Translations under genes and position numbers: made by a program
Assembly: GCA_019637805.1 (NCBI GenBank)
Contig: JAHBVB010000001.1
Coordinates: forward strand, 385,875-449,874
Length of the DNA stretch: 64,000 bases
Direction: 5' to 3'
DNA from: Anaerolineales bacterium
GTDB taxonomy: Bacteria; Chloroflexota; Anaerolineae; Anaerolineales; UBA11579
Notes under the pieces: model-generated
What the model saw: only the letters and a program-made list of their open reading frames with translations
Databases searched by the model: none
Told to the model about the DNA's origin: nothing
Shown here: positions 1-64,000 of the stretch, in pieces
Position numbering within the stretch: position 1 is the first letter of the stretch
How the letters are laid out: each line of letters begins with the position of its first letter

Positions 1-721
1 GGGCGGCCAGCTGCAGGCTGCCGGCTTCATCGCCGTAGGTGCGGCCGTCGGTAACCAGCAGCAGGTGATTGACGGCATTGGGGCGCATGTTGCGGCGCAC
101 CTCCACCAGGCCGGCGCGCAGGCCCTGCAAGATCTCGGTGCCGCCGCGGGCCTGCAGGGCGCCTAGGCGGGCACGTAGCAGCTGGGGGTTGACCACGGGC
201 TGGGCGGGCAAGACCAGCTCGGCATAGTCATTGAAGGCCACCACCGAAAGGGTGTCTTGCGGCTCCAGTTCTTCAATAAACTGCATGGCGGACTTGAGCA
301 CCTGGTTGAGGCGCGAGCCGGCCATGGAGGTGGAGGTGTCCAACACCAGCGAGACGTTCAGCGGCGGGCGGCGGCCGCGCAGCAGCTCAGCGGCCATCAG
401 GTCGAGCATCACGTAGACCACCTGCTGCGCCTCGCCGGGGGTCACCTGGCTGCGGCTGTAGAGCGCATTGACCATCAGGTCGGCCGGCGGGTTGATGTCT
501 GGCGGCAGGGTCAGATCGTACTCGGCCCGGCGAGACTGGTCGCCCAGTACGGAATAGGCTTCCTGCACCAGCAAGAAGATCTCCTGGGCTCCGGCGCTGG
601 GGTTGGCGTCTGGGTGGTACTTGCGCGCCGCAGCGCGATAGGCGCGCTGCACATCTTGCAATGAAGCCGTTTGGGAGATCCCCAGGCGGGCGTAGAAGTT
701 GTCTAAATAGCTGGTGGTCAT
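1..721 (-). CDS. J-domain / von Willebrand factor A protein (3' end outside window)
   Basis: This gene starts at the ATG at 721 and runs off the left edge, so only the first 240 codons are visible. Residues 1-65 form a DnaJ-type J domain with the diagnostic HPD tripeptide in KYHPDANP, expected to stimulate an Hsp70. From about residue 120 a VWA domain begins, with the metal-binding MIDAS motif DTSTS (LVLDTSTSMAG) and later the VTDG strand. J domain plus VWA in one chain is not a classical co-chaperone layout and suggests a scaffold linking chaperone and signalling functions. The PP2C phosphatase stop lies 6 bases upstream of this start, so the two genes and the kinase before them are very likely one transcript. 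The domains are clear, but the function is unknown. Confidence 0.85.
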   Translation of the reverse strand, partial: MTTSYLDNFYARLGISQTASLQDVQRAYRAAARKYHPDANPSAGAQEIFLLVQEAYSVLGDQSRRAEYDLTLPPDINPPADLMVNALYSRSQVTPGEAQQVVYVMLDLMAAELLRGRRPPLNVSLVLDTSTSMAGSRLNQVLKSAMQFIEELEPQDTLSVVAFNDYAELVLPAQPVVNPQLLRARLGALQARGGTEILQGLRAGLVEVRRNMRPNAVNHLLLVTDGRTYGDEAGSLQLAA

Positions 722-726
722 AACCC

Positions 727-1614
727 CTAGGCGGTGGCGCGCACCAAGATCACAGAAATATTGTCCGGTCCCCCGGCATGATTGGCGGCCTGCACCAGCT
801 TCTGACAGGCCAGGTGCGGGCTGTCTGTCGAGTTGACGATGCGCTGGATCTCGTCATCGGAAACCACGCCCCACAGGCCGTCCGAGCAGAGCAGCAGGCT
901 GCCCGGGTTGGGCAGGCTGCTGATGAAGATCTCCGGCTGGGCCGCCCCGCCCTGCCCCAGCGCCCGGTACAACACCGACTTCTGCGGGTGGCTGGCGGCT
1001 TCTTCGGCGCTGAGTTGGCCCATCTCCTGCAGGCGCTGCACCAGCGTATGGTCGCGGGTCAGCTGCTGCATGCGGCCGTCACGGTGCACGGCATAGGCAC
1101 GGCTGTCGCCCAGGTGGGCGACCACCATTTGGTTGCCCACCACCAGGGCGGCGGTGAGCGTGCAGCCGCCGCCGGGAGCAGATTTGGTCACGGCGCGGTG
1201 CGCTTCGCCGACGGCAGCCTCCATCAACTCCCGCAGCGATTCCTCGGCGGGTTGCGGGTTGGGGCCAAACAGCAGCTTGTAGAGCTTGCCCAGCAAGGCG
1301 CTGCCCCAGGCACGCACGGCTGCTTCGCTGGCCAGCTCGCCATTGCGGTGGCCGCCCATGCCGTCGGCGATGGCGTAGAGGCCCAGCGGCTGGGCGGCCT
1401 GTTCGGCGCCCAGCGCGACATTGATGCACAACAAGGCATCTTCGTTGTTGTCCCGGCGGCGGCCGGCGTCCAGGCTGCTGCCCGAAATCAAATGATAAAA
1501 GCCCGAGCCGCGGCTTGCCGGAGCCAGCGAGTCGGCGTCGCCCAGCGGCAGCGTGACGGCGCGGCTCGGGGCAGCCGGCTTGCGTTTAAAGATCTTGTCC
1601 AATAAGCGTTTCAC
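727..1614 (-). CDS. PP2C-family serine/threonine protein phosphatase
   Basis: The 295-residue product carries the full set of PP2C (PPM) metal-binding motifs: the N-terminal RDNNEDA, ADGMGG, GDSRAY, a late SDGLWG and GGPDNISVI near the C-terminus. The acidic residues in these motifs bind the Mn/Mg ions used to hydrolyse phosphoserine and phosphothreonine. There is no membrane segment, so it should be cytoplasmic. The start is the GTG at 1614, with an AGGA six bases upstream. It lies 9 bases after the kinase gene and 5 bases before the J/VWA gene. The natural reading is that it reverses the phosphorylation carried out by the neighbouring kinase. Family assignment is secure; substrates are unknown. 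Confidence 0.93.
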   Translation of the reverse strand: MKRLLDKIFKRKPAAPSRAVTLPLGDADSLAPASRGSGFYHLISGSSLDAGRRRDNNEDALLCINVALGAEQAAQPLGLYAIADGMGGHRNGELASEAAVRAWGSALLGKLYKLLFGPNPQPAEESLRELMEAAVGEAHRAVTKSAPGGGCTLTAALVVGNQMVVAHLGDSRAYAVHRDGRMQQLTRDHTLVQRLQEMGQLSAEEAASHPQKSVLYRALGQGGAAQPEIFISSLPNPGSLLLCSDGLWGVVSDDEIQRIVNSTDSPHLACQKLVQAANHAGGPDNISVILVRATA

Positions 1615-1623
1615 GATCTGTCC

Positions 1624-3513
1624 TTACGCGGAAAAGGCGTAAATGTGCTTGTCGGTGGAGCCGATAAAGACCATGTCTTCATGCACGGTGGGCGTGGCGG
1701 TGATGGGCCCACCAGTCTGGAAACGCCAGCGCAGCTGGCCGGTGGCGGCCTCCAGGCAATAGAAACTGCCATCCACCGAGCCGCAGTACAGCGCACCGCG
1801 GTGCAGCACCGGCGAGCCGGTGACCTGGTGCTCGGTGGTGAAGCGCCACATCTCCTTAGCCGAGCGCACATCAATGCAGTAGATGTTCTGGTCCGCCGCG
1901 CCGGTGTAAAGCAGGTGACCAGCCAAGGCCGGGGTGGAGATGCTGCCTTTGCCCAGGCGGAAACGCCAGATCACCCAGCCGGAGCCGGCGTCCAGCGCGT
2001 AGAGCGTATTGTCCATCGAACCGAAATAGACCACCCCGTCGTCGGCCACCGGCGAAGAAGTGACCCCGCGCTTGGCCTTGAAACGCCAGCGAGCCTCGCC
2101 GCGGAAGTCCACGCAGGTGAAATCACCCGCCTCAGAGCCAAAATAGACGTACTCGCTGCTGACGAAGGGCGTGGAGCGCACCGGCGAACCCGCCTCGGCC
2201 TTCCAGGCCAGGCGGCCGCTGGCGGTGTTGACCGCGTGCAAAAAGCCGTCGTCGGAGCCGATGAAGGCGTGTCCCTCGGCGATGCGCGGCGAGGAACGCA
2301 CCGGCCCATCGGTGTAATGCGTCCAGACCACGCGGCCGCTGCGGGCAGACACCACGTGCAGGCGCTTGTCCTCAGAACCGAAATAGACATTGCCCTCGAA
2401 CACGGCGGGCTTGCTGGCAATGCCGCCGTCGCTGGCGTACTTCCAGCTGAACTCGCCATTGGCTGCGTCCAGCGCATACAGGTTGTTGTCGTAGCAGCCC
2501 TGGTAGAGGATGCCGTCATGGAAGGTGGGCGAACTGCGCAGCTCATCCTCGCAGGCGAAAGCCCATAAAGGCTTGACGCCCATCGCCTGGGCGCGGGGGG
2601 CTGTGACGGCGGGGATGTTCAGGTTCAGCAGGGTGCCGGTCTTCTGGGCGACATTGACCAGCGCTTCCTTCATCTCGGCGGCATTGGCGTAGCGGTCCTC
2701 TGGCTTGTACTCCAGGGCGCGCTCCACCACCGCGGCGAACTCGCGGCTCACCGCCGGGTTAACCTCGGTGATGGGCCGCTCAGCAAAGGAGAACGGCGCC
2801 TCCAACTGCGGGTCACGCAGGGTCAGCAGGTGGTGCAGTGTGGCCCCCAGGGCGTAGATATCCACCTGCGGGGTGGCCTCGCCGCGATACTGGTCTGGCG
2901 GGGAATAGCCCTGTGTGCCCACCATGGTGTTCTTTTGATTGCCTTCGAAGACTTTGGCGATGCCGAAATCCACCAGGGCGATGTGGTTCTGCAGGGTGCA
3001 CATAATGTTGGACGGTTTGATGTCGCGGAAGATGACCGGTTCCGGCTTGTGGGCGTGCAAATACTCCAGCACATCACACAGTTCCACCGCCCAGCCCAAA
3101 ATCTGCTGTTCCGGGAAGAAACCTTTGGCGTCTGAGAGCAGCTGTTCCAAGTTCTTGCCATGGATGAACTCCAAGACCAGATACGCGCGCTCGTCCACCG
3201 AGAAATAGTCGTAAATACGCGGAATGGTGGGGTGCCGCAGGGTGGCCAGAATATTGGCTTCGCGCTCAAAGATCTGGAAAATGTTCTTGCGCACCACCGA
3301 ATCAGTCACCTGGCTGATCATTTCCTTGATGGCCACCAGGCGAATGGCTTTGAAGTTCTTGTCCCGGGCGCGGTAAACAGACCCCATGCCGCCCATGCCG
3401 ACGATCTCCTGGATCTCGTAGCGATCAGCCAAGACATGGCCGGGCTGCAGCTGGTTATAGCGGACTTGGTCTTCTCGGAAGTCCAGCTTACGGGTGGACG
3501 GGTCTTCGCTCAG
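1624..3513 (-). CDS. soluble serine/threonine protein kinase with C-terminal PQQ-type beta-propeller
   Basis: The N-terminal 270 residues are a Hanks-type kinase. It has the glycine loop VGMGGMGSVY, lysine in VAIKEM, catalytic loop FRDIKPSN and DFG in LVDFGIAK. The rest is eight repeats of about 40 residues with the pattern YFGSxDxxLYALDAxSGxxxWRF, typical of PQQ/BamB-like propellers. Such kinases often have a membrane helix between the domains; none is visible here, so the propeller appears cytosolic. The start is uncertain. A TTG at 3432 lacks a ribosome site. In-frame codons continue upstream, including LQPGHVLADRY, the usual kinase N-terminal motif, back to a CTG at 3513 placed 6 bases after AGGAG. 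I use that CTG. It heads the operon with the phosphatase and J/VWA genes. Confidence 0.88.
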   Translation of the reverse strand: MSEDPSTRKLDFREDQVRYNQLQPGHVLADRYEIQEIVGMGGMGSVYRARDKNFKAIRLVAIKEMISQVTDSVVRKNIFQIFEREANILATLRHPTIPRIYDYFSVDERAYLVLEFIHGKNLEQLLSDAKGFFPEQQILGWAVELCDVLEYLHAHKPEPVIFRDIKPSNIMCTLQNHIALVDFGIAKVFEGNQKNTMVGTQGYSPPDQYRGEATPQVDIYALGATLHHLLTLRDPQLEAPFSFAERPITEVNPAVSREFAAVVERALEYKPEDRYANAAEMKEALVNVAQKTGTLLNLNIPAVTAPRAQAMGVKPLWAFACEDELRSSPTFHDGILYQGCYDNNLYALDAANGEFSWKYASDGGIASKPAVFEGNVYFGSEDKRLHVVSARSGRVVWTHYTDGPVRSSPRIAEGHAFIGSDDGFLHAVNTASGRLAWKAEAGSPVRSTPFVSSEYVYFGSEAGDFTCVDFRGEARWRFKAKRGVTSSPVADDGVVYFGSMDNTLYALDAGSGWVIWRFRLGKGSISTPALAGHLLYTGAADQNIYCIDVRSAKEMWRFTTEHQVTGSPVLHRGALYCGSVDGSFYCLEAATGQLRWRFQTGGPITATPTVHEDMVFIGSTDKHIYAFSA

Positions 3514-3596
3514 GGTGCACTCCTAGTAAAAAGCCTGGAAGCTGATTATAGCTTCCAGGCTTGGCTGGCGCATCAAAGGCTTCGCGTCAGTTGTGT

Positions 3597-5576
3597 TTAG
3601 CGGCTGTCCTCGGCGATACGCACATATTCGCGGGCTTCGGTCTCGGCGGTGGAGATCCCCAGGGCCTTGACCAACTCCAGAACCAGAACCGACTTGTGCT
3701 CGGCGTCCTTGCGGCTCCAGGTGCGGCTTTTGACCTCCAGGTAGGTGCCCAAGTCAGGGCGGTCTACGAAGTCGAGGTTGACATAGAACTCGGTGTCGCG
3801 GAAACGCACCAACCAGCGGCGGCGTTCCTTGACCACTTGGATTTCCTTGGACGGCTTGAAGTACTCGCGATAAAAGCGCAGGCTTTGGTCCGCCGGGGCA
3901 ATAAACCGGCTGCGAGAGAGCATCACATCACTGGGAAATTCACGTTCGTGCGGCTCGCCCATCAGGGTTAGGCGATAGCGCACATGGTCCACCTTGCCCA
4001 GCTCATCCAGGAATTCATCTTCCCGATAGCGCAGCACGCTGTCTTCGCCTTCGAACTTGAAATAGGTGTCGAACTCACGATAGTGGCGTGAATAGACCTT
4101 CTCGAACTCGGCATTTTCCAGGGCTTTCAAGACCGTCTCGGCATCGTCCACCTTGACCTTGACCTGCACCTCGAAGCTTTGCTCCTGGCGGGCGCCGCCA
4201 ATGGCGACCAGCTTGGAGTGCACCGAAGATTCACGCGTGATGAGGAACTGGTCGATCTGCTTGGCCAGGTCTGCCGCCTGCTCCACCAGCTCGGTCTCGT
4301 TCAGCGTGAGCAGCTGGTGGGCGCGCATCAGCCATTTGCCGTTGACCATCACATCGCTGACGTCGGTGGACTTGCTGGCATAGACGATCTGGGCGTAGAC
4401 CCCGTTGGGGTCACGCGTGAAGTGCGGCGAATTGTGCAGTTTGTGAATGTCCACCAGGATCAGGTCAGCGCGCTTGCCCGGCTCCAGCGAGCCGGTCAGG
4501 TGGCCGATGTGCATGGCCTGGGCGCCCAGACGGGTGGCCATCAGCAGCGCAGTCTGGGCGGGGAGCGAGGTGGGGTCATTGGTGCGGAACTTGGAGAGGA
4601 AAGCGGCCAGGCGCACTTCCTCGAACATGTCCAGGTCGTTGTTGGAGGCGGGTCCGTCCGTGCCGATGCCGACATTGAGGCCAACCTTGAGCATCTCCGC
4701 CACCGGGGCGGCCCCGGAGGCCAGCTTGAGGTTGGAGGAGGGGTTGTGGGAGACGCCGGCACGGTGGTGCAAGAGCGTGTTGATCTCGCCAGTGTCGATA
4801 TGCACACAGTGGGCCGCCAGCACCTTGGCGTCAAAGAGATTCTGCTTCTTGACGTACGGCACCACCGGCATGCCCCAGTCACGGCGGGCGTTTTCCACCT
4901 CGAAGGCGGTCTCGGCGATGTGGGTATGCAGCGGCACGTCGTATTCCACGGCCAGGGCAGCGCAGGCCTGCAGGATCTCGGCAGTGCAGGTATAGGGAGC
5001 ATGCGGAGAGACAGCCGGCACCACCAGCGGGTGCCCGAGCCATTCTTCAATAAATTCACGGGTGAGCGCCAGTGAGTCTTCGTAAGACTTGGCGTCTGGT
5101 GCAGGGAACTGCATGACGGTCTGGCCGAGCACGCCGCGCAGGCCGGCCGCGGCAGTGGCTTCCGCCACGGCGGATTCGAAATAATACATATCGGCAAAGC
5201 TGGTGACGCCGGAGCGAATGAATTCCGCCGCGCCGATCGAGGTGCCCAGGCGCACGAACTCCGGATTCACGAACTGGCGCTCCACCGGCATCATGTAACC
5301 CAGCAGCCAGACATCCAGGCGGGTATCGTCTGCCAGGCCGCGCAGCAGGGTCATGGGCACATGCGTGTGGGCATTGACCAGCCCGGGCATTAGCACCTTG
5401 CCGCCGCAATCCACGGTTTCGGCGGCCTGGTACTGGGCGGCCAGCTGCGCCTGCGTTCCGACGGCGACGATGCTGTCGCCTTTGACCGCCACAGCGCCCT
5501 CGGCATACTGGCTCAACCCGGCGTCCATGGTGAGGACCAGGGCATTGGTGAATAAGTAATCGATTTTTTGGCTCAC
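3597..5576 (-). CDS. MTA/SAH deaminase-type amidohydrolase fused to a CYTH domain
   Basis: Residues 1-435 form a metal-dependent amidohydrolase of the TRZ/ATZ group, closest in motifs to methylthioadenosine/S-adenosylhomocysteine deaminases. It shows NAHTHVPM, HTHIAET, AHCVH and GTDGPASNND, which contain the metal and catalytic His/Asp residues. From about residue 470 the chain continues as a CYTH-like (adenylate cyclase 4/thiamine triphosphatase) domain, with charged strands such as VLRYRED, RWLVRFRD and YLEVKSR. The family signature ExExK reads EVQVK, so its second acidic residue is Gln. The GTG at 5576 is chosen because GGGAG lies 6 bases upstream. It is the last gene of a four-gene operon, 32 bases after cinA. 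Domain calls are firm; the purpose of the fusion is unknown. Confidence 0.87.
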   Translation of the reverse strand: MSQKIDYLFTNALVLTMDAGLSQYAEGAVAVKGDSIVAVGTQAQLAAQYQAAETVDCGGKVLMPGLVNAHTHVPMTLLRGLADDTRLDVWLLGYMMPVERQFVNPEFVRLGTSIGAAEFIRSGVTSFADMYYFESAVAEATAAAGLRGVLGQTVMQFPAPDAKSYEDSLALTREFIEEWLGHPLVVPAVSPHAPYTCTAEILQACAALAVEYDVPLHTHIAETAFEVENARRDWGMPVVPYVKKQNLFDAKVLAAHCVHIDTGEINTLLHHRAGVSHNPSSNLKLASGAAPVAEMLKVGLNVGIGTDGPASNNDLDMFEEVRLAAFLSKFRTNDPTSLPAQTALLMATRLGAQAMHIGHLTGSLEPGKRADLILVDIHKLHNSPHFTRDPNGVYAQIVYASKSTDVSDVMVNGKWLMRAHQLLTLNETELVEQAADLAKQIDQFLITRESSVHSKLVAIGGARQEQSFEVQVKVKVDDAETVLKALENAEFEKVYSRHYREFDTYFKFEGEDSVLRYREDEFLDELGKVDHVRYRLTLMGEPHEREFPSDVMLSRSRFIAPADQSLRFYREYFKPSKEIQVVKERRRWLVRFRDTEFYVNLDFVDRPDLGTYLEVKSRTWSRKDAEHKSVLVLELVKALGISTAETEAREYVRIAEDSR

Positions 5577-5608
5577 TAAACTCTCCCGGTCTTTATTAAA
5601 CACTGTGT

Positions 5609-6793
5609 CTAGGATTCATCTGGATCATCCAGCGTATCGTGCTCTTTGATCAGCTTGGTGCGCAGCAAGCTGAGCGCCAGGTTGGCGGCCCACAGCTGCG
5701 CCTGGCGCGGGTGACCGCCGTAGGAGAATTCGTAATCGCGGTTAGGCCCCAGACCGCGCAGGGCGATCTGCAAATCGGCTTGCCCATCGGCCCGCCTGAG
5801 CTCCACCCCCAACACGACTTCGGCGCGCACTTCCTTGACGTACTGGTCGGTCAGCTCAGGCAGCGGCTTGCTTTTCATTTCTGTGCCTTGGATCTCACCG
5901 CCGACAAAGGCATTGCCCTGGCCAGTCAGGCTGCGGATGACCATGCCGTCCAAGCCCTTTTCAATGACGGCCAGGCGTTTGCCCACCGCGGCCAGCAAGC
6001 CCAGGGCGGCGCGCGCCAGGCTCTCATCGTCTGCGCCGTAGACCCAGTCACCCAGGCGCCGGCGGGTTTCGCTTTCCAGCTCGGCCAGCATCGCCTCGGC
6101 TTCGGCGGCAGTGTCCGCTTTGGCGGTCAGGCGCACATCCACAGAACCGGCGTGCGCCGCCAAGCCGACGGTGGGGTTGGTCTGGCGCTCCAGGTCGTCC
6201 AGCTTCTCGTCGATCTGCGACTCAGGCACGCCGGCGGTGTGCAACACGCGCGTGCGGATCACGGCGCCTTTGCCGTAGCGCTGCTCAAAGTAGGGCAGCA
6301 CGCCGTGCTCCATGATGTAGTGCATTTCGCCCGGCACGCCGGGCATGGAAATAATGACTTGCTCACCGTGCTCAATGAGGAAACCCGGCGCGGTACCCAC
6401 GGCATTCTCGAGGGCCAGCGCCCCGGCCGGCAGGTACGCCTGGCGTTTGTTGTTCTCACTGGGTTTGCGCTTGAAGCGTGCAAAGCGCTCTTCCAGCTTG
6501 AGCAAGAGATCCTCACGGAACTCCAACTCGACACCCAGAGCCTGGGCAATGCCCTCGCGGGTCACGTCATCGACAGTCGGCCCCAGGCCGCCGGTGCACA
6601 GCAGCACCTGCGAGCGGCCCAGCGCCAGCTGTACTGCCGCGGCAATGCGGGCCTGGTTGTCGCCCACGGTGCCGGTCCAGTACAAATCGACCCCGGCGTC
6701 GCGCAGGAGGCGCGCCAGGGCCTGGGTGTTGGTGTCGACGATCTCGCCGAGCAGCAGCTCGGTGCCGATGGTGAGAATTTCCGCGCTGGGCAT
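5609..6793 (-). CDS. cinA: CinA-like protein (MoaB-type domain plus degenerate amidase domain)
   Basis: The N-terminal 170 residues match the MoaB/MogA-like domain of CinA (ADP-ribose pyrophosphatase half). Motifs include IGTELLLGEIVDTNTQ, CTGGLGPTVDD and MPGVPGEM. The C-terminal half occupies the place of the PncC nicotinamide-nucleotide amidase. However, the expected ESCTGG nucleophile motif reads EKGLDG, so this half lacks the catalytic serine and is probably not an amidase. Length (394) is normal for full CinA. Its ATG overlaps the stop of the preceding oxidoreductase gene as TGATG, so translation is coupled. The CinA identity is clear; loss of the second activity is an inference from the missing motif. 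Confidence 0.88.
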   Translation of the reverse strand: MPSAEILTIGTELLLGEIVDTNTQALARLLRDAGVDLYWTGTVGDNQARIAAAVQLALGRSQVLLCTGGLGPTVDDVTREGIAQALGVELEFREDLLLKLEERFARFKRKPSENNKRQAYLPAGALALENAVGTAPGFLIEHGEQVIISMPGVPGEMHYIMEHGVLPYFEQRYGKGAVIRTRVLHTAGVPESQIDEKLDDLERQTNPTVGLAAHAGSVDVRLTAKADTAAEAEAMLAELESETRRRLGDWVYGADDESLARAALGLLAAVGKRLAVIEKGLDGMVIRSLTGQGNAFVGGEIQGTEMKSKPLPELTDQYVKEVRAEVVLGVELRRADGQADLQIALRGLGPNRDYEFSYGGHPRQAQLWAANLALSLLRTKLIKEHDTLDDPDES

Positions 6794-7947
6794 CAGATCA
6801 CATTGTATTCCACGATGGGCCGCTTCTCGGCGAAGCGGGCCAGGTCAAGCATGGAGACGTCGACTGTGCTGGCGGCCCCGTCCAGGATGATCTCGCTGAT
6901 CAGCTTGCCGGAGACCGGGCCGTGCATGAAGCCGTGGCCGGAGAAGCCTGCCACGACGAAAAAGCCGTCCACCGGCGTGGCGCCGAAGATGGGGTGCGCG
7001 TCAGGGGTGACTTCGTAGAGGCCGGCCCAATGTGAAACGATGCCGGCGCGCTCCAGCAGGGGCAGGCGCTGGATGGCGTGTTCCATGTGGACCAATTCCC
7101 AGTCCGGGTCGACGTTCTGGTCCAACCCAGGCGCCTGGCCGGGGTTGGACATGCCGGTCAGCAGGCCGTCGCCCTCGCGGTGAAAGTACAGAGATTTGGC
7201 GAAGTCGATCACGAAGGGAAAGTCGGCCGGCAGCTGCGGCAGGGCCGTGGTGGTCAGCATCTGGCGGCGCACGGGCGTGATGGGGATCTCGACGCCGGCC
7301 AAGCGGCCCAGCTGGCCCGCCCAGGGGCCGGCGGCGTTGACCACCAGCGGGGTCTCAATGTCGCCCTGGTTGGTGTGCACGCCGAGGATCACACCGTCCT
7401 GTACGTCCAACCCGGTGACCTCTACCTGGGTAAGGCACTGGGCGCCCAAGCGCGCGGCGGCATTGATGTAGCCCATCACCACGCCGTTGGGGTCACACAA
7501 GCCATCTTGGGCGTTAAAGGTCCCGGCCTGCACGTCGTCCAGGCGCATGTCCGGCAGGCGGTGGCGGATCTCGTCGCCGTCCAGCCACTCGGTCTGCACG
7601 CCCAACTTGTGCTGCAACTCCACGTTGTGGCGGAAGGTCTGGATGTCCTTATCGTTGTCGAGCAGGAAGAGATAACCGCACTGGCGGTAGTCGACCTCTT
7701 GCCCCAACTCTTCCGCAAAGCGCTCCAGCATGGGCAGGCTGGCCAAAGAGAGCCGAATGTTGATCTCCGTGGCGAACTGATAGCGCACCCCGCCGGCGCA
7801 GCGGCCAGTGGCGCCCTGGCCGAAGAATTCTTCCTTTTCCAGCAGCACCACATCTTTGATGCCGCGCTCGGCCAAGTGATAGGCCGTGGAGGCGCCCATC
7901 ACGCCGCCGCCGATGACGACAACTGAAGCAGATTTTGGCAGATTCAC
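6793..7947 (-). CDS. FAD-dependent amine oxidoreductase (DAO family, sarcosine oxidase beta-like)
   Basis: A 384-residue protein opens with the Rossmann FAD-binding motif VVIGGGVMGAS followed by the acidic LLEKE. It also has the family signature VNAAGPWAG mid-chain and AGFSGHGFMHGP near the C-terminus, as in DAO-family enzymes such as sarcosine oxidase beta, glycine oxidase and D-amino-acid dehydrogenases. It should oxidise a secondary or primary amine of an amino acid. The GTG at 7947 is preceded by AAAGGA. It lies 91 bases after an ornithine cyclodeaminase-family gene and overlaps cinA by one base. The pairing with ornithine cyclodeaminase suggests proline, ornithine or an N-methyl amino acid as substrate, but motifs do not settle it. 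Confidence 0.9.
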   Translation of the reverse strand: MNLPKSASVVVIGGGVMGASTAYHLAERGIKDVVLLEKEEFFGQGATGRCAGGVRYQFATEINIRLSLASLPMLERFAEELGQEVDYRQCGYLFLLDNDKDIQTFRHNVELQHKLGVQTEWLDGDEIRHRLPDMRLDDVQAGTFNAQDGLCDPNGVVMGYINAAARLGAQCLTQVEVTGLDVQDGVILGVHTNQGDIETPLVVNAAGPWAGQLGRLAGVEIPITPVRRQMLTTTALPQLPADFPFVIDFAKSLYFHREGDGLLTGMSNPGQAPGLDQNVDPDWELVHMEHAIQRLPLLERAGIVSHWAGLYEVTPDAHPIFGATPVDGFFVVAGFSGHGFMHGPVSGKLISEIILDGAASTVDVSMLDLARFAEKRPIVEYNVI

Positions 7948-8038
7948 GCGTTGTTCCTTTGAATGATCTCGATTCCGGTAACCAGGGCAAAGCCCATCAG
8001 CACATCAAGCCGGCAAGCCGCACAGTAGCGCAAGAGCA

Positions 8039-9025
8039 TCACCAAGCCACCTCGGTGCCCAGGCCGAGCTTGCGGGCATTCTGCAGAGCCAGCTGGGCGG
8101 CCAGGGCGTCTTGCACGGCAACGCCCACGGATTTGAAGAAGGTGATCTGCTCGGCATCGCGGCGGCCGGGGCGGGTGCCGGCGATGATCTCGCCAATCTC
8201 GGCGATCTCGGCTTCCTGCAGCAGGCCAGCGGCCAGCGGGCGCTGCAGGTCGCCGCTTTCGACCAGGGCCGCGCTGCGGCTGTCCACCGCGGCCAAGCCG
8301 GCGGCGACTGTCTCAGCCGGGATCTCTTGCATCTCCAGCGTGTACGAGCCGGCGCCGTTGACGTGCGTCCCCGGGCGCAGGTCGGCGTGGGCGAAGACGG
8401 GGGCGGCGCTGGTGGTGGCGGCGCTGACGATGTCGGCGCCGGCCAGCGCTTCAGCCGGGCTGGCGGCGGCGCGCAGGTCGGCCGGCACATCGCCGTGCCC
8501 AGCCATCTCGGCAATAAACGCTTCGACCCCGGCCGGTGCATAGACCCAGGCGGTTTCTATGGGGCGCACGGCGCACACCGCCGCCAGCTGGGTGCGGGCC
8601 TGCACCCCGGCGCCAAAGATGGCGACCGTGCGTGCATCCGCCCGGGCCAGCACGTCGGTGGCCGCTCCGCAGCCCGCGCCGGTGCGGATGGCGGTCAGGC
8701 TGCCGCCTTCCAGCAGCGCCTCCACCGCACCGGTCTGCGAGTGGAGCACCAGCACGGCGGCGTGAATGAAGGGCAGGCCGCGGCTGGGGTTGTGGTCAAA
8801 CAGCGAGACGATCTTGACCGCCAGGGCCTGGCCGGCAGGGTCGTCCACAAAGGCCGGCATGAAGAGGCTGAGGCCCTGATTGGGCGCCACGGGCAGGCGC
8901 AGGCGCAGCGGCACTTCAGCCTTGCCGGCGGAGAGCGCCGCATAGGCGCTTTTCATCGCCTGGACACACTCCTTCATCGGCAGGGCTTGGCGGACCTCAT
9001 CGGCGTTGAGTAGCAGCATAGGCAA
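8039..9025 (-). CDS. ornithine cyclodeaminase / mu-crystallin family protein
   Basis: The 328-residue product belongs to the OCD/mu-crystallin family, which includes ornithine cyclodeaminase, alanine dehydrogenase and ketimine reductases. Supporting motifs are TAIRTGAGCGAATD in the substrate-binding part and the NAD-binding AIFGAGVQARTQL. Further matches are HVNGAGSY and FKSVGVAVQD. The enzyme should be a cytosolic NAD-dependent oxidoreductase or cyclodeaminase acting on an amino acid or imine. The TTG at 9025 has AAGGGA about 7 bases upstream; an ATG at 9019 gives the same frame two codons shorter. It is the first gene of the operon that continues with the FAD oxidoreductase, cinA and the amidohydrolase-CYTH fusion. 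Which family reaction it performs cannot be read from sequence alone. Confidence 0.88.
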   Translation of the reverse strand: MPMLLLNADEVRQALPMKECVQAMKSAYAALSAGKAEVPLRLRLPVAPNQGLSLFMPAFVDDPAGQALAVKIVSLFDHNPSRGLPFIHAAVLVLHSQTGAVEALLEGGSLTAIRTGAGCGAATDVLARADARTVAIFGAGVQARTQLAAVCAVRPIETAWVYAPAGVEAFIAEMAGHGDVPADLRAAASPAEALAGADIVSAATTSAAPVFAHADLRPGTHVNGAGSYTLEMQEIPAETVAAGLAAVDSRSAALVESGDLQRPLAAGLLQEAEIAEIGEIIAGTRPGRRDAEQITFFKSVGVAVQDALAAQLALQNARKLGLGTEVAW

Positions 9026-9320
9026 ATTCTAATCCCTTTGCGGAACTCGGCGTACAAGGGTAGCGTTTGGAATGCGCGCCGCGCACCCATACCGGCTGGG
9101 TTGGTGGTTGGGGTTCTCGGGTTATTCCGAAGACCGGGTTATACACATTCTTCGCTGATCCGGGCTCGGCGGTCAGGTGGCTCGTTATTGACCCGCTCAG
9201 AATGACACGTTATTTAGGCGGGTACGCGTTTGGGGTGCATGGTTGAGATTTTGGAGCGCACGGCCGTGCGCCCCTACGGCTGTCCGTCAGGGTGATATTG
9301 GCTTGCGATGACGGTACTAC
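9026..9320. other. non-coding region upstream of the ornithine cyclodeaminase operon
   Basis: I see no credible open reading frame here. It must contain the promoter of the minus-strand operon starting at 9025, but no convincing -35/-10 pair stands out. A short GC-rich inverted repeat (GCGCACGGCCGTGCGC, 9256-9271) is present. Its right end carries the terminator of the ABC transporter operon. Confidence 0.5.
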
Positions 9321-9352
9321 AAAAAAGAGCGCAGCCTTCGGCTGCGCTCTTT
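9321..9352 (-). terminator. rho-independent terminator of the branched-chain amino-acid ABC operon
   Basis: A 12-bp stem (AAAGAGCGCAGC paired with GCTGCGCTCTTT) with a five-base loop lies 16 bases after the livF stop. On the minus strand it is followed by a run of six T. This is a textbook intrinsic terminator for the minus-strand operon. Confidence 0.9.
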
Positions 9353-9368
9353 GGTCAGAACATGGGTC

Positions 9369-10082
9369 TTAGTCGACGCCCAAGTAGGCTTTTTGGACGG
9401 TCTTGTTGTTGGCCAGCTTCTTGGCCGTATCGCTCAAGACGATCTCGCCGGTCTGCAGCACATAGCCGCGATGGGCGATGGACAGCGCCATCAGGGCGTT
9501 CTGCTCCACCAGCAGCACGGTGGTACCTTGGGCGTTGATGTTCTTGATCGTGTCGAAGATGCCTTCGACCAGGATCGGCGCCAGGCCCATCGAGGGTTCA
9601 TCCATCAGCAGCAGTTTGGGGCGCGCCATCATCGCCCGGCCGGTGGCCAGCATCTGTTGCTCACCGCCGGAGAGGGTGCCGGCCACCTGGTTGCGGCGCT
9701 CTTTCAGCCGCGGGAAGAGGCTGAAGATGTGTTCCTTATCCTCGGCGATCTCGGGCTTGTCATTGCGGCTGTAGGCGCCCAGCTCCAGGTTCTCTTCCAC
9801 GGAGAGTTGAGCGAATACGCCGCGGCCTTCCGGCACCATGGCGACGCCTTTGTAGACCAGCTGGTGGGCCGGATACTTGGCCAGGTCCTCGCCATTCAGC
9901 TTGACGTGTCCTTCACGCGGGCGCAGCAAACCGCAGATGGTGCGCAGGGTGGTGGTTTTGCCGGCGCCATTGGCGCCGATCAAGGTCACGATCTCGCCTT
10001 CGTTGACTTCCAGCGAGATGCCCTTGAGGGCGTGAATGTTGCCGTAGTAGGTATGAATGTTATTGACTTCGAGCATTGCCAT
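9369..10082 (-). CDS. livF: branched-chain amino-acid ABC transporter ATP-binding protein LivF
   Basis: This is an ABC ATPase of 237 residues, the usual LivF length. It has Walker A GANGAGKTTT, the signature LSGGEQQ, Walker B LLLMDEPSMGL and the switch region VEQN (glutamine-asparagine in place of the usual H-loop histidine, normal for LivF). The PEGRGVF segment is characteristic of LivF. With LivG it powers the LivHM channel on the cytoplasmic face. It is the last gene of the operon, 11 bases after livG, and is followed by an intrinsic terminator. Confidence 0.95.
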   Translation of the reverse strand: MAMLEVNNIHTYYGNIHALKGISLEVNEGEIVTLIGANGAGKTTTLRTICGLLRPREGHVKLNGEDLAKYPAHQLVYKGVAMVPEGRGVFAQLSVEENLELGAYSRNDKPEIAEDKEHIFSLFPRLKERRNQVAGTLSGGEQQMLATGRAMMARPKLLLMDEPSMGLAPILVEGIFDTIKNINAQGTTVLLVEQNALMALSIAHRGYVLQTGEIVLSDTAKKLANNKTVQKAYLGVD

Positions 10083-10093
10083 CTGGCTGCCTC

Positions 10094-10891
10094 CTAGTTT
10101 GCCTTGGCGTCTTTAAGGCCAGAGGCTGCGCCGCGGCCGAGGTAGGCTTCGATCACACGGACGTCGTTTTGGATGTCCTTGGGTCCGCCTTCGGCGATCT
10201 TCGAGCCGTAGTCCAGCACCGTGATCTGGTCGCTAATACCCATCACCACGCGCATGTCGTGTTCGATCAGCAGGATGGTGATGCCCAGCTTGTCGCGCAG
10301 GTCGAGGATGAAGCGGGTCATCTCGGCGGTTTCGTTGGGGTTCATGCCGGCGGTAGGTTCGTCCAGCAGCAGCAGCTTGGGCTTGCTGGCCAGCGCCCGG
10401 GCAATCTCCAAGCGGCGCTGGGCGCCGTAAGAGAGATTGCTGGAAAGCTGGTCACCCAGGCCCTTGAGGCCGACGAACTCCAGCAGGCTGCGGGCCTCCT
10501 CCACCGAAGACTTCTCTTCTTCGTGGAAGCGGCGGGTGCGCAGTACGGAGTCGAGCACGCTGGTCTTGAGGCGCGGTTCCAAGCCGACCAGCACATTCTC
10601 GATCGCTGTGGTGCTGTTGAACAGGCGGATGTTCTGGTAAGTGCGCGAAATGCCAATGCGTGAGATCTGGTCCGTACGGCGGTTCTGGATGTACTCGCCG
10701 TCGAAGAGCACTTCGCCACTGTCCACCTTGTAGAAGCCGGTGATGCAGTTGAAGAAAGTGGTCTTGCCGGCGCCGTTGGGGCCGATTACCGCCGAAATGC
10801 TGTTGCGCGGAATTTCGATGCTGAGGCCATTGACCGCCACCAGGCCGCCAAAGGTCTTCTTAATGTCGGTTGCTTTGAGAATGATAGCCAT
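10094..10891 (-). CDS. livG: branched-chain amino-acid ABC transporter ATP-binding protein LivG
   Basis: The 265-residue ABC ATPase has Walker A GPNGAGKTTFFN, the signature LSYGAQRRLEIARAL, Walker B LLLLDEPTAGMN and the H-loop in LIEHDMRVV. The NxxTGFYK segment after Walker A and the DRTYQNIRLF-like stretch (SRTYQNIRLF) are typical of LivG. It pairs with LivF to drive import of leucine, isoleucine, valine or related amphipathic substrates. It begins 8 bases after livM. Confidence in family is high; the exact substrate is not determined by the sequence. Confidence 0.95.
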   Translation of the reverse strand: MAIILKATDIKKTFGGLVAVNGLSIEIPRNSISAVIGPNGAGKTTFFNCITGFYKVDSGEVLFDGEYIQNRRTDQISRIGISRTYQNIRLFNSTTAIENVLVGLEPRLKTSVLDSVLRTRRFHEEEKSSVEEARSLLEFVGLKGLGDQLSSNLSYGAQRRLEIARALASKPKLLLLDEPTAGMNPNETAEMTRFILDLRDKLGITILLIEHDMRVVMGISDQITVLDYGSKIAEGGPKDIQNDVRVIEAYLGRGAASGLKDAKAN

Positions 10892-10899
10892 TTCAGCTC

Positions 10900-12561
10900 C
10901 TAAACCTCTGCCCGGTGCTCGTCGCCGCTGTGCAGTTCACGGCGGATGACGTCTGAAGGGATGAAACCCTCAGGGCGGTTGAGCATCATGACCACCAGCA
11001 ACAAACCGTACATCAGCCAGCGGAACTCGGCGAATTCACGCAGCAGTTCCGGCAGGCCGACCAGCACCAGGGCGCCGACGATGGTGCCGGGGATGCTGCC
11101 CAGGCCGCCGACGATGATCAGGCTGAGGATGTTGATCGAAATCAGCAGGTTGAAGCTATGCGGGAAGATGGAGGTCAGCTTGGGCGAGAAGATGGCGCCC
11201 GCCAGGCCGGAGAAGCCCGCGCCGATGGCGAAGGCCAGCAGCTTGGTCTTGACCAGGTTGATGCCCATCGCCTCGGCCACGTCTTCGTCCTCACGCATGG
11301 CGATCCAGGTGCGGCCCACGCGGGATTCACGCAGGCGGTTGGAGATGAAGGCGGCCAGCAGCGCACCGCCCAGGATGACGTAGTAGAGCTGCTCCGGCGA
11401 GATCAAGGTGATGCCGGCGATGGAAGGCTTGGGGATCTGCAGGATGCCCTGCGCGCCGCCGATGAACGGCTTGAGCAAGTCGGAGAGGGCCAGGATGCGG
11501 ATGATCTCTCCGAAGCCCAGGGTGACGATGGCCAGGTAGTCGCCGCGCATGCGCAGCACCGGGGTACCCAGCAACACGCCGGCAAACGCCGACACGGCCA
11601 CGCAGATCGGCAGCGCAGCCCAGAAGGACATCTGCGCCACGCCCAGCGGGCCAGTGGAGGTGAGCACCGCCATGGTGTAAGCGCCAATGGCGAAGAAGGC
11701 CACATACCCCAGGTCGAGCAGGCCTGCCAGACCGACCACGATGTTGAGGCCCAAGCCCATCAGCAGGAAGATGCCCACATTGTTGGTGATCTCGGTCAGG
11801 TAGGAACCCAGCAACATGGGCAGGATCAGCAGGAAGATGGCCAGAGGAATCTGGCGCAGCATCTTCTGGCGCGGGTTCAGGTTTTGCTCGGCCTTGGGCT
11901 TGCTGCTAAGAGAAGCTCTGCCCCGGAAGTAGAACAGCGCCGCCGAAGCCGCGAAGATGATGATGGCCGGCACCACCTGCAAAGCGCTGGAGGTGAAAAC
12001 CAACTGGGCCACAGACTGGCCGAAGAAGTTGCGGATGCGTTCAAACAGCAGCGGAGCCAGCAGGCCCACGCCCAAGGTGGTGATAATCGCAGAGAGCAGC
12101 GCCTGGCGGTACAGCCGGGGCACAAACTGCAGCAGGGCGCCAAAGACCGCAGTGGCTACAGAGACGCCGATCAGGATCAGGGCGCCTTCCGCCAAAGACT
12201 TGTCGAAGGTCAGCAGGCCCATCAGCTTGGGGGACAGATTGATGAGCACGGTGCGCAGCGGGAAGGTTTGGTTGGCCCAGACCAGCAAGGTCAGCATGGC
12301 GCCACTGACCGCGCCAATTGCGGCAGCCTTGGCGGTCACGATGCCAATGCCCTGGCTCTTGATCTTGCCCGCCAGCGAGAAGGCCAGCACGGCCGGCGGG
12401 GCGAAGAGCAGCAGCTGGCCCATGGTGAACAACCCGGCGAGGAAATAGCGTGTGCCGAAAAGCTCGACCATACCAATCGTGCTGGCGCTGACCGTGATGA
12501 GGCCGGCCACAAAGCCCTGCAGGAGGGCCTGTCTCCAACCAGAGGAAGTCACGTTGTCCAT
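10900..12561 (-). CDS. livM: branched-chain amino-acid ABC permease LivM with long N-terminal membrane extension
   Basis: The C-terminal 300 residues form a normal LivM permease. Its signature stretches include GLNIVVGLAGLLDLGYVAFF, the cytoplasmic coupling segment RMRGDYLAIVTLGFGEIIRI, RTWIAMREDEDVAEAMGI and IVGGLGSIPGTIVGA. The protein is 553 residues, well beyond the usual 300-420. About 240 extra N-terminal residues contain roughly five more hydrophobic segments (for example around residues 15-35, 40-62, 75-97, 125-145 and 155-180). The start ATG has GAGG 9 bases upstream and lies 11 bases after livH. It forms the inner-membrane channel with LivH. The origin of the extension is discussed in the findings. 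Confidence 0.92.
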   Translation of the reverse strand: MDNVTSSGWRQALLQGFVAGLITVSASTIGMVELFGTRYFLAGLFTMGQLLLFAPPAVLAFSLAGKIKSQGIGIVTAKAAAIGAVSGAMLTLLVWANQTFPLRTVLINLSPKLMGLLTFDKSLAEGALILIGVSVATAVFGALLQFVPRLYRQALLSAIITTLGVGLLAPLLFERIRNFFGQSVAQLVFTSSALQVVPAIIIFAASAALFYFRGRASLSSKPKAEQNLNPRQKMLRQIPLAIFLLILPMLLGSYLTEITNNVGIFLLMGLGLNIVVGLAGLLDLGYVAFFAIGAYTMAVLTSTGPLGVAQMSFWAALPICVAVSAFAGVLLGTPVLRMRGDYLAIVTLGFGEIIRILALSDLLKPFIGGAQGILQIPKPSIAGITLISPEQLYYVILGGALLAAFISNRLRESRVGRTWIAMREDEDVAEAMGINLVKTKLLAFAIGAGFSGLAGAIFSPKLTSIFPHSFNLLISINILSLIIVGGLGSIPGTIVGALVLVGLPELLREFAEFRWLMYGLLLVVMMLNRPEGFIPSDVIRRELHSGDEHRAEV

Positions 12562-12572
12562 ATTGATTTACC

Positions 12573-13634
12573 TCAGGCCTTCTTCTCAGCCAGGCGCTCG
12601 CCCATGATGCCTTGCGGGCGGAAGATCAGCACCAGCACCAGCATGGTGAAGGCGATCACGTCCTTGAGCTGGTTGAAGGCGGGAATGCCCAGACCCTGCA
12701 GGAACAGGCTGGGGCCGACCGACTCGAACAAGCCGAGCAGCAAGCCGCCCACTGCAGCGCCGGGAATGTTGCCGATGCCGCCCAAGACGGCGGCGGTGAA
12801 GGCCTTGATGCCGGGGATGAAGCCCATGAAGAAGTGCACCTGGCCGTAGACCAGCGCATACAACAAGCCGGCCAAACCGGCCATGGTGGCGCCGGTGGCG
12901 AAGGTCATGCTGATCGCCCGGTCGACATTGATGCCCATCAGGGCGGCCACGTCCTTATTCTCCGAAACAGAGCGGATGGCCATGCCGGCTCGCGTCTTGG
13001 TAATGAAGAAGTTCAGGGCCACCAGGGCCAGCACGGTCACCACCACGACCAGGACGTGGGTCTTGAGCACGGTGGTGTTGAGGAAGGGAATGCTGCCCTG
13101 CAAAGCCACGACGGTGGGGAAGGGACGCACCTGCGAGCCGAACAAGCCGCGGAAATAGTACTGCCAGAAGAACGAAGCGCCGATGGCCGTGATCAAGGGC
13201 ATCAGGCGCGGGGCATGGCGCAGCGGGCGATAAGCGATCCGTTCGGTGAGCAGCGCAATACCCACCGAGACCAACATGGAGAGCAGGCCGATGGCCAGCA
13301 AACTGAGCAAGGGATGCTTATCCATAAAGCCCGAGGCGGCCAGAGGAATGGCCAGGGCGGAAGTGGCGGTAAAAATGCCCGACATAAAAAACTCGCCGTG
13401 GGCAAAGTTGATCATCTTGAGCACGCCGTACACCAGGGTGTAACCAATCGCGATCAGAGCATACATGCTGCCCTGGGCAATGCCGAAAATAATGAAGTCC
13501 AGCCAGTTGCGAGAGGTGTAGGGGTTGCTGAGCAAAGTCTTAAAAGTGCCCCAGGCAACCACCAGAATAATTGCGGCCCGCAGCAACCACAAAAACGCTG
13601 TAATCAAATCAAGATTCTTAAGCCGGTCTTTCAT
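12573..13634 (-). CDS. livH: branched-chain amino-acid ABC permease LivH
   Basis: A polytopic permease of 353 residues shows the LivH hallmarks GSMYALIAIGYTLVYGVLKM, INFAHGEFFM, the coupling region MAIRSVSENKDVAALMGI and AAVLGGIGNIPGAAVGGLLL. The ATG at 13634 is chosen because AGGAG sits 7 bases upstream; a longer in-frame reading back to 13694 would run through a perfect hairpin sequence and has no ribosome site. It is separated from the binding-protein gene by that hairpin, so it is probably transcribed by read-through at a lower level than the binding protein. Confidence 0.94.
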   Translation of the reverse strand: MKDRLKNLDLITAFLWLLRAAIILVVAWGTFKTLLSNPYTSRNWLDFIIFGIAQGSMYALIAIGYTLVYGVLKMINFAHGEFFMSGIFTATSALAIPLAASGFMDKHPLLSLLAIGLLSMLVSVGIALLTERIAYRPLRHAPRLMPLITAIGASFFWQYYFRGLFGSQVRPFPTVVALQGSIPFLNTTVLKTHVLVVVVTVLALVALNFFITKTRAGMAIRSVSENKDVAALMGINVDRAISMTFATGATMAGLAGLLYALVYGQVHFFMGFIPGIKAFTAAVLGGIGNIPGAAVGGLLLGLFESVGPSLFLQGLGIPAFNQLKDVIAFTMLVLVLIFRPQGIMGERLAEKKA

Positions 13635-13659
13635 ACAAAAGCTCCTGAGGAGGGCTTTA

Positions 13660-13691
13660 GATAGGCCCAGGGCAATTGCCCTGGGCCTATC
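13660..13691 (-). terminator. perfect 32-bp palindrome between binding protein and livH (attenuator or mRNA stabiliser)
   Basis: Bases 13660-13691 are a perfect inverted repeat (ATAGGCCCAGGGCAA and its complement, closed by a G-C pair). On the minus strand it lies 34 bases after the binding-protein stop and before the livH ribosome site. No T-run follows, so partial termination or 3'-end protection of the upstream message fits better than full termination. Confidence 0.7.
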
Positions 13692-13725
13692 CATTTTGCT
13701 AATCAGCCGTACGTATTAGTCAGGC

Positions 13726-14949
13726 TTAGGGCCAGACAGACACGTACTCGCCGTCCACGATCTCGTACACCGCGATCTTGGGATCAGCGCAGTCGCCGTA
13801 TTCGTTGCAGGTCAACGAACCGGTGATGCCCTGGAAGCCAGAGGTGGCATACAAGCAGTCACGCATGGCCTGGCGATTGATCGTCAGGGAACCATCGGCA
13901 CCCTCAACGGATACCTCTTCGATACAAGCAAACACCATGTTGGTGGCATCGAAAGCGTGGGCATGGAAGACGGAGATCGGAGCGGTACCGAAGTTGCTCT
14001 GGTAGGCCGCAGCGAACTGGTTGTACACGTCACCGGAGAAGGACAGATCCGGGCCGGAGAAGTACATGCCAGGGGCGGCGTCACCAATGGCTTCAGCGGA
14101 AGCGGCGGAGAAGCAGCCGTCAGCCGCGCCACGCACCGTGTTCTCCAGGCCGGCAACTTCCAGCGCCTGGGTGGCCAGGTGGGCGCACTCAGCGGTGAAG
14201 ACCGGGAAGAACAGGAAGGCAGGCGCGCCACCTTCAGAAGCGGCGATGGAGGTCAACACCGGGCGCATGTCGGTGTCACCAACATTCACCGCGGTGAAGG
14301 CCACCACACTGCCACCCAGAGCCTCGAAGGACTCGCGGAAGGCGTTGGCCAGACCCTCAGTGTAGGGGTCGCCGTCATGGATGGCGGCCGCAGTGCTCAG
14401 ACCCAGCACGCTGTAAGCGTACTCAGCCATGGCAGCACCCTGCACCTTGTCGTTGTGGGCAGTGCGCAGGTAACCGGGCTTCCAAGCCTGGGCGGGGTCG
14501 GTCAGGGACGGAGCGGTGTTGGACGGGGAAACCATCACATAACCGGCGTCAGAAACGACCTGAGCCATGGGCACACCAGAGCCGGAGCAGCTGGTGCCAA
14601 TCACAGCCACAATGCTGGGGTCAGAAACGATCTTCTGACCAGCGGCCTGGCCGCCTTCAGCGGAACAGCCGTCATCTTCAGCCTGCAGCTCGATGGCATG
14701 ACCCTTGATCTCGCCCTTGAACTCAATGGCGATTTCCACACCATGCTGGGAATCCAGACCCAGGTCGGTGTTGGGGCCAGAGATCACCAGAGCGGACGCA
14801 ATGCGGATGGGGTCGCCAGCGGCAACCACCACATCGCCCTCAGCAGCCGGGGCATCAGCGCCACCACTGGCAGCCGGAGCGCCGCAGGCAGCCAGCAACA
14901 GGCTGGTGACCACGAGCAGGGCCAAAATCGAAAATGCTTTTTTAGACAT
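13726..14949 (-). CDS. branched-chain amino-acid ABC transporter substrate-binding lipoprotein
   Basis: The 407-residue protein begins with a lipoprotein signal peptide whose lipobox is LLAAC (cysteine about residue 21), so the mature protein should be lipid-anchored outside the membrane. The body is a type-1 periplasmic-binding fold of the LivJ/LivK class, with segments such as AVIGTSCSGSGVPMAQVVSD, MVSPSNTAPSL and GYLRTAHNDKVQGAA. It captures the amino acid or amide substrate for LivHMGF. A strong GGAGGAG lies 5 bases before the ATG. It is the first gene of the operon and is followed by a stable hairpin, a common way to keep the binding protein more abundant than the membrane subunits. Confidence 0.94.
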   Translation of the reverse strand: MSKKAFSILALLVVTSLLLAACGAPAASGGADAPAAEGDVVVAAGDPIRIASALVISGPNTDLGLDSQHGVEIAIEFKGEIKGHAIELQAEDDGCSAEGGQAAGQKIVSDPSIVAVIGTSCSGSGVPMAQVVSDAGYVMVSPSNTAPSLTDPAQAWKPGYLRTAHNDKVQGAAMAEYAYSVLGLSTAAAIHDGDPYTEGLANAFRESFEALGGSVVAFTAVNVGDTDMRPVLTSIAASEGGAPAFLFFPVFTAECAHLATQALEVAGLENTVRGAADGCFSAASAEAIGDAAPGMYFSGPDLSFSGDVYNQFAAAYQSNFGTAPISVFHAHAFDATNMVFACIEEVSVEGADGSLTINRQAMRDCLYATSGFQGITGSLTCNEYGDCADPKIAVYEIVDGEYVSVWP

Positions 14950-15334
14950 TCTTACTCCTCCAAAATACGTTCAGGTTAAGGTTTCTTCCTAGGAAGGAAA
15001 GGGTTGGCTGAATTGTCCTAAGCATCCACCTCCTCTCAGGTTTCCTTGCACTAGAGGCCAAGCCTCTTGGGATTGCTTCTTGTTTCAAGGAATTTTTTGC
15101 GCATAGCGCGGGTGTTAATGGCCCATTGTACATATGTAGCCAAATCCGGTCAAGGAAACCGAGCGCTAGGGCGACTACTTTGTGGCCGTCGTGGTAAAAT
15201 AGAACATCCACTCGAATTAGGCAGTGTGCTGGAAAGCAGTCCTCTGGTTCCCCAGCCAGCAAGCATTCAAATATTATAGAATCGGTTGGGCCTGGCCCAA
15301 CTTTTACGCGTGAAACCCTTGCGGAGGTCCCTGC
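14950..15334. other. divergent intergenic region between the ABC operon and gyrB
   Basis: This 385-base stretch holds the promoters of the minus-strand ABC operon and the plus-strand gyrB. The ribosome sites at both ends are clear (GGAGGAG for the binding protein, GGAGG eight bases before the gyrB GTG). I found no convincing full -35/-10 pair. Long reading frames that cross it on the minus strand run through gyrB and are not believable genes. Confidence 0.5.
15285..15301 (+). promoter_or_regulatory. hairpin plus T-run in the gyrB leader
   Basis: GTTGGGC and GCCCAAC pair around a three-base loop, and TTTT follows immediately. This ends about 30 bases before the gyrB start. No plus-strand gene lies upstream, so it would act on the gyrB leader itself, as a weak attenuator. 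The stem is only 7 bp, so the call is tentative. Confidence 0.35.
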
Positions 15335-17254
15335 GTGGCAACTGAGCAACCCCGTTCTTATCAAGCAGAGAATATTCAAGTCCTTGAAGGCTTGGAAGCG
15401 GTCCGCCGCCGCCCCGGCATGTATGTGGGCGGCACGGATATCAAAGCCCTGCACCACCTGATCTACGAGGTGGTAGACAACTCCATCGACGAAGCCCTGG
15501 CAGGCGCCTGTGACCGCATTGAGGTCACCATTCACAAAGACAGCAGCGTCAGCGTACAAGACAACGGCCGCGGCATCCCGGTGGATGAGCACCCCAGCGT
15601 AAAGAAGTCTGCGCTGGAGGTGGTGATGACCATCCTGCACGCCGGCGGCAAATTTGACGGCGGCAGCTACAAGGTCTCCGGCGGCCTGCACGGCGTGGGC
15701 GTTTCAGCTGTCAACGCCCTCTCGGAGTGGTGCGAGGTGGAAGTGGCGCGTGACGGCCAGGTCTACGGCCAGAACTACAAGCGCGGCATCCCACAAGGCC
15801 CGGTGAAAGCCCTGCGCAAGATGGCCAAGGGTCAAGGCACCGGCACGCGTACCACCTTCAAATACGACAAAGAGATTTTCAAAGAAGAGATCGATTTCCG
15901 CTTCGAAACACTGCTGCAGCGCTTCCGCGAAATGGCCTTTGTGACCCGCGGCGTGACGATCAAGCTGCTGGACGAGCGCGATGAGCGCGAAATGACCTTC
16001 TATTTTGAGGGCGGCATCACCTCCTTCGTGCGCTACCTGAACCGCAACCGTGTGGCGCTGCATCCCATTTTCCATCGCGAAGAGGAGTTGGAAAGCACTG
16101 CGGTGGACGTGGCGGTTCAGTTCACCGACGCCTTCTCCGAATCGGTGCTGGCTTTCGCCAACACGATCAACACCCTGGACGGCGGCACGCACTTGACCGG
16201 CCTGCGCTCGGCCCTGACGCGCACCATCAACGACTATGCCCGCAAAGCCGGCTTGCTCAAAGACTCTGACCCCAACTTCACCGGCGACGACACTCGCGAA
16301 GGCCTGACCGCCATCGTCAGCGTCAAAGTACCTGACCCGCAGTTTGAAAGCCAGACCAAGGTCAAGCTGATGAACCCTGAAGTGCAAACTTATGTACAGC
16401 AGGTGGTCAACGAGCACTTCGCCGTCTTCCTGGAAGAGAACCCGGCCGCCGGCCGCGCCATTGTGGCCAAGTGCCTGACCTCGGCCCGGGCGCGTGACGC
16501 GGCCCGCAAGGCACGCGACCTGGTGATCCGTAAGTCGGCACTGGAAAGCCTGACCCTGCCCGGCAAGCTGGCCGACTGCTCCGACCGCAATGCCGAACGC
16601 AGCGAGCTGTACATCGTCGAGGGTGACTCGGCCGGCGGTTCGGCCAAACAAGGGCGCGACCGCCACTTCCAGGCCATTTTGCCGCTGCGCGGCAAGATCC
16701 TCAACACCGAGCGCGCCCGGCTGGACAAGATCCTCTCCAACAATGAGGTCAAGGCGCTCATCTCGGCGCTGGGCACCGGCATTGGCGACAACTTCGACAT
16801 CAGCGGCCTGCGCTACAAGCACATCATCATCATGACCGACGCTGACGTGGACGGCAGCCATATTCGCACGCTACTGCTGACCTTCTTCTTCCGCTATATG
16901 CCGGAGTTGATCGAGGGCGGCTTCCTGTACATCGCCCAACCGCCGCTGTACAGCGTGACCAAGGGCAAAACGGTGCAATGGGCCTTTTCGGACCGCGAGC
17001 GTGACGAAGTCGTCAAGCAGCTCGGCAAGAGTGACAAGCTCAACATCCAGCGCTACAAGGGCTTGGGTGAAATGAACCCGGACCAGTTGTGGGAGACCAC
17101 CATGGACCCCGACCGCCGGGTGTTGCTGCAAGTGAACATCGAAGACGCCGCCGAAGCGGACCGCACCTTTGACATGCTGATGGGCGACTCGGTGCCCCCG
17201 CGGCGCAAGTTCATCCAAACGCACGCCAAAGAAGTGCAGAACCTTGATGTTTAG
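15335..17254 (+). CDS. gyrB: DNA gyrase subunit B
   Basis: GyrB supplies the ATPase and part of the cleavage core of DNA gyrase, which adds negative supercoils. The 639-residue product has the GHKL ATPase motifs [21 protein letters not shown] and [14 protein letters not shown]. It also has the TOPRIM motifs [15 protein letters not shown] and [14 protein letters not shown], and the C-terminal [14 protein letters not shown]. The length is that of the short GyrB form without the proteobacterial insert. The start is GTG with GGAGG eight bases upstream. It appears monocistronic, with an intrinsic terminator after it. No gyrA, recF or dnaA is nearby. ParE shares these domains, but the sequence reads as the usual GyrB. 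Confidence 0.96.
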
Positions 17255-17299
17255 TGGATAGCGATCAGTTGCTAGCTGTTAGCAAACCAACGCATTCTC

Positions 17300-17327
17300 A
17301 AAAAACGCCGCGTATGCGGCGTTTTTT
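17300..17327 (+). terminator. rho-independent terminator after gyrB
   Basis: CGCCGC and GCGGCG pair around GTAT, flanked by six A on the left and six T on the right. It lies 46 bases after the gyrB stop. Confidence 0.9.
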
Positions 17328-17353
17328 GATAGAGTCTCTGTGAGAGTCCAGCG

Positions 17354-17869
17354 ATGATTCTGCCCAAGAAACGTGACCCCAGGTTCATCACTGTGCGCCG
17401 CGGCGGCACCCTGCAAGATGCCGATCATCAGCTGCTAGCGATATGGGCAGCGGCTTGCGCCGAGCATGTGTTGCATCTCTTCGAGGAAATTCAGCCCCAT
17501 GACGAACGCCCCCGGCAGGCGATTCAGTTGGCGCGGGCCTGGGCGAGCAGTGAAGCCACGATGACCCAAGCGCGCACAGCGGCAGGCCATGCCAACGCGG
17601 CCGCCCGAGACCTGAGTGGGGCCGCCCGTTTCGCAGCTTATGCCGCAGCTCAGGCCGCCGCGGTGGCCCATGTGGCAGCGCACGAGCTGGGTGCGGCCGC
17701 CTATGCGATTAAGGCCGCCCGCGCCGCGGCGCCAGACGGCCAGGCTGCAGAAGCCGGCCGCCTGGAATGCGAGTGGCAGCGCGCCCAACTCCCCAGCCCC
17801 ATCCTGGAACTGGTGTTGGACGATCAGAAATTGCGCAACCCGATCTGCTGGTTCGTATTCGACTGCTGA
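17354..17869 (+). CDS. putative immunity protein, Imm-5-like family
   Basis: The 171-residue, very alanine-rich helical protein matches my memory of the conserved family annotated as putative immunity protein (Imm-5-like). Recognisable segments are KRDPRFITVRRGGTL, HDERPRQAI, GHANAAARDL, AYAAAQAAAVAHVAAHELG and an end in WFVFDC. No signal peptide or membrane segment is present. Members of the family are inferred to neutralise toxins of contact-dependent or polymorphic systems, but no toxin gene is visible here; the neighbours are gyrB and folD. It starts 27 bases after the gyrB terminator. Family recognition is from memory of the pattern and the toxin-immunity role is weakly supported. Confidence 0.7.
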   Translation: MILPKKRDPRFITVRRGGTLQDADHQLLAIWAAACAEHVLHLFEEIQPHDERPRQAIQLARAWASSEATMTQARTAAGHANAAARDLSGAARFAAYAAAQAAAVAHVAAHELGAAAYAIKAARAAAPDGQAAEAGRLECEWQRAQLPSPILELVLDDQKLRNPICWFVFDC

Positions 17870-17886
17870 CAAATCAGCACACCTCG

Positions 17887-17892
17887 TATAAT
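17887..17892 (+). promoter_or_regulatory. -10 hexamer directly before folD (leaderless start)
   Basis: A perfect TATAAT ends 7 bases before the folD ATG. A poor -35 (CTGACA, 17866-17871) stands 15 bases upstream. Transcription would begin at or next to the ATG, and no ribosome-binding sequence is present. Confidence 0.6.
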
Positions 17893-17899
17893 CCCACCC

Positions 17900-18778
17900 A
17901 TGACTGCTCTGCTCCTGGACGGCAAGGCCCTGGCCACTGAACTCCGCGGCGTCCTGGCGCAGCGTGTGGCTGCCCGCGCCGCGGCCAGCAAGCCCGCGCC
18001 TGGCCTGGCCACCGTACTGGTCGGCGAGGACCCTGCCTCGCAGGTCTACGTGCGTGGCAAGCACAAAGCCTGCCGCGAAGTGGGCATCACCCCCATTGGC
18101 TATGAGCTACCAGCCAGCATGTCACAAGACGAGCTGCTGGCCCTGATCGCTGAGCTGAACGGGCGTGCCGATGTGCACGGCATTCTGGTGCAGTTGCCGC
18201 TGCCCGCCCACCTGGACGCCGCGGCGGTGCAAAGCGCCGTGGCCCTGGAAAAAGATGTAGACTGCCTGCACCCAGCCAACCTGGGCTTGCTCGCCCAGCG
18301 CGACCGCCAGCCGCGCTTCACCCCCTGCACCCCGGCCGGCATCCTGCGGCTGATCGAAAAATCCGGCCTGGACTTGAGCGGCGCCAACGCGGTCGTGCTG
18401 GGGCGCTCCAACATCGTCGGCATGCCGGTGGCGCTGCTGCTGACCCGGGCCAATGCCACCGTGACCATCGCCCATTCGCACACGCGTGACCTGCCTACCC
18501 TGTGCCGCAGCGCAGACCTGCTGGTGGCGGCCGTGGGCCGCCCGCAGCTGGTGCGCGGCGACTGGGTGCGGGAAGGCGCAGTAGTGATTGACGTGGGAGT
18601 CAACCAAATTCAAGACCCGGCTGCCCGCCGCGGCCGGCGGCTGGTGGGCGACGTGGCTTTCGATGAAATCGTGGAGAAGGCGGCGGCGATCACGCCCGTG
18701 CCGGGCGGGGTCGGGCCGATGACGATCGCCATGCTGTTGGAAAATACGCTGAAGGCCGCCGAGCTGGCGGCCGCTTAA
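17900..18778 (+). CDS. folD: bifunctional methylenetetrahydrofolate dehydrogenase / cyclohydrolase FolD
   Basis: FolD interconverts 5,10-methylene-, 5,10-methenyl- and 10-formyl-tetrahydrofolate in the cytosol. The 292-residue chain contains YVRGKHKAC with the catalytic lysine and GILVQLPLP. It also has TPCTPAGI, the NADP-binding GRSNIVGMPVA and PVPGGVGPMTIAMLLENT. Length is typical. The gene has no Shine-Dalgarno sequence but a TATAAT 7 bases before the ATG, so it is probably translated from a leaderless message. It converges on the mrp operon with only about 20 bases between the stops. Confidence 0.96.
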   Translation: MTALLLDGKALATELRGVLAQRVAARAAASKPAPGLATVLVGEDPASQVYVRGKHKACREVGITPIGYELPASMSQDELLALIAELNGRADVHGILVQLPLPAHLDAAAVQSAVALEKDVDCLHPANLGLLAQRDRQPRFTPCTPAGILRLIEKSGLDLSGANAVVLGRSNIVGMPVALLLTRANATVTIAHSHTRDLPTLCRSADLLVAAVGRPQLVRGDWVREGAVVIDVGVNQIQDPAARRGRRLVGDVAFDEIVEKAAAITPVPGGVGPMTIAMLLENTLKAAELAAA

Positions 18779-18799
18779 ACGTGGCCAGCTGCCACGCAG

Positions 18800-19162
18800 C
18801 TATCCTGTTTTCTTCCGTTTCCTGGGTTTCTTGATCATCCCATCGTCTTGCATCTCATTGATGGTGAGATGGAGATGGTCTTCTGGCGTCGAAGCGCGCA
18901 GAGCCGCCCGGGCAATCGCGGTTGTGGCAATTGGGCCGGTCAGGAAGAACAGCACAACCAGCACAATCATGCGTGCCAGGTATTCGGGATAGTAGACGGC
19001 TGCCGCCAGAATCAAGCAGCTAATGCCCAAAGTGCCCGCCTTGCTGAAAGCGTGCATGCGCATAAAGACATCGGGGAAACGCAGCACACCGTAGCTGCTG
19101 ATCAGCATGATCAGCACGCCGATGGTGGCCAAAATGATCGTGATCGCTTCCAGGGTGGTCAT
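18800..19162 (-). CDS. mrpG: Mrp Na+/H+ antiporter subunit MrpG (MnhG)
   Basis: The 120-residue product has three hydrophobic helices and the MrpG/MnhG signature LRFPDVFMRMHAFSKAGTLG, then a charged tail ending in KKPRKRKKTG. It is a small membrane subunit of the Mrp complex, which exchanges cytoplasmic Na+ for external H+. The ATG at 19162 is preferred: a longer reading back to 19249 has no family similarity. It is the last of seven genes, 7 bases after mrpF. Confidence 0.93.
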   Translation of the reverse strand: MTTLEAITIILATIGVLIMLISSYGVLRFPDVFMRMHAFSKAGTLGISCLILAAAVYYPEYLARMIVLVVLFFLTGPIATTAIARAALRASTPEDHLHLTINEMQDDGMIKKPRKRKKTG

Positions 19163-19169
19163 GGCTGGC

Positions 19170-19448
19170 TCATTTCTCGTCAGATTCTTCCAAATAGCGG
19201 GCCAGCAGCATGGTGCCCAGAAAGCCCAGCACCGCCGCCACCAAAGCAATGTCCAAAAGCATCGGGGCCTGGTGGCGAATGGCGATCAGGGCGACCATGC
19301 CAACCGCATGCAGGGTGATCAGGTCGAAGGCCACGGTGCGATTGGGCACGTCCGGCCCGCGCTTGAGGCGAATGAAACCCAGGGCGAGCGAGACGGTCAG
19401 GACCCCCAACAGGAGGTCGATCAGAAAGTCGAAGGAGATCATTCCCAT
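19170..19448 (-). CDS. mrpF: Mrp antiporter subunit MrpF (MnhF)
   Basis: A 92-residue protein with three membrane helices and the conserved MrpF stretch RGPDVPNRTVAFDLI, which carries the Asp-Arg core of the family. It belongs to the membrane-embedded Mrp complex. It overlaps the end of mrpE by about 10 bases; a second ATG two codons in (19442) is an alternative start. Confidence 0.94.
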   Translation of the reverse strand: MGMISFDFLIDLLLGVLTVSLALGFIRLKRGPDVPNRTVAFDLITLHAVGMVALIAIRHQAPMLLDIALVAAVLGFLGTMLLARYLEESDEK

Positions 19449-19948
19449 CCCCCGCGCGTGACCAAGGCCAGGCGGCGCTCAAAGGTTTCTTTGATCTCCT
19501 TACGAAAGGCTTCAGGGTCCTCTACAAAAAAACCGTGAATGTAGACCACATCGCGGCCCTGGTCATCATGGCGCATGTCAATGCTGACTGTACCCGGGGT
19601 CAGCGTAATGATCGTGACCAGAACAATGATCTCAAAGTTGCTGTCGAGCGTAAGCGGCACAGCCACAATCCCAGGCTTGAATTCCAATTCTGGATGCAAG
19701 ATCCACCAGGTGAGTTTGGCATTGCTGAGCACGATCTCCCAGGCCACAAAAAGCAGGAACGAGATCAAATAGCCGATGCGGCGGCCGTAGCCGCGCTCAT
19801 AAATCGACAGAGCCAGGGCGCCGACGGCAAAGCCAATGAACAAGTCCTCCGCACCGTAGATGGGCAGGAAGATGTACCAAAACACAGCCAGGCAGGCATT
19901 GACCAGCAGCAAGGCAATGATTTGCAGGTTCTCTTGCTTCTTCGGCAT
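19439..19948 (-). CDS. mrpE: Mrp antiporter subunit MrpE (MnhE)
   Basis: This 169-residue subunit has two or three N-terminal membrane helices. A cytoplasmic MrpE domain follows, with TLTPGTVSIDM and the family-typical VVYIHGF. MrpE is required for assembly or function of the Mrp complex. The ATG at 19948 has GGAG five bases upstream and is better than the GTG 15 bases earlier. It lies 24 bases after mrpD and overlaps mrpF. Confidence 0.92.
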   Translation of the reverse strand: MPKKQENLQIIALLLVNACLAVFWYIFLPIYGAEDLFIGFAVGALALSIYERGYGRRIGYLISFLLFVAWEIVLSNAKLTWWILHPELEFKPGIVAVPLTLDSNFEIIVLVTIITLTPGTVSIDMRHDDQGRDVVYIHGFFVEDPEAFRKEIKETFERRLALVTRGGWE

Positions 19949-19972
19949 CGGCGCTCCGTCCACGGCCGGCGG

Positions 19973-21538
19973 CTAGTGGCTCTGCTCCCCGATTGGCAAG
20001 ATCTGGTCAGTGGGTGCCACGGCCCGAATATAGCCCTGACGGTCAAGGACTTGCCTGGCGGCCACGCTAGACCATTCGAAGAATGGCCCGCTGAAGACGC
20101 CGATCGCCAAGCTGGCCGTCACCAAGAGAGCGATGGGCGCCACGGTCAAGCGCAGGTTAGGGCGGCGCAGCGGCGCGACCACATCTTCTTGCGGGCCGGC
20201 AAAGCCTTTCTGCCACAGGCGGATCATGCTCATCAGCGTCAACAGGCTGACCAACAGGCTGATCCCGGCGATCCACCACTGCTGTGCATCCAGGGCGATC
20301 TGCAGCAGGCCCAGCTTGCTGATAAACCCGCTGGATGGCGGGATGCCGGCCAGCGAAAAAGCGGCCACGAAGAAGACTCCCGCCAGCACCGGTGAACGCT
20401 TGACCAACCCGCCCAGGTAACCTTTTTCCAAACGGCCGGTGCCCATGGTCAGCTCGGCGGCGCCGCCCGCCATCAGCAGGGCGGTCTTCACGATCATATG
20501 ATGCACAATGTAAAAGATGCCGGCAGCCATGCCAAAGCCGGCCGCCAGTTGGTTGCCAGACAGCGCCAGGCCCAAGCCCATCACCATGTAGCCCACCTGG
20601 CTGATGACATGGAAACTGAGCACGCGACGGATGGTCTTGACCGCCATGGCCCCGAAGACGCCCACCAGCATGGTCAGGGCGGCGATGGTCAGGATCAAAG
20701 GCTGCCATTCGACCAGTAGATCTGGGAAGAGCAGCGGATAGATGCGGAACAGGGCGTAAATGCCGACCTTGGTCAGCAAGCCGCCGAAAATGGCCGTCAC
20801 CGCCGGGTGCGGGGTGTGATAGCTGGCCGGCAGCCAGAAAAAGAGAGGGAAGATGCCGGCTTTGCTGCCATAAGCCACCAGCAGCATGCCCGCAATCACG
20901 ATCCGCAGCCAATCCGGGGCAGCGTCCATCCGTTCGGCCAGATGGGCCAGGTTAAGCGTGCCCAGGGTGCCATAGACCACACCCGTGGTGGCCAGGAACA
21001 CAGTGGACGCCAGCAGGTTGAGCAGCACGTAACGCAGGCCGCCGTTCACCTGGGCCGGGCGGCCGCCCAGGCTGAGCAGCACGAAGCTGGCCATCAGCAA
21101 CACTTCGAAAAATACATAAAGATTGAAAAGATCGCCGGCGACAAAGGCGCCATTAACACCCATCAGCAGGAAAAGCAGCAGGGGGTAAAAGTTCAGCCCC
21201 TGGCGCTCGTCCAGGGTGCCTGAAGCAAAGACAACCAGGCACAGCATCAGCAGGCCGGTCAGCGTCAGCATGATGGCGCTGAAGGCGTCGGCCACCAAAG
21301 TGATGCCAAACGGCGCCGGCCACAAACCCACCTGCAGCACAATCCGCTGGTCTCCGCCGGCCGTCAGCCAGAGCAGGAAGAGCGCGACCAGCAAGTTGCC
21401 GGCTGCGGCCAAAATGGCCACATTGCGCTGAATACGGGTTTGTTTGGGCGTCACCCGGGTGGAAACCAGCAGCGAAACGGCCGCAGCCATCAGCGGCAGG
21501 ACCACTGGAGCCGCCAGCCAATTAGCATTGACGTTCAT
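19973..21538 (-). CDS. mrpD: Mrp antiporter subunit MrpD (MnhD)
   Basis: The 521-residue polytopic protein is an antiporter-like subunit homologous to NuoM/NuoN. Evidence is GSKAGIFPLFFWLPASYHTP with the key lysine in helix 7, VKTIRRVLSFHVISQVGYMVMGLGL, and HMIVKTALLMAGG in helix 12. The glutamate in YVFFEVLLMASF fits helix 5. With MrpA it carries the ion-translocating helices. Its start overlaps the mrpC stop by four bases. Confidence 0.95.
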   Translation of the reverse strand: MNVNANWLAAPVVLPLMAAAVSLLVSTRVTPKQTRIQRNVAILAAAGNLLVALFLLWLTAGGDQRIVLQVGLWPAPFGITLVADAFSAIMLTLTGLLMLCLVVFASGTLDERQGLNFYPLLLFLLMGVNGAFVAGDLFNLYVFFEVLLMASFVLLSLGGRPAQVNGGLRYVLLNLLASTVFLATTGVVYGTLGTLNLAHLAERMDAAPDWLRIVIAGMLLVAYGSKAGIFPLFFWLPASYHTPHPAVTAIFGGLLTKVGIYALFRIYPLLFPDLLVEWQPLILTIAALTMLVGVFGAMAVKTIRRVLSFHVISQVGYMVMGLGLALSGNQLAAGFGMAAGIFYIVHHMIVKTALLMAGGAAELTMGTGRLEKGYLGGLVKRSPVLAGVFFVAAFSLAGIPPSSGFISKLGLLQIALDAQQWWIAGISLLVSLLTLMSMIRLWQKGFAGPQEDVVAPLRRPNLRLTVAPIALLVTASLAIGVFSGPFFEWSSVAARQVLDRQGYIRAVAPTDQILPIGEQSH

Positions 21539-22002
21539 TTACGGCTCTCCCGGGCCTGCTGTTCCTGACGGCGCAGCAAGACCACATCTTCCAACCACTC
21601 GTAGTCTTCCTCAACGGCATCCAGTTCGGCGCGCGGCTCCAGGGCGAAGGGGTCGTCTACGCGGTCGGTGCAGTTCTCACCGGACATGTCGAGGGTGTGG
21701 CGGCGATGCAGCAGCGCAATGATGAAGGCGGCAATGCCGAAGCTGATCACGATAGCGGTCAGGATCAGCGCTTGAGGCAGTGGGTCAACAAACTGGCTGA
21801 TATCGCCATCAAAGGCCGCCTTGTCCAGCAAAACCGGCGGTTGGCCGCGGTCGCTAACACTGGTGCCGAAAATCAGCATATTGACGGCATGCGTGAAGAG
21901 GCCCAGACCAAGGACCATCCGGATGGGGCTGCGCTGCAGCAGCAGGTAGGTGGCGGTGCCCATCAGCACTGCCACCAAAACGGCAAAGACCAGGGCGATC
22001 AT
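21535..22002 (-). CDS. mrpC: Mrp antiporter subunit MrpC (MnhC)
   Basis: A 155-residue NuoK-like subunit with three membrane helices; the signature includes MVLGLGLFTHAVNMLIFGT and DPLPQALILTAIVISFGIAAF. The C-terminal 50 residues after helix 3 form a hydrophilic, strongly acidic tail (EPRAELDAVEEDYEW) longer than in many homologues. It overlaps mrpB upstream and mrpD downstream by four bases each, implying coupled translation. Confidence 0.94.
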   Translation of the reverse strand: MIALVFAVLVAVLMGTATYLLLQRSPIRMVLGLGLFTHAVNMLIFGTSVSDRGQPPVLLDKAAFDGDISQFVDPLPQALILTAIVISFGIAAFIIALLHRRHTLDMSGENCTDRVDDPFALEPRAELDAVEEDYEWLEDVVLLRRQEQQARESRK

Positions 22003-22427
22003 CGGCGGCTTCCTCGCGCGGGACGGCTCAGTTCCAATAGATAGGAGGTCACAAAAGCGCTGACCACCAAAAAGACGCCGATATCAAACAAGGTCGGCGA
22101 GCCGATCTCTAACACGGCGCCGCCCGGGAGGGGAATCTTCCACCAGACGCCCAGCAAAAAGGCCCCTTCAGGCAGGCTGAGTATCGCCGAGAAGATGGCA
22201 ATCACCAGGCCAACGCCCATGGCCGGCTGCAAATAGGTGCCGATCAGCTTGCGCACAAAATCATCGCCGCGCGCCAGAATTTGCATCAGGAAAGCGGTCG
22301 CCACCACCAACCCGGCGGCAAAGCCGCCGCCCGGTTCGTTGTGACCAACGATCAGGAAAACGACCGCCAGCAGGAAGAGCACCGGGGTCAGGATGCGGTC
22401 CAGCAGGGCCAGGTAGCGTTCAGGCAT
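21999..22427 (-). CDS. mrpB: Mrp antiporter subunit MrpB (MnhB)
   Basis: The 142-residue membrane protein has the MnhB signature GHNEPGGGFAAGLVVATAFL and a C-terminal helix in FDIGVFLVVSAFVTSYLLEL. It is an accessory subunit next to MrpA. The ATG at 22427 is chosen because GGAG lies 6 bases upstream. It overlaps the 3' end of mrpA by 8 bases. Confidence 0.93.
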   Translation of the reverse strand: MPERYLALLDRILTPVLFLLAVVFLIVGHNEPGGGFAAGLVVATAFLMQILARGDDFVRKLIGTYLQPAMGVGLVIAIFSAILSLPEGAFLLGVWWKIPLPGGAVLEIGSPTLFDIGVFLVVSAFVTSYLLELSRPARGSRR

Positions 22428-24804
22428 TCTTGTCTCCACGCCGGCTGCGCGCCTTGGGCGGGGTTGGTTGGCTGGGGTCCTGCACCGGGCGCAGGCGCGA
22501 GGCGCGCAGCAGAGCGTAGCCGCCCAAGGCCGCCACCACCATCACGCTGATCTCGCCCAGCGTATCCATGGCGCGAAAGTCGACCAGAATGACGTTGACG
22601 ATATTGCCGCCATGGGCGGCGAGCACATTCAAAGAGAAATAGTCACTGATCGTGGCAAAGAAGGGGCGCTGCGCCGCCAACAAGGCCATGCCAAAGCCCC
22701 AGCCAGCCACGAGCAAGCTGATCAGCAAATGGCGCAACGAGATCCGCTTGGGGATGGGCTGCACTTCCTGGGGTGGAATGCGGAAAAAGACCAGCACCAA
22801 AAGCACCAGGGTTAGCACTTCGATCAAGAATTGGGTCAAGGCCAGATCGGGCGCGGAAAAGAAGACATAGATCAACATAACTGAGGCGCCAACCATGCCC
22901 AGGCTGATGATGGCGCTGAGGCGACTTTGGATGCGCACCGTGATCAGGGCCGCCACCACAGCCAAAGCGGCCAAAACCACTTCATAGAACGTGGGCCTGG
23001 CGGCCCAATTGATGCCCAGTTCCGCCAGCAAGGTCCCGCTGGACAGCCCCGCGTACAGCAGAAAACCCGTGGCGGCCAGCAAAATGACACTGACCTGTGT
23101 GGGCAGTGTGGCGCCTTGCACGCTGCGCGTGCTCCAGTCCGCCACGGTATACAAGCCATTCACCAGACCATCGAAGATGCCAGTGCCGTTCAGCTTCTTG
23201 GGCGCCTGTGCAAAAGCCGCCCGCACCGGCTGGCGCAGCCAGAAGACCAGCAGGCCCAGCGCGATCGCCAGCAGGCTGGTCAGGAAGACTGGCGTCCAGC
23301 CGTGCCACAGAGACAGATGCAGCGTAACCGGCGCGCCGAGCACGGCGCTGGCCGGGGCGGCAAATAAGCCCTGCTCCACGATGCCCAGCATGAAGGGGAT
23401 CGCCGTGCCCACCCCGGCCAGGAGCAGCACCGGCAGCACGAACAGCGCCGAGGGCGGATGCTGCACCGCAGCCTGCTTTTGCGGCGCGGCGCGGCGGAAG
23501 AACGGCTCCCAGATCAGCACCAGGCTGTAAGCCACGAACAAGGCCCCTGCCAGGGCCGAGGCAATCAGGCCGACCAGGCCCAGCGGGTCACCGCTTTCCA
23601 TCCAGTAAAAGAAGACTTCCAGCAGGGTCTCTTTGGCCAGGAAGCCGAAGGTGGGGGCTATGCCGGCCATCGACAGACCGGCCAGCAACACACCGGCCGC
23701 CAGCAGGGGCATGGCCTTGGCCAAGCCCGCCAGGTGGCGAATGTCCCGGGTGCCGGTGGCGTGGTCAATAATGCCCGCAATAAGGAAGAGTGGCCCTTTG
23801 TACAAGGCGTGGGCCAAAATGCCCAGCACCAGCGCCACGGCCGCGGTTTGGCTGTTGAAGGCTAAGAGCATCACCAGCACGCCCAGCTGGCTGACCGTGG
23901 CATAGGCCAAAATGGCTTTCAGGTCTACCTGGCGCAGAGCGATCAGCGCCCCCATCAGCATGGTTATCCCGCCCACCACCAGCAAGGTCCAGAACCACAG
24001 CGGGCTCTCCGCAAAGGCGGGGTGCAGGCGGGCCAGCAGGTACACGCCAGCCTTGACCATGGTGGCTGAGTGCAGATAGGCGCTGGCCGGTGTGGGGGCG
24101 GACATGGCCCCCGGTAGCCAGAAGTGGAAGGGGAACTGGGCCGATTTGGTCAATGCCCCCAGCAAGATCAAGATCAGCATCGGCGCAAACAAGGCATGGC
24201 TGGTGAAGGTGGCCGGCGGCAGGGCCAGCAGGGCGCTGATAGTGTAGCTGCCGCCGATCTGCCCCAGGAGCACGAAACCGCCCAGCATGGCCAAGGCGCC
24301 CATGCCGGTGACGATCAGCGCCCGCCGGGCGCCTTCCAAGGCCTTCTGGTCGGAAAGCTTGAAAGAGATCAGTAGATAGCTGGTGATGCTGGTACCTTCC
24401 CAGAAAACGAACAGGGCCAGCAAGTTGTCCGCCCACACCAGGCCGAGCATGCTGGTCATGAACAGGAAGAGCAGCGCGTAGAAATACCCGAGGGTGGTTT
24501 TCTTTTCGAAATAGTAGCCGGCGTATACAGCAATCGCCGCGCCGATCCCGGCCACGATCAACCCAAAGAACAGGCTCAGCCCGTCCAGGCGCAGGTCCAG
24601 GGCCAGCCCAAAAGCCTCAGACCAGACATAATGCTCGCGGATCACCGCGCCCTGACCCACCGGCCCCAGCTGGGTCAGCAGCCAGGCCGTCACCACCAAA
24701 GGCGGCAGGGCGGCCAGCCAGCCCGCGTGGCGCCAGCGCTGCGGCTTGAGCAGCCACAGAGTGGGGGCCGAGACGGCCAGGAGGGCGAGCAGGGTGATCA
24801 ACAT
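22420..24804 (-). CDS. mrpA: Mrp antiporter subunit MrpA (MnhA)
   Basis: MrpA is the largest subunit of the Na+/H+ antiporter. The first 500 residues are NuoL-like, with FVFWEGTSITSYLLI (helix-5 glutamate), KSAQFPFHFWLPGAMSAPTP (helix-7 lysine), HSATMVKAGVYLLARL and LKAILAYATVSQLGVLVMLL. The C-terminal 300 residues hold the MrpA-specific helices, with FSAPDLALTQFLIEVLTLVLLV and VNVILVDFRAMDTLGEISV. At 794 residues it is a full-length MrpA. It is the first gene of a complete mrpABCDEFG operon. A TACAAT lies 6 bases before the ATG, and a stronger promoter lies about 250 bases upstream. Confidence 0.95.
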   Translation of the reverse strand: MLITLLALLAVSAPTLWLLKPQRWRHAGWLAALPPLVVTAWLLTQLGPVGQGAVIREHYVWSEAFGLALDLRLDGLSLFFGLIVAGIGAAIAVYAGYYFEKKTTLGYFYALLFLFMTSMLGLVWADNLLALFVFWEGTSITSYLLISFKLSDQKALEGARRALIVTGMGALAMLGGFVLLGQIGGSYTISALLALPPATFTSHALFAPMLILILLGALTKSAQFPFHFWLPGAMSAPTPASAYLHSATMVKAGVYLLARLHPAFAESPLWFWTLLVVGGITMLMGALIALRQVDLKAILAYATVSQLGVLVMLLAFNSQTAAVALVLGILAHALYKGPLFLIAGIIDHATGTRDIRHLAGLAKAMPLLAAGVLLAGLSMAGIAPTFGFLAKETLLEVFFYWMESGDPLGLVGLIASALAGALFVAYSLVLIWEPFFRRAAPQKQAAVQHPPSALFVLPVLLLAGVGTAIPFMLGIVEQGLFAAPASAVLGAPVTLHLSLWHGWTPVFLTSLLAIALGLLVFWLRQPVRAAFAQAPKKLNGTGIFDGLVNGLYTVADWSTRSVQGATLPTQVSVILLAATGFLLYAGLSSGTLLAELGINWAARPTFYEVVLAALAVVAALITVRIQSRLSAIISLGMVGASVMLIYVFFSAPDLALTQFLIEVLTLVLLVLVFFRIPPQEVQPIPKRISLRHLLISLLVAGWGFGMALLAAQRPFFATISDYFSLNVLAAHGGNIVNVILVDFRAMDTLGEISVMVVAALGGYALLRASRLRPVQDPSQPTPPKARSRRGDKNA

Positions 24805-24810
24805 AGTCTA

Positions 24811-24816
24811 ATTGTA
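24811..24816 (-). promoter_or_regulatory. -10 hexamer directly before mrpA
   Basis: TACAAT on the minus strand ends 6 bases before the mrpA ATG. No good -35 is visible and there is no ribosome-binding sequence. It may give a leaderless mrpA message in addition to the upstream promoter. Confidence 0.45.
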
Positions 24817-25066
24817 TGTATCCATGTGGCCGATGCCGCCGCAAACATAAGACGACAATCCTGGATTCAGATGGCTCAAAGGCCAGCCAGCTTACGAAAT
24901 AGCTGAAGCGGAAAAACAAAACCGCCCGGCGATACTCGGCGAACGTGCCCACTCAGCACAGTACGTCAGTACAACGTCGCGGCGATATCGCCAAAATTGT
25001 CAAGCCATAATCACCTGAAAACCTGAACGCCAGGCTGTTTGTTCACAATTTCTCAAGCGAGCCAGT

Positions 25067-25095
25067 ATAGTAACAAGCTCTATAATTATTGTCAA
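25067..25095 (-). promoter_or_regulatory. sigma-70-type promoter upstream of the mrp operon
   Basis: On the minus strand a perfect -35 TTGACA (25095-25090) is followed after exactly 17 bases by TACTAT (25072-25067). This would start an mrp transcript with a leader of roughly 250 bases. Confidence 0.6.
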
Positions 25096-25372
25096 CAAAC
25101 TCTTCAAAATTCGGCGTCCTGCCGGCGTAGCCGCGTTGCGCAGCCACGCAGCTGTCGAAGTAATCTGTTAGTTTTAACCATTGCGCGCCTCGAGAGAAAT
25201 CGCTTGAATTTCCACCCCAAAACGCCAATCCCTCCAGGAAAGCGGCTATCCTTTAAACCCTTCGGGATGCTGGCTTTGTCAAGGTCACTCCCCCTGTTGC
25301 AGTGATAATAATTAATACTTCTACTCCCGCCCGCTGGAAAGTTGCCGCCAATTGTCTTATGATTACTGCCTT

Positions 25373-26761
25373 ATGAGCACTCTGCTTGTCCGCAATGCCC
25401 ACCTGATTGCCACCTTCGACGACCAGCGCCGCGAACTGCGCGACGCGGGGATCTTCGTGCGTGACGGCTTCATTGAACAGATCGGCCCCAGCGCCGAGCT
25501 GCCCCAAAGCGCCGACGAGGTGCTGGACCTGCGCGGCCACATCGTGCTGCCTGGGCTGGTTAACACCCACCATCACTTCTTCCAAAGCCTGACCCGGGCA
25601 GTGCCCGCCGCGCAGAACGTCAACCTGTTCAACTGGCTGACCACGCTCTACCCGATCTGGGCGGGCATCACCCCCGAAGACATCCGCACCTCCACCCAAA
25701 CCGCTCTGGCCGAGCTGGCGCTCTCCGGCTGCACCACCGCCTCGGACCACCTGTACATGTTTCCCAACGGCGCCCGGCTGGACGACGAGATCGAAGCCGC
25801 CCTACAGATCGGCCTGCGCCTGCAAGCCTCGCGCGGCTCGATGACCGTGGGCCAAAGCCAGGGCGGCTTGCCGCCCGACCGCGTAGTGGAAAGCGACGCC
25901 AACGCCCTGGCCGAAAGCCAGCGCCTGGTGGAGACCTATCACGACCCCAACCCGGGCGCCATGACCCAGTTGGTGCTGGCGCCCTGCTCGCCTTTCAACG
26001 TCTCCGCCGACGTGATGCGCGAAACAGCCAAGATGGCCCGCCACTACAAAGTGCAGATGCACACCCACCTGGCCGAAACCCAGGACGAGGAAGAGTACAC
26101 CCAGGCCCACTACGGCATGCGCCCAGTGGCCTGGATGGAAACCTTGGGCTGGCTGGGTGATGACGTCTGGTACGCCCATTCGGTGCACGTCAACGACGCC
26201 GAGATCGCCCAGTACGCCCAGATGGGCTGCGGTGTGGCCCACTGCCCCTCCTCCAACATGCGCCTGGCCTCCGGCATCCCGCCGATCCTCAAGATGCTCA
26301 ACGCCGGCGTCAAAGTCGGCTTGGGGGTGGACGGATCAGCCAGCAACGACTCCGGCCACCTGCTGGCTGAGGCGCGCCAGGCCATGCTGCTGGCCCGCCT
26401 GGACGCCGGCCAACGCGGCGCCTCGCTCTCCGGCGAGGACGCCCCGCCGCTGATGCAGGCCCGCCAGGTGCTGGAGCTGGCCACCCGCGGCGGGGCCGCC
26501 GTGCTCGGCCGAAGCGACATCGGTTCGCTTGAAGTGGGCAAATGCGCCGACTTCTTCGCCGTGAACCTGGAGCAGATCGGCTTCGCCGGCGGCCTGCACG
26601 ACCCGCTGGCCGCCCTGGTCTTCTGCGCCCCGGCCCGGGCCGACTACACCGTGGTGGGCGGCAAGTTCGTGGTCAAAGAAGGCCAGCTGCTCACGCTGGA
26701 CCTGCCCATGCTGGTCGAAAAGCACAACCAGGCCGCCCAACGCCTGGCGGAGGCCGCCTGA
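25373..26761 (+). CDS. 8-oxoguanine deaminase-like amidohydrolase
   Basis: A 462-residue TRZ/ATZ-type metal-dependent hydrolase has metal-binding motifs NTHHHFFQ, MHTHLAET, AHSVHV and GVDGSASND. The stretches ALSGCTTASDHLYMFP and HFFQSLTRAVP are characteristic of the 8-oxoguanine deaminase/hydroxyatrazine hydrolase subgroup, which releases ammonia from an oxidised or substituted ring. Other COG0402 deaminases (guanine, S-adenosylhomocysteine) are possible. The ATG at 25373 is used; a codon seven positions earlier is also in frame but gives a non-family N-terminus. No ribosome site is present, and TATGAT stands 9 bases upstream. A carbamate kinase gene follows, consistent with purine or amide nitrogen breakdown. 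Confidence 0.85.
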   Translation: MSTLLVRNAHLIATFDDQRRELRDAGIFVRDGFIEQIGPSAELPQSADEVLDLRGHIVLPGLVNTHHHFFQSLTRAVPAAQNVNLFNWLTTLYPIWAGITPEDIRTSTQTALAELALSGCTTASDHLYMFPNGARLDDEIEAALQIGLRLQASRGSMTVGQSQGGLPPDRVVESDANALAESQRLVETYHDPNPGAMTQLVLAPCSPFNVSADVMRETAKMARHYKVQMHTHLAETQDEEEYTQAHYGMRPVAWMETLGWLGDDVWYAHSVHVNDAEIAQYAQMGCGVAHCPSSNMRLASGIPPILKMLNAGVKVGLGVDGSASNDSGHLLAEARQAMLLARLDAGQRGASLSGEDAPPLMQARQVLELATRGGAAVLGRSDIGSLEVGKCADFFAVNLEQIGFAGGLHDPLAALVFCAPARADYTVVGGKFVVKEGQLLTLDLPMLVEKHNQAAQRLAEAA

Positions 26762-26848
26762 CGGCCTTGCCGCTGGAGGCGCTCGCCATTACACTGAGGC
26801 CGCGCAGGTCTGCGCCCATCCCACCCCCACTCAAAAATTCGAGGTTTC

Positions 26849-26917
26849 ATGAAGTTCGCATTCATCCCAGAGAGCAGTGTCGCTATTTGCCAGACCCAGG
26901 CGGGTTGCCTTGGCTAA
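26849..26917 (+). CDS. possible 22-residue upstream ORF coupled to carbamate kinase
   Basis: An ATG at 26849, four bases after GAGG, opens a 22-codon frame (MKFAFIPESS...). Its stop TAA lies inside the TTGGCTAAG that also contains the proposed TTG start of the carbamate kinase. The stop and the start therefore overlap, as in translationally coupled leader cistrons. Peptide similarity is not recognised, and it could be chance. Confidence 0.3.
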   Translation: MKFAFIPESSVAICQTQAGCLG

Positions 26918-27851
26918 GCGCTTCGCGGTGGTCGCCGTGGGCGGCAACGCCCTGATCAAAGACAATGCGCGCCAAAGCAGCGCCGACCAGTACACCGCAG
27001 CCAGCGAGACCATGGGCTACGTGGCGGAGATGATCGCGGCCGGCTGGGATGTGGTCGTGACCCACGGCAATGGCCCGCAAGTGGGCTTTGCCCTGCGCCG
27101 CTCTGAACTGGCCGCGGGCGAACTGCCGCCCGTGCCGCTGGACGTGTGCGGCGCGGACACACAGGGCTCGATCGGCTACATGTTCCAGCAGTCACTGCAC
27201 AACGCCTTCCAGCAGCGCGGCATGCATAAGGACGCCGTGGCCCTGGTGACCCAGTGCCAGGTAGACCGGGATGACCCGGCCTTCGCCAACCCCACCAAGC
27301 CGATCGGTTCCTTTATGGATGAAAGCACCGCCCTGGCACGCCAGGCGGAAGGCAAGCATGTGATCGAAGATGCCGGCCGCGGCTGGCGTGAGGTGGTGGC
27401 CTCGCCGCAGCCGCAACGCATTGTGGAAGCGCCGGCCATCAAACAGCTGCTGGAAAACGGCCTGACGGTGGTCGCCGTGGGCGGCGGCGGCATCCCAGTG
27501 GTGGCAGATGACCAGGGCCAGCTGCAGGGCATTGCAGCCGTGATCGACAAGGATTTCGCCTCCAGCCTGCTGGCGCGTGAGATCGGCGCTGAGCTACTGC
27601 TGATCTCCACCGCCGTGGAAAAAGTGGCGATCCACTTCAACACACCGCAGCAAAAGGACCTGGACCGCATCAGCGTGGCCGAAGCGGAGCAGTATATAGA
27701 AGAAGGCCACTTCGCCAAGGGCAGTATGCTGCCCAAAGTGCAGGCGGTCATCCGCTTTTTGAAGGGCGGTGGCCAACAAGCGCTGATCACCGACCCGGCC
27801 AACATCCGCCAGGCTTTGGCCGGGGAAACCGGCACTTGGATCGTGCCGTAG
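26910..27851 (+). CDS. arcC: carbamate kinase
   Basis: Carbamate kinase reversibly transfers phosphate between carbamoyl phosphate and ADP, giving ATP, ammonia and CO2. The 313-residue product shows the amino-acid kinase signatures VAVGGNALI, THGNGPQVG, CGADTQGSIGYM, VVAVGGGGIPVV, AVIDKDFAS and GSMLPKVQA. The TTG at 26910 gives the usual family N-terminus and length (about 310). A GTG 11 codons upstream (26877) is in frame but adds residues without family similarity. It follows the deaminase gene by about 150 bases, which contain a possible upstream ORF. No arginine deiminase or ornithine carbamoyltransferase is nearby, so the carbamoyl phosphate source is more likely purine or amide catabolism. 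Confidence 0.92.
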   Translation: MAKRFAVVAVGGNALIKDNARQSSADQYTAASETMGYVAEMIAAGWDVVVTHGNGPQVGFALRRSELAAGELPPVPLDVCGADTQGSIGYMFQQSLHNAFQQRGMHKDAVALVTQCQVDRDDPAFANPTKPIGSFMDESTALARQAEGKHVIEDAGRGWREVVASPQPQRIVEAPAIKQLLENGLTVVAVGGGGIPVVADDQGQLQGIAAVIDKDFASSLLAREIGAELLLISTAVEKVAIHFNTPQQKDLDRISVAEAEQYIEEGHFAKGSMLPKVQAVIRFLKGGGQQALITDPANIRQALAGETGTWIVP

Positions 27852-27895
27852 GCGGCGCGAACACGGCGAATGCGGTTTAATGTCGGCGAGGGATC

Positions 27896-28876
27896 GTGAG
27901 CAAAGCACCTGTGTTTTCGATTGTGGCGCCCGTGTGGAACGAGGCTGCCAGCCTGCCGGAGTTTATTAGCCGCGTCAGCGAAGTGATGCAGGCCCAGGGC
28001 GAAAGCTGGGAACTGCTGCTGGTGGACGACGGCTCGACGGATGGTTCGGCGGACCTTATCACCCAAGCAGCCAAAAAAGACAGCCGCATTCGCCCAGTGC
28101 TGTTTGCCCGCAACTTCGGCCACCAGATCGCGGTGACCGCCGGCATGGACTACGCCCGCGGCGAGGCAGTAGTGCTGATCGACGCCGACCTGCAGGACCC
28201 GCCGGAAATCATTCCGGAACTGATCGCCAAATGGCGCCAAGGTTACGAAGTGGTGTATGCCCAGCGCCGCCGCCGTGAAGGCGAAAGCTTCTTCAAGCGC
28301 TTCACCGCCTCATTCTTCTACAGACTGATCAATCGCATCACCGCCATCGAAATCCCGCTGGATACCGGCGACTTCCGCCTGATGGACCGGCGGGTGGTGG
28401 ATGTGCTCAACCAGATGCGCGAGCACCACCGCTTCCTGCGCGGCATGTCTGCCTGGGTCGGCTTCCGCCAGGTAGGGGTGCCTTACGACCGGGCGGCGCG
28501 CTTTGCCGGCCAGACGCATTACACCCTGGGCCGCATGATCCGCCTGGCGCTGACCGCCATCACTGGTTTCTCTTTCTTTCCACTGCAAGTGGCCACCTAC
28601 CTGGGTTTTGTGACCGCCCTGCTGGCCATCCTGGCCATCCCGGTGGTGATCGCCGTGCGCCTGATGGGCAGCGCGGCCTTCTTCGGCCAGGCCACTACGC
28701 TGATCGCCGTACTGTTCTTCGGCGGCGTGCAGCTCATCTCGCTCGGCATCCTGGGCGAATACATCGGCCGCCTGTACGACGAGGTACGCGGCCGGCCGCT
28801 GTACATCGTGCGCCAGGGGCCGGACGATGCGGCTGCCAAACGCCCGACGGCGGCCAAGCCCCGCAAGAAAAACTAG
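27896..28876 (+). CDS. family 2 glycosyltransferase, polyprenyl-phosphate type with two membrane helices
   Basis: The first 230 residues are a GT-A glycosyltransferase domain with PVWNEAASL, LLVDDGSTDGS and the metal-binding DADLQDPPEI. They are followed by TGDFRLMDR, as in bacterial dolichyl-phosphate-mannose synthase or ArnC-like enzymes that load a sugar onto a polyprenyl phosphate. Two hydrophobic helices (about residues 235-258 and 265-288) sit near the C-terminus, followed by a basic tail KPRKKN. It acts at the cytoplasmic membrane surface. The start is GTG with GAGGG just upstream. It begins 44 bases after arcC and may be cotranscribed. The sugar donor cannot be told. Confidence 0.9.
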   Translation: MSKAPVFSIVAPVWNEAASLPEFISRVSEVMQAQGESWELLLVDDGSTDGSADLITQAAKKDSRIRPVLFARNFGHQIAVTAGMDYARGEAVVLIDADLQDPPEIIPELIAKWRQGYEVVYAQRRRREGESFFKRFTASFFYRLINRITAIEIPLDTGDFRLMDRRVVDVLNQMREHHRFLRGMSAWVGFRQVGVPYDRAARFAGQTHYTLGRMIRLALTAITGFSFFPLQVATYLGFVTALLAILAIPVVIAVRLMGSAAFFGQATTLIAVLFFGGVQLISLGILGEYIGRLYDEVRGRPLYIVRQGPDDAAAKRPTAAKPRKKN

Positions 28877-28927
28877 CCACAACCCGAAGCCAGTACAATA
28901 CACAGGCTCGCCTATCGGGCTTGTCTT

Positions 28928-29509
28928 ATGTCCTCATTGCCGCAACCCAACGACCTGGTGCTGGTGGCGCTGTTGCCCCAGCCGCGTGATCTGGAGATCG
29001 CGCGCCTGCTGGGCTGGTACCGCATCCCGCTGCGCACCGCCCCGCGCGTGATCGCCGTGGACTGGCTGGCCTTTTACCAGCCGGCCAGCTTCCCGAAAGA
29101 GCAGCGCTGGCAGGTGCAGCATTGCGCCCAGGTGCAGGGCCATGAGCTGGTTACACGTGAACAGCTTTTCAAAGACGAAAGCGGCGGCCCCAAAGCAGGC
29201 CATGAATACTTCAAGATCGCCCTGGGACCGCTGCAAAGCCTGCCGCAGCCCATTCCCTCCGGGAAATGGAAGCGGCTGACCTTCCTGTACACCACAGGTG
29301 AACGCCTGCTGGCCGCCGAGGACCTGGGCCAGCTGGGCGTGCACGATGAAGAACGCCAGGTGCTCTTTCAGGCTTTGCGAGAGCGCGCCAAGCAGGAACA
29401 GCAGTATTCCACAGTGCGTCGCCCCGAATTTCCGCTTGACCCCGATCTGCTGGCCTACATCAGTTTGCAGGCTGGCGGCGCCGCCTATTTCAGGGAAGTT
29501 GAGCCCTGA
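28928..29509 (+). CDS. conserved protein of unknown function preceding an antiporter-like operon
   Basis: The 193-residue soluble protein opens with NDLVLVALLPQPRDLEIARL and continues with GWYRIPLRTAPRVIAVDWLAFYQP. I recognise the style of a conserved hypothetical protein but no function. There is no signal peptide, membrane helix or metal motif. A VYxTTGERLLAAEDL-like segment and an acidic-basic C-terminal half follow. Its stop overlaps the ATG of the next gene (ATGA), so it is translationally coupled to the three membrane proteins behind it and is probably their soluble partner. A TACAAT lies about 28 bases before the ATG. Confidence 0.8.
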   Translation: MSSLPQPNDLVLVALLPQPRDLEIARLLGWYRIPLRTAPRVIAVDWLAFYQPASFPKEQRWQVQHCAQVQGHELVTREQLFKDESGGPKAGHEYFKIALGPLQSLPQPIPSGKWKRLTFLYTTGERLLAAEDLGQLGVHDEERQVLFQALRERAKQEQQYSTVRRPEFPLDPDLLAYISLQAGGAAYFREVEP

Positions 29510-31026
29510 TGCTGCTTTTCACGCCCATTCTGATCCTGTTCCTGACCCTGGTCGCGCTGGGCCTGGGCAATCTGCAACGCGGCTTCCGCTCCAACTGGCT
29601 GCTGGTGTTGGGCGGGGCGGCGCTGGCCTGGCTTAGCCTGCTGTTTCTGCGTCTGCGGCTGCCGCTCGAAGTCAGCCTGCCTGCCTGGTGGGCCGGACGC
29701 AGCCTGGAGTTCCAAGCGCGGTTCGGCCTGGACAATGTCTCCTGGACCCTGGCCTTCCTGGTCACCAGCCTGCTGGTGACCGTCTTGCTGCTGCAAGTGG
29801 AGCACGCCATGCAAGCCCGCTGGAGCAGTTGGGCGCCCACGTTGGCGGCCGCCGTGGCTACCCTGCTGGCCTGTGTCAGCGGGGATGTTTTAACCCTGTT
29901 CCTGGCCTGGATCGTTCTGGATGTCGTCATTTTCGGCAGCCTGATGCTGCTGGCCAACGGGCCAGAAGAACGCCTGCAGCAGCTGGCGCGCATGCCCCAG
30001 CACCTTGCCGCGGCCGGTTTGCTGCTGGCCGCCTGGCTGCTGTCCTTTTATGGGGCTGCAGTACAAAGCCTGTTGGTGCTGCTGGCCGGCGGCTTGCGCC
30101 TGGGGTTGTGGCAGCCAGCGGTGGTCACCAAACCCCTGCCCGGCCTGCGCACAGAACAACAGACCCTGCTGTTCCATACGCCGCTGGCGGCAGGGCTGTC
30201 CGCCTTTGGCCTAGCACAGGGCGCTGCGCCGCCGCTGTTCCTGCTGCTGATCCTGCTGCCCAGCCTTTACGCCGCGCTGCAGTGGCTGCGCGGGGAGCAG
30301 CCGCAGTGGGCTTACTGGCAGCTGGCTGCCGGCGGGCTGGCCGCAGCCAGCGCAGCCCTGGGACAAGTGCAAGCCCTGCTGGCTTTTGCGGGCCTGCTCT
30401 TCCTGGGACCAGCTGTGCTGACCGCGGTACGCTCGGCAGGGCAGCTGCGCCTGCCGCTAGCGGTTGGCGGCGCCTTATTGCTTTGCGGCCTGCCCCTGAC
30501 CGGCAGCCAGGGCGTGCTGGCGCTATTTGCGGGCGGCCAATTTTTCGGTTATGTCTTTTTACCGCTGCACGCCGCCCTGGTGGCCGGCTGGTTCTTGTTT
30601 GCCCTGCTGCGCGGCTCAGCCAGCGAGCCCAGCGAACCCTGGATGGTCGCCATCCAACGCGCCGGGCTAACCCTGCCGGCGATCGTGCTGATGGGCTTCG
30701 GCCCGGGACTGCTGCCGGGGCTGCAGGACGAAGCGGCGGCCTGGTGGCCGGCCGCTTTGGTGGCCGCCCTGGCCGCCGTCCTGGCGCTGCTGCGCCGGCA
30801 GATCACCTGGCGGCCTTCTGCCCAGGTACGCAGCCGCTATAAGCTGCTGGGCATGGCGCTGGGGCTGAACTGGGTAAGCGCCTTGGGCCGCCTGGCGCAG
30901 CGCGGCCTGGCCGGGCTGCTGGCCCTGACGGCCAGCCTGCTAGAAGGCCGCGCCGGAGTGTTGTGGGCGTTGGTGGTGCTCACTCTACTGGTCTCGCTGA
31001 TCAGCAACCTGGGGATTGGCAGCTGA
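29509..31026 (+). CDS. NuoN/NuoL-like polytopic membrane protein, divergent
   Basis: A 505-residue, extremely hydrophobic protein with about 14 membrane helices. Parts resemble the antiporter-like subunits of complex I and group-4 hydrogenases, for example SGDVLTLFLAWIVLDVVIFGSLMLL, where helix 5 normally carries a W-E motif. Here the glutamate is absent (WIVLD). The helix-7 K-FPFH signature is also not visible. It may be a structural rather than pumping homologue. It overlaps the preceding and following genes by the ATGA type, in a four-gene operon without any redox or Fe-S subunit. The family call is tentative; that it is a membrane protein is certain. Confidence 0.75.
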   Translation: MLLFTPILILFLTLVALGLGNLQRGFRSNWLLVLGGAALAWLSLLFLRLRLPLEVSLPAWWAGRSLEFQARFGLDNVSWTLAFLVTSLLVTVLLLQVEHAMQARWSSWAPTLAAAVATLLACVSGDVLTLFLAWIVLDVVIFGSLMLLANGPEERLQQLARMPQHLAAAGLLLAAWLLSFYGAAVQSLLVLLAGGLRLGLWQPAVVTKPLPGLRTEQQTLLFHTPLAAGLSAFGLAQGAAPPLFLLLILLPSLYAALQWLRGEQPQWAYWQLAAGGLAAASAALGQVQALLAFAGLLFLGPAVLTAVRSAGQLRLPLAVGGALLLCGLPLTGSQGVLALFAGGQFFGYVFLPLHAALVAGWFLFALLRGSASEPSEPWMVAIQRAGLTLPAIVLMGFGPGLLPGLQDEAAAWWPAALVAALAAVLALLRRQITWRPSAQVRSRYKLLGMALGLNWVSALGRLAQRGLAGLLALTASLLEGRAGVLWALVVLTLLVSLISNLGIGS

Positions 31027-31616
31027 TGAACGCATTTGTGCTGGGCTTCTCCCTGGCTTTGCTGGCCATCGTTTGTCTGGCGCAGTTGCTGACGCCTGAC
31101 TGGCGCTGGCGCCTGGGCTACTTGAGCGCGATCTATTTGCTGGCTTTCGTGCTGATCACGGCTTCCTGGCCGCTGGAACTTGCCGCAGTCAAACTGGTGA
31201 GCGGCTGGATGGCGACGGCAGTGCTGGGCTTGACCCAGCTGAACAAGCCCGAAAGCGAAGAGAGCGATGCCGACGATTTTCCGCAAAGCCCGTTGTTCCT
31301 CAGCATGGCGGCCGGCCTGGTGATCGTGCTGGCCAGCGGCGCGGCGCCGGCCATGGTGGCCTGGGCGCGCCAGTTCGACGCCGGCGTGGTTTGGGGCGGC
31401 CTGTTCCTGATCGGCACGGGGCTGCTGCATGTAGGGCTGAGCAGCAATGTGTTCAATAACGGGCTGGGCTTGCTGATCCTGCTGGCGGGCTTCGAGGTGG
31501 TTTATGCCGGGGTGGAAACCTCGATCCTGGTGGCAGGCCTGCTGGCCTTGCTGACATTGGGCATCTCGCTGGTCAGCGCCTTCTTGATGCAGGCCGGCAG
31601 CGGGGAGCGGGTTTGA
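31026..31616 (+). CDS. HyfE/NuoK-like membrane protein
   Basis: This 196-residue protein has about six hydrophobic helices. The C-terminal half (GLLHVGLSSNVFNNGLGLLI then LAGFEVVYAG) resembles the NuoK/HyfE class of small antiporter-module subunits. A short acidic cytosolic loop (PESEESDADDF) splits the protein. The ATG at 31026 overlaps the previous stop (TGATG); a longer reading from 30963 would duplicate coding sequence of the upstream gene. It ends overlapping the next gene by one base. The function as part of an ion-translocating membrane module is inferred. Confidence 0.78.
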   Translation: MNAFVLGFSLALLAIVCLAQLLTPDWRWRLGYLSAIYLLAFVLITASWPLELAAVKLVSGWMATAVLGLTQLNKPESEESDADDFPQSPLFLSMAAGLVIVLASGAAPAMVAWARQFDAGVVWGGLFLIGTGLLHVGLSSNVFNNGLGLLILLAGFEVVYAGVETSILVAGLLALLTLGISLVSAFLMQAGSGERV

Positions 31617-33055
31617 TGAGTTCGCCGCTGCTGTGGATCCTAAGCCCTGCGCTGCTGGGCGTGGGCCTGTTGTTTTACCGCGGCAAATACCAGTGGCTGC
31701 CCACACTGATCGCCGGGATTGCCTGCCTGCTGTTGGCTTGGATCGCCTGGCAACTGCCTATCGGCGTGGTCATGCGCCTGGGCACGCTCAACCTGGAGAT
31801 CTCGCCATCCTTGGTGGTGCTGGGGCGCAGCTTCACGCTGGGCAGCGCACATACGCCTTTATTGACTTTGCTCTACCTGTTCCAGGCCTTATGGCTCTTT
31901 GGCGGTTATCTGGCGCGCCCCGGGGCTCTGTTCACGCCGCTGACCTTGATCGGCCTGGCTTTGCTGGTGGCCGCCCTGGCGGTGCAGCCCTTCCTGTACG
32001 CGGCCTTGCTGATCTGCATGGCCGCTTTGCTGCTGATCCCTGCGCTGCTGCGGGAGAAAGCCAGGCCTGGGCTGGGCCTGCAGCGCTATTTGCAATTCCA
32101 GGTCTTTGCGGTGCCCTTCATCCTGTTCACCGGCTGGATCCTTTCCGGCGTGGAGGCCAACCCAAGCAACACCATGCTGGTGCTGCGCGCCAGCATGCTG
32201 CTGGCCCTGGGGTTCGGCTTCCTGCTGGCCCTATTCCCTTTCCATAGCTGGATACCTCTGCTGGGCGGAGAAAGCCATCCCTACGTCTTTGGGTATACCG
32301 TGTTCTTCCTACCGGCGACGGGGATGATCTTTGCGCTGAGCTTCTTTGACCGCTACGCCTGGCTGCGCGAAGCCAACTTCAGCGCGCCGCTGCTGCTGGC
32401 CGGCGGGCTGATGGCGCTGCTGGGTGGGCTGTGGGCTGCCCACGAACGCCAGCTGGGCCGAATGTTTGGCTATGCGGCGGTGCTGCTGAGCGGCTACTGC
32501 GTGCAGGCCATCGGCCTGGGCGGCGCAGCCGGTGTACAAGCACTCTTCGCCCTGCTGATCGGTCAGGGGCTGGCGGTTTGGGCCTGGGCGACGGCGCTCA
32601 GCCGGCTGCCGCAGCAGGAAGCTACCACACCAGAAGGGCTGACCGCGCAGGCGCCCAGCCAACCCCTGACCATTACAGTGCTGCTGGTGGCCCTGGCCAG
32701 CCTGGCGGGACTGCCCCTGCTGGGCGTCTTTCACGGCCGCTTGGCGGTTTTGGACGAGACGGTGGTGCAAGCGCCCTGGGCAGCCTTGGCGGCCCTGGCG
32801 GGCAGCCTGGGCCTGCTGGCGGCAGGCTACCGTCTGCTGGCTGCAACCCTGGCCGCCCAGGGGCAGCGGGCCAAAGGCTGGGTGGAAGAAGCCCAGCCAG
32901 CAGACAACAGCAAGTCCAGCGACCTGCAACATATCTATATCTGGGGGTTCGCCGCTTTTAGCGCAATCCTACTGTTTGGCAGCGGCCTGTTCCCCCAGCT
33001 GTTTTTGGGTGCGGTACCTGAGTTGGCGGCGCTGTTCAGCCAGCTGATGCGCTAA
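31616..33055 (+). CDS. NuoM/NuoN-like proton-conducting membrane protein
   Basis: A 479-residue protein with about 13-14 helices. The stretch GFGFLLALFPFHSWIPLLGG followed by SHPYVFGYTVFFLPATGM is the clearest antiporter-subunit signature in this operon. The preceding lysine of the usual K-FPFHxW motif is replaced by leucine. ERQLGRMFGYAAVLLSGY corresponds to the helix-8 region with the usual AYSSI-like segment. It is the last gene of the four-gene operon and its ATG overlaps the previous stop. By family it would conduct protons or Na+, but missing charged residues make active pumping doubtful. Confidence 0.8.
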   Translation: MSSPLLWILSPALLGVGLLFYRGKYQWLPTLIAGIACLLLAWIAWQLPIGVVMRLGTLNLEISPSLVVLGRSFTLGSAHTPLLTLLYLFQALWLFGGYLARPGALFTPLTLIGLALLVAALAVQPFLYAALLICMAALLLIPALLREKARPGLGLQRYLQFQVFAVPFILFTGWILSGVEANPSNTMLVLRASMLLALGFGFLLALFPFHSWIPLLGGESHPYVFGYTVFFLPATGMIFALSFFDRYAWLREANFSAPLLLAGGLMALLGGLWAAHERQLGRMFGYAAVLLSGYCVQAIGLGGAAGVQALFALLIGQGLAVWAWATALSRLPQQEATTPEGLTAQAPSQPLTITVLLVALASLAGLPLLGVFHGRLAVLDETVVQAPWAALAALAGSLGLLAAGYRLLAATLAAQGQRAKGWVEEAQPADNSKSSDLQHIYIWGFAAFSAILLFGSGLFPQLFLGAVPELAALFSQLMR

Positions 33056-33121
33056 GGCATCTCTCATCCCCTGCATGCTATAATCCCAAATCCCGGCCTG
33101 AAAGGGCTTCATTGAGACTCA

Positions 33122-34285
33122 ATGGAAAAAGAACAACTGGAAAAGAAAGTAGAGTGGCTGGACGCGGAACGCCGCAAGGCCCTGGACACCATCGCAGCCC
33201 TGGAAGCGCGCCTGGCCAAGCTGGAAAGCCAACCCAAACAGGAAAACCAGAGCAAGACGCTGACCAGCCATAAAACGCGCCTGGATACTTACGGGAAACA
33301 ATTGGCGGAACTGGACAAGCTGCTGAAAAGCCAGCAAAGCGCCGAAAAGAAAGATCTGCAGGACGTCAAGAAGAAAACCAGCCAGTTGGAAAAAAGCTTT
33401 GCGCAGGAAAACAAAAGCGTAAACAAGCTGCTGCAGGACTTCCGCCAGGAGATCCTGGAAATTCAGTCGATGCAGAAATCGATCCATGGGCATCGTGAGC
33501 AGCTCGCCCAGCTGGAAGGCCGCATTGAGACGGTCTACGAAAGCATTCAAGACGTGATCACCGGCGAGCAAAAGCGCAGCCAATTGGCGAAAAGCCTGGA
33601 AGACGCCAGCCGGGAAGACGCGGAGCGCTTGACCCAGATGCACGCTGAAGTCGCCGCCCTGCTAACCCGCTTGGAATCCACGGCGAAGCAAAATGAAAAC
33701 CTGTACAACTCCCATCGCAAAGTGGAAAAGCGCATGGATGAGCTGTACAACGCAGAAACCACCCGCCGCCAGGAACATGAAGACGCACAGCAAAAGCTGA
33801 GCCTGATGCAAGTCGAGAATGAACGCAGCTGGAAGCAGTGGGCTCAGCGCCTGGAAGCGTTCGAGAAGCAGTCCGCCCAAATTCCGCAGCAGCTCAGCTC
33901 ACTGGAAAGCACCGAGATGGCCGTAAAACGCGCTCAGCGCTCGTTTGAAGACCTGATCGACAAGATCAACCGTCGCATCAACGAGCTCAACGAGATCCAG
34001 CGGCTGGGAGACCAGCGCTTCCGCCAGGAATGGTCTACCTTCCAGACCGATGCGCAAAAGCGCTGGTCGAACTTCACCCTAACCCAGGAAGAGCAGCAGC
34101 GCGAGCGCGGCCGGCAATATGAAAAGATGAGCGAGCAGGTGCAACGTATGGAAGATACCCTGCGTGAATTGCAGGATGGCCTGCAGCACCTGAATGACCA
34201 GTCGGAACGCAACCTGCAGGCGCTGCTGGAACTGGCCCGTGACTCGCTGGCCGAGAACGAGCGCTTTCTAAGCAACTCCCGTTAA
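33122..34285 (+). CDS. long coiled-coil protein of unknown function
   Basis: The 387 residues are almost entirely charged heptad-type sequence (Glu, Lys, Gln, Leu) with no membrane helix and no globular motif. It reads as an extended cytosolic coiled coil, like parts of SMC-type or cell-division proteins. A TATAAT lies at 33078-33083, giving a leader of about 35 bases. It is transcribed toward the parB gene and separated from it by a shared bidirectional terminator. Neighbourhood with parAB suggests, but does not show, a role in chromosome organisation. Confidence 0.8.
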   Translation: MEKEQLEKKVEWLDAERRKALDTIAALEARLAKLESQPKQENQSKTLTSHKTRLDTYGKQLAELDKLLKSQQSAEKKDLQDVKKKTSQLEKSFAQENKSVNKLLQDFRQEILEIQSMQKSIHGHREQLAQLEGRIETVYESIQDVITGEQKRSQLAKSLEDASREDAERLTQMHAEVAALLTRLESTAKQNENLYNSHRKVEKRMDELYNAETTRRQEHEDAQQKLSLMQVENERSWKQWAQRLEAFEKQSAQIPQQLSSLESTEMAVKRAQRSFEDLIDKINRRINELNEIQRLGDQRFRQEWSTFQTDAQKRWSNFTLTQEEQQRERGRQYEKMSEQVQRMEDTLRELQDGLQHLNDQSERNLQALLELARDSLAENERFLSNSR

Positions 34286-34290
34286 GTGAT

Positions 34291-34320
34291 AAAAACGGCG
34301 GCCCATGGGCCGCCGTTTTT
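34291..34320. terminator. bidirectional terminator between the coiled-coil gene and parB
   Basis: A perfect 30-base palindrome: AAAAACGGCGGCCCA and its complement. A-run and T-run flanks allow it to end both convergent transcripts. It overlaps the last bases of parB. Confidence 0.9.
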
Positions 34321-35163
34321 ATTTGGCTTGCAGCAGCCGCGCGATCAGCGCGTCCAATTCCTCATCAGAATAATAGAACAGAGTGATCTTGCCGCCTTTG
34401 CCGCTGTGCTGCAGGCTGACCTTGGTGCCCAACGCATCGCGCAGTTCGGCCTGCAGGGCACTCACGTCAGCCGATGGAGGGCGCTTGACCGGCGCGGCGG
34501 GCTTGTGGCCTTTGAGCTTACGCACCAGCTCTTCCGTCTGGCGCACGTTGAGGTTTTGACTGAGCACGGTGGCCAAGGCGGCGTTCTGCGCCTTGTCACC
34601 GTCCAACGCCTTGAGGGCGCGCCCGTGGCCCTCTGAAATGCGTCCGGCGGCCAGGGCCTGCTTGACCGCCGCGGAAAGCTCCAGCAAACCGATGGTGTTG
34701 GTGATGGCCACGCGGCTTTTGCCCACACGCTGGGCAATCAGCTCATGCGAGAGGCCAAAGTCCTTATGCAGCTGCTGATAGGCCTCGGCTGCTTCCAATG
34801 GGCTCAGGTCGGCGCGCTGCACATTCTCGATGAGGGCCAGCTCCATCAGGGCCTGGTCGTCCGCCTCGCGCAGCACCACCGGCACATGGGTCAACCCGGC
34901 GAGTTTGGCGGCCTGCCAGCGACGTTCGCCGGCGATGAGCGTGTAGCCGTCCCCAGGGCCGCGCTTGACGATCAGCGGTTGGATGACGCCGTGCATGCGG
35001 ATCGATTCGGCCAGTTCCTGCAACTGCTCCGGCTGGAAGACGGTGCGCGGCTGGTGCGGGTTGGGGCGAATATTTTCCACAGCGGCCTGGTGCACGTCAG
35101 ACGCGGAGATCTCGCTTTCCCGCGGGATGAGCGCATCCAGGCCTTTGCCCAGTCGCGAGGCCA

Positions 35164-35164
<1 letters not shown>
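34319..35164 (-). CDS. parB: chromosome-partitioning protein ParB
   Basis: ParB binds parS sites and spreads on DNA using CTP to load SMC and position the origin. The 281-residue protein starts with the usual SRLGKGLDALIP. Next come the CTP-binding stretch NPHQPR and the motifs GERRWQAAKLAG and LIENVQRADLSPLEAAEAYQ. The helix-turn-helix follows, with LIAQRVGKSRVAITN. The C-terminal dimerisation part ends in LDALIARLLQAK. Its ATG overlaps the parA stop (TGATG). No good parS (TGTTTCACGTGAAACA) was found in the window. Confidence 0.95.
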
Positions 35165-35951
<787 letters not shown>

Positions 35952-35952
<1 letters not shown>

Positions 35953-36818
35953 CAAAACGCCTCAGTGAGGCCGGAGCTGAGCAGATCGACGACATCATCC
36001 CCGCTGGGCACACCGGCCAAGCCGTGATAGTTTACCGAGCGGGTGGCCAGCTGGCTGGCCAGCTTGGCGGCTTGCAGCGGGTCGGCGTTCTGGTACATGC
36101 TTATAAAGAAGGCGGCCGCAAAAACATCGCCGGCCCCGGTGGGGTCCAGCGCTTCGGCCGCAGCGGGCTGCACGCTGAGCTGTTCGCCCTGCGTGTAGAT
36201 GTGGACGGCCGCCGCGCCGTCGGTGACCACCAGTAGCGGGCAGGCGGCCGCCAGGCGTTCGATCTGGGCCTGGTCGCCGCCCAGGTCCTCGCGGGCCAGC
36301 ACGCAGGCATCTGCCTGGGCCAGCACGTGCTCGGCTTCTTCCCATTCGGCGCGGTGTACCTGGCCATCCGGCCCCCAGCCGCGCAGCCAGCCTTGCGGGG
36401 TCACGCCGAGGAACGAATCATCAAAAAAGGAAAGGATGCGGGCGGAGACTTCCTGCGCCACCGGGGCCAGATGCAAGATGCGCGGGGCGCGCCAGGCCTC
36501 TGGAATGAAGTGGAAGTCCAACTGCGGGCCGAGGCTGGGCAGATAGCGCTGAGCGCGGTCGCCGGTGGCGGTGTAGATGTTCTCAAAAGTGCTGCTGCGC
36601 TCGGCGCCCAGGTTGAGGATGGGGATGTCCACCAGAGGGCCAAGGGGCAATTCCTCGCCCCAGGCGGTCAGGATGCCCGGCCGCCAGCCAAAGGCTTTGG
36701 CGGTAAGGGCCGCATAAGCCGCCGAGCCGCCCAGGCGCGGACCGAGGGCGGTTTGGTCGATGGTGATGTGACCCACGACCAGGTAGTCTATGGCTTCAAA
36801 ACGGCCCAGGTGATGCAT
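35952..36818 (-). CDS. PfkB-family sugar/nucleoside kinase
   Basis: The 288-residue protein belongs to the ribokinase/PfkB family. Near the N-terminus it has GGSAAYAAL, and near the C-terminus the PfkB signature DPTGAGDVFAAAF with the catalytic aspartate. The phosphate acceptor (sugar, nucleoside or other alcohol) is not evident. It is smaller than many family members, with a reduced lid region. A perfect TATAAT lies 7 bases before the ATG, so the operon message is probably leaderless. It is the promoter-proximal gene of the pfkB-parA-parB operon, an unusual partner for partition genes. Confidence 0.88.
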
Positions 36819-36825
36819 GGCGTGG

Positions 36826-36831
36826 ATTATA
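36826..36831 (-). promoter_or_regulatory. -10 hexamer directly before the pfkB-parA-parB operon
   Basis: TATAAT on the minus strand ends 7 bases before the ATG at 36818. No ribosome-binding sequence is present, so the message is likely leaderless. Confidence 0.6.
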
Positions 36832-37001
36832 GCTGATAGCTGATTGGCTCTTAGTTGCTGGCTGCCTGATAGCGAACAATTGCATAAAAAACCGGGCTAA
36901 TTTATACTCCTTGCAACTTTGTTTGGGGAATAGCACCTCCCCCGCGCTTCAGCCAGCAAGGGTGGCGTTCTACAAAGCGCACAACAACTTGCTAACAGAA
37001 T

Positions 37002-38207
37002 ATGCGAAAAACCCTCCGCCCTCCCGCTGGCGTGGCGCTAGTCGTATCCTTGGCTTTGTTGTTCGCCTCACCAGCGCCTGCCGCCGCCGCGCCCGGCCCG
37101 CTGTGCTATGTGCGCCCTGGCGGCCCGGGGCCGGATGGGGATTCCTGGGCCACGGCCTATGCCAACCCTCAAGATGCCCTGGCAGACCACAGCTGCACAG
37201 AAATCTGGGTAGCTGGGGGCACTTATCTGCCGGACGAATCTGACCCCGGCAACCAAACCCTCAGCTTCGGCCTCAAGACCAGCGTAGAGATCTATGGCGG
37301 TTTTGTGGGCACGGAATCCCAGCGGGACCAGCGGAATTGGCTGGCCAACCAAACCATCCTCAGCGGCAACATTGGCGCCCCAGGCGATAACACGGACAAC
37401 AGCTACCATGTAGTGGTCGGCAACGCCGGCCCTTCCAGCATACTGGACGGCTTCATCATCCGTGACGGCTACGCCCATGGGCTCGGCGGTGGGCATAACC
37501 TAGGTGGCGGCATCTTGATAAACAGCGGCAGCCCGACACTACGCAACCTGAGGATCGCAGACAATCAAGGCGCACTCGGCGGCGGCATGTACGTTGGCCA
37601 GGGCAACCCGGTGCTTAACCAAGTCATCTTTATCGACAATTCCGCCGACTTTGCAGGGGGTATGTATGCCCAAGAAGGAAGCTCCACGCTGACCGATGTC
37701 ACCTTTGATAGAAATGAGGCTACCAGCGCGTTGGGCGGCTGGGGCGGCGGTTTGGCGATCGCTACCAGCACGACCAGCGCCACGCTGAACAACGTGACCT
37801 TCTCCCGCAACACGGCACAAGGCCCGGGTGGCGGCATGTACAACGGGGGCAATGTCTTGCTGACCAATGTCACTTTCGCTTTCAACGAGTCCGTTTCCGG
37901 AGGTGGCGCCTTTCACAATTTGGACAGCGGCGCCACGATCAACCATGCCACCTTTCGGGACAATGACGGCCTGGGCGACAGTCTGATGCTGGAGGCCGGT
38001 GCAGTCACCGTGACCAACAGCTTGTTTGGTATCACAACGGCCGCTCACTTCAATTTGACCGGGCGGCAGCCTGGCTGTCATCGACAGCCTGGTGCCGGTG
38101 GCCTGCCCGCTGATCGCCGGCTTAGCCTGCACCAACGTAATTGTCGGCGCCACGCTGCTGGGCGCGCTGCAGAACAACGGCGGCTTCACCCAGACAATGC
38201 ATATTGA
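37002..38207 (+). CDS. broken surface protein, 5' fragment: signal peptide and first beta-helix module
   Basis: The ATG at 37002 opens a secreted protein with a signal peptide (LVVSLALLFASPAPAAAA). A right-handed beta-helix-type module follows, with short repeats of the form LxNVTFxxNxAxxGGGMxN, as in polymorphic outer-surface or parallel-beta-helix proteins. The real sequence similarity ends near residue 352, at a GGG run (38061-38063). After it about 48 residues are an out-of-frame tail ending at 38207. Removing one G restores a frame that joins the downstream fragment. I therefore read this as the front half of a single gene spanning 37002-40518. The pairing is strengthened by the fact that the downstream fragment repeats the same module. 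Confidence 0.82.
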   Translation: MRKTLRPPAGVALVVSLALLFASPAPAAAAPGPLCYVRPGGPGPDGDSWATAYANPQDALADHSCTEIWVAGGTYLPDESDPGNQTLSFGLKTSVEIYGGFVGTESQRDQRNWLANQTILSGNIGAPGDNTDNSYHVVVGNAGPSSILDGFIIRDGYAHGLGGGHNLGGGILINSGSPTLRNLRIADNQGALGGGMYVGQGNPVLNQVIFIDNSADFAGGMYAQEGSSTLTDVTFDRNEATSALGGWGGGLAIATSTTSATLNNVTFSRNTAQGPGGGMYNGGNVLLTNVTFAFNESVSGGGAFHNLDSGATINHATFRDNDGLGDSLMLEAGAVTVTNSLFGITTAAHFNLTGRQPGCHRQPGAGGLPADRRLSLHQRNCRRHAAGRAAEQRRLHPDNAY

Positions 38208-38352
38208 GTCTGGTTCGCCGGCGATCGATGCCGGTGGGGTTAACGCCGCTTGCGCCGCCACATAGCAGCGCGGTGTCCCCCGCCCTCAGCTTGCTGCCTG
38301 CGACCTGGGCGCCTATGAATTTATTGACCACGCCGCCGGCCCGCGCTGCTAT

Positions 38353-40518
38353 GTGGATGCGGACATTAGCTGGGCGGGCAGCGGCAGTTCTTGGGCCGCC
38401 GCCTATCGCGACCTGCAGCATGCCCTGATCAACAGTAACTGCAAGGAAATCTGGGTAGCCGAGGGTACTTACAAGCCGGACAGCGGCACCGGTGACCGCG
38501 ATATTAGCTTCGTGCTCCCGTTCACCGGAGTGGAGATTTATGGCGGCTTCACTGGCATCGAGACCCTACTGAGCGAGCGCGATTGGCAGGCGAACCCCAC
38601 CATCCTCAGCGGCGAGATCGGCGCGTTGGGCTCCACGGACAATTCCTACCACGTGGTCATCGTCGGCGGGCCACACCTCCCGATCGTGCTGGACGGCTTC
38701 ACCATCCGCGATGGCTATGCCGATGGGCCAGGCTTGCATACCGAGGGCGGCGGCATGTATATCGACGGCGGCAGCCCCACGCTCGCCAATCTGATAATTA
38801 GGGACAACCATGCGCCCCTGGTCGGCGGCAATGGCGGCGGCATGTTAAATAGTGCGGGCTCTAACCCGGCTTTGGTGAACGTTGCCTTGATTAGCAACAC
38901 CACTGCTGGACAAGGCGGCGGGATCTACAACCGGACCTCAAACCCCTCCCTTTTGGATGTCACGTTTACCATGAATTCGGCCTTTGCTGGCGGCGGGATG
39001 GCCAACCTCAACAGCGACCCGTTTATAGATAACACCACGTTCGATCGAAACAGTGCTGTCAATTCAGGTGGCGGTATCAGTAACCTGAGCAGTGACCCGG
39101 TTCTCAACAACGTAACTTTCCACAACAACACTGCGCCCGTTGGAGCCGCCATGGAGAATGCCGGCGGCATGCAGACTTTGAACAATGTGACCTTCAGCGA
39201 CAACACAGCCTCCCTTCAGGGCGGCGCTATGCGCAATGGTGTCAACAGCAATATGCAAATCAACAACAGCATCCTGTGGGGCAATACACCGGGTGAAATT
39301 GTGAGTGTATCTGCTGGAGTGACCCTCACCATCAACGACAGTTTGGTGCAAGGCGGCTGTCCAGTCGGGCTCGGAACCATCACTTGCAGCGGCGCGCGGC
39401 TGACTGCCGACCCGCTGCTCGGCCCGCTACAAGACAACGGCGGCCTCACCCACACTTTCGCCCTGGGAGCCGCCTCGCCGGCCATCGACGCCGGCAACAG
39501 TTCCACCTGTCTGGCGGCCGACCAGCGCGGCGTGACTCGCCCACAGTACGCTGGCTGCGACATGGGCGCCTACGAATACGATGGCGCGCTGCCGCCGGCA
39601 GAGGGCGGGCGCTCCCAACGGGGCAGCAAAGGGATTGACCCGGGCGGCCTGACCCGGCTCGACTTTGGGCGCATTGCGGTGCTGGTGCCTGCCGGAGCGC
39701 TTTTTGGCGACGGCCAGGATTGCTCAGTCTCGATAGAGATGCGAGGCGATTCGGCAGAATTCGGCTTCCAGCTGGACGACACGGTCTGGGATGTGAAAGT
39801 GCTTTGCAAGGAGCGCCCAGTCAACCTCTTCCAGTTACCGCTCAGCGTATGCATCCGGCCTGTGGATGGCGTGACCGGGGATAAGAACGTTTACCACCGT
39901 CACGCCGAAGCTGATTTTGCCCCATTGGCTGGCAGCAACGATCTGCCAGGGTTTGTCTGCGGGAAAACCCGCACGCTCTCACTGTTCACCCTCGGCCAGC
40001 TGGCCCTGCCCGCCACCGGCTTTGCGCCGGGTGCGGTCACCCAGATGGCCGTCCAGCCCGTCGAACTGACCTACGCGGCCAGCGACATGACCCTCAGCAT
40101 CCCCAAGCTGGGCCTGGAGCTGGACATCCTCGGCGTGCCGCAAGGGCCGAACGGTTGGGATGTGAGTTGGCTCTCCACCGACCAGGCGGGCTACCTTTAC
40201 GGGACCACTTTCCCGACTTGGAAAGGCAACTCTGTGCTCACCGCCCATGTCTGGAACGCGGACAACACCCCTGGCCCCTTCTATGCCCTCAAGAACCTGC
40301 AGCATGGCGACCGCTTCAGCATCTCGGCATACGGCCAAACCTACATCTACGAAGTGCGCAGCAACCGCCTGATCAACGAGAGCAATCTGAATGTACTGGC
40401 CTCAAGCAGTAACTATTCGCAAATCACCTTGATCACCTGCGAGACCTTTGATGCCGCCAGCGGTGAGTATCTCTATCGGCGGGCGGTGGGGGCGGTGCTG
40501 GTGAGCGTTAGCCAATAG
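38353..40518 (+). CDS. broken surface protein, 3' fragment: second beta-helix module, LPATG motif and sortase domain
   Basis: This frame is open from the TAG at 38263-38265 to 40518; 38353 (GTG) is only the first possible start, and it has no signal peptide. It repeats the module of the upstream fragment (CYVDADISWAGSGSSWAAAY against CYVRPGGPGPDGDSWATAY). A four-cysteine module, the motif LPATGFAPG (40006-40032) and a C-terminal sortase domain follow. The presumed catalytic residues are His in TAHVWNAD (residue 632), Cys in LITCE (696) and Arg in YRRAV (709/710). The sortase part starts at SIPKLGL and is of the class seen in exported Chloroflexota and actinobacterial sortases. If translated alone it would stay in the cytoplasm, so it is probably a pseudogene half. 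Confidence 0.8.
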   Translation: MDADISWAGSGSSWAAAYRDLQHALINSNCKEIWVAEGTYKPDSGTGDRDISFVLPFTGVEIYGGFTGIETLLSERDWQANPTILSGEIGALGSTDNSYHVVIVGGPHLPIVLDGFTIRDGYADGPGLHTEGGGMYIDGGSPTLANLIIRDNHAPLVGGNGGGMLNSAGSNPALVNVALISNTTAGQGGGIYNRTSNPSLLDVTFTMNSAFAGGGMANLNSDPFIDNTTFDRNSAVNSGGGISNLSSDPVLNNVTFHNNTAPVGAAMENAGGMQTLNNVTFSDNTASLQGGAMRNGVNSNMQINNSILWGNTPGEIVSVSAGVTLTINDSLVQGGCPVGLGTITCSGARLTADPLLGPLQDNGGLTHTFALGAASPAIDAGNSSTCLAADQRGVTRPQYAGCDMGAYEYDGALPPAEGGRSQRGSKGIDPGGLTRLDFGRIAVLVPAGALFGDGQDCSVSIEMRGDSAEFGFQLDDTVWDVKVLCKERPVNLFQLPLSVCIRPVDGVTGDKNVYHRHAEADFAPLAGSNDLPGFVCGKTRTLSLFTLGQLALPATGFAPGAVTQMAVQPVELTYAASDMTLSIPKLGLELDILGVPQGPNGWDVSWLSTDQAGYLYGTTFPTWKGNSVLTAHVWNADNTPGPFYALKNLQHGDRFSISAYGQTYIYEVRSNRLINESNLNVLASSSNYSQITLITCETFDAASGEYLYRRAVGAVLVSVSQ
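40006..40020 (+). other. LPATG sorting-type motif in the broken surface protein
   Basis: These five codons encode LPATG, followed by FAPG, about 16 residues before the start of the sortase domain of the same chain. There is no hydrophobic segment with a basic tail after it, unlike classical sortase substrates. Confidence 0.75.
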
Positions 40519-40548
40519 TAATCAGCTGTTAGCAATGATGTCTAAGTA

Positions 40549-40613
40549 GGGCGGCTTGCAAGCCGCCCCAATGATGAACAGCAGGGCCGGTCTGAAGACC
40601 GGCCCTTGCTGTT
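40549..40613. terminator. two tandem hairpins between convergent genes
   Basis: A perfect 20-base palindrome (GGGCGGCTTG and its complement, 40549-40568) is followed by a long hairpin at 40577-40613. The latter pairs AGGGCCGGTC with GACCGGCCCT around TGAA and extends through AACAGC/GCTGTT past one bulged base. They separate the plus-strand surface protein from the minus-strand hydrolase and probably end both transcripts. T-runs are lacking. Confidence 0.7.
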
Positions 40614-40632
40614 GACTGTGAACTGTAGGCTG

Positions 40633-41409
40633 TCAACTATTCAAAAAATCGCGCACGATCTGGTTGAAGCGCTGCGGCTGTTCCAGGTTGGGCACATGGC
40701 CGGCGCCCTCGATCAATTCCAGCTGGCCGTTGGGCAGCGCGGCGGCCATGGCTTCGGCTTCGCTGTAGGGGATGACCTGATCCTGTGTCCCATGCACCAC
40801 CAAGGCCGGCATGTGCAGTTCGGGCAGCAGCTGGCTGGCGTCCGGCCGGTCGCGCATGGCGCCCAGGGCGGCCACCACGCCGGCCTGGCTGGCGGTGGCC
40901 ATGATGGCTTGCAGCTCGACGGCCACCGCGGGTTGCACCGTGTAGGTGTCCGGGGCGAGCAGTTTGGGGAACATGCCCTCAGCGACCACGCCGGGACCCT
41001 GCTCTTGCACTTTGGCAATCGTGGCATCCCGCCCGGCCTTGGCTTCAGCGGAGTCGGCCCCAGCCCGGGTGGAGAGCAGCAGCAGCGCGCCGACACGCTC
41101 CGGGAATAAGCGGGCGAAGGCCAGGGCGATGTAACCGCCCATCGAAAGCCCACCCACCGCCACCGGTTCCAGAATATCCAGCGCGTCCAGCAGCGCCACG
41201 CAATCTTCGGCGTAGCTTTCTACGCTGGCGGCATCCACCGCGGCCGAGTCGCCGAAGCCAGGCAGGTCAGGCGCCAGCAGGCGCGCGCCAAGGGCATCCG
41301 ACTGGGCCGCCCACATGCGGCTGCTGAACGGAAAGCCGTGAATGAGCAAAAGCGGCTTGCCCGAACCGGTCTCTTCAAAGTGCAAGCTGAGTGTTTGCGT
41401 ATTTTCCAT
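40633..41409 (-). CDS. alpha/beta-hydrolase fold protein
   Basis: A 258-residue alpha/beta hydrolase of the haloperoxidase/3-oxoadipate enol-lactonase type. The nucleophile elbow is GLSMGGY (Ser). The acid is Asp in VHGTQDQVIP and the base His in GAGHVPN; HGFPFSS forms the oxyanion region. The substrate is unknown. The ATG at 41409 is used: TACACT stands 6 bases before it and there is no ribosome site, which fits a leaderless start. Upstream in-frame codons to 41451 run through the promoter. It diverges from the MFS exporter pair across an AT-rich spacer. Confidence 0.88.
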   Translation of the reverse strand: MENTQTLSLHFEETGSGKPLLLIHGFPFSSRMWAAQSDALGARLLAPDLPGFGDSAAVDAASVESYAEDCVALLDALDILEPVAVGGLSMGGYIALAFARLFPERVGALLLLSTRAGADSAEAKAGRDATIAKVQEQGPGVVAEGMFPKLLAPDTYTVQPAVAVELQAIMATASQAGVVAALGAMRDRPDASQLLPELHMPALVVHGTQDQVIPYSEAEAMAAALPNGQLELIEGAGHVPNLEQPQRFNQIVRDFLNS

Positions 41410-41415
41410 AAGAAA

Positions 41416-41421
41416 AGTGTA
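41416..41421 (-). promoter_or_regulatory. -10 hexamer directly before the alpha/beta-hydrolase gene
   Basis: TACACT on the minus strand ends 6 bases before the ATG at 41409, with TTTGAT about 16 bases further upstream as a weak -35. This suggests a leaderless message. Confidence 0.4.
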
Positions 41422-41480
41422 TCCGATTTTGTCAAAAATCAAAAACTTCAAAGTAAATATTAGAATTCATCAGTTTAGTA

Positions 41481-41508
41481 TTGACAAATTCAAAATCATC
41501 TTTATAAT
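41481..41508 (+). promoter_or_regulatory. near-consensus sigma-70 promoter of the MFS exporter operon
   Basis: A perfect -35 TTGACA (41481-41486) and a perfect -10 TATAAT (41503-41508) are separated by 16 bases, in an AT-rich island. Transcription should start near 41515, just before the AAGGAG ribosome site of the leader peptide. It is the strongest promoter seen in the window. Confidence 0.88.
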
Positions 41509-41529
41509 TTCTCGCATAAGGAGTTAAAA

Positions 41530-41571
41530 ATGTTTATTTCTCTACTTTTGCGCTTTAGATTTCTGTTTTAG
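41530..41571 (+). CDS. 13-residue leader peptide MFISLLLRFRFLF upstream of MFS exporters
   Basis: A perfect AAGGAG lies 6 bases before an ATG that opens a 13-codon frame encoding MFISLLLRFRFLF. It ends in TAG three bases before the ATG of the first exporter. The exporter has no ribosome site of its own, so its translation must depend on ribosomes leaving the leader. The peptide contains Arg-Phe-Arg, which fits the Arg/Lys-X-Arg/Lys arrest motif of macrolide-responsive leader peptides (as in ErmDL and the mef leader, where it is Arg-Leu-Arg). The exporters resemble Mef-type macrolide efflux proteins. That it senses a ribosome-targeting drug is an inference. Confidence 0.72.
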   Translation: MFISLLLRFRFLF

Positions 41572-41574
41572 CGA

Positions 41575-42846
41575 ATGGCTAAAGAACAATCAAAAGGCTG
41601 GCAGCGCCCTTTCTTCCAGGTGTGGACCGGGCAGGCGCTTTCCCTGCTGGGCAGCCAGCTTGTGCAGTTCGCGCTGGTTTGGTATCTAACCCGCCAGACC
41701 GGCTCGGCGACCGTGTTAGCCACAGCCACCCTGGTGGCGATGCTGCCCAACATCCTGCTGGGCCCCTTGGCCGGCTCGTTCGTAGACCGCGGCGACCGCA
41801 AGCGCATCATGATCGTAGCCGACGCGGCGATCGCCTTGGCCACGCTGGCGCTGGCCGGCCTGTTCGCCCTGGGCTGGGTGCAGATCTGGCACATCTATTT
41901 ACTGCTGATGCTGCGCGCCCTGGGCGGCGCCTTCCACAGCCCGGCTTTCAGCGCCTCGACCTCGCTGATGGTGCCCAAGGAGCATTTGCCGCGCGTGCAA
42001 GGCGTCAACCAAATGCTCAACGGCGGCCTGAGCGTGGTGGCCGCCCCGCTGGGCGCCTTCCTGCTGGAGCTCTTGCCGACGCAGGGTGTGTTGGCGATCG
42101 ACCTGGTGACGGCGACGGTTGCCATCCTGGCGCTGCTGCCGGTGCGTATCCCGCAGCCAGAGCGCCAAACCCCGGCCAACGCCGAGAAACCCAGCTTCTG
42201 GAGCGATTTTCGTGACGGTCTGGACTATGTGCTGGGCTGGCCGGGGCTGCTGATCTTGCTGGTGATGTCGATGCTGATCAACGTGCTGTTCAGCCCGGCC
42301 ATTTCCCTGATGCCGCTGCTGGTCAGCCAACATTTCCAGCAGGGCGTCCTGCAGCTGGGCTGGCTGCAGGGCATGTGGGGTTTGGGCATCATCCTGGGCG
42401 GCCTGGTGCTGGGCGTGTGGGGCGGCTTCAAAAAACGGATTTACACCTCACAGATGGGCCTGCTGGGTCTGGGCCTGGCCTTCGGCCTGACCGGCCTGCT
42501 GCCCGCCAGCGGCTTGCAGCCCGCCCTGGGCCTGATCCTGCTGGGCGGTATGATGCTGCCCATGTCCAACGGCTCGTTCTGGGCGGTGATGCAGGCCACC
42601 GTGGACCCCGAGCGCCAGGGGCGGGTCTTCGCCCTGGTGATCAGCCTGGCCAGCGCCATGGCCCCGGTGGGCTTGCTGCTGGCTGGGCCACTGGTGGACC
42701 AGTTCGGCGTGCCGTTCTGGTACATGCTGGCGGGCAGCCTGTGCGCCATTATGGGCATCCTGGGCTTCCTGCACCCCGCCGTACGCAATTTGGAAGCTGG
42801 ACGACCGATCCCCTCTGAGGCGGCCAACGCCTCTAGCAAAGGTTAA
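41575..42846 (+). CDS. MFS efflux transporter, macrolide-efflux (Mef)-like, first copy
   Basis: The 423-residue protein has twelve predicted helices. Its N-terminal pattern is characteristic of the MFS_3/Mef group: RPFFQVWTGQALSLLGS, TGSATVLATATLVAMLP and the loop GPLAGSFVDRGDRKRIMI with the MFS DRxxRK-type signature. Proteins of this group export macrolides or other drugs, or siderophores, using the proton gradient. It follows a leader peptide by three bases and precedes a closely similar second copy by 8 bases. The substrate is not known. Efflux function is inferred from family and regulation. Confidence 0.88.
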   Translation: MAKEQSKGWQRPFFQVWTGQALSLLGSQLVQFALVWYLTRQTGSATVLATATLVAMLPNILLGPLAGSFVDRGDRKRIMIVADAAIALATLALAGLFALGWVQIWHIYLLLMLRALGGAFHSPAFSASTSLMVPKEHLPRVQGVNQMLNGGLSVVAAPLGAFLLELLPTQGVLAIDLVTATVAILALLPVRIPQPERQTPANAEKPSFWSDFRDGLDYVLGWPGLLILLVMSMLINVLFSPAISLMPLLVSQHFQQGVLQLGWLQGMWGLGIILGGLVLGVWGGFKKRIYTSQMGLLGLGLAFGLTGLLPASGLQPALGLILLGGMMLPMSNGSFWAVMQATVDPERQGRVFALVISLASAMAPVGLLLAGPLVDQFGVPFWYMLAGSLCAIMGILGFLHPAVRNLEAGRPIPSEAANASSKG

Positions 42847-42854
42847 TTGCTGTT

Positions 42855-44129
42855 ATGACAACTGAAACCCGCAATCAGTGGAAACGCCCTTTCTTTCAAG
42901 TCTGGATCGGCCAGGCCTTTTCCCTGCTCGGCAGCCAGCTGGTGCAGTTCGCCCTGATCTGGCACCTGACCCGTGAGACCGGTTCGGCCACGGTACTGGC
43001 CACCGCCACGCTGGTGGCGATGCTGCCGATGATCCTGATCGGCCCGCTGGCCGGCTCCGTGGTGGACCGCAGCCAGCGCAAGCGCATCATGATCCTGGCC
43101 GACAGCGGTATCGCCCTGGCCACGCTGGCCCTGGCGGCCCTGTTCGCCTTCGGTCTGGTCGAGGTCTGGCACATCTATGTATTGTTGATGCTGCGTTCGC
43201 TGGGCCAGGCGTTCCATGGTCCGGCGATGACCGCCTCAACCTCGCTGATGGTGCCCAAAGAGCACCTGGCGCGCATCCAAGGCGTCAACCAAATGCTCAA
43301 CGGCGGCCTCAACATCATCTCGGCCCCGCTGGGCGCGCTGCTGCTGGAGCTGCTGCCGATGCAGGGCGTGCTGGCCATCGACGTGGTCACGGCCCTGATC
43401 GCGGTGGTGGCCGTGCTGCCGATCAGCATCCCCCAGCCGGAGCGAAAGCCAAATGGCGCCGACGGCAAGCCGGCCACCTTTTGGGAAGACTTCCGCGAAG
43501 GTTTCCGCTATGTGCTCAGTTGGCCGGGCCTGATGGTGGTGCTGATCATGGCGGCGCTGATCAACTTCCTGCTGACTCCGGCCGGGGCGCTGCTGCCCTT
43601 GCTAATCACCAAGCACTTTGAAAAAGGCGTGATCGAGCTGGGCTGGGTCAATGCGCTGTGGGGCAGCGGCGTGGTGCTGGGCGGCCTGCTGCTGGGCGTG
43701 TGGGGTGGCTTCAAAAAGCGCATCCTGACTGTCTTCAGCGGCCTGGTGTGCCTGGGCCTGGCTGCAGCCGGCATGGGCCTGTTGGCCCCGCAGCACTTCA
43801 CCTGGCTGCTGGCCCTGTTCCTGATCGAAGGCGTGATGGGGCCGGTGGTCAACGGCTCGCTGGGGGCAGTCATGCAGGCCTCGGTAGACCCCAGCCGGCA
43901 GGGCCGCGTCTTCACCCTGCTGACCAGCTTCGCCACCGCCATGACCCCGCTGGGGCTGCTGGTGGCTGGTCCTATCTCGGATGCCTTCGGCATCCAGATC
44001 TGGTATCTGATCGGCGGCGGGCTGTGCGCGCTAATGGGCCTGGCGGGTTTCTTCATCCCCAGTGTAATGAACATTGAAGCCGGCCACCCGCAAGAACTGA
44101 CAAAGCCAATCCCTGAGACCGCGGCGTAA
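42855..44129 (+). CDS. MFS efflux transporter, macrolide-efflux (Mef)-like, second copy
   Basis: A 424-residue paralogue of the preceding gene. The two align along their whole length with long shared stretches (ASTSLMVPKEHL, GVNQMLNGGL, LGVWGGFKKRI), pointing to tandem duplication. Twelve helices and the MFS loop GPLAGSVVDRSQRKRIMI are present. Differences cluster in helix-lining positions, so the copies may differ in substrate or work as a pair. It lies 8 bases after copy one in the same operon and is followed by a strong terminator. Confidence 0.88.
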   Translation: MTTETRNQWKRPFFQVWIGQAFSLLGSQLVQFALIWHLTRETGSATVLATATLVAMLPMILIGPLAGSVVDRSQRKRIMILADSGIALATLALAALFAFGLVEVWHIYVLLMLRSLGQAFHGPAMTASTSLMVPKEHLARIQGVNQMLNGGLNIISAPLGALLLELLPMQGVLAIDVVTALIAVVAVLPISIPQPERKPNGADGKPATFWEDFREGFRYVLSWPGLMVVLIMAALINFLLTPAGALLPLLITKHFEKGVIELGWVNALWGSGVVLGGLLLGVWGGFKKRILTVFSGLVCLGLAAAGMGLLAPQHFTWLLALFLIEGVMGPVVNGSLGAVMQASVDPSRQGRVFTLLTSFATAMTPLGLLVAGPISDAFGIQIWYLIGGGLCALMGLAGFFIPSVMNIEAGHPQELTKPIPETAA

Positions 44130-44153
44130 CCTCTCCTCCGTTGCAGGCTTAAC

Positions 44154-44185
44154 GCAAAAGCGCCCGTGCCGCCGGGCGCTTTTGC
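44154..44185. terminator. bidirectional terminator between the MFS operon and miaB
   Basis: A 13-bp stem (GCAAAAGCGCCCG with its complement) and a six-base loop, with A-rich and T-rich arms, lies between convergent genes and can serve both. Outer bases AACGC/GCGTT extend the pairing. Confidence 0.88.
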
Positions 44186-45549
44186 TATGCGTTGAGGGAA
44201 ATGATCTCGATGGGGATCGGCGCCGGGTGGGTGTCCGGCCGCAGGCGTCCCTGCATGGACCAGGGACCGGTCCAGGTGATCTCCACCGGCAGCAGCTGGC
44301 CGTGCAAGGGCTGCTCTGACTGCACGAAGACCAGCTTGTTGGTCGGCGTGCGGCCCTTCCAGCGGCCCTTGACCTCTTCCTCGAAGAGCACTTCAACCGT
44401 CTCGCCCAGGTAGCGGGCGTTGATCTCGCTCAGAATGGCTTCCTGCTGCTTGTCCAGCGCGTGCAGGCGGGCCAGCTTCTCTGGCTCAGGCACATTGTCA
44501 TCCATGCGGCGGGCAGCCACGGTGCCTTCGCGCTCAGAGTAGCGCGCCAGATGCGCCACGTCCAGCTTTAGCTCGCCCAGCAGGTCATAGGTGGCCTGGA
44601 ACTGCTCGGCGGTCTCGCCGGGGAAGCCGACGATGATGTCGGTGGCGATCGAGACGTTGGGGATGATGGCGCGGATGCGCTCGACCAGGCGGCGGTATTC
44701 GTCCACCGTGTAGCCGCGCTTCATGTTGGCCAGCACCTCATCATGGCCGGCTTGCACCGGCACTTCGATGTGCGGCATGACCTTGGGCAGCTCGGCCACG
44801 GTATGCAGCAATTCATCGGTCATCCAGTTGGGGTGCGAGGTCAGGAAGCGGATGCGCTGCAGGCCGTCCACCTCATGCACCACGCGCAGCAGGTCCGTCA
44901 GGCTGGGCCCGTCGGGCACATCTTTGCCATAGCGGTCCACGATCTGGCCCAGCAGGGTCACTTCGCGCACACCCTGGGCGACCAGGCTGCGGATCTCAGC
45001 CACGATCTCGCCCACAGGGCGGCTGCGTTCCACGCCGCGGCGGTAGGGGATGATGCAAAAGGTGCAGGCATGCGAGCAACCGTAGACGATGGGCACATGG
45101 GCGCTGATCAATTGGTCGCGCTCCTCGGCCGGCAGGCGCAAATCGCCGTCCATGACGGCGAAGCGCTGCTCGGTTTCGGCCAGCTCGATGAAGCGGCTGT
45201 CGTTCTGGGTCAGGTGGGCGACCAGCGGACCGGGGTCAGAGGGCGGCGAGAAAACATCCACAAAAGGCAGCTGCTCGCGCAGGCGTTCCTGCCCCTTGAC
45301 GCCGACCATGCAGCCCATCAGGTTGATGGTCAGGTTGGGGTTTTTCTGCTTGAGCGGCTTGAGCGAAGTGACCTTGCCCATGGCCTTGTCTTCGGCGCTC
45401 TGGCGCACCACGCAGGTGTTAAGCACGATGACCTCGGCGTCCTCGGGGCGCGCAGCGGATTGGTAGCCCAGGCGCTCCAGCGCCGAGGCGACCCGCTGCG
45501 AATCGGCCACATTCATCTGACAGCCTTCGGTCCAGATGTGATATTTCAT
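44185..45549 (-). CDS. miaB: tRNA-2-methylthio-N6-dimethylallyladenosine synthase MiaB
   Basis: MiaB is a radical-SAM methylthiotransferase that adds the 2-methylthio group to i6A37 of tRNAs. The 454-residue chain begins with the UPF0004 domain (WTEGCQMNVADS, NTCVVRQSAEDK, MGCMVG, three cluster cysteines). The radical SAM motif CSHACTFC in GCSHACTFCIIPYRRG follows, and a TRAM domain closes the chain. MtaB and RimO are relatives, but the N-terminus matches MiaB. The ATG at 45549 is chosen: TATAAT lies 10 bases upstream, while the in-frame codons back to 45627 belong to the divergent gene region. It diverges from the C39/TPR gene. Confidence 0.93.
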   Translation of the reverse strand: MKYHIWTEGCQMNVADSQRVASALERLGYQSAARPEDAEVIVLNTCVVRQSAEDKAMGKVTSLKPLKQKNPNLTINLMGCMVGVKGQERLREQLPFVDVFSPPSDPGPLVAHLTQNDSRFIELAETEQRFAVMDGDLRLPAEERDQLISAHVPIVYGCSHACTFCIIPYRRGVERSRPVGEIVAEIRSLVAQGVREVTLLGQIVDRYGKDVPDGPSLTDLLRVVHEVDGLQRIRFLTSHPNWMTDELLHTVAELPKVMPHIEVPVQAGHDEVLANMKRGYTVDEYRRLVERIRAIIPNVSIATDIIVGFPGETAEQFQATYDLLGELKLDVAHLARYSEREGTVAARRMDDNVPEPEKLARLHALDKQQEAILSEINARYLGETVEVLFEEEVKGRWKGRTPTNKLVFVQSEQPLHGQLLPVEITWTGPWSMQGRLRPDTHPAPIPIEIISLNA

Positions 45550-45635
45550 AAGAGGCTGAATTATACAGCGCAGGACAGGCCGCCGCCAATCTGCCTTTAA
45601 CCTCGGGCGCGTCAGGCTTCGGTACAATGACTGCC

Positions 45636-46850
45636 ATGCAGCTGCGTCGTCGCTGGCCCTTGATCCTGGTCGCCCTGATCGTCCTCCCCATGCTGGTCTA
45701 CCAAATCCCCTGGGTGAAAACCCGGCTGGAATGGCGCCTGGACCTGGCGCAGGTCTTCGTGCGCAGCCGGCTCAACCCGGTAGGCGAGCTGCCGCCGCCG
45801 CAGATCGCCAGCTCCAGCCCAGAGGTGGAGGTGCGTCCCAGCGCCACAGCGCTGCCGCCCAGCCCCACTCCGCTGGCCACGCCCACCCCCTTGCCGCCGA
45901 ACTTCATTCTGACCCCGCCGGCGCATGAAACCCAGGGGCCGAACAACTGCGGCCCGGCCACGCTGGCCATGTACCTGCGCTACTACGGCTGGGGCGGCGA
46001 CCAATACACCATCTCAGACGAGATCAAACCGATCTCAGCGGACCGCAATGTGAACGTGGACGAGCTGGACTATTACATCCGCACCCGCGCCGGCTGGCTG
46101 AGCACCCTTTTCCGGGTGGACGGCAGTATTACTCTGCTGAAGCAGCTGCTGGCGGCCGGGCTGCCCGTCATGGTGGAAAAGGGCCACATCATCGAGATCG
46201 ACTACCTGCTGAACGACGACTACTGGAATGGGCACTACGCTCTGTTGACGGGCTACGACGACGCCAGCGGCGAATTCATCTACCAGGACAGCTACAACGG
46301 CCCGAACCAACGCATGGGGTACGCGGAGCTGGACATGTGGTGGCAGCAGTTCAACCGGGTGTACACGCTGGTCTACACGCCGGACCGGGAAGCCGATGTG
46401 CAAGCCATCCTGGGGGCGGACTGGGATGCGCAGGCCAACCGCCAAAACGCGATGGTAACGGCGCAGTTAGAAGTGGAAAGCCACCCAGAGAACGCCTTCG
46501 CCTGGTTCAACCTGGGTATGAACCAGGTCTACTTTGGCGAATTCAACGCGGCGGCGGCCTCGTTCGACCAGGCCCGACTGATCGGCCTGCCGATGCGCAT
46601 GCTGCGCTACCAGTTCGGGCCTTTCTTCGCCTACTACCACACCAACCGGCAGGACGACCTGAACCAACTGGTGGACTATGCGCTGGCGATCACGCCCAAC
46701 TCGGAAGACGTGCTGATCTGGCGCGGCTGGGCGCTGCACAAGGAAGGCAACATCAACGCCGCCATCCAGCAGTTCCGCCTGGCGCAGGAAGCCAATCCCA
46801 AGTCGATCTACACCGGTCCGGCACTGACTTCGCTAGGCGCCACCCCTTAA
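45636..46850 (+). CDS. membrane-anchored C39-like peptidase with TPR repeats
   Basis: The chain has an N-terminal membrane anchor (LILVALIVLPMLVYQI) and a short proline-rich spacer (PPSPTPLATPTPLPPN). A papain-like C39 domain follows with the Gln/Cys motif QGPNNCGPATLAMYL and the His in GHYALLTGYDD, then Asp in YQDSYNG. The C-terminal 130 residues are TPR helices (NAFAWFNLGMNQVYFGEFNA, INAAIQQFRLAQEANP). It should sit outside the membrane and cleave or bind peptides, possibly like bacteriocin-processing C39 enzymes, but it is not fused to an ABC exporter. The ATG at 45636 is used: TACAAT ends 7 bases before it, whereas the ATG at 45627 overlaps that hexamer. Confidence 0.85.
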   Translation: MQLRRRWPLILVALIVLPMLVYQIPWVKTRLEWRLDLAQVFVRSRLNPVGELPPPQIASSSPEVEVRPSATALPPSPTPLATPTPLPPNFILTPPAHETQGPNNCGPATLAMYLRYYGWGGDQYTISDEIKPISADRNVNVDELDYYIRTRAGWLSTLFRVDGSITLLKQLLAAGLPVMVEKGHIIEIDYLLNDDYWNGHYALLTGYDDASGEFIYQDSYNGPNQRMGYAELDMWWQQFNRVYTLVYTPDREADVQAILGADWDAQANRQNAMVTAQLEVESHPENAFAWFNLGMNQVYFGEFNAAAASFDQARLIGLPMRMLRYQFGPFFAYYHTNRQDDLNQLVDYALAITPNSEDVLIWRGWALHKEGNINAAIQQFRLAQEANPKSIYTGPALTSLGATP

Positions 46851-46958
46851 GCCAGCAACCCGCTCAGTTCTTATCGGCACCCGCCAGGAAACCTGCCAGA
46901 CCGGGCTGATCTGGCTATTAACCCTTTGTAAGAAAGCCGGCTTTGCGCCAGCAGCTTC

Positions 46959-46987
46959 TTGACTGGCTCTCTGGCGCTTGTTAAAAT
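46959..46987 (+). promoter_or_regulatory. promoter of the hrcA-grpE-dnaK-dnaJ operon
   Basis: TTGACT (46959-46964) and TAAAAT (46982-46987) are separated by 17 bases. The start site would be near 46994, placing the CIRCE operator right at the beginning of the transcript. Confidence 0.75.
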
Positions 46988-47002
46988 GGCTATTGGCCTT
47001 AT

Positions 47003-47029
47003 TTAGCACTCTCGAACCGAGAGTGCTAA
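47003..47029 (+). promoter_or_regulatory. CIRCE operator (HrcA binding site) of the hrcA operon
   Basis: Perfect match to TTAGCACTC-N9-GAGTGCTAA. HrcA binds it as a dimer and represses the operon until heat or misfolded protein draws away GroEL. It lies 15 bases before the proposed hrcA ATG. Confidence 0.97.
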
Positions 47030-47044
47030 ATATTGCGACAAACC

Positions 47045-48124
47045 ATGAAAGAACTAAGCGAACGCCAAAAACTGATCCTGGGTCTGATCGTGCAGGACTA
47101 TGTGGAAGCCGCCCAGCCGGTGGGTTCCAAACGCCTGGTGGACTATTACGGGCTGGACGTCAGCTCCGCCACCGTGCGCAACGAAATGGCCGAGCTGACC
47201 GAGAGCGGCTTTTTGCGCCAGCCTTTCACCTCAGCCGGGCGCGTGCCCACCGAGGAGGGCTTCCGTTTCTTCGTCGGCGAGCTGATGCACCGCCAGGAGC
47301 TGCCTGCCTCGATCAAGCACACCATCAGCCACCAGTTCTACCAGGCCCGCCATGAAGTGCAGCAGTGGATGCGCCTGGCTGCTTCTGTGCTGGCCAGCCA
47401 ATCACGCGCCGCGGCGCTGATCACGCTGCCGCAGTCGCAGCAGGTGCGCTTCAAGCACCTGGAGTTGATCCTTACTTCAGGACGCCAGGTATTGATGATC
47501 ATGGTGCTGGAGAGCGGGCAAGTGCTGCAGCAGATGCTGGCGCTTAAGGAATCCTTTTCGCAGGAACGCCTGAGCAGCATTGCCGACCAGCTCAACGGCT
47601 TGCTGCGCGGCCAGGCTGTGGAAGAAATGACGCCGCCGCCCGAGGAACTGGGCACGCTGGCCGCCGAGGTCTTCCGCCTGGTAGGCACTGAGCTGCTGCG
47701 CCTGACCAACGGGCACGCCGGCGAGGTCTACCACGACGGCTGGACCAATGTGCTCTCTGAGCCGGAGTTCAGCGAGGGCGATGCCGCCCAGCGCGCCCTG
47801 CGCGTGCTGGAGGAACGGCCGCTGCTGGAGAACCTGCTGACCGAAGTGATGAGCGAAAGCCAGATCGGCGGCGTGCAGGTGCTGATCGGCGGCGAAGGCC
47901 GCTGGGAGCAACTGCACGACTTCTCGCTGGTGCTGGCGCGCTACGGCGCTCCGGGCACCGCCAGCGGTTACCTGGGCGTACTGGGGCCGATCCGTATGGC
48001 CTACGGCCGCGCCGTCTCGACTGTGGATTATGTAGCCGGGCTGCTCAGCGAAGTGGTCTCTGGTTCAATGACCAGTGGTTCAATGAGCAGCGGCTCGATG
48101 ACCAGCACCAAATCGAAGGAATAG
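47045..48124 (+). CDS. hrcA: heat-inducible transcription repressor HrcA
   Basis: HrcA represses chaperone operons by binding CIRCE and depends on GroEL for folding. The 359-residue product begins with a winged-helix domain (LSERQKLILGLIVQDYVE, then SSATVRNEMAELTESGFL and QPFTSAGRVPTEEGFRFFV, all typical). The inducible GAF-like domain ends with GVLGPIRMAYGRAVSTVDYV. The C-terminal tail is a low-complexity repeat of SGSMTSGSMSSG. I prefer ATG 47045; a TTG at 47033 is in frame. It is first in the operon and is autoregulated by the CIRCE just upstream. Confidence 0.96.
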   Translation: MKELSERQKLILGLIVQDYVEAAQPVGSKRLVDYYGLDVSSATVRNEMAELTESGFLRQPFTSAGRVPTEEGFRFFVGELMHRQELPASIKHTISHQFYQARHEVQQWMRLAASVLASQSRAAALITLPQSQQVRFKHLELILTSGRQVLMIMVLESGQVLQQMLALKESFSQERLSSIADQLNGLLRGQAVEEMTPPPEELGTLAAEVFRLVGTELLRLTNGHAGEVYHDGWTNVLSEPEFSEGDAAQRALRVLEERPLLENLLTEVMSESQIGGVQVLIGGEGRWEQLHDFSLVLARYGAPGTASGYLGVLGPIRMAYGRAVSTVDYVAGLLSEVVSGSMTSGSMSSGSMTSTKSKE

Positions 48125-48129
48125 ACATT

Positions 48130-48645
48130 ATGGAAGAAACCCAAGAACAACACCCCGAACAAGCCGGCGAGGAGCAGGCCGAGCTGACTGCGCTGCAGGC
48201 GCAGTTGGCCGAGGCCGAAGCGCTGGCGGCCCAGAACCTGGAGGGCTGGCAGCGCGCCCAGGCCGAGTTCGCCAACTACAAGAAGCGCCAAAGCCGCGAC
48301 CAGGAAATGCAAGCCGCAGATATCCGCGGCCGGGTCTTCCAGCGTTTTCTGGAAGTCAGTGATGATCTGGAACTGGCGCTGAAGGCGCGCCCACAGGACG
48401 GCGAAGGCGCCGCCTGGGCGCAGGGTATCGAGCTGATCTACCAGAAGCTGATGACCTACCTGCAGGCCGAGGGTTTGACACGGGTCTACCCGCTGGGGGA
48501 AACCTTCGACCCCAACCTGCACGAAGCCCTGAGCCAGGAAGAAAACAGTGAATACCAGAGCGGCACGGTCAGCGAAGTGCTGCGCCCCGGCTACCTGCTG
48601 GGCGAGCGCGTGCTGCGCCCTGCCGTGGTGAAAGTCGCAAAATAA
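48130..48645 (+). CDS. grpE: nucleotide exchange factor GrpE
   Basis: GrpE releases ADP from DnaK. The 171-residue protein has an acidic coiled N-terminus, the central ANYKKRQSRDQEMQAA segment, and the C-terminal beta domain with TFDPNLHEAL and SEVLRPGYLLGERVLRPAVV. The stop of hrcA is only 5 bases upstream and dnaK begins 18 bases downstream. Standard length and order. Confidence 0.96.
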   Translation: MEETQEQHPEQAGEEQAELTALQAQLAEAEALAAQNLEGWQRAQAEFANYKKRQSRDQEMQAADIRGRVFQRFLEVSDDLELALKARPQDGEGAAWAQGIELIYQKLMTYLQAEGLTRVYPLGETFDPNLHEALSQEENSEYQSGTVSEVLRPGYLLGERVLRPAVVKVAK

Positions 48646-48663
48646 TTCGAGGAGAGAGCAATT

Positions 48664-50562
48664 ATGGCAAAAATCATTGGCATTGACTTGGGCACCACCA
48701 ACTCGGTAGGCGCCGTGATGGAAGGCGGCGAGCCGGTGGTGATCCCCACCGCCGAAGGCGACCGGCTGGTGCCCTCGGTAGTGGCGATCAACAAGAATGG
48801 CGAACGCCTGGTGGGCCGCGCCGCCCGCAACCAAGCGGTGGTCAACCCGGAGAACACGATCTATTCGATCAAGCGTTTTATGGGCCGCAAGTACGATGAC
48901 CCCGAGACCGCCAAGGCGCTGGAAGTGGTGCCCTACAAGATCGAGAAGGGCGGCAACGACGGCATTGAAGTGCAACTGGGCGGCAAGCAATACACGCCGC
49001 CAGAAGTCTCGGCGATGATCCTGGCCAAGATCAAGGCCGACGCTGAAGCCTACCTGGGCGAAACGGTGACCCAGGCCGTGATCACCGTGCCCGCCTACTT
49101 CAACGATGCCCAGCGCAACGCCACCAAGGACGCCGGCAAGATCGCTGGCCTGGAAGTGCTGCGCATCATCAACGAACCTACCGCCTCTTCCCTGGCCTAT
49201 GGCCTGGACAAGAAGAAGAACGAGATCATCGCCGTCTACGACCTGGGCGGCGGCACCTTCGACATTTCGATCCTCGACGTGGGCGACGGCGTCTTCCAGG
49301 TGCGCAGCACCTCGGGCGACACTTTCCTGGGCGGCGACGATTTCGACCATCGCATCATCAACTACCTGGCGGATGAGTTCCAGAAAGAGCAGGGCATCGA
49401 TCTGCGCAACGACCGCCAGTCGCTGCAGCGCCTGAAGGAAGCCGCCGAAAAGGCCAAGATCGAACTGTCCACCCTGCAGCAGACCGAGATCAACCTGCCT
49501 TATGTCACCGCAGACGCCTCCGGCCCCAAGCACCTGGTCACGCAGCTGACCCGCGCCAAGCTGGAGCAGCTGACCGGCGACCTGATCGAGCGCTCGCTGG
49601 GGCCGGTGCGCCAGGCTTTGAAGGACGCCGACCTGCAGCCCAGCGAGATCAATGAAGTGGTGCTGGTGGGCGGCATGACGCGCATGCCCGCCGTGCAGGA
49701 AGCGGTCAAGAAGCTCTTCGGCAAGGAACCGCACCGCGGCGTGAACCCGGACGAGGTCGTCGCTATCGGGGCGGCGATCCAGGCCGGCGTATTGGGCGGC
49801 GACGTCAAGGACATCCTGCTGCTGGACGTGACCCCGCTGACCCTGTCCATCGAAACCCTGGGTGGGGTGGCCACGCCGCTGATCGAGCGTAACACCACCA
49901 TCCCGACCCGCAAGAGCCAGATCTTCTCCACGGCGGCGGACAACCAAAACCAGGTGGAGGTCAACGTGCTGCAGGGCGAGCGCCCCATGGCGGCGGACAA
50001 CAAGTCACTGGGCAAGTTCGTGCTGGACGGCATCCCGCCCGCGCCGCGCGGCGTGCCGCAGATCGAAGTGACCTTTGACATTGACGCCAACGGCATCCTC
50101 AACGTGACCGCCGCGGATAAAGCCACCGGCAAGAGCCAGCACATCACCATCACCGCCTCCTCCGGCCTGTCGGACACCGAAGTCGAGCGTATGCGCAAAG
50201 AAGCTGAAAGCCACGCCGAAGACGACAAGAAACGCCGCGAGCTGGTGGAAGCCCGCAACAACGGCGACAGCGCGGCCTACACGGCCGAAAAGGCTGTGAA
50301 GGACCTGGGCGACAAAGTCACCGCGGAACGCAAGCAAGAGATCGAAGACGCGGTGGCCAAGGTGCGCGCCGCCCTGGCGGGTGAAGACTCGGCGGCGATC
50401 AACGCCGCCAGCGAAGCCCTGATGGAACTGGTGCAGAAACTGGGCGCTGAAGCCTACCAGCAAGCCGGCCCAGCCGCCGAGGGCGACGCCGGAACGGGCA
50501 ATGGCTCCTCCGGCGAAGATGATGTGGTCGAGGGTGAGTTCAAAGAGGCAAGTGATCAGTAA
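48664..50562 (+). CDS. dnaK: molecular chaperone DnaK (Hsp70)
   Basis: DnaK is the ATP-driven Hsp70. The 632-residue chain carries the phosphate-1 motif [13 protein letters not shown], the connect motif [14 protein letters not shown], the adenosine motif [14 protein letters not shown] and the substrate domain around [17 protein letters not shown]. The acidic C-terminal end is [21 protein letters not shown] precedes the ATG. It is transcribed with hrcA and grpE under CIRCE control; dnaJ follows after 73 bases. Confidence 0.98.
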
Positions 50563-50635
50563 TCAGGAAACTGTGACAGGGCAGTGGCCACGGCCATTTA
50601 CACCTGATCCCTAATTCCTGATCCCTGCGCATACC

Positions 50636-51757
50636 ATGGCCAGACGCGACTACTACGAAACCCTCGGGGTGGCCCGGGGCGCCTCGCCGGAAGAGCTGAA
50701 ATCCGCCTTCCGGCGCTTGGCGCGCCAGTACCACCCCGACGTGAACAAATCTCCGGACGCCGAAGAACGCTTTAAGGAGCTCAACGAGGCCTATGCAGTG
50801 CTGTCTGACGAGCAAAAACGGGCCGCCTACGACCGCTTCGGCCACGCCGGAGTGGACGGCATGGGCGGCATGCCGGACTTCACCAATGTGGATCTGGGCG
50901 ACATCTTCGAGGAGCTGTTTGGCAGCGCATTCGGCCGCCGCTCGGCGCAGGCGCGCAACGCGCCGCGCCGCGGGGCCGACCTGCAATACAATCTGGCGCT
51001 GGAATTCGAAGAAGCCGTCTTTGGCGTAGAGAAGGAAATCGAGTTCCCGCGTGACGAGCCGTGCTCGCACTGCTCAGGCGAAGGGGCGGAGCCGGGCACC
51101 AGCAAGAGCAGCTGCGCCACCTGCGGCGGCCGCGGCGAAGTGCGCCAGAACCGCCAGACCTTCTTCGGCAACATGGTGCAGGTGACCACCTGCCCAGAGT
51201 GCCGCGGCAGCGGCGAGATCATCGCCACGCCCTGCCGTCAGTGCAGTGGGCGCGGCCTGGAACGCAAGATGATCAAGCGCAAGGTGGATATCCCCGGCGG
51301 AGTGGACAGCGGCACTCAGGTGCGCCTGAGCGCCGAGGGCCAGCCGGGCATCAACGGCGGCCCGCAGGGCGACCTGTACATTGCCATCCGCGTCAAGGAC
51401 CACCAATACTTCCAGCGCCGCGAGAACGACATTCTGCTCGACCTGGACGTGAACATCGCCCAGGCCACGCTGGGCGCCGAAGTCGAAGTGCCCACCGTGG
51501 ACGGGCCGGCGATCCTGAGCATCCCGGCCGGCGTGCAGCCGGGCAAGCTGCTGCGCATGCGCGGCAAAGGCGTGCCGCACCTGCGTGGCGGCGGGCGCGG
51601 CGACCAACTGGTGATGGTGGATGTGGCCATCCCCACCAAGCTGAGCGCCGAGCAGCGTGCGCTGTTTGAGCAGCTGGCCAGCACGATGGGCACCGAAGTG
51701 AAACCCAAGGAGAGCGGCGGCTGGTTGGAGAAGCTGCGCGAAGCCTTTGGCGGCTAG
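50636..51757 (+). CDS. dnaJ: chaperone protein DnaJ
   Basis: This is a full type-I DnaJ of 373 residues. It has an N-terminal J domain with QYHPDVNK and a short Gly/Phe region. The zinc domain has four CxxCxGxG modules ([32 protein letters not shown]), and the C-terminal substrate domains include [12 protein letters not shown]. It stimulates DnaK and delivers substrates. A 73-base gap with an inverted repeat (ATCAGGAA at 50564-50571, TTCCTGAT at 50618-50625) separates it from dnaK. Its stop codon overlaps that of the convergent MFS gene in CTAG. Confidence 0.97.
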
Positions 51758-53031
51758 GGCTCAAAGCCTCCCAGGTTGGCCACCACTTCGGCCGGCTCTG
51801 GAGTTGCTGAAAGCAATGTGGCCCGACGCAGTGATGCTTGGGCCAGCGCGTAAAATGCGGTTAGAAAATACAGCCCGGCCCCCAGCAAGTAGACTGCCCG
51901 GATAGCGATCAGGTCCGCCAGCCCGGCCAGGAGCAGCCCAGCCACCATAAAGGCCAGGTTGGCCAGCATCTGGCGGGTGGCATACACCCGGCCCAGCACC
52001 TCGCCTTTGATCGTGGCCTGCAGCAGCGAATCCTGTGCCACATCGCGCAAGGCCATCGGCAGTCCGTAGAGCAGCATGACCAGCAAGGCCAGCCAAATAT
52101 TGGCGGTCAGCGCGTAGATAACGGTCAAGAGCGCCATCAGCAGCGCATTGATGATGACCACCCAACCGGGTCGCTTTCCCAAACGGTTGGCAAAAGCCAC
52201 TGCGATCGCGGCGCCAATGATATTGCTGCCGAAGTAGACCGCATTCTGATAGCCGAAGAATTCCTCGCCGACCTTCAAGCCTTCTATAGTAAAGGCCAGC
52301 ATCAGCGCCGCCGTCCAAATCGCATGGGGCCAATGCTCCAGGAACTCCATGGTGATCAATGAGCGGGCCAGATCATGCTGGCGCAGATAGGCCAAACCGG
52401 AGCGGATCGAACGCCAGATCGGTTCAGCGTTTTTGCGAGCCTGCTTGGCGACCAGGCCGGGGGCAACCACGATGCGGCTGACCAACAGGGCGGCCAAGAG
52501 GAAGAGCACCAGATTGATGGCCACAATCGTCGATAAGCCAAATTGCAAGATCATGATCCCGCCCAAGCCATAGCCAAGCGCCATGACGGCATAATTCGTA
52601 CTGTGGATCAAGCTGTTGGCATGGACAAGCGCGGCTTTATCCACCAGCGTGGGCAGCATGGAAAGCATGGCTGGCTTGTAAAAGGCGTCGGTGAGCGACA
52701 AACCTGCCACCACCATATACGCCAACCAAATATTCAGGACCTCGCCCATAAGCAGCGTAGAGATGCCCACCAGCAGCGCCTGCGCCAGGGCGACGCCGAC
52801 CAGCATGATTTTACGCGGATAACGGTCCACCAGGGCGCCGGCCAGCTGCCCGACCAGCACATACGGCAGTGAAGTGGCCACCAAAACCCCAGCCGCTTGC
52901 AAGGTGGAACCGGTTTGTTCGAAGATCACAACCACAACACCGATCTTGTAAAGCTGAACGGCAAATGTCGAAGCGATCTGCGCCAACCAAAGAAAAACAA
53001 ACGAACCTTTGCGTAACAGTGTTAAATACAT
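51754..53031 (-). CDS. MFS transporter of the MFS_3 group
   Basis: A 425-residue protein with about twelve helices. [20 protein letters not shown] matches the A-loop signature, with DRYPRK equivalent to the MFS DRxGRR motif. It is distant from the two Mef-like exporters at 41575-44129. The substrate is unknown; efflux of a small molecule is most likely. It converges on dnaJ with a 4-base overlap and diverges from prmA. No regulator lies nearby. Confidence 0.85.
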
Positions 53032-53152
53032 TCCGAAAGAGCCTCACTGCAAGTGATCAGCGACAAAACCAAATCCCGATCTGGCCGCGAGTGGATGGTA
53101 CCAGCAGACCGGGATGAGACGCTGCCTGAAAAATTGAAGGGCAACTATACGT

Positions 53153-53158
53153 TATACT
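53153..53158 (+). promoter_or_regulatory. -10 hexamer directly before prmA
   Basis: TATACT ends 7 bases before the GTG start of prmA, and no ribosome-binding sequence is present. A TTGAAG only 13 bases further upstream is too close for a good -35. A leaderless message is likely. Confidence 0.5.
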
Positions 53159-53165
53159 GCGCGCG

Positions 53166-54080
53166 GTGAGCACCACTCCCACTTCCTGGCTGCGCATCTC
53201 GCTCGAAGTAGACCCCGAACTGGCTGAAGCCGTCTCCGAAGTGCTGGCTCGGCACCTGCCGGGCGGCGTCGCCATCGAGAGCACGGCTATCACTGCCAAT
53301 GCCGAAGATGAGGGCCACCCCATCGGCCCGCTGCGCGTGCTGGGCTACATCCCACACGACGCTCATACCGAAGAAGTGCGTAGCCAGATCGAGCAAGGCC
53401 TGCGCTACCTGGCAATGATCCAGCCCCTGCCGGACCCAAGCTACGAGACCATCCACGAACAGAACTGGATGGAATCCTGGAAGCAGCACTACCACCCGCT
53501 GAGCATTGGAGAGCGCCTGGTGGTGCTGCCCGCCTGGGTAGAGATGGACACTGCCGGTCGCGTGGCGGTGCGCATCGAGCCGGGCATGGCCTTCGGCACC
53601 GGCGTGCACCCCACCACGCAGCTCAGCCTGGAGCTGCTGGAAGCGCACCTTCAGCCTGGCGATGCGCTGATCGATATTGGCTGCGGCTCGGCCATTCTGG
53701 CGATCGCCGGGGGCAAGCTGGGCGCCGCCCCAGTGCTGGCGGTGGACAACGACGCCAGCACCATGGACAATGCCCGCCACAATATCGCACTCAACAAAGC
53801 CGAGGTTGAATTAGGGGTGGGCTCCGTGGCCGAGGTGTTGGCCGGTCACTTCGGCCTGCAACAGGCCGAAGTGGTGGTGGCCAACATTCTGGCGCCGGTG
53901 CTGGTGCGCCTGCTGGACGCTGGGCTGCACAAGCTGCTCAAACCGGGCGGCGTGCTGGTGCTCTCTGGTATTCTGGCGGAGCAGGAACCTGACCTGCGCG
54001 CCGCCCTGGCGGCGGCCGGCCTGCAAATTACGGCCGAGCGCCGCAGCGGCGATTGGCTGGGGCTGGCCGCAAAAGTATAA
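53166..54080 (+). CDS. prmA: ribosomal protein L11 methyltransferase PrmA
   Basis: PrmA methylates lysines and the N-terminus of ribosomal protein L11. The 304-residue enzyme has an N-terminal substrate-recognition domain and a SAM-dependent methyltransferase domain. The latter shows the family motif PGMAFGTGVHPTTQLSLELL, motif I DIGCGSAILAIAGGKLG and the catalytic-loop ANILAPVLVRL. The GTG start has no ribosome site; TATACT lies 7 bases before it. It is preceded by a divergent MFS gene and is probably monocistronic. Confidence 0.94.
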   Translation: MSTTPTSWLRISLEVDPELAEAVSEVLARHLPGGVAIESTAITANAEDEGHPIGPLRVLGYIPHDAHTEEVRSQIEQGLRYLAMIQPLPDPSYETIHEQNWMESWKQHYHPLSIGERLVVLPAWVEMDTAGRVAVRIEPGMAFGTGVHPTTQLSLELLEAHLQPGDALIDIGCGSAILAIAGGKLGAAPVLAVDNDASTMDNARHNIALNKAEVELGVGSVAEVLAGHFGLQQAEVVVANILAPVLVRLLDAGLHKLLKPGGVLVLSGILAEQEPDLRAALAAAGLQITAERRSGDWLGLAAKV

Positions 54081-54133
54081 GCAGTAGCGGCCCTTACGAA
54101 ACCGCACCTACACGACTAAGAGCAAACGGTCAA

Positions 54134-54709
54134 CTAGCGCTGCAGCCAGCGGTCCAGGCCGTCTGGCAGTTGGTAGCCCGCCAGCGCATCCAGTAACGCA
54201 TCCGGCTCCGCAGACTGGAAGTACAAACGCTGGTGCTCCCAGAAGGTGAAGCCTTCTTTATTGGCGTGCTCCATGAAAACCAGCAAGTGGTCGAAATAGG
54301 CATAGGCGTTGAGAAAACCGATCGGCTTGGCATGCAAGCCGATCTGCGCCCAGGTGAGTGCCTCAAAGACCTCCTCCAGCGTGCCGAAGCCGCCGGGCAT
54401 GGCCACAAAGGCATCTGAAAGCTCGATCATGCGCGCCTTGCGGGCGTGCATGCCGTCCACCAGCTCCAGGCGGGTCAGGCGCTGGTGGGCCAGCTCCGGC
54501 TTGTTGAAGTTGAGCGGCAGGATGCCGGTCACCTGGCCGCCCGCCTCCAGGGCTGCGTCAGCCACGGCGCCCATCAGGCCAGTGCTGCCGCCGCCGTAGA
54601 CCAGTTCCAGCCCGCGGCCGGCGATGGTGCGGCCCATGGCGCGGGCGGCTTCAATATATTTGGGCGGCACTTCGTCCGAAGAACCACAATAGACACATAC
54701 GGATTTCAT
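54134..54709 (-). CDS. LOG-family Rossmann-fold protein (nucleoside monophosphate phosphoribohydrolase)
   Basis: The 191-residue protein has the two LOG signatures, [14 protein letters not shown] near the start with [16 protein letters not shown], and [23 protein letters not shown] proteins cleave cytokinin riboside monophosphates or related nucleotides to base and ribose 5-phosphate. In bacteria they are often annotated as TIGR00730 proteins. The ATG at 54709 overlaps the trmD stop by ATGA. A longer in-frame reading back through trmD is an artefact. Confidence 0.92.
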
Positions 54710-55446
54710 TTCGTCTCTTCCTCTTCTTTGGCGATTTGTAATAATTTCTGATCCTCTGCGCTCAGCGCCATGCGCGCCAGCAGATCGGGCCGGCGCTGGG
54801 CGGTGCGCAGCAGCGCCTGGCCGCGGCGCCAGCGCTGGATGCGGGCGTGGTCGCCGGAGAGCAGCACCGGCGGCACGCCCCAGCCGCGGAATTCCGGCGG
54901 CCGCGTGTAGTGCGGGTGCTCCAGCAGCCCGGTGGCGTGCGAGTCGCTGGCGGCACCCTGCGGGTCGCCCAGCACGCCGGGCAGGCACCGCGCCACGGCG
55001 TCGATCAACGCCAGGGCCGGCAGCTCGCCGCCGGTGAGCACAAAATCGCCCAGCGAGATCTCATCGGTGGCCAAGTGCTGGCGCACGCGTTCGTCCACAC
55101 CCTCGTAGCGCCCGCAGAGCAGCGCCAGCCGCGGCTGCCGGCTCAATTCTTGCGCTACAGCCTGGCTAAATGGCCGCCCTTGGGGAGTGAGCAGGATGAC
55201 CGGCACCGCGGGCGCCAGGCCCAGCACGGCTTCCACGGCGGCGAAGAGCGGCTCGGGCTTCATCACCATGCCGCCGCCGCCGCCGTACGGCTCATCGTCG
55301 GTGACCTGGTGTTTGTCCGTGGCGTAGTCACGAATGTTGTGCAGAATTACCTGCAGCCGGTTGGCCTGGCGGGCCCGGCCCAAAATGCTGGTCCCCAGGT
55401 AGGTTTCAAACAATTCTGGGAACAAGGTGAATACATCGAATTGCAT
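54706..55446 (-). CDS. trmD: tRNA (guanine-N1-)-methyltransferase TrmD
   Basis: TrmD methylates G37 next to the anticodon and prevents frameshifting. The 246-residue SPOUT enzyme shows [54 protein letters not shown] and [20 protein letters not shown]. All are diagnostic. A TAGAAT lies 6 bases before the ATG and there is no ribosome site, so the message may be leaderless. Unusually it is followed by a LOG gene rather than being inside an rpsP-rimM-trmD-rplS operon. Confidence 0.96.
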
Positions 55447-55527
55447 GCGCTCATTCTATCAGCGCCAAGACCTGCGGGTTTTTGATCAGCCCCGGTCACA
55501 ATCTCATAAGGTTCTCATAGCCTTTTC

Positions 55528-55557
55528 TTGACGGGCAATTCCTGCGGCCAGTACAAT
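55528..55557 (+). promoter_or_regulatory. promoter directly before the TPR gene pair
   Basis: TTGACG (55528-55533) and TACAAT (55552-55557) with 18 bases between; the ATG follows 6 bases after the -10. This is the best complete promoter among the leaderless candidates. Confidence 0.65.
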
Positions 55558-55563
55558 CGCGGC

Positions 55564-56811
55564 ATGTATCTTCGTGGCAGTCGCTGGCATATGCAGCGCC
55601 AACGTAAACAGCGCCGGGTGAATCCGGCGCTGATTGGGTTGGTGTTAATGCTGGCGGGGGCGGCCTGCTACTTCAACCAATATGTGGTGCCGGCCCTGCC
55701 CCTGCCCCAGGAACCCACGCTGATCCCCACGCAAGACCCTGAATCCTATGTGAGTGCGGCAGACGCCTATTTCAATGAAGGCAACCTGCTGCAATCGATT
55801 GCCTCCTACGAACAAGCCATCATGGCAGACCCGGCCAACCCGGCCGTTTACATCGCCCTGGCTCGCGTGCAAATGCTGGCCGGGCGGCCAGAGGCGGCCC
55901 AAACCAGCGTGAGCAACGCGCTGCTGCTCAGCCCGGACAACCCCACGGCCCTGTCCATTCTGGGCTGGGCCTTGAATGCGCTAGACAACGAACCCGGGGC
56001 GGAAAGCGCCCTGCGCCGCGCCCTGCAGCTGGACCCCAACCAGCCGCTGGCCCACGCATTCTACGCCGAGGTGCTGGCCGACCAACAGCTGTACGAACAG
56101 GCCGCCGAAGAGTCGCGCATCGCGGTGGAACTGGCCGGCGACCTGCTGGAAGTGCGCCGGGCGCGCGGCTACGTACTGGAACTGACCGGCAACTACCCTG
56201 AAGCCGCCTTCCAATATGAAGCCGCGCTGCAGATCAACGACCGGATTGCCGGCCTGCACCTTTCTCTGGGACGCGTGTACCGCGCCATGGAACGCTACGA
56301 AGACGCCATCAACCAGTTCGTCGTGGCTGACTCGCTCAACCCGAACGACCCCCTGCCCAACACCTACACCGGGCTGATCTACATCACCACCGGCGAATTC
56401 GGCAAGGCCGTGCAAGCCATGCTGCAAGCCGCATCCGAAGAGCCATCCAACCCCTACCGGCATGCCAACCTGGGGGTGGCCTATTACCGTAACCGCCAGT
56501 CCGAAGAAGCCTTGCAAGCGCTGGAGCTGGCGCTGCGCGGCGGCACGGACGACAAGGGCAATGTGGTGCCCGGCCTGGCGTTGGATGCGCCCGATGTGGT
56601 CTCGTATTACTACATCTACGGACTGCTGCTGGCCCGCGCCCAGCGCTGTTCTGAGGCACTGCCGGTCTCCCAAGCGCTGATCGCCGCTGTGCCAGACAAT
56701 CAGGTGGCGGTGGACAACGCCAATGAGATGGTGCGCATCTGCGAAGAAGGCGCCAGCCTGCCAACCGTCACACCACTGGCCGACCTGGCTGCACGCGCCG
56801 GGGGGTCTTAG
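55564..56811 (+). CDS. membrane-anchored TPR protein, first copy
   Basis: A 415-residue protein with a basic N-terminus and one membrane helix (NPALIGLVLMLAGAACYF). A short proline-rich linker follows, then a long run of TPR helices (SIASYEQAIMADPANPAVYI, AQTSVSNALLLSPDNPTAL, AAFQYEAALQINDRIAGLHL). TPR arrays are protein-interaction scaffolds; here it would face outside the membrane. No enzyme motif is visible. It is followed two bases later by a paralogue of the same layout. The ATG at 55564 lies 6 bases after a -10 hexamer; the codons upstream would run into the promoter. Confidence 0.85.
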   Translation: MYLRGSRWHMQRQRKQRRVNPALIGLVLMLAGAACYFNQYVVPALPLPQEPTLIPTQDPESYVSAADAYFNEGNLLQSIASYEQAIMADPANPAVYIALARVQMLAGRPEAAQTSVSNALLLSPDNPTALSILGWALNALDNEPGAESALRRALQLDPNQPLAHAFYAEVLADQQLYEQAAEESRIAVELAGDLLEVRRARGYVLELTGNYPEAAFQYEAALQINDRIAGLHLSLGRVYRAMERYEDAINQFVVADSLNPNDPLPNTYTGLIYITTGEFGKAVQAMLQAASEEPSNPYRHANLGVAYYRNRQSEEALQALELALRGGTDDKGNVVPGLALDAPDVVSYYYIYGLLLARAQRCSEALPVSQALIAAVPDNQVAVDNANEMVRICEEGASLPTVTPLADLAARAGGS

Positions 56812-56813
56812 CC

Positions 56814-58112
56814 ATGCGCGTCCGCCAACGCCAGAATCTGTTCCACTCCCCCGGGCCGCGCTCCAACCCATACCGCATGATGTTTTGGGCCGGGCTGATC
56901 ATGGCCGGGCTGTTCATGCTGCAGGGTTTGAACACTGGTCGCTACCAGCCGCTGTTCGTGCCCACTCCCACGGCTACCCGCAGCGCCGCCTCTTATCGTG
57001 AAGAAGGCAGCGCCTTCTTTAATGCGGGCAACTTAGACAGCGCCATCCAGGCCTATCAGGACGCCTTGACCGAGAACCCGCAAGACTATTTGGGCTGGAC
57101 GGAACTGGCCCGCATCCAGGCCTACTCCTCGGCCCTGCTGACCCAGGACCGCCGGCGTGAGCGCTTGGCGGAGGCCCTGCAAAGCATTGACCGCGCCGTG
57201 GAAATTGCGCCGGAATACAGCACCGGCCATGCGGTGCGGGCCTTTGTGCTCAACTGGAGCGCAGGGGCCGCCGGCAACGCGGCTGACTACCAGGCCTTCA
57301 TCGCCCAGGCCAGCATCGAGGCGGTGCTGGCCCTGCAACTGGACAGCCGGGATGTGCTGGCGCTGGCCTACCAAGCCGAGATCTTCGTAGACCAGCAGCA
57401 ATACGACCAGGCCTTCCAATATGCGGAACGGGCTCTCTCGCTGGACTCGCGCTCCTTCGACACCCTGCGGGTCAGCGGCTATGTGCGCGAGGCCAGCGGC
57501 AATTACGCCGGGGCGATCGAACGCTACCAGCAAGCAGTGGAAGTGGCCCCCAACCAAACCTTCGTCTACATCCGCATCGGGCAGAACTACCGTGAACTGA
57601 GCCTCTACGACCAGGCGCTGGACTACTTCGACCGGGCCGCCACGATCAACGCCGCCCTGGGCATCAGCGACCCGTTGCCCTACATCGCCATCGCCAAGAC
57701 CTATTCGCGCATGGGCGAATTCTTCGCCGCGGCGCTGAACGCTGAGCGCGCCATTGACCTGGACCCCACCAATGCCGATTGGTACGGGCAGCTGGGCATC
57801 ATCTATTTCCGCTCGCGCAACTACGAAAGCTCCATCCCGGTGTTGGGCTGCGCGGTGAACGGCTGTTCGGACGTGCAAAACAGCCTGGACAGTTTGGGCC
57901 GCTGGACGAATTCTGTGCAGGGCATGCCGCTGGATGACAACACCCTGGTCTACTATTACACCTATGGCTCGGTGCTGGCTGCCCTGCAGGACTGCCCCAC
58001 CGCCATGCCGATCCTGGACGAGCTGCGCGAGACTTATGCGGGCGACTCGATCGTGATGGGCATTGTGCAGCAAAACTACGCCATCTGCGGCCAGCCTCTG
58101 GCCGGCGGCTAA
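56814..58112 (+). CDS. membrane-anchored TPR protein, second copy
   Basis: The 432-residue paralogue of the preceding gene has a basic cytoplasmic N-terminus (MRVRQRQN), a helix (MMFWAGLIMAGLFMLQGL), a linker FVPTPTATRS and TPR units. The TPR units include SAIQAYQDALTENPQDYLGW, AIERYQQAVEVAPNQTFVYI and AALNAERAIDLDPTNADWYG. Both copies end in a similar motif around a YYY-YG segment and a cysteine pair. The role is unknown; a paired scaffold for an extracytoplasmic complex is a reasonable guess. Confidence 0.85.
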   Translation: MRVRQRQNLFHSPGPRSNPYRMMFWAGLIMAGLFMLQGLNTGRYQPLFVPTPTATRSAASYREEGSAFFNAGNLDSAIQAYQDALTENPQDYLGWTELARIQAYSSALLTQDRRRERLAEALQSIDRAVEIAPEYSTGHAVRAFVLNWSAGAAGNAADYQAFIAQASIEAVLALQLDSRDVLALAYQAEIFVDQQQYDQAFQYAERALSLDSRSFDTLRVSGYVREASGNYAGAIERYQQAVEVAPNQTFVYIRIGQNYRELSLYDQALDYFDRAATINAALGISDPLPYIAIAKTYSRMGEFFAAALNAERAIDLDPTNADWYGQLGIIYFRSRNYESSIPVLGCAVNGCSDVQNSLDSLGRWTNSVQGMPLDDNTLVYYYTYGSVLAALQDCPTAMPILDELRETYAGDSIVMGIVQQNYAICGQPLAGG

Positions 58113-58159
58113 GCTCCGTCAGAATTTTGTAAGAAAATCCCGGGGGCCTTGACCTGCGC

Positions 58160-58187
58160 TTGACGCCTTACCCAAAAATGGTATGAT
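58160..58187 (+). promoter_or_regulatory. promoter of the groES-groEL operon
   Basis: TTGACG (58160-58165) and TATGAT (58182-58187) are separated by 16 bases. The start site falls at the edge of the CIRCE operator. Confidence 0.75.
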
Positions 58188-58195
58188 TGCCGCAA

Positions 58196-58222
58196 TTAGC
58201 ACTCTTTCGACATGAGTGCTAA
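58196..58222 (+). promoter_or_regulatory. CIRCE operator (HrcA binding site) of groESL
   Basis: Perfect TTAGCACTC-N9-GAGTGCTAA located right after the promoter and 63 bases before groES. Together with the copy before hrcA it defines a two-operon HrcA regulon in this window. Confidence 0.97.
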
Positions 58223-58285
58223 TGTTGCGTAAGCACACAAATCCATATCACATAGAGCAAACCGCTCAACTTTAGGAGGCATTGC

Positions 58286-58582
58286 ATGGCTAGTACCCTC
58301 AAACCGCTCGCGGACCGCGTGTTGGTGGAGCCGATCGAGGACGAAGAGGTCACCGCGGGTGGCATCGTCCTGCCGGAGACCGCCAAAGAGAAGCCGCAGC
58401 GCGGCAAGATCTTGGCCGCTGGCCCCGGTGGCCGCGACGAAAATGGCAAGCCGGTCGAAATGGAAGTGGCCGTGGGCCAGACCGTGTTGTTCGCCAAGTA
58501 TGCGGGCACCGAGATCAAGGTCGATGGCAAGAAGCTGTTGATCTTGCGCCAATCCGACGTCTTGGCCGTTGTCGAAGGCTAA
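58286..58582 (+). CDS. groES: co-chaperonin GroES
   Basis: GroES caps the GroEL cavity. The 98-residue chain has the standard [20 protein letters not shown] start, the mobile-loop residues [13 protein letters not shown] and a [19 protein letters not shown] end. A strong AGGAGG precedes the ATG. It is first in the operon and is under CIRCE control. Confidence 0.97.
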
Positions 58583-58618
58583 AAAAAAGCACTTATATCT
58601 TTCCCAAGGAGACACTAA

Positions 58619-60259
<1,641 letters not shown>

Positions 60260-60283
60260 ACCAACAGCTTCGCCGTTGGTTTT

Positions 60284-60304
60284 GGCAAAAGCTTCGCTTT
60301 TGCC
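60284..60304 (+). terminator. hairpin after groEL
   Basis: GGCAAAAGC and GCTTTTGCC form a perfect 9-bp stem with a three-base loop. It precedes the main terminator by 15 bases and may protect the 3' end or act as a first weak terminator. Confidence 0.6.
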
Positions 60305-60318
60305 GCAGCCCGATTATC

Positions 60319-60350
60319 AAAAAAGCCTCGCGAATGCGGGGCTTTTTTTT
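60319..60350 (+). terminator. rho-independent terminator of groESL
   Basis: AGCCTCGC pairs with GCGGGGCT (one G-T pair) around GAAT, flanked by five A and followed by eight T. A clear intrinsic terminator. Confidence 0.92.
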
Positions 60351-60388
60351 CTTCGGCCAACAGTTTGGGATTATACTGCCGCCTGTAA

Positions 60389-63127
60389 ATGAAAATTCAA
60401 CGACATCTGCTGTTTGCAATTCTTGCAGTTTCCCTCATCAGCCTGGCAGTAGCACTGAGCTCTGCCTCAGCCGCGCCTCTGTTTGCGCCAGTGCGACTAA
60501 ACTTGGATTCCAGCGGCAATGTGGGCAACAATCCCTGGTTGGCGCTGGACGCCTACCAACGGCCGGTAATCGCATACACAGATACGACTGGCACGGCTCT
60601 CAAGCTGGTCTACTGCGATAACCCGGTGTGCAGCTCCCGGACCATCAACGTAGTGGATGATACGGGCACAGGCAATAGTGCTGTATTACAGCTCAACGCC
60701 GAAGGTTTGCCCGTGATCAGCTATCACCGCGGCGGCAGGATGTATATTGCCTTTTGTAGCACGCCAACTTGCGAGCCAGGCAGCGTGACAGTGAAGGCAC
60801 TACACGACCTTGCCGGCGCCAACAGCATTCGACTATCCATGCTGTTGGATGCAGACGATAGACCCATTAGCGCTTACACGTATTCGGGCGGCGGGGTTGC
60901 CGGCTTGTGGGTGGCCTATTGCAATGATTCTGAATGCGATTCCATAACCCGCACGCGCGTAGTGGAGGGAGGGGGAACTAATTACACCTCAATGAAGCTC
61001 AACTCCATTGGCAACCCAGTAATTGCCTACAACACAACAACAGGGGCGCGTCTGCTCACCTGCACCGCGCCTGATTGCAGCACAGCTGATACCCCCGTGG
61101 TGTTGCATTCTAGTAGCCAGACCAGGTACATCTCCCTGGAACTGGATGCAGCCGGCATACCGCGGGTGGTCTTCTTTGACAATCAAAGTCCGTCGACGAG
61201 TATCCGAATGGTGCGCTGCAACGATATTGCTTGCTCTTCTCTAGCCACCACGGTCAACTTCGCTGGTACCGCCACGACGTCTTACACGTCGCTGGTCTTT
61301 AATAGCAGCGGTCACTCAGTGTTTACCTCTTCGGAAACTTCTGGCGGCAATCCCGGCTTGAGGATTACACGTTGTACAAATACCACCTGCAGCCCCGTCC
61401 CTACTGCCAGCTCGCTGCATGACAATATAGGCTCCCTTGGCAACAGTCTTCAGTTGGACTGTGCTGGCAACCCCGTGGTGGCTTACTACAACCTCACCGC
61501 CGAGGATCTTCGGTTGTATGTTGACAACGCCAGCGCCTGCGCCGCCACCCCTGTGCCTGCGTTCAGAGGCACGCCTGAGGCCACCGGCCCGCTGGAGTTT
61601 AGCGGGGCCGCGGGTAGTAGCCCTCAGATCAGCATCGATATCCATAACATCGTCCACGCTACCCAGCTGGATGTTGACCTTGTGAGCATCAGCGGTGGCT
61701 ACAGCATCGTCTCCGGCCTGCCCATCGATGACCTGGCCGCCAGCGACCCGGCCGCCACCATCACCGTGCAATGTGATAGCGCCCCACAGGCTCTCGGCAC
61801 GCTCGTTTTGGCCACCAACGACCCGGTGGTGCCCACTGTGACCTACGACCTCACTTGCACGGCGCTCGTGCCCGAGTTCAACGGCTCCCCCACTGCGCCC
61901 GGCCCACTGGCCTTTGTTGACATAGCGGCCGCCACCCCTCAACTCACTGTTCAAGTGACCAACACAGGGGATACCGGTTCCCAACTGGATGTCAGCCTGG
62001 CGAGCATTACCACCCCCGGCTACAGCATCGTTTCCGGCTTGCCAATAGACGACCTGACCACGATTGGAGGCTCGGCGACCATCACCGTGCAATGCGATAG
62101 TGTGCCGCAATCGTCGGGCACGCTGGTGCTCAGCACCAACGACCCGGCCAACCCCACCGTGACCTACAACCTGACCTGTACCGCTCCTGCATCGGGCGGC
62201 GACTCTGGCTCGTCGTCCGACGGTGTCGGCGCCGTTTCTTCCGCCAGCAAGCCCATAGCCCCTAGTGGGGTCACCACCCTGCAGCTGGGCCGTCTGCTCG
62301 TCTCGCTGCCGGCCTCCGCCATTCCGCCCGGCCAGACCGGCTGTGAGATCGCCGTCAAAGAACAGGGCAGTTCCGGCGAATATGGCTTCTCGCTGGACGA
62401 TCTGGTCTACGACGTCAAAGTCTTCTGCGACAGCGGCGAACTCAACATCTTCCTGGACGCGCTGACCGTCTGCATCCGCCCCTCAGATGGCGTGCCGGGC
62501 GACAAGAACGTCTACCACCGCCATGCGGGCCAGGACTTCCGGGCCATCAATGGTGGCTCCGGGCCTGCAGGCTACGTCTGCGGGCAAACCCGCACGCTCT
62601 CGCTGTTCACCCTCGGCCAATTGGCCCTGCCCGCCACCGGCTTCGCGCCGGGCGTGGTCACCGACTTGGGCGCGCCTTCTGTAGCCTACGCCGCGTCTGA
62701 CTTGACCCTGAGCATCCCCAAGCTGGGCCTCAACCCGGACATCCTCGGCGTGCCGCAAGGACCCAACGGCTGGGATGTAAGCTGGCTTTCATCGGGGCAA
62801 GCCGGTTATCTCTACGGCACGGCCTTCCCCACCTGGGCAGGCAACTCGGTTTTGACCGCCCATGTCTGGAACGCCGACAATACGCCGGGGCCGTTCCATG
62901 CTCTCAAGACCCTCCAGCACGGCGACCGCTTCACCATAGCCTATGGTGGCAACACCTATACTTACGAGGTGCGCAGTAATCAGCTAGTGCTGCCCAGTAG
63001 CCAGCGCCCGCTGGCGGAGAGCGAGTACAGCCAAATCACCCTGGTCACCTGCGAGAGTTTCGACCCCGCCACCGGCGACTACCGCTACCGCCGCGCCGTG
63101 CAGGCCGTACTGGTGGACGTGTACTAG
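60389..63127 (+). CDS. exported repeat protein with LPATG motif and C-terminal sortase domain
   Basis: The 912-residue protein has a signal peptide ending near SSASAAP. A first part has propeller-like repeats of about 45-55 residues (PVIAYTDTTGTALKLVYCD style), each closing with a C-x(4-5)-C pair. Two immunoglobulin-like choice-of-anchor repeats follow (GPLEFSGAAGSSPQIS... and GPLAFVDIAAATPQLT...), then a four-cysteine module. LPATGFAPG comes next (residues 747-755), and finally a sortase domain from about residue 765. The sortase residues are His825 in TAHVWNAD, Cys888 in VTCE and Arg901/902 in YRRAV. There is no C-terminal membrane helix. It may cleave its own LPATG and attach the passenger outside the cell. 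The motifs are seen; the reaction is inferred. TATACT lies 11 bases before the ATG. Confidence 0.9.
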   Translation: MKIQRHLLFAILAVSLISLAVALSSASAAPLFAPVRLNLDSSGNVGNNPWLALDAYQRPVIAYTDTTGTALKLVYCDNPVCSSRTINVVDDTGTGNSAVLQLNAEGLPVISYHRGGRMYIAFCSTPTCEPGSVTVKALHDLAGANSIRLSMLLDADDRPISAYTYSGGGVAGLWVAYCNDSECDSITRTRVVEGGGTNYTSMKLNSIGNPVIAYNTTTGARLLTCTAPDCSTADTPVVLHSSSQTRYISLELDAAGIPRVVFFDNQSPSTSIRMVRCNDIACSSLATTVNFAGTATTSYTSLVFNSSGHSVFTSSETSGGNPGLRITRCTNTTCSPVPTASSLHDNIGSLGNSLQLDCAGNPVVAYYNLTAEDLRLYVDNASACAATPVPAFRGTPEATGPLEFSGAAGSSPQISIDIHNIVHATQLDVDLVSISGGYSIVSGLPIDDLAASDPAATITVQCDSAPQALGTLVLATNDPVVPTVTYDLTCTALVPEFNGSPTAPGPLAFVDIAAATPQLTVQVTNTGDTGSQLDVSLASITTPGYSIVSGLPIDDLTTIGGSATITVQCDSVPQSSGTLVLSTNDPANPTVTYNLTCTAPASGGDSGSSSDGVGAVSSASKPIAPSGVTTLQLGRLLVSLPASAIPPGQTGCEIAVKEQGSSGEYGFSLDDLVYDVKVFCDSGELNIFLDALTVCIRPSDGVPGDKNVYHRHAGQDFRAINGGSGPAGYVCGQTRTLSLFTLGQLALPATGFAPGVVTDLGAPSVAYAASDLTLSIPKLGLNPDILGVPQGPNGWDVSWLSSGQAGYLYGTAFPTWAGNSVLTAHVWNADNTPGPFHALKTLQHGDRFTIAYGGNTYTYEVRSNQLVLPSSQRPLAESEYSQITLVTCESFDPATGDYRYRRAVQAVLVDVY
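62627..62641 (+). other. LPATG sorting-type motif preceding the sortase domain
   Basis: Five codons for LPATG (residues 747-751), followed by FAPG. The surrounding DNA is nearly identical to the corresponding stretch at 39971-40032 in the broken paralogue. No hydrophobic, basic sorting tail follows; the sortase domain itself does. Confidence 0.8.
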
Positions 63128-63208
63128 CATTTGTTTACTGCGGCATTGTCAGTTGGCGTACAAGGCGTTTGACGTAGGCATCAAATTCCTTATACTTACC
63201 GAAACTGG

Positions 63209-64000
63209 ATGCACGTCATTTCAGCACCGTCTCGCTCCGCTTGTTTCACATTGCTTGCCGTCTTCACGCTGGTGGTCGCCGCCTGCGGTGGCGGCAGCAG
63301 CAACATCAGCGAAGACGATATTCTCGCCACCCACACCGCGCTGCGGACCGAGCAGGCGGCTGGCTGGAATATCACCCCAACGCCACTTCCCACGGCTGTG
63401 CCCACCGCTGGCACCGCAGCCACCGCGCTAGCTCCCTGGCTAGATGTGTTGCAGGCGGTGGATAGCCCCCGCAGCGTCGGCCGCTACAGCTCGTTGGCGC
63501 TGGATGCGGCGGGCAACCCGGTCATTAGCTACTACGATGCCTCCAATATGGATCTCAAGCTGGCCTACTGCCGGGATGCAAACTGCAGCTCCGCCGTGCT
63601 CAGCACCGTGGCCAGCAGCGGCAGGGTGGGCGAATACACCTCGCTGGTGTTGGATGCAACCGGCAAGCCGGTTATCAGCTATTACGACGATGCCGAACGA
63701 GACCTCAAGTTGGCGCATTGCAACGACCCTAACTGCGTGACGGCTGTGCTCAACACCGTGGATAGCGAAGGGGAAGTGGGCCAGCACACTTCGCTGGCGC
63801 TGGACGCAGCTGGCAACCCGGTCATCAGCTACTATGACGGCACAAACTACGCGCTCAAACTGGCCCATTGCACAGACCCAGTATGCAGCTCGGTGATCAT
63901 CACTGTCGTTGATGGTGAGGCCAGGGTGGGTGAATACAGCTCGCTGGCCCTGGATGCAGCGGGCAACCCAGTGATCAGCTACCATGACTCAAGCAATCAG
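63209..64000 (+). CDS. lipoprotein with tandem propeller-like repeats (3' end outside window)
   Basis: From the ATG at 63209 the frame stays open to the window edge (264 codons). The N-terminus is a lipoprotein signal (FTLVVAAC, cysteine near residue 25) followed by GGGSS and a threonine/proline-rich linker. At least four near-identical repeats of about 47 residues follow, with the pattern [16 protein letters not shown] then LKLAYCxDxxC. The repeats are clearly related to those at the start of the LPATG-sortase protein just upstream. The product should be lipid-anchored outside the cell. Whether it also ends with a sortase domain lies outside the window. No clear ribosome site is seen. Confidence 0.82.

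Follow-up and report, generated by a model that had tools for sequence, protein, structure and literature searches.

A 13-codon leader open reading frame (ORF) lies in front of two Mef-like exporter genes in an Anaerolineales genome (Chloroflexota) and, on comparison across its genus, this leader is a real ORF that is selected as a peptide. It probably serves as an obligatory ribosome-loading ORF to which the exporter is translationally coupled, on a transcript predicted to begin almost at the leader's Shine–Dalgarno (SD) sequence. Ribosomes would initiate at AAGGAG and the ATG at 41530, end translation at the TAG at 41571 and reinitiate at the SD-less exporter ATG at 41575 (termination–reinitiation coupling). 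The leader would thus be translated, exporter synthesis would depend on it and an SD lying so close to the 5′ terminus may also shield the mRNA. All positions refer to the window, the complete stretch of 64,000 nucleotides that was analyzed.

Table 1 Predicted features of the leader–exporter locus (window coordinates)
Feature	Coordinates	Strand	Description
Promoter, TTGACA-16-TATAAT	41481..41508	+	12/12 consensus matches; −35 at 41481-41486, spacer 16, −10 at 41503-41508
Predicted transcription start	41515..41516	+	Placed ~7 nt past the −10; predicted 5′ UTR ~15 nt
AAGGAG, leader SD	41518..41523	+	Anti-SD duplex −7.4 kcal/mol
Leader ORF, MFISLLLRFRFLF	41530..41571	+	13 codons; ATG at 41530, TAG stop; conserved in genus
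Arg8-Phe9-Arg10 (+X+ motif)	41551..41559	+	CGC TTT AGA, codons 8-10 of leader
Exporter A	41575..42846	+	Mef-like MFS, 423 aa; ATG at 41575, start without SD
Exporter B	42855..44129	+	Mef-like MFS, 424 aa; paralogue of A, 65% identical; follows A

The locus occupies a gap of 22–31% G+C within surroundings of ~65–70% G+C. A first-pass annotation of this DNA had described a promoter, an AAGGAG and a 13-codon ORF whose stop lies three bases before an exporter lacking a ribosome site, and the sequence agrees with that description at each position, the promoter being a full consensus match (Table 1). The −10 and AAGGAG are separated by 9 nt, AAGGAG and the leader ATG by 6 nt, and the leader TAG and exporter ATG by 3 nt. 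This combination of TTGACA, TATAAT, short UTR and AAGGAG occurs only once in the whole genome, and the anti-SD duplex energy is +0.4 kcal/mol at exporter A versus −7.4 kcal/mol at the leader. Both exporters match the TIGR00900 model (259 bits for A and 258 bits for B); with the MefA model they score 249 and 254 bits against an NCBIfam cut-off of 675, and so miss the curated Mef cut-offs. By these profile scores, they are Mef-like major facilitator superfamily (MFS) proteins and not Mef proper. The closest named relatives of the source genome are metagenome-assembled genomes, such as TGS_CHL2, with an exporter 98% identical, and ACE_CHL1. Elsewhere in the window, positions 38353-40518 (+) encode a 721-aa protein that combines, in a single chain, a repeat of the Chlamydia-PMP-like kind, an LPATG motif (40006-40020) and, at the C terminus, a sortase domain (PF04203, residues 581-716); it may be a sortase that carries its sorting signal with it. 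Just upstream of this related ORF, positions 37002-38207 (+) hold a beta-helix frame (PF13229) with a divergent-looking C terminus, possibly a frameshifted neighbour or duplicate.

The first-pass annotation had made conservation of the leader in close relatives one of the tests of its proposal, and the leader does recur. Of 11 genomes compared within the genus, all encode relatives of the exporter, as one gene or as two in tandem, and nine share the promoter, the AAGGAG and the start of the leader; these nine are related to one another and are not independent samples. Across the nine, the promoter matches 10–12 of 12 consensus positions, AAGGAG is identical and the −10 lies 9–10 nt from it, placing the predicted transcript start a few bases 5′ of the SD throughout. 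The peptide reads MFISLLLRFRFLF in G000 and G009, MFISFLSRFKFFF in G001, G002, G004 and G007, MFISFLSRFRFLF in G008 and MFIYLSQFFRFLH in G010; in G003 it begins MFNSSLSSFTFLFQ and, the original stop having been lost, runs for 45 codons. The remaining two genomes (G005 and G006) have a promoter and no SD-led leader, and their exporter has its own SD. In G004, G007 and G008 (L113, L115 and L116), near-perfect promoters overlap a Fur-box-like palindrome of the GAAAATGAAATTCATTTTC type, just before AAGGAG.

Outside the genus, exporter relatives carry their own SD and no such leader. Comparable SD-led leaders were absent from eight relatives in other genera of the family and from 60 more exporter loci across the order, and the leader DNA pattern was detected in seven of 400 genomes of the order, all seven within the genus. 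We therefore rejected the idea of a widespread module; the leader is a selected ORF before Mef-like exporters, limited to one genus. AT-rich, near-perfect consensus promoters are common among Anaerolineales exporter relatives even where there is no leader (L054, L060, L104, L086, L094 and others).

Selection on the leader is visible in its substitutions. Parsimony reconstruction of the seven leaders with RF[RK] gave two changes at first, two at second and 15 at third codon positions (15 of 19; P = 6 × 10−5), a bias indicating that the amino acids of the leader are under selection. Eight further genomes of the genus have the ORF at almost the same distance from its SD, and this recurrence, together with the substitution pattern, takes the ORF beyond chance. 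With selection acting on the peptide and not on the SD alone, how the peptide passes through the ribosome is probably important, most likely because slow or drug-sensitive elongation at Arg-Phe-Arg/Lys may tune coupling or mRNA lifetime.

The motif itself has a more uneven history. Taken by itself it is weaker evidence, since 4–13% of random open 13-codon frames of similar composition contain [RK]x[RK]. It is retained in seven of nine homologous leaders. The seven genomes belong to one exporter clade (support 100/99), in which Arg8 varies synonymously (CGC/CGT) and residue 10 changes from Arg to Lys. Expected conservation of RxR thus held within this clade, including the Arg-to-Lys change, and failed in two deeper homologues, G010 (QFFRF) and G003 (SSFTF). 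The first exporter of G010 is a long-branched neighbour. G003 (L013), where the 45-codon frame joins the leader to its exporter, has a single exporter gene that falls among the paralogues of the second gene (B); exporter A thus seems to have been lost, leaving the leader adjoining B. On these phylogenetic placements, RxR is kept where the main-clade exporter A is kept and not in every leader.

Translational coupling best explains how initiation signals are distributed. The leaders' own SD energies are −7.1 to −7.4 kcal/mol in all nine genomes, and the exporter SD is weak or missing in every one of them. Median exporter SD energy is −2.4 kcal/mol with a leader (n = 9) versus −6.4 kcal/mol without (n = 70; Mann–Whitney P = 1.3 × 10−5, ignoring relatedness). 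Weak SD-like letters precede the exporter in G001, G002, G007 and G008 (−2.6 to −3.9 kcal/mol), so some independent exporter initiation may occur there. The leader stop lies 3 nt from the exporter start in G000 and G009 and 12–15 nt from it in G001, G002, G004, G007 and G008, while in G010 the two overlap as TGATG (gap of −1 nt). The extended frame of G003 terminates 2 nt before the exporter start, and the persistence of this proximity after loss of both the original stop and RxR argues that coupling is the constant feature. A stop near a downstream start with a weak or absent SD (here at gaps of −1 to 15 nt), conserved in relatives, is what marks coupled leader cistrons. For comparison, the median distance from −10 to exporter start is 51 nt in 39 leaderless relatives with a recognisable promoter. 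We also considered readthrough of the TAG into the exporter, which is in frame in G000 and G009, and rejected it as a general mechanism because the distances are not multiples of three in G001, G002 and G010.

In a rival account, which we hold to be possible though short of probable, coupling is purely constitutive: an AT-rich SD–leader module would sustain high, steady initiation in a G+C-rich genome, the peptide would have no sensing role and its conservation would reflect constraint on codons, hydrophobicity or initiation rate. Transfer of the SD to the leader, the strong consensus promoter, the lack of a structural switch and the survival of coupling after RxR loss in G003 all fit this account, but third-position bias across the whole leader points to amino-acid selection that a mere ribosome-loading ORF would not need. 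Even without sensing, the locus is a clean natural case in which the ribosome-binding site has shifted to a selected 13-residue leader, leaderless close relatives retaining an SD of their own.

Drug sensing could account for the peptide, although we consider it doubtful. With a macrolide or ketolide bound in the tunnel, the ribosome would arrest when Phe9 occupies the P site and Arg/Lys10 the A site, much as at Arg-Leu-Arg of ErmDL, and exporter output would rise with no hairpins to rearrange, perhaps because the 5′ end is shielded from decay. Ketolides arrest ribosomes chiefly at +X+ motifs near the N terminus, and in ErmDL the stall comes when the P site holds the middle residue and the A site the second Arg (PMC8298421); MefAL, the leader peptide of streptococcal mef, likewise contains Arg-X-Arg (MTASMRLR; PMC10314930). 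In Bacilli, mRNA gains stability from a ribosome stalled, or a strong SD placed, close to its 5′ end, as in 5′ stabilisers of the ermC type (PMC3997798), but elsewhere the stabilisation of erm mRNA required no stalling (PMC5118997). The Mef-like character of the exporters and retention of R8-F9-[RK]10 in one exporter clade, with Arg8 synonymous and Arg replaced by Lys at residue 10, also favour sensing. Against it, RxR is missing in G010 and G003, and arrest is context-dependent, with some +X+ sequences failing to arrest (PMC8298421). In addition, with +16 as its front edge, a ribosome arrested at codon 9 of any of the eight short leaders would reach to 1–17 nt from the exporter start on the upstream side and would thus occlude that start, so any gain in output must come through mRNA protection or another route.

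The host ribosome itself is probably compatible with macrolides. Its 23S rRNA reads GACAAAAAGACC, which by eye and in E. coli numbering we take to keep A2058, A2059 and A2062, with 2057A and 2611U. Macrolides could therefore bind, a point in favour of sensing, and we rejected an unusable ribosome (A2058G). The 23S macrolide site carries 2056A/2057A and 2611U instead of the E. coli bases, in the source genome (L126; C2, ~29.6 kb), and the bases are the same in five genomes of the genus. Taken together, drug-dependent arrest at the leader is plausible, if unproven. The fuller proposal, a hairpin-free antibiotic sensor in Chloroflexota in which macrolide-dependent arrest at Arg-Phe-Arg/Lys and a leader SD at the mRNA 5′ end would control the exporter pair through reinitiation coupling or mRNA lifetime, we judge unlikely. 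Should the leader sense drugs, some 60 nt would suffice for a minimal sensor that is based on the ribosome and has no attenuator hairpin. We found no description of such regulation in Chloroflexota in the literature, of which our coverage is incomplete.

An arrested ribosome in this position could instead act as a brake, lowering exporter translation when elongation is slow or the ribosome is drug-bound, an improbable reading. Besides where an arrested ribosome would sit with respect to the exporter start, it is favoured by the codon at leader position 10: AGA is absent from the 160 Arg codons of eight neighbouring genes, which makes slow decoding a drug-free alternative to arrest. However, shutting down a presumed resistance exporter in the presence of drug would make little physiological sense.

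Structural searches gave no sign of an RNA switch. We found no common fold across the nine species' leaders, no special masking of the leader SD or exporter start relative to synonymous recoding, only weak pairs of inverted repeats as candidate operators, and none of the alternative hairpins or terminators between leader and resistance gene that typify erm, mef and bmr attenuators. Classical translational or transcriptional attenuation through alternative hairpins is thus very improbable despite the general likeness to erm, mef and bmr leaders: the predicted ~15-nt 5′ UTR and 3-nt gap are too small, the leader and exporter have no terminator between them, the exporter start is at least as open as it is behind synonymously recoded leaders, and there is no Rfam match. 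The earlier remark that no hairpin lies downstream was borne out, whereas its attenuator reading fell, since no attenuator exists and arrest at RFR would leave the ribosome sitting on the region of the exporter start, which it would block instead of exposing.

Among known systems, ErmDL (MTHSMRLRFPTLNQ) and MefAL come closest in layout: a short ORF that carries Arg-X-Arg close to its N terminus leads into a macrolide-resistance gene, here a Mef-like exporter whose role in resistance is putative, and MefAL precedes a Mef exporter. The likeness is one of motif, with no sequence homology claimed, and any drug response of the present leader is putative. Those systems have long leaders (the mef promoter lies ~350 bp upstream) with attenuator structures, in contrast to ~60 nt in total, no hairpin and an SD-less exporter here. 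Bacillus subtilis BmrB likewise precedes a two-gene drug-exporter operon, bmrCD, and its ribosome is the sensor (PMC4191407); BmrB is, however, 53 aa long with an internal intrinsic terminator and anti-terminator (PMC4191407), neither of which occurs here, and BmrCD are ABC transporters whereas the present exporters belong to the MFS. The 5′ stabilisers of Bacilli (the ermC leader and STAB-SD; PMC3997798) likewise have a strong SD at the mRNA 5′ end or close to it, as predicted here, to which ermC adds a stalled-ribosome roadblock. Lastly, coupled leader cistrons of the UGAUG type have a stop and start a few bases apart and a downstream gene without an SD, as seen here and most literally in the TGATG of G010, but the upstream cistron at this locus is a 13-codon peptide that is under amino-acid selection.
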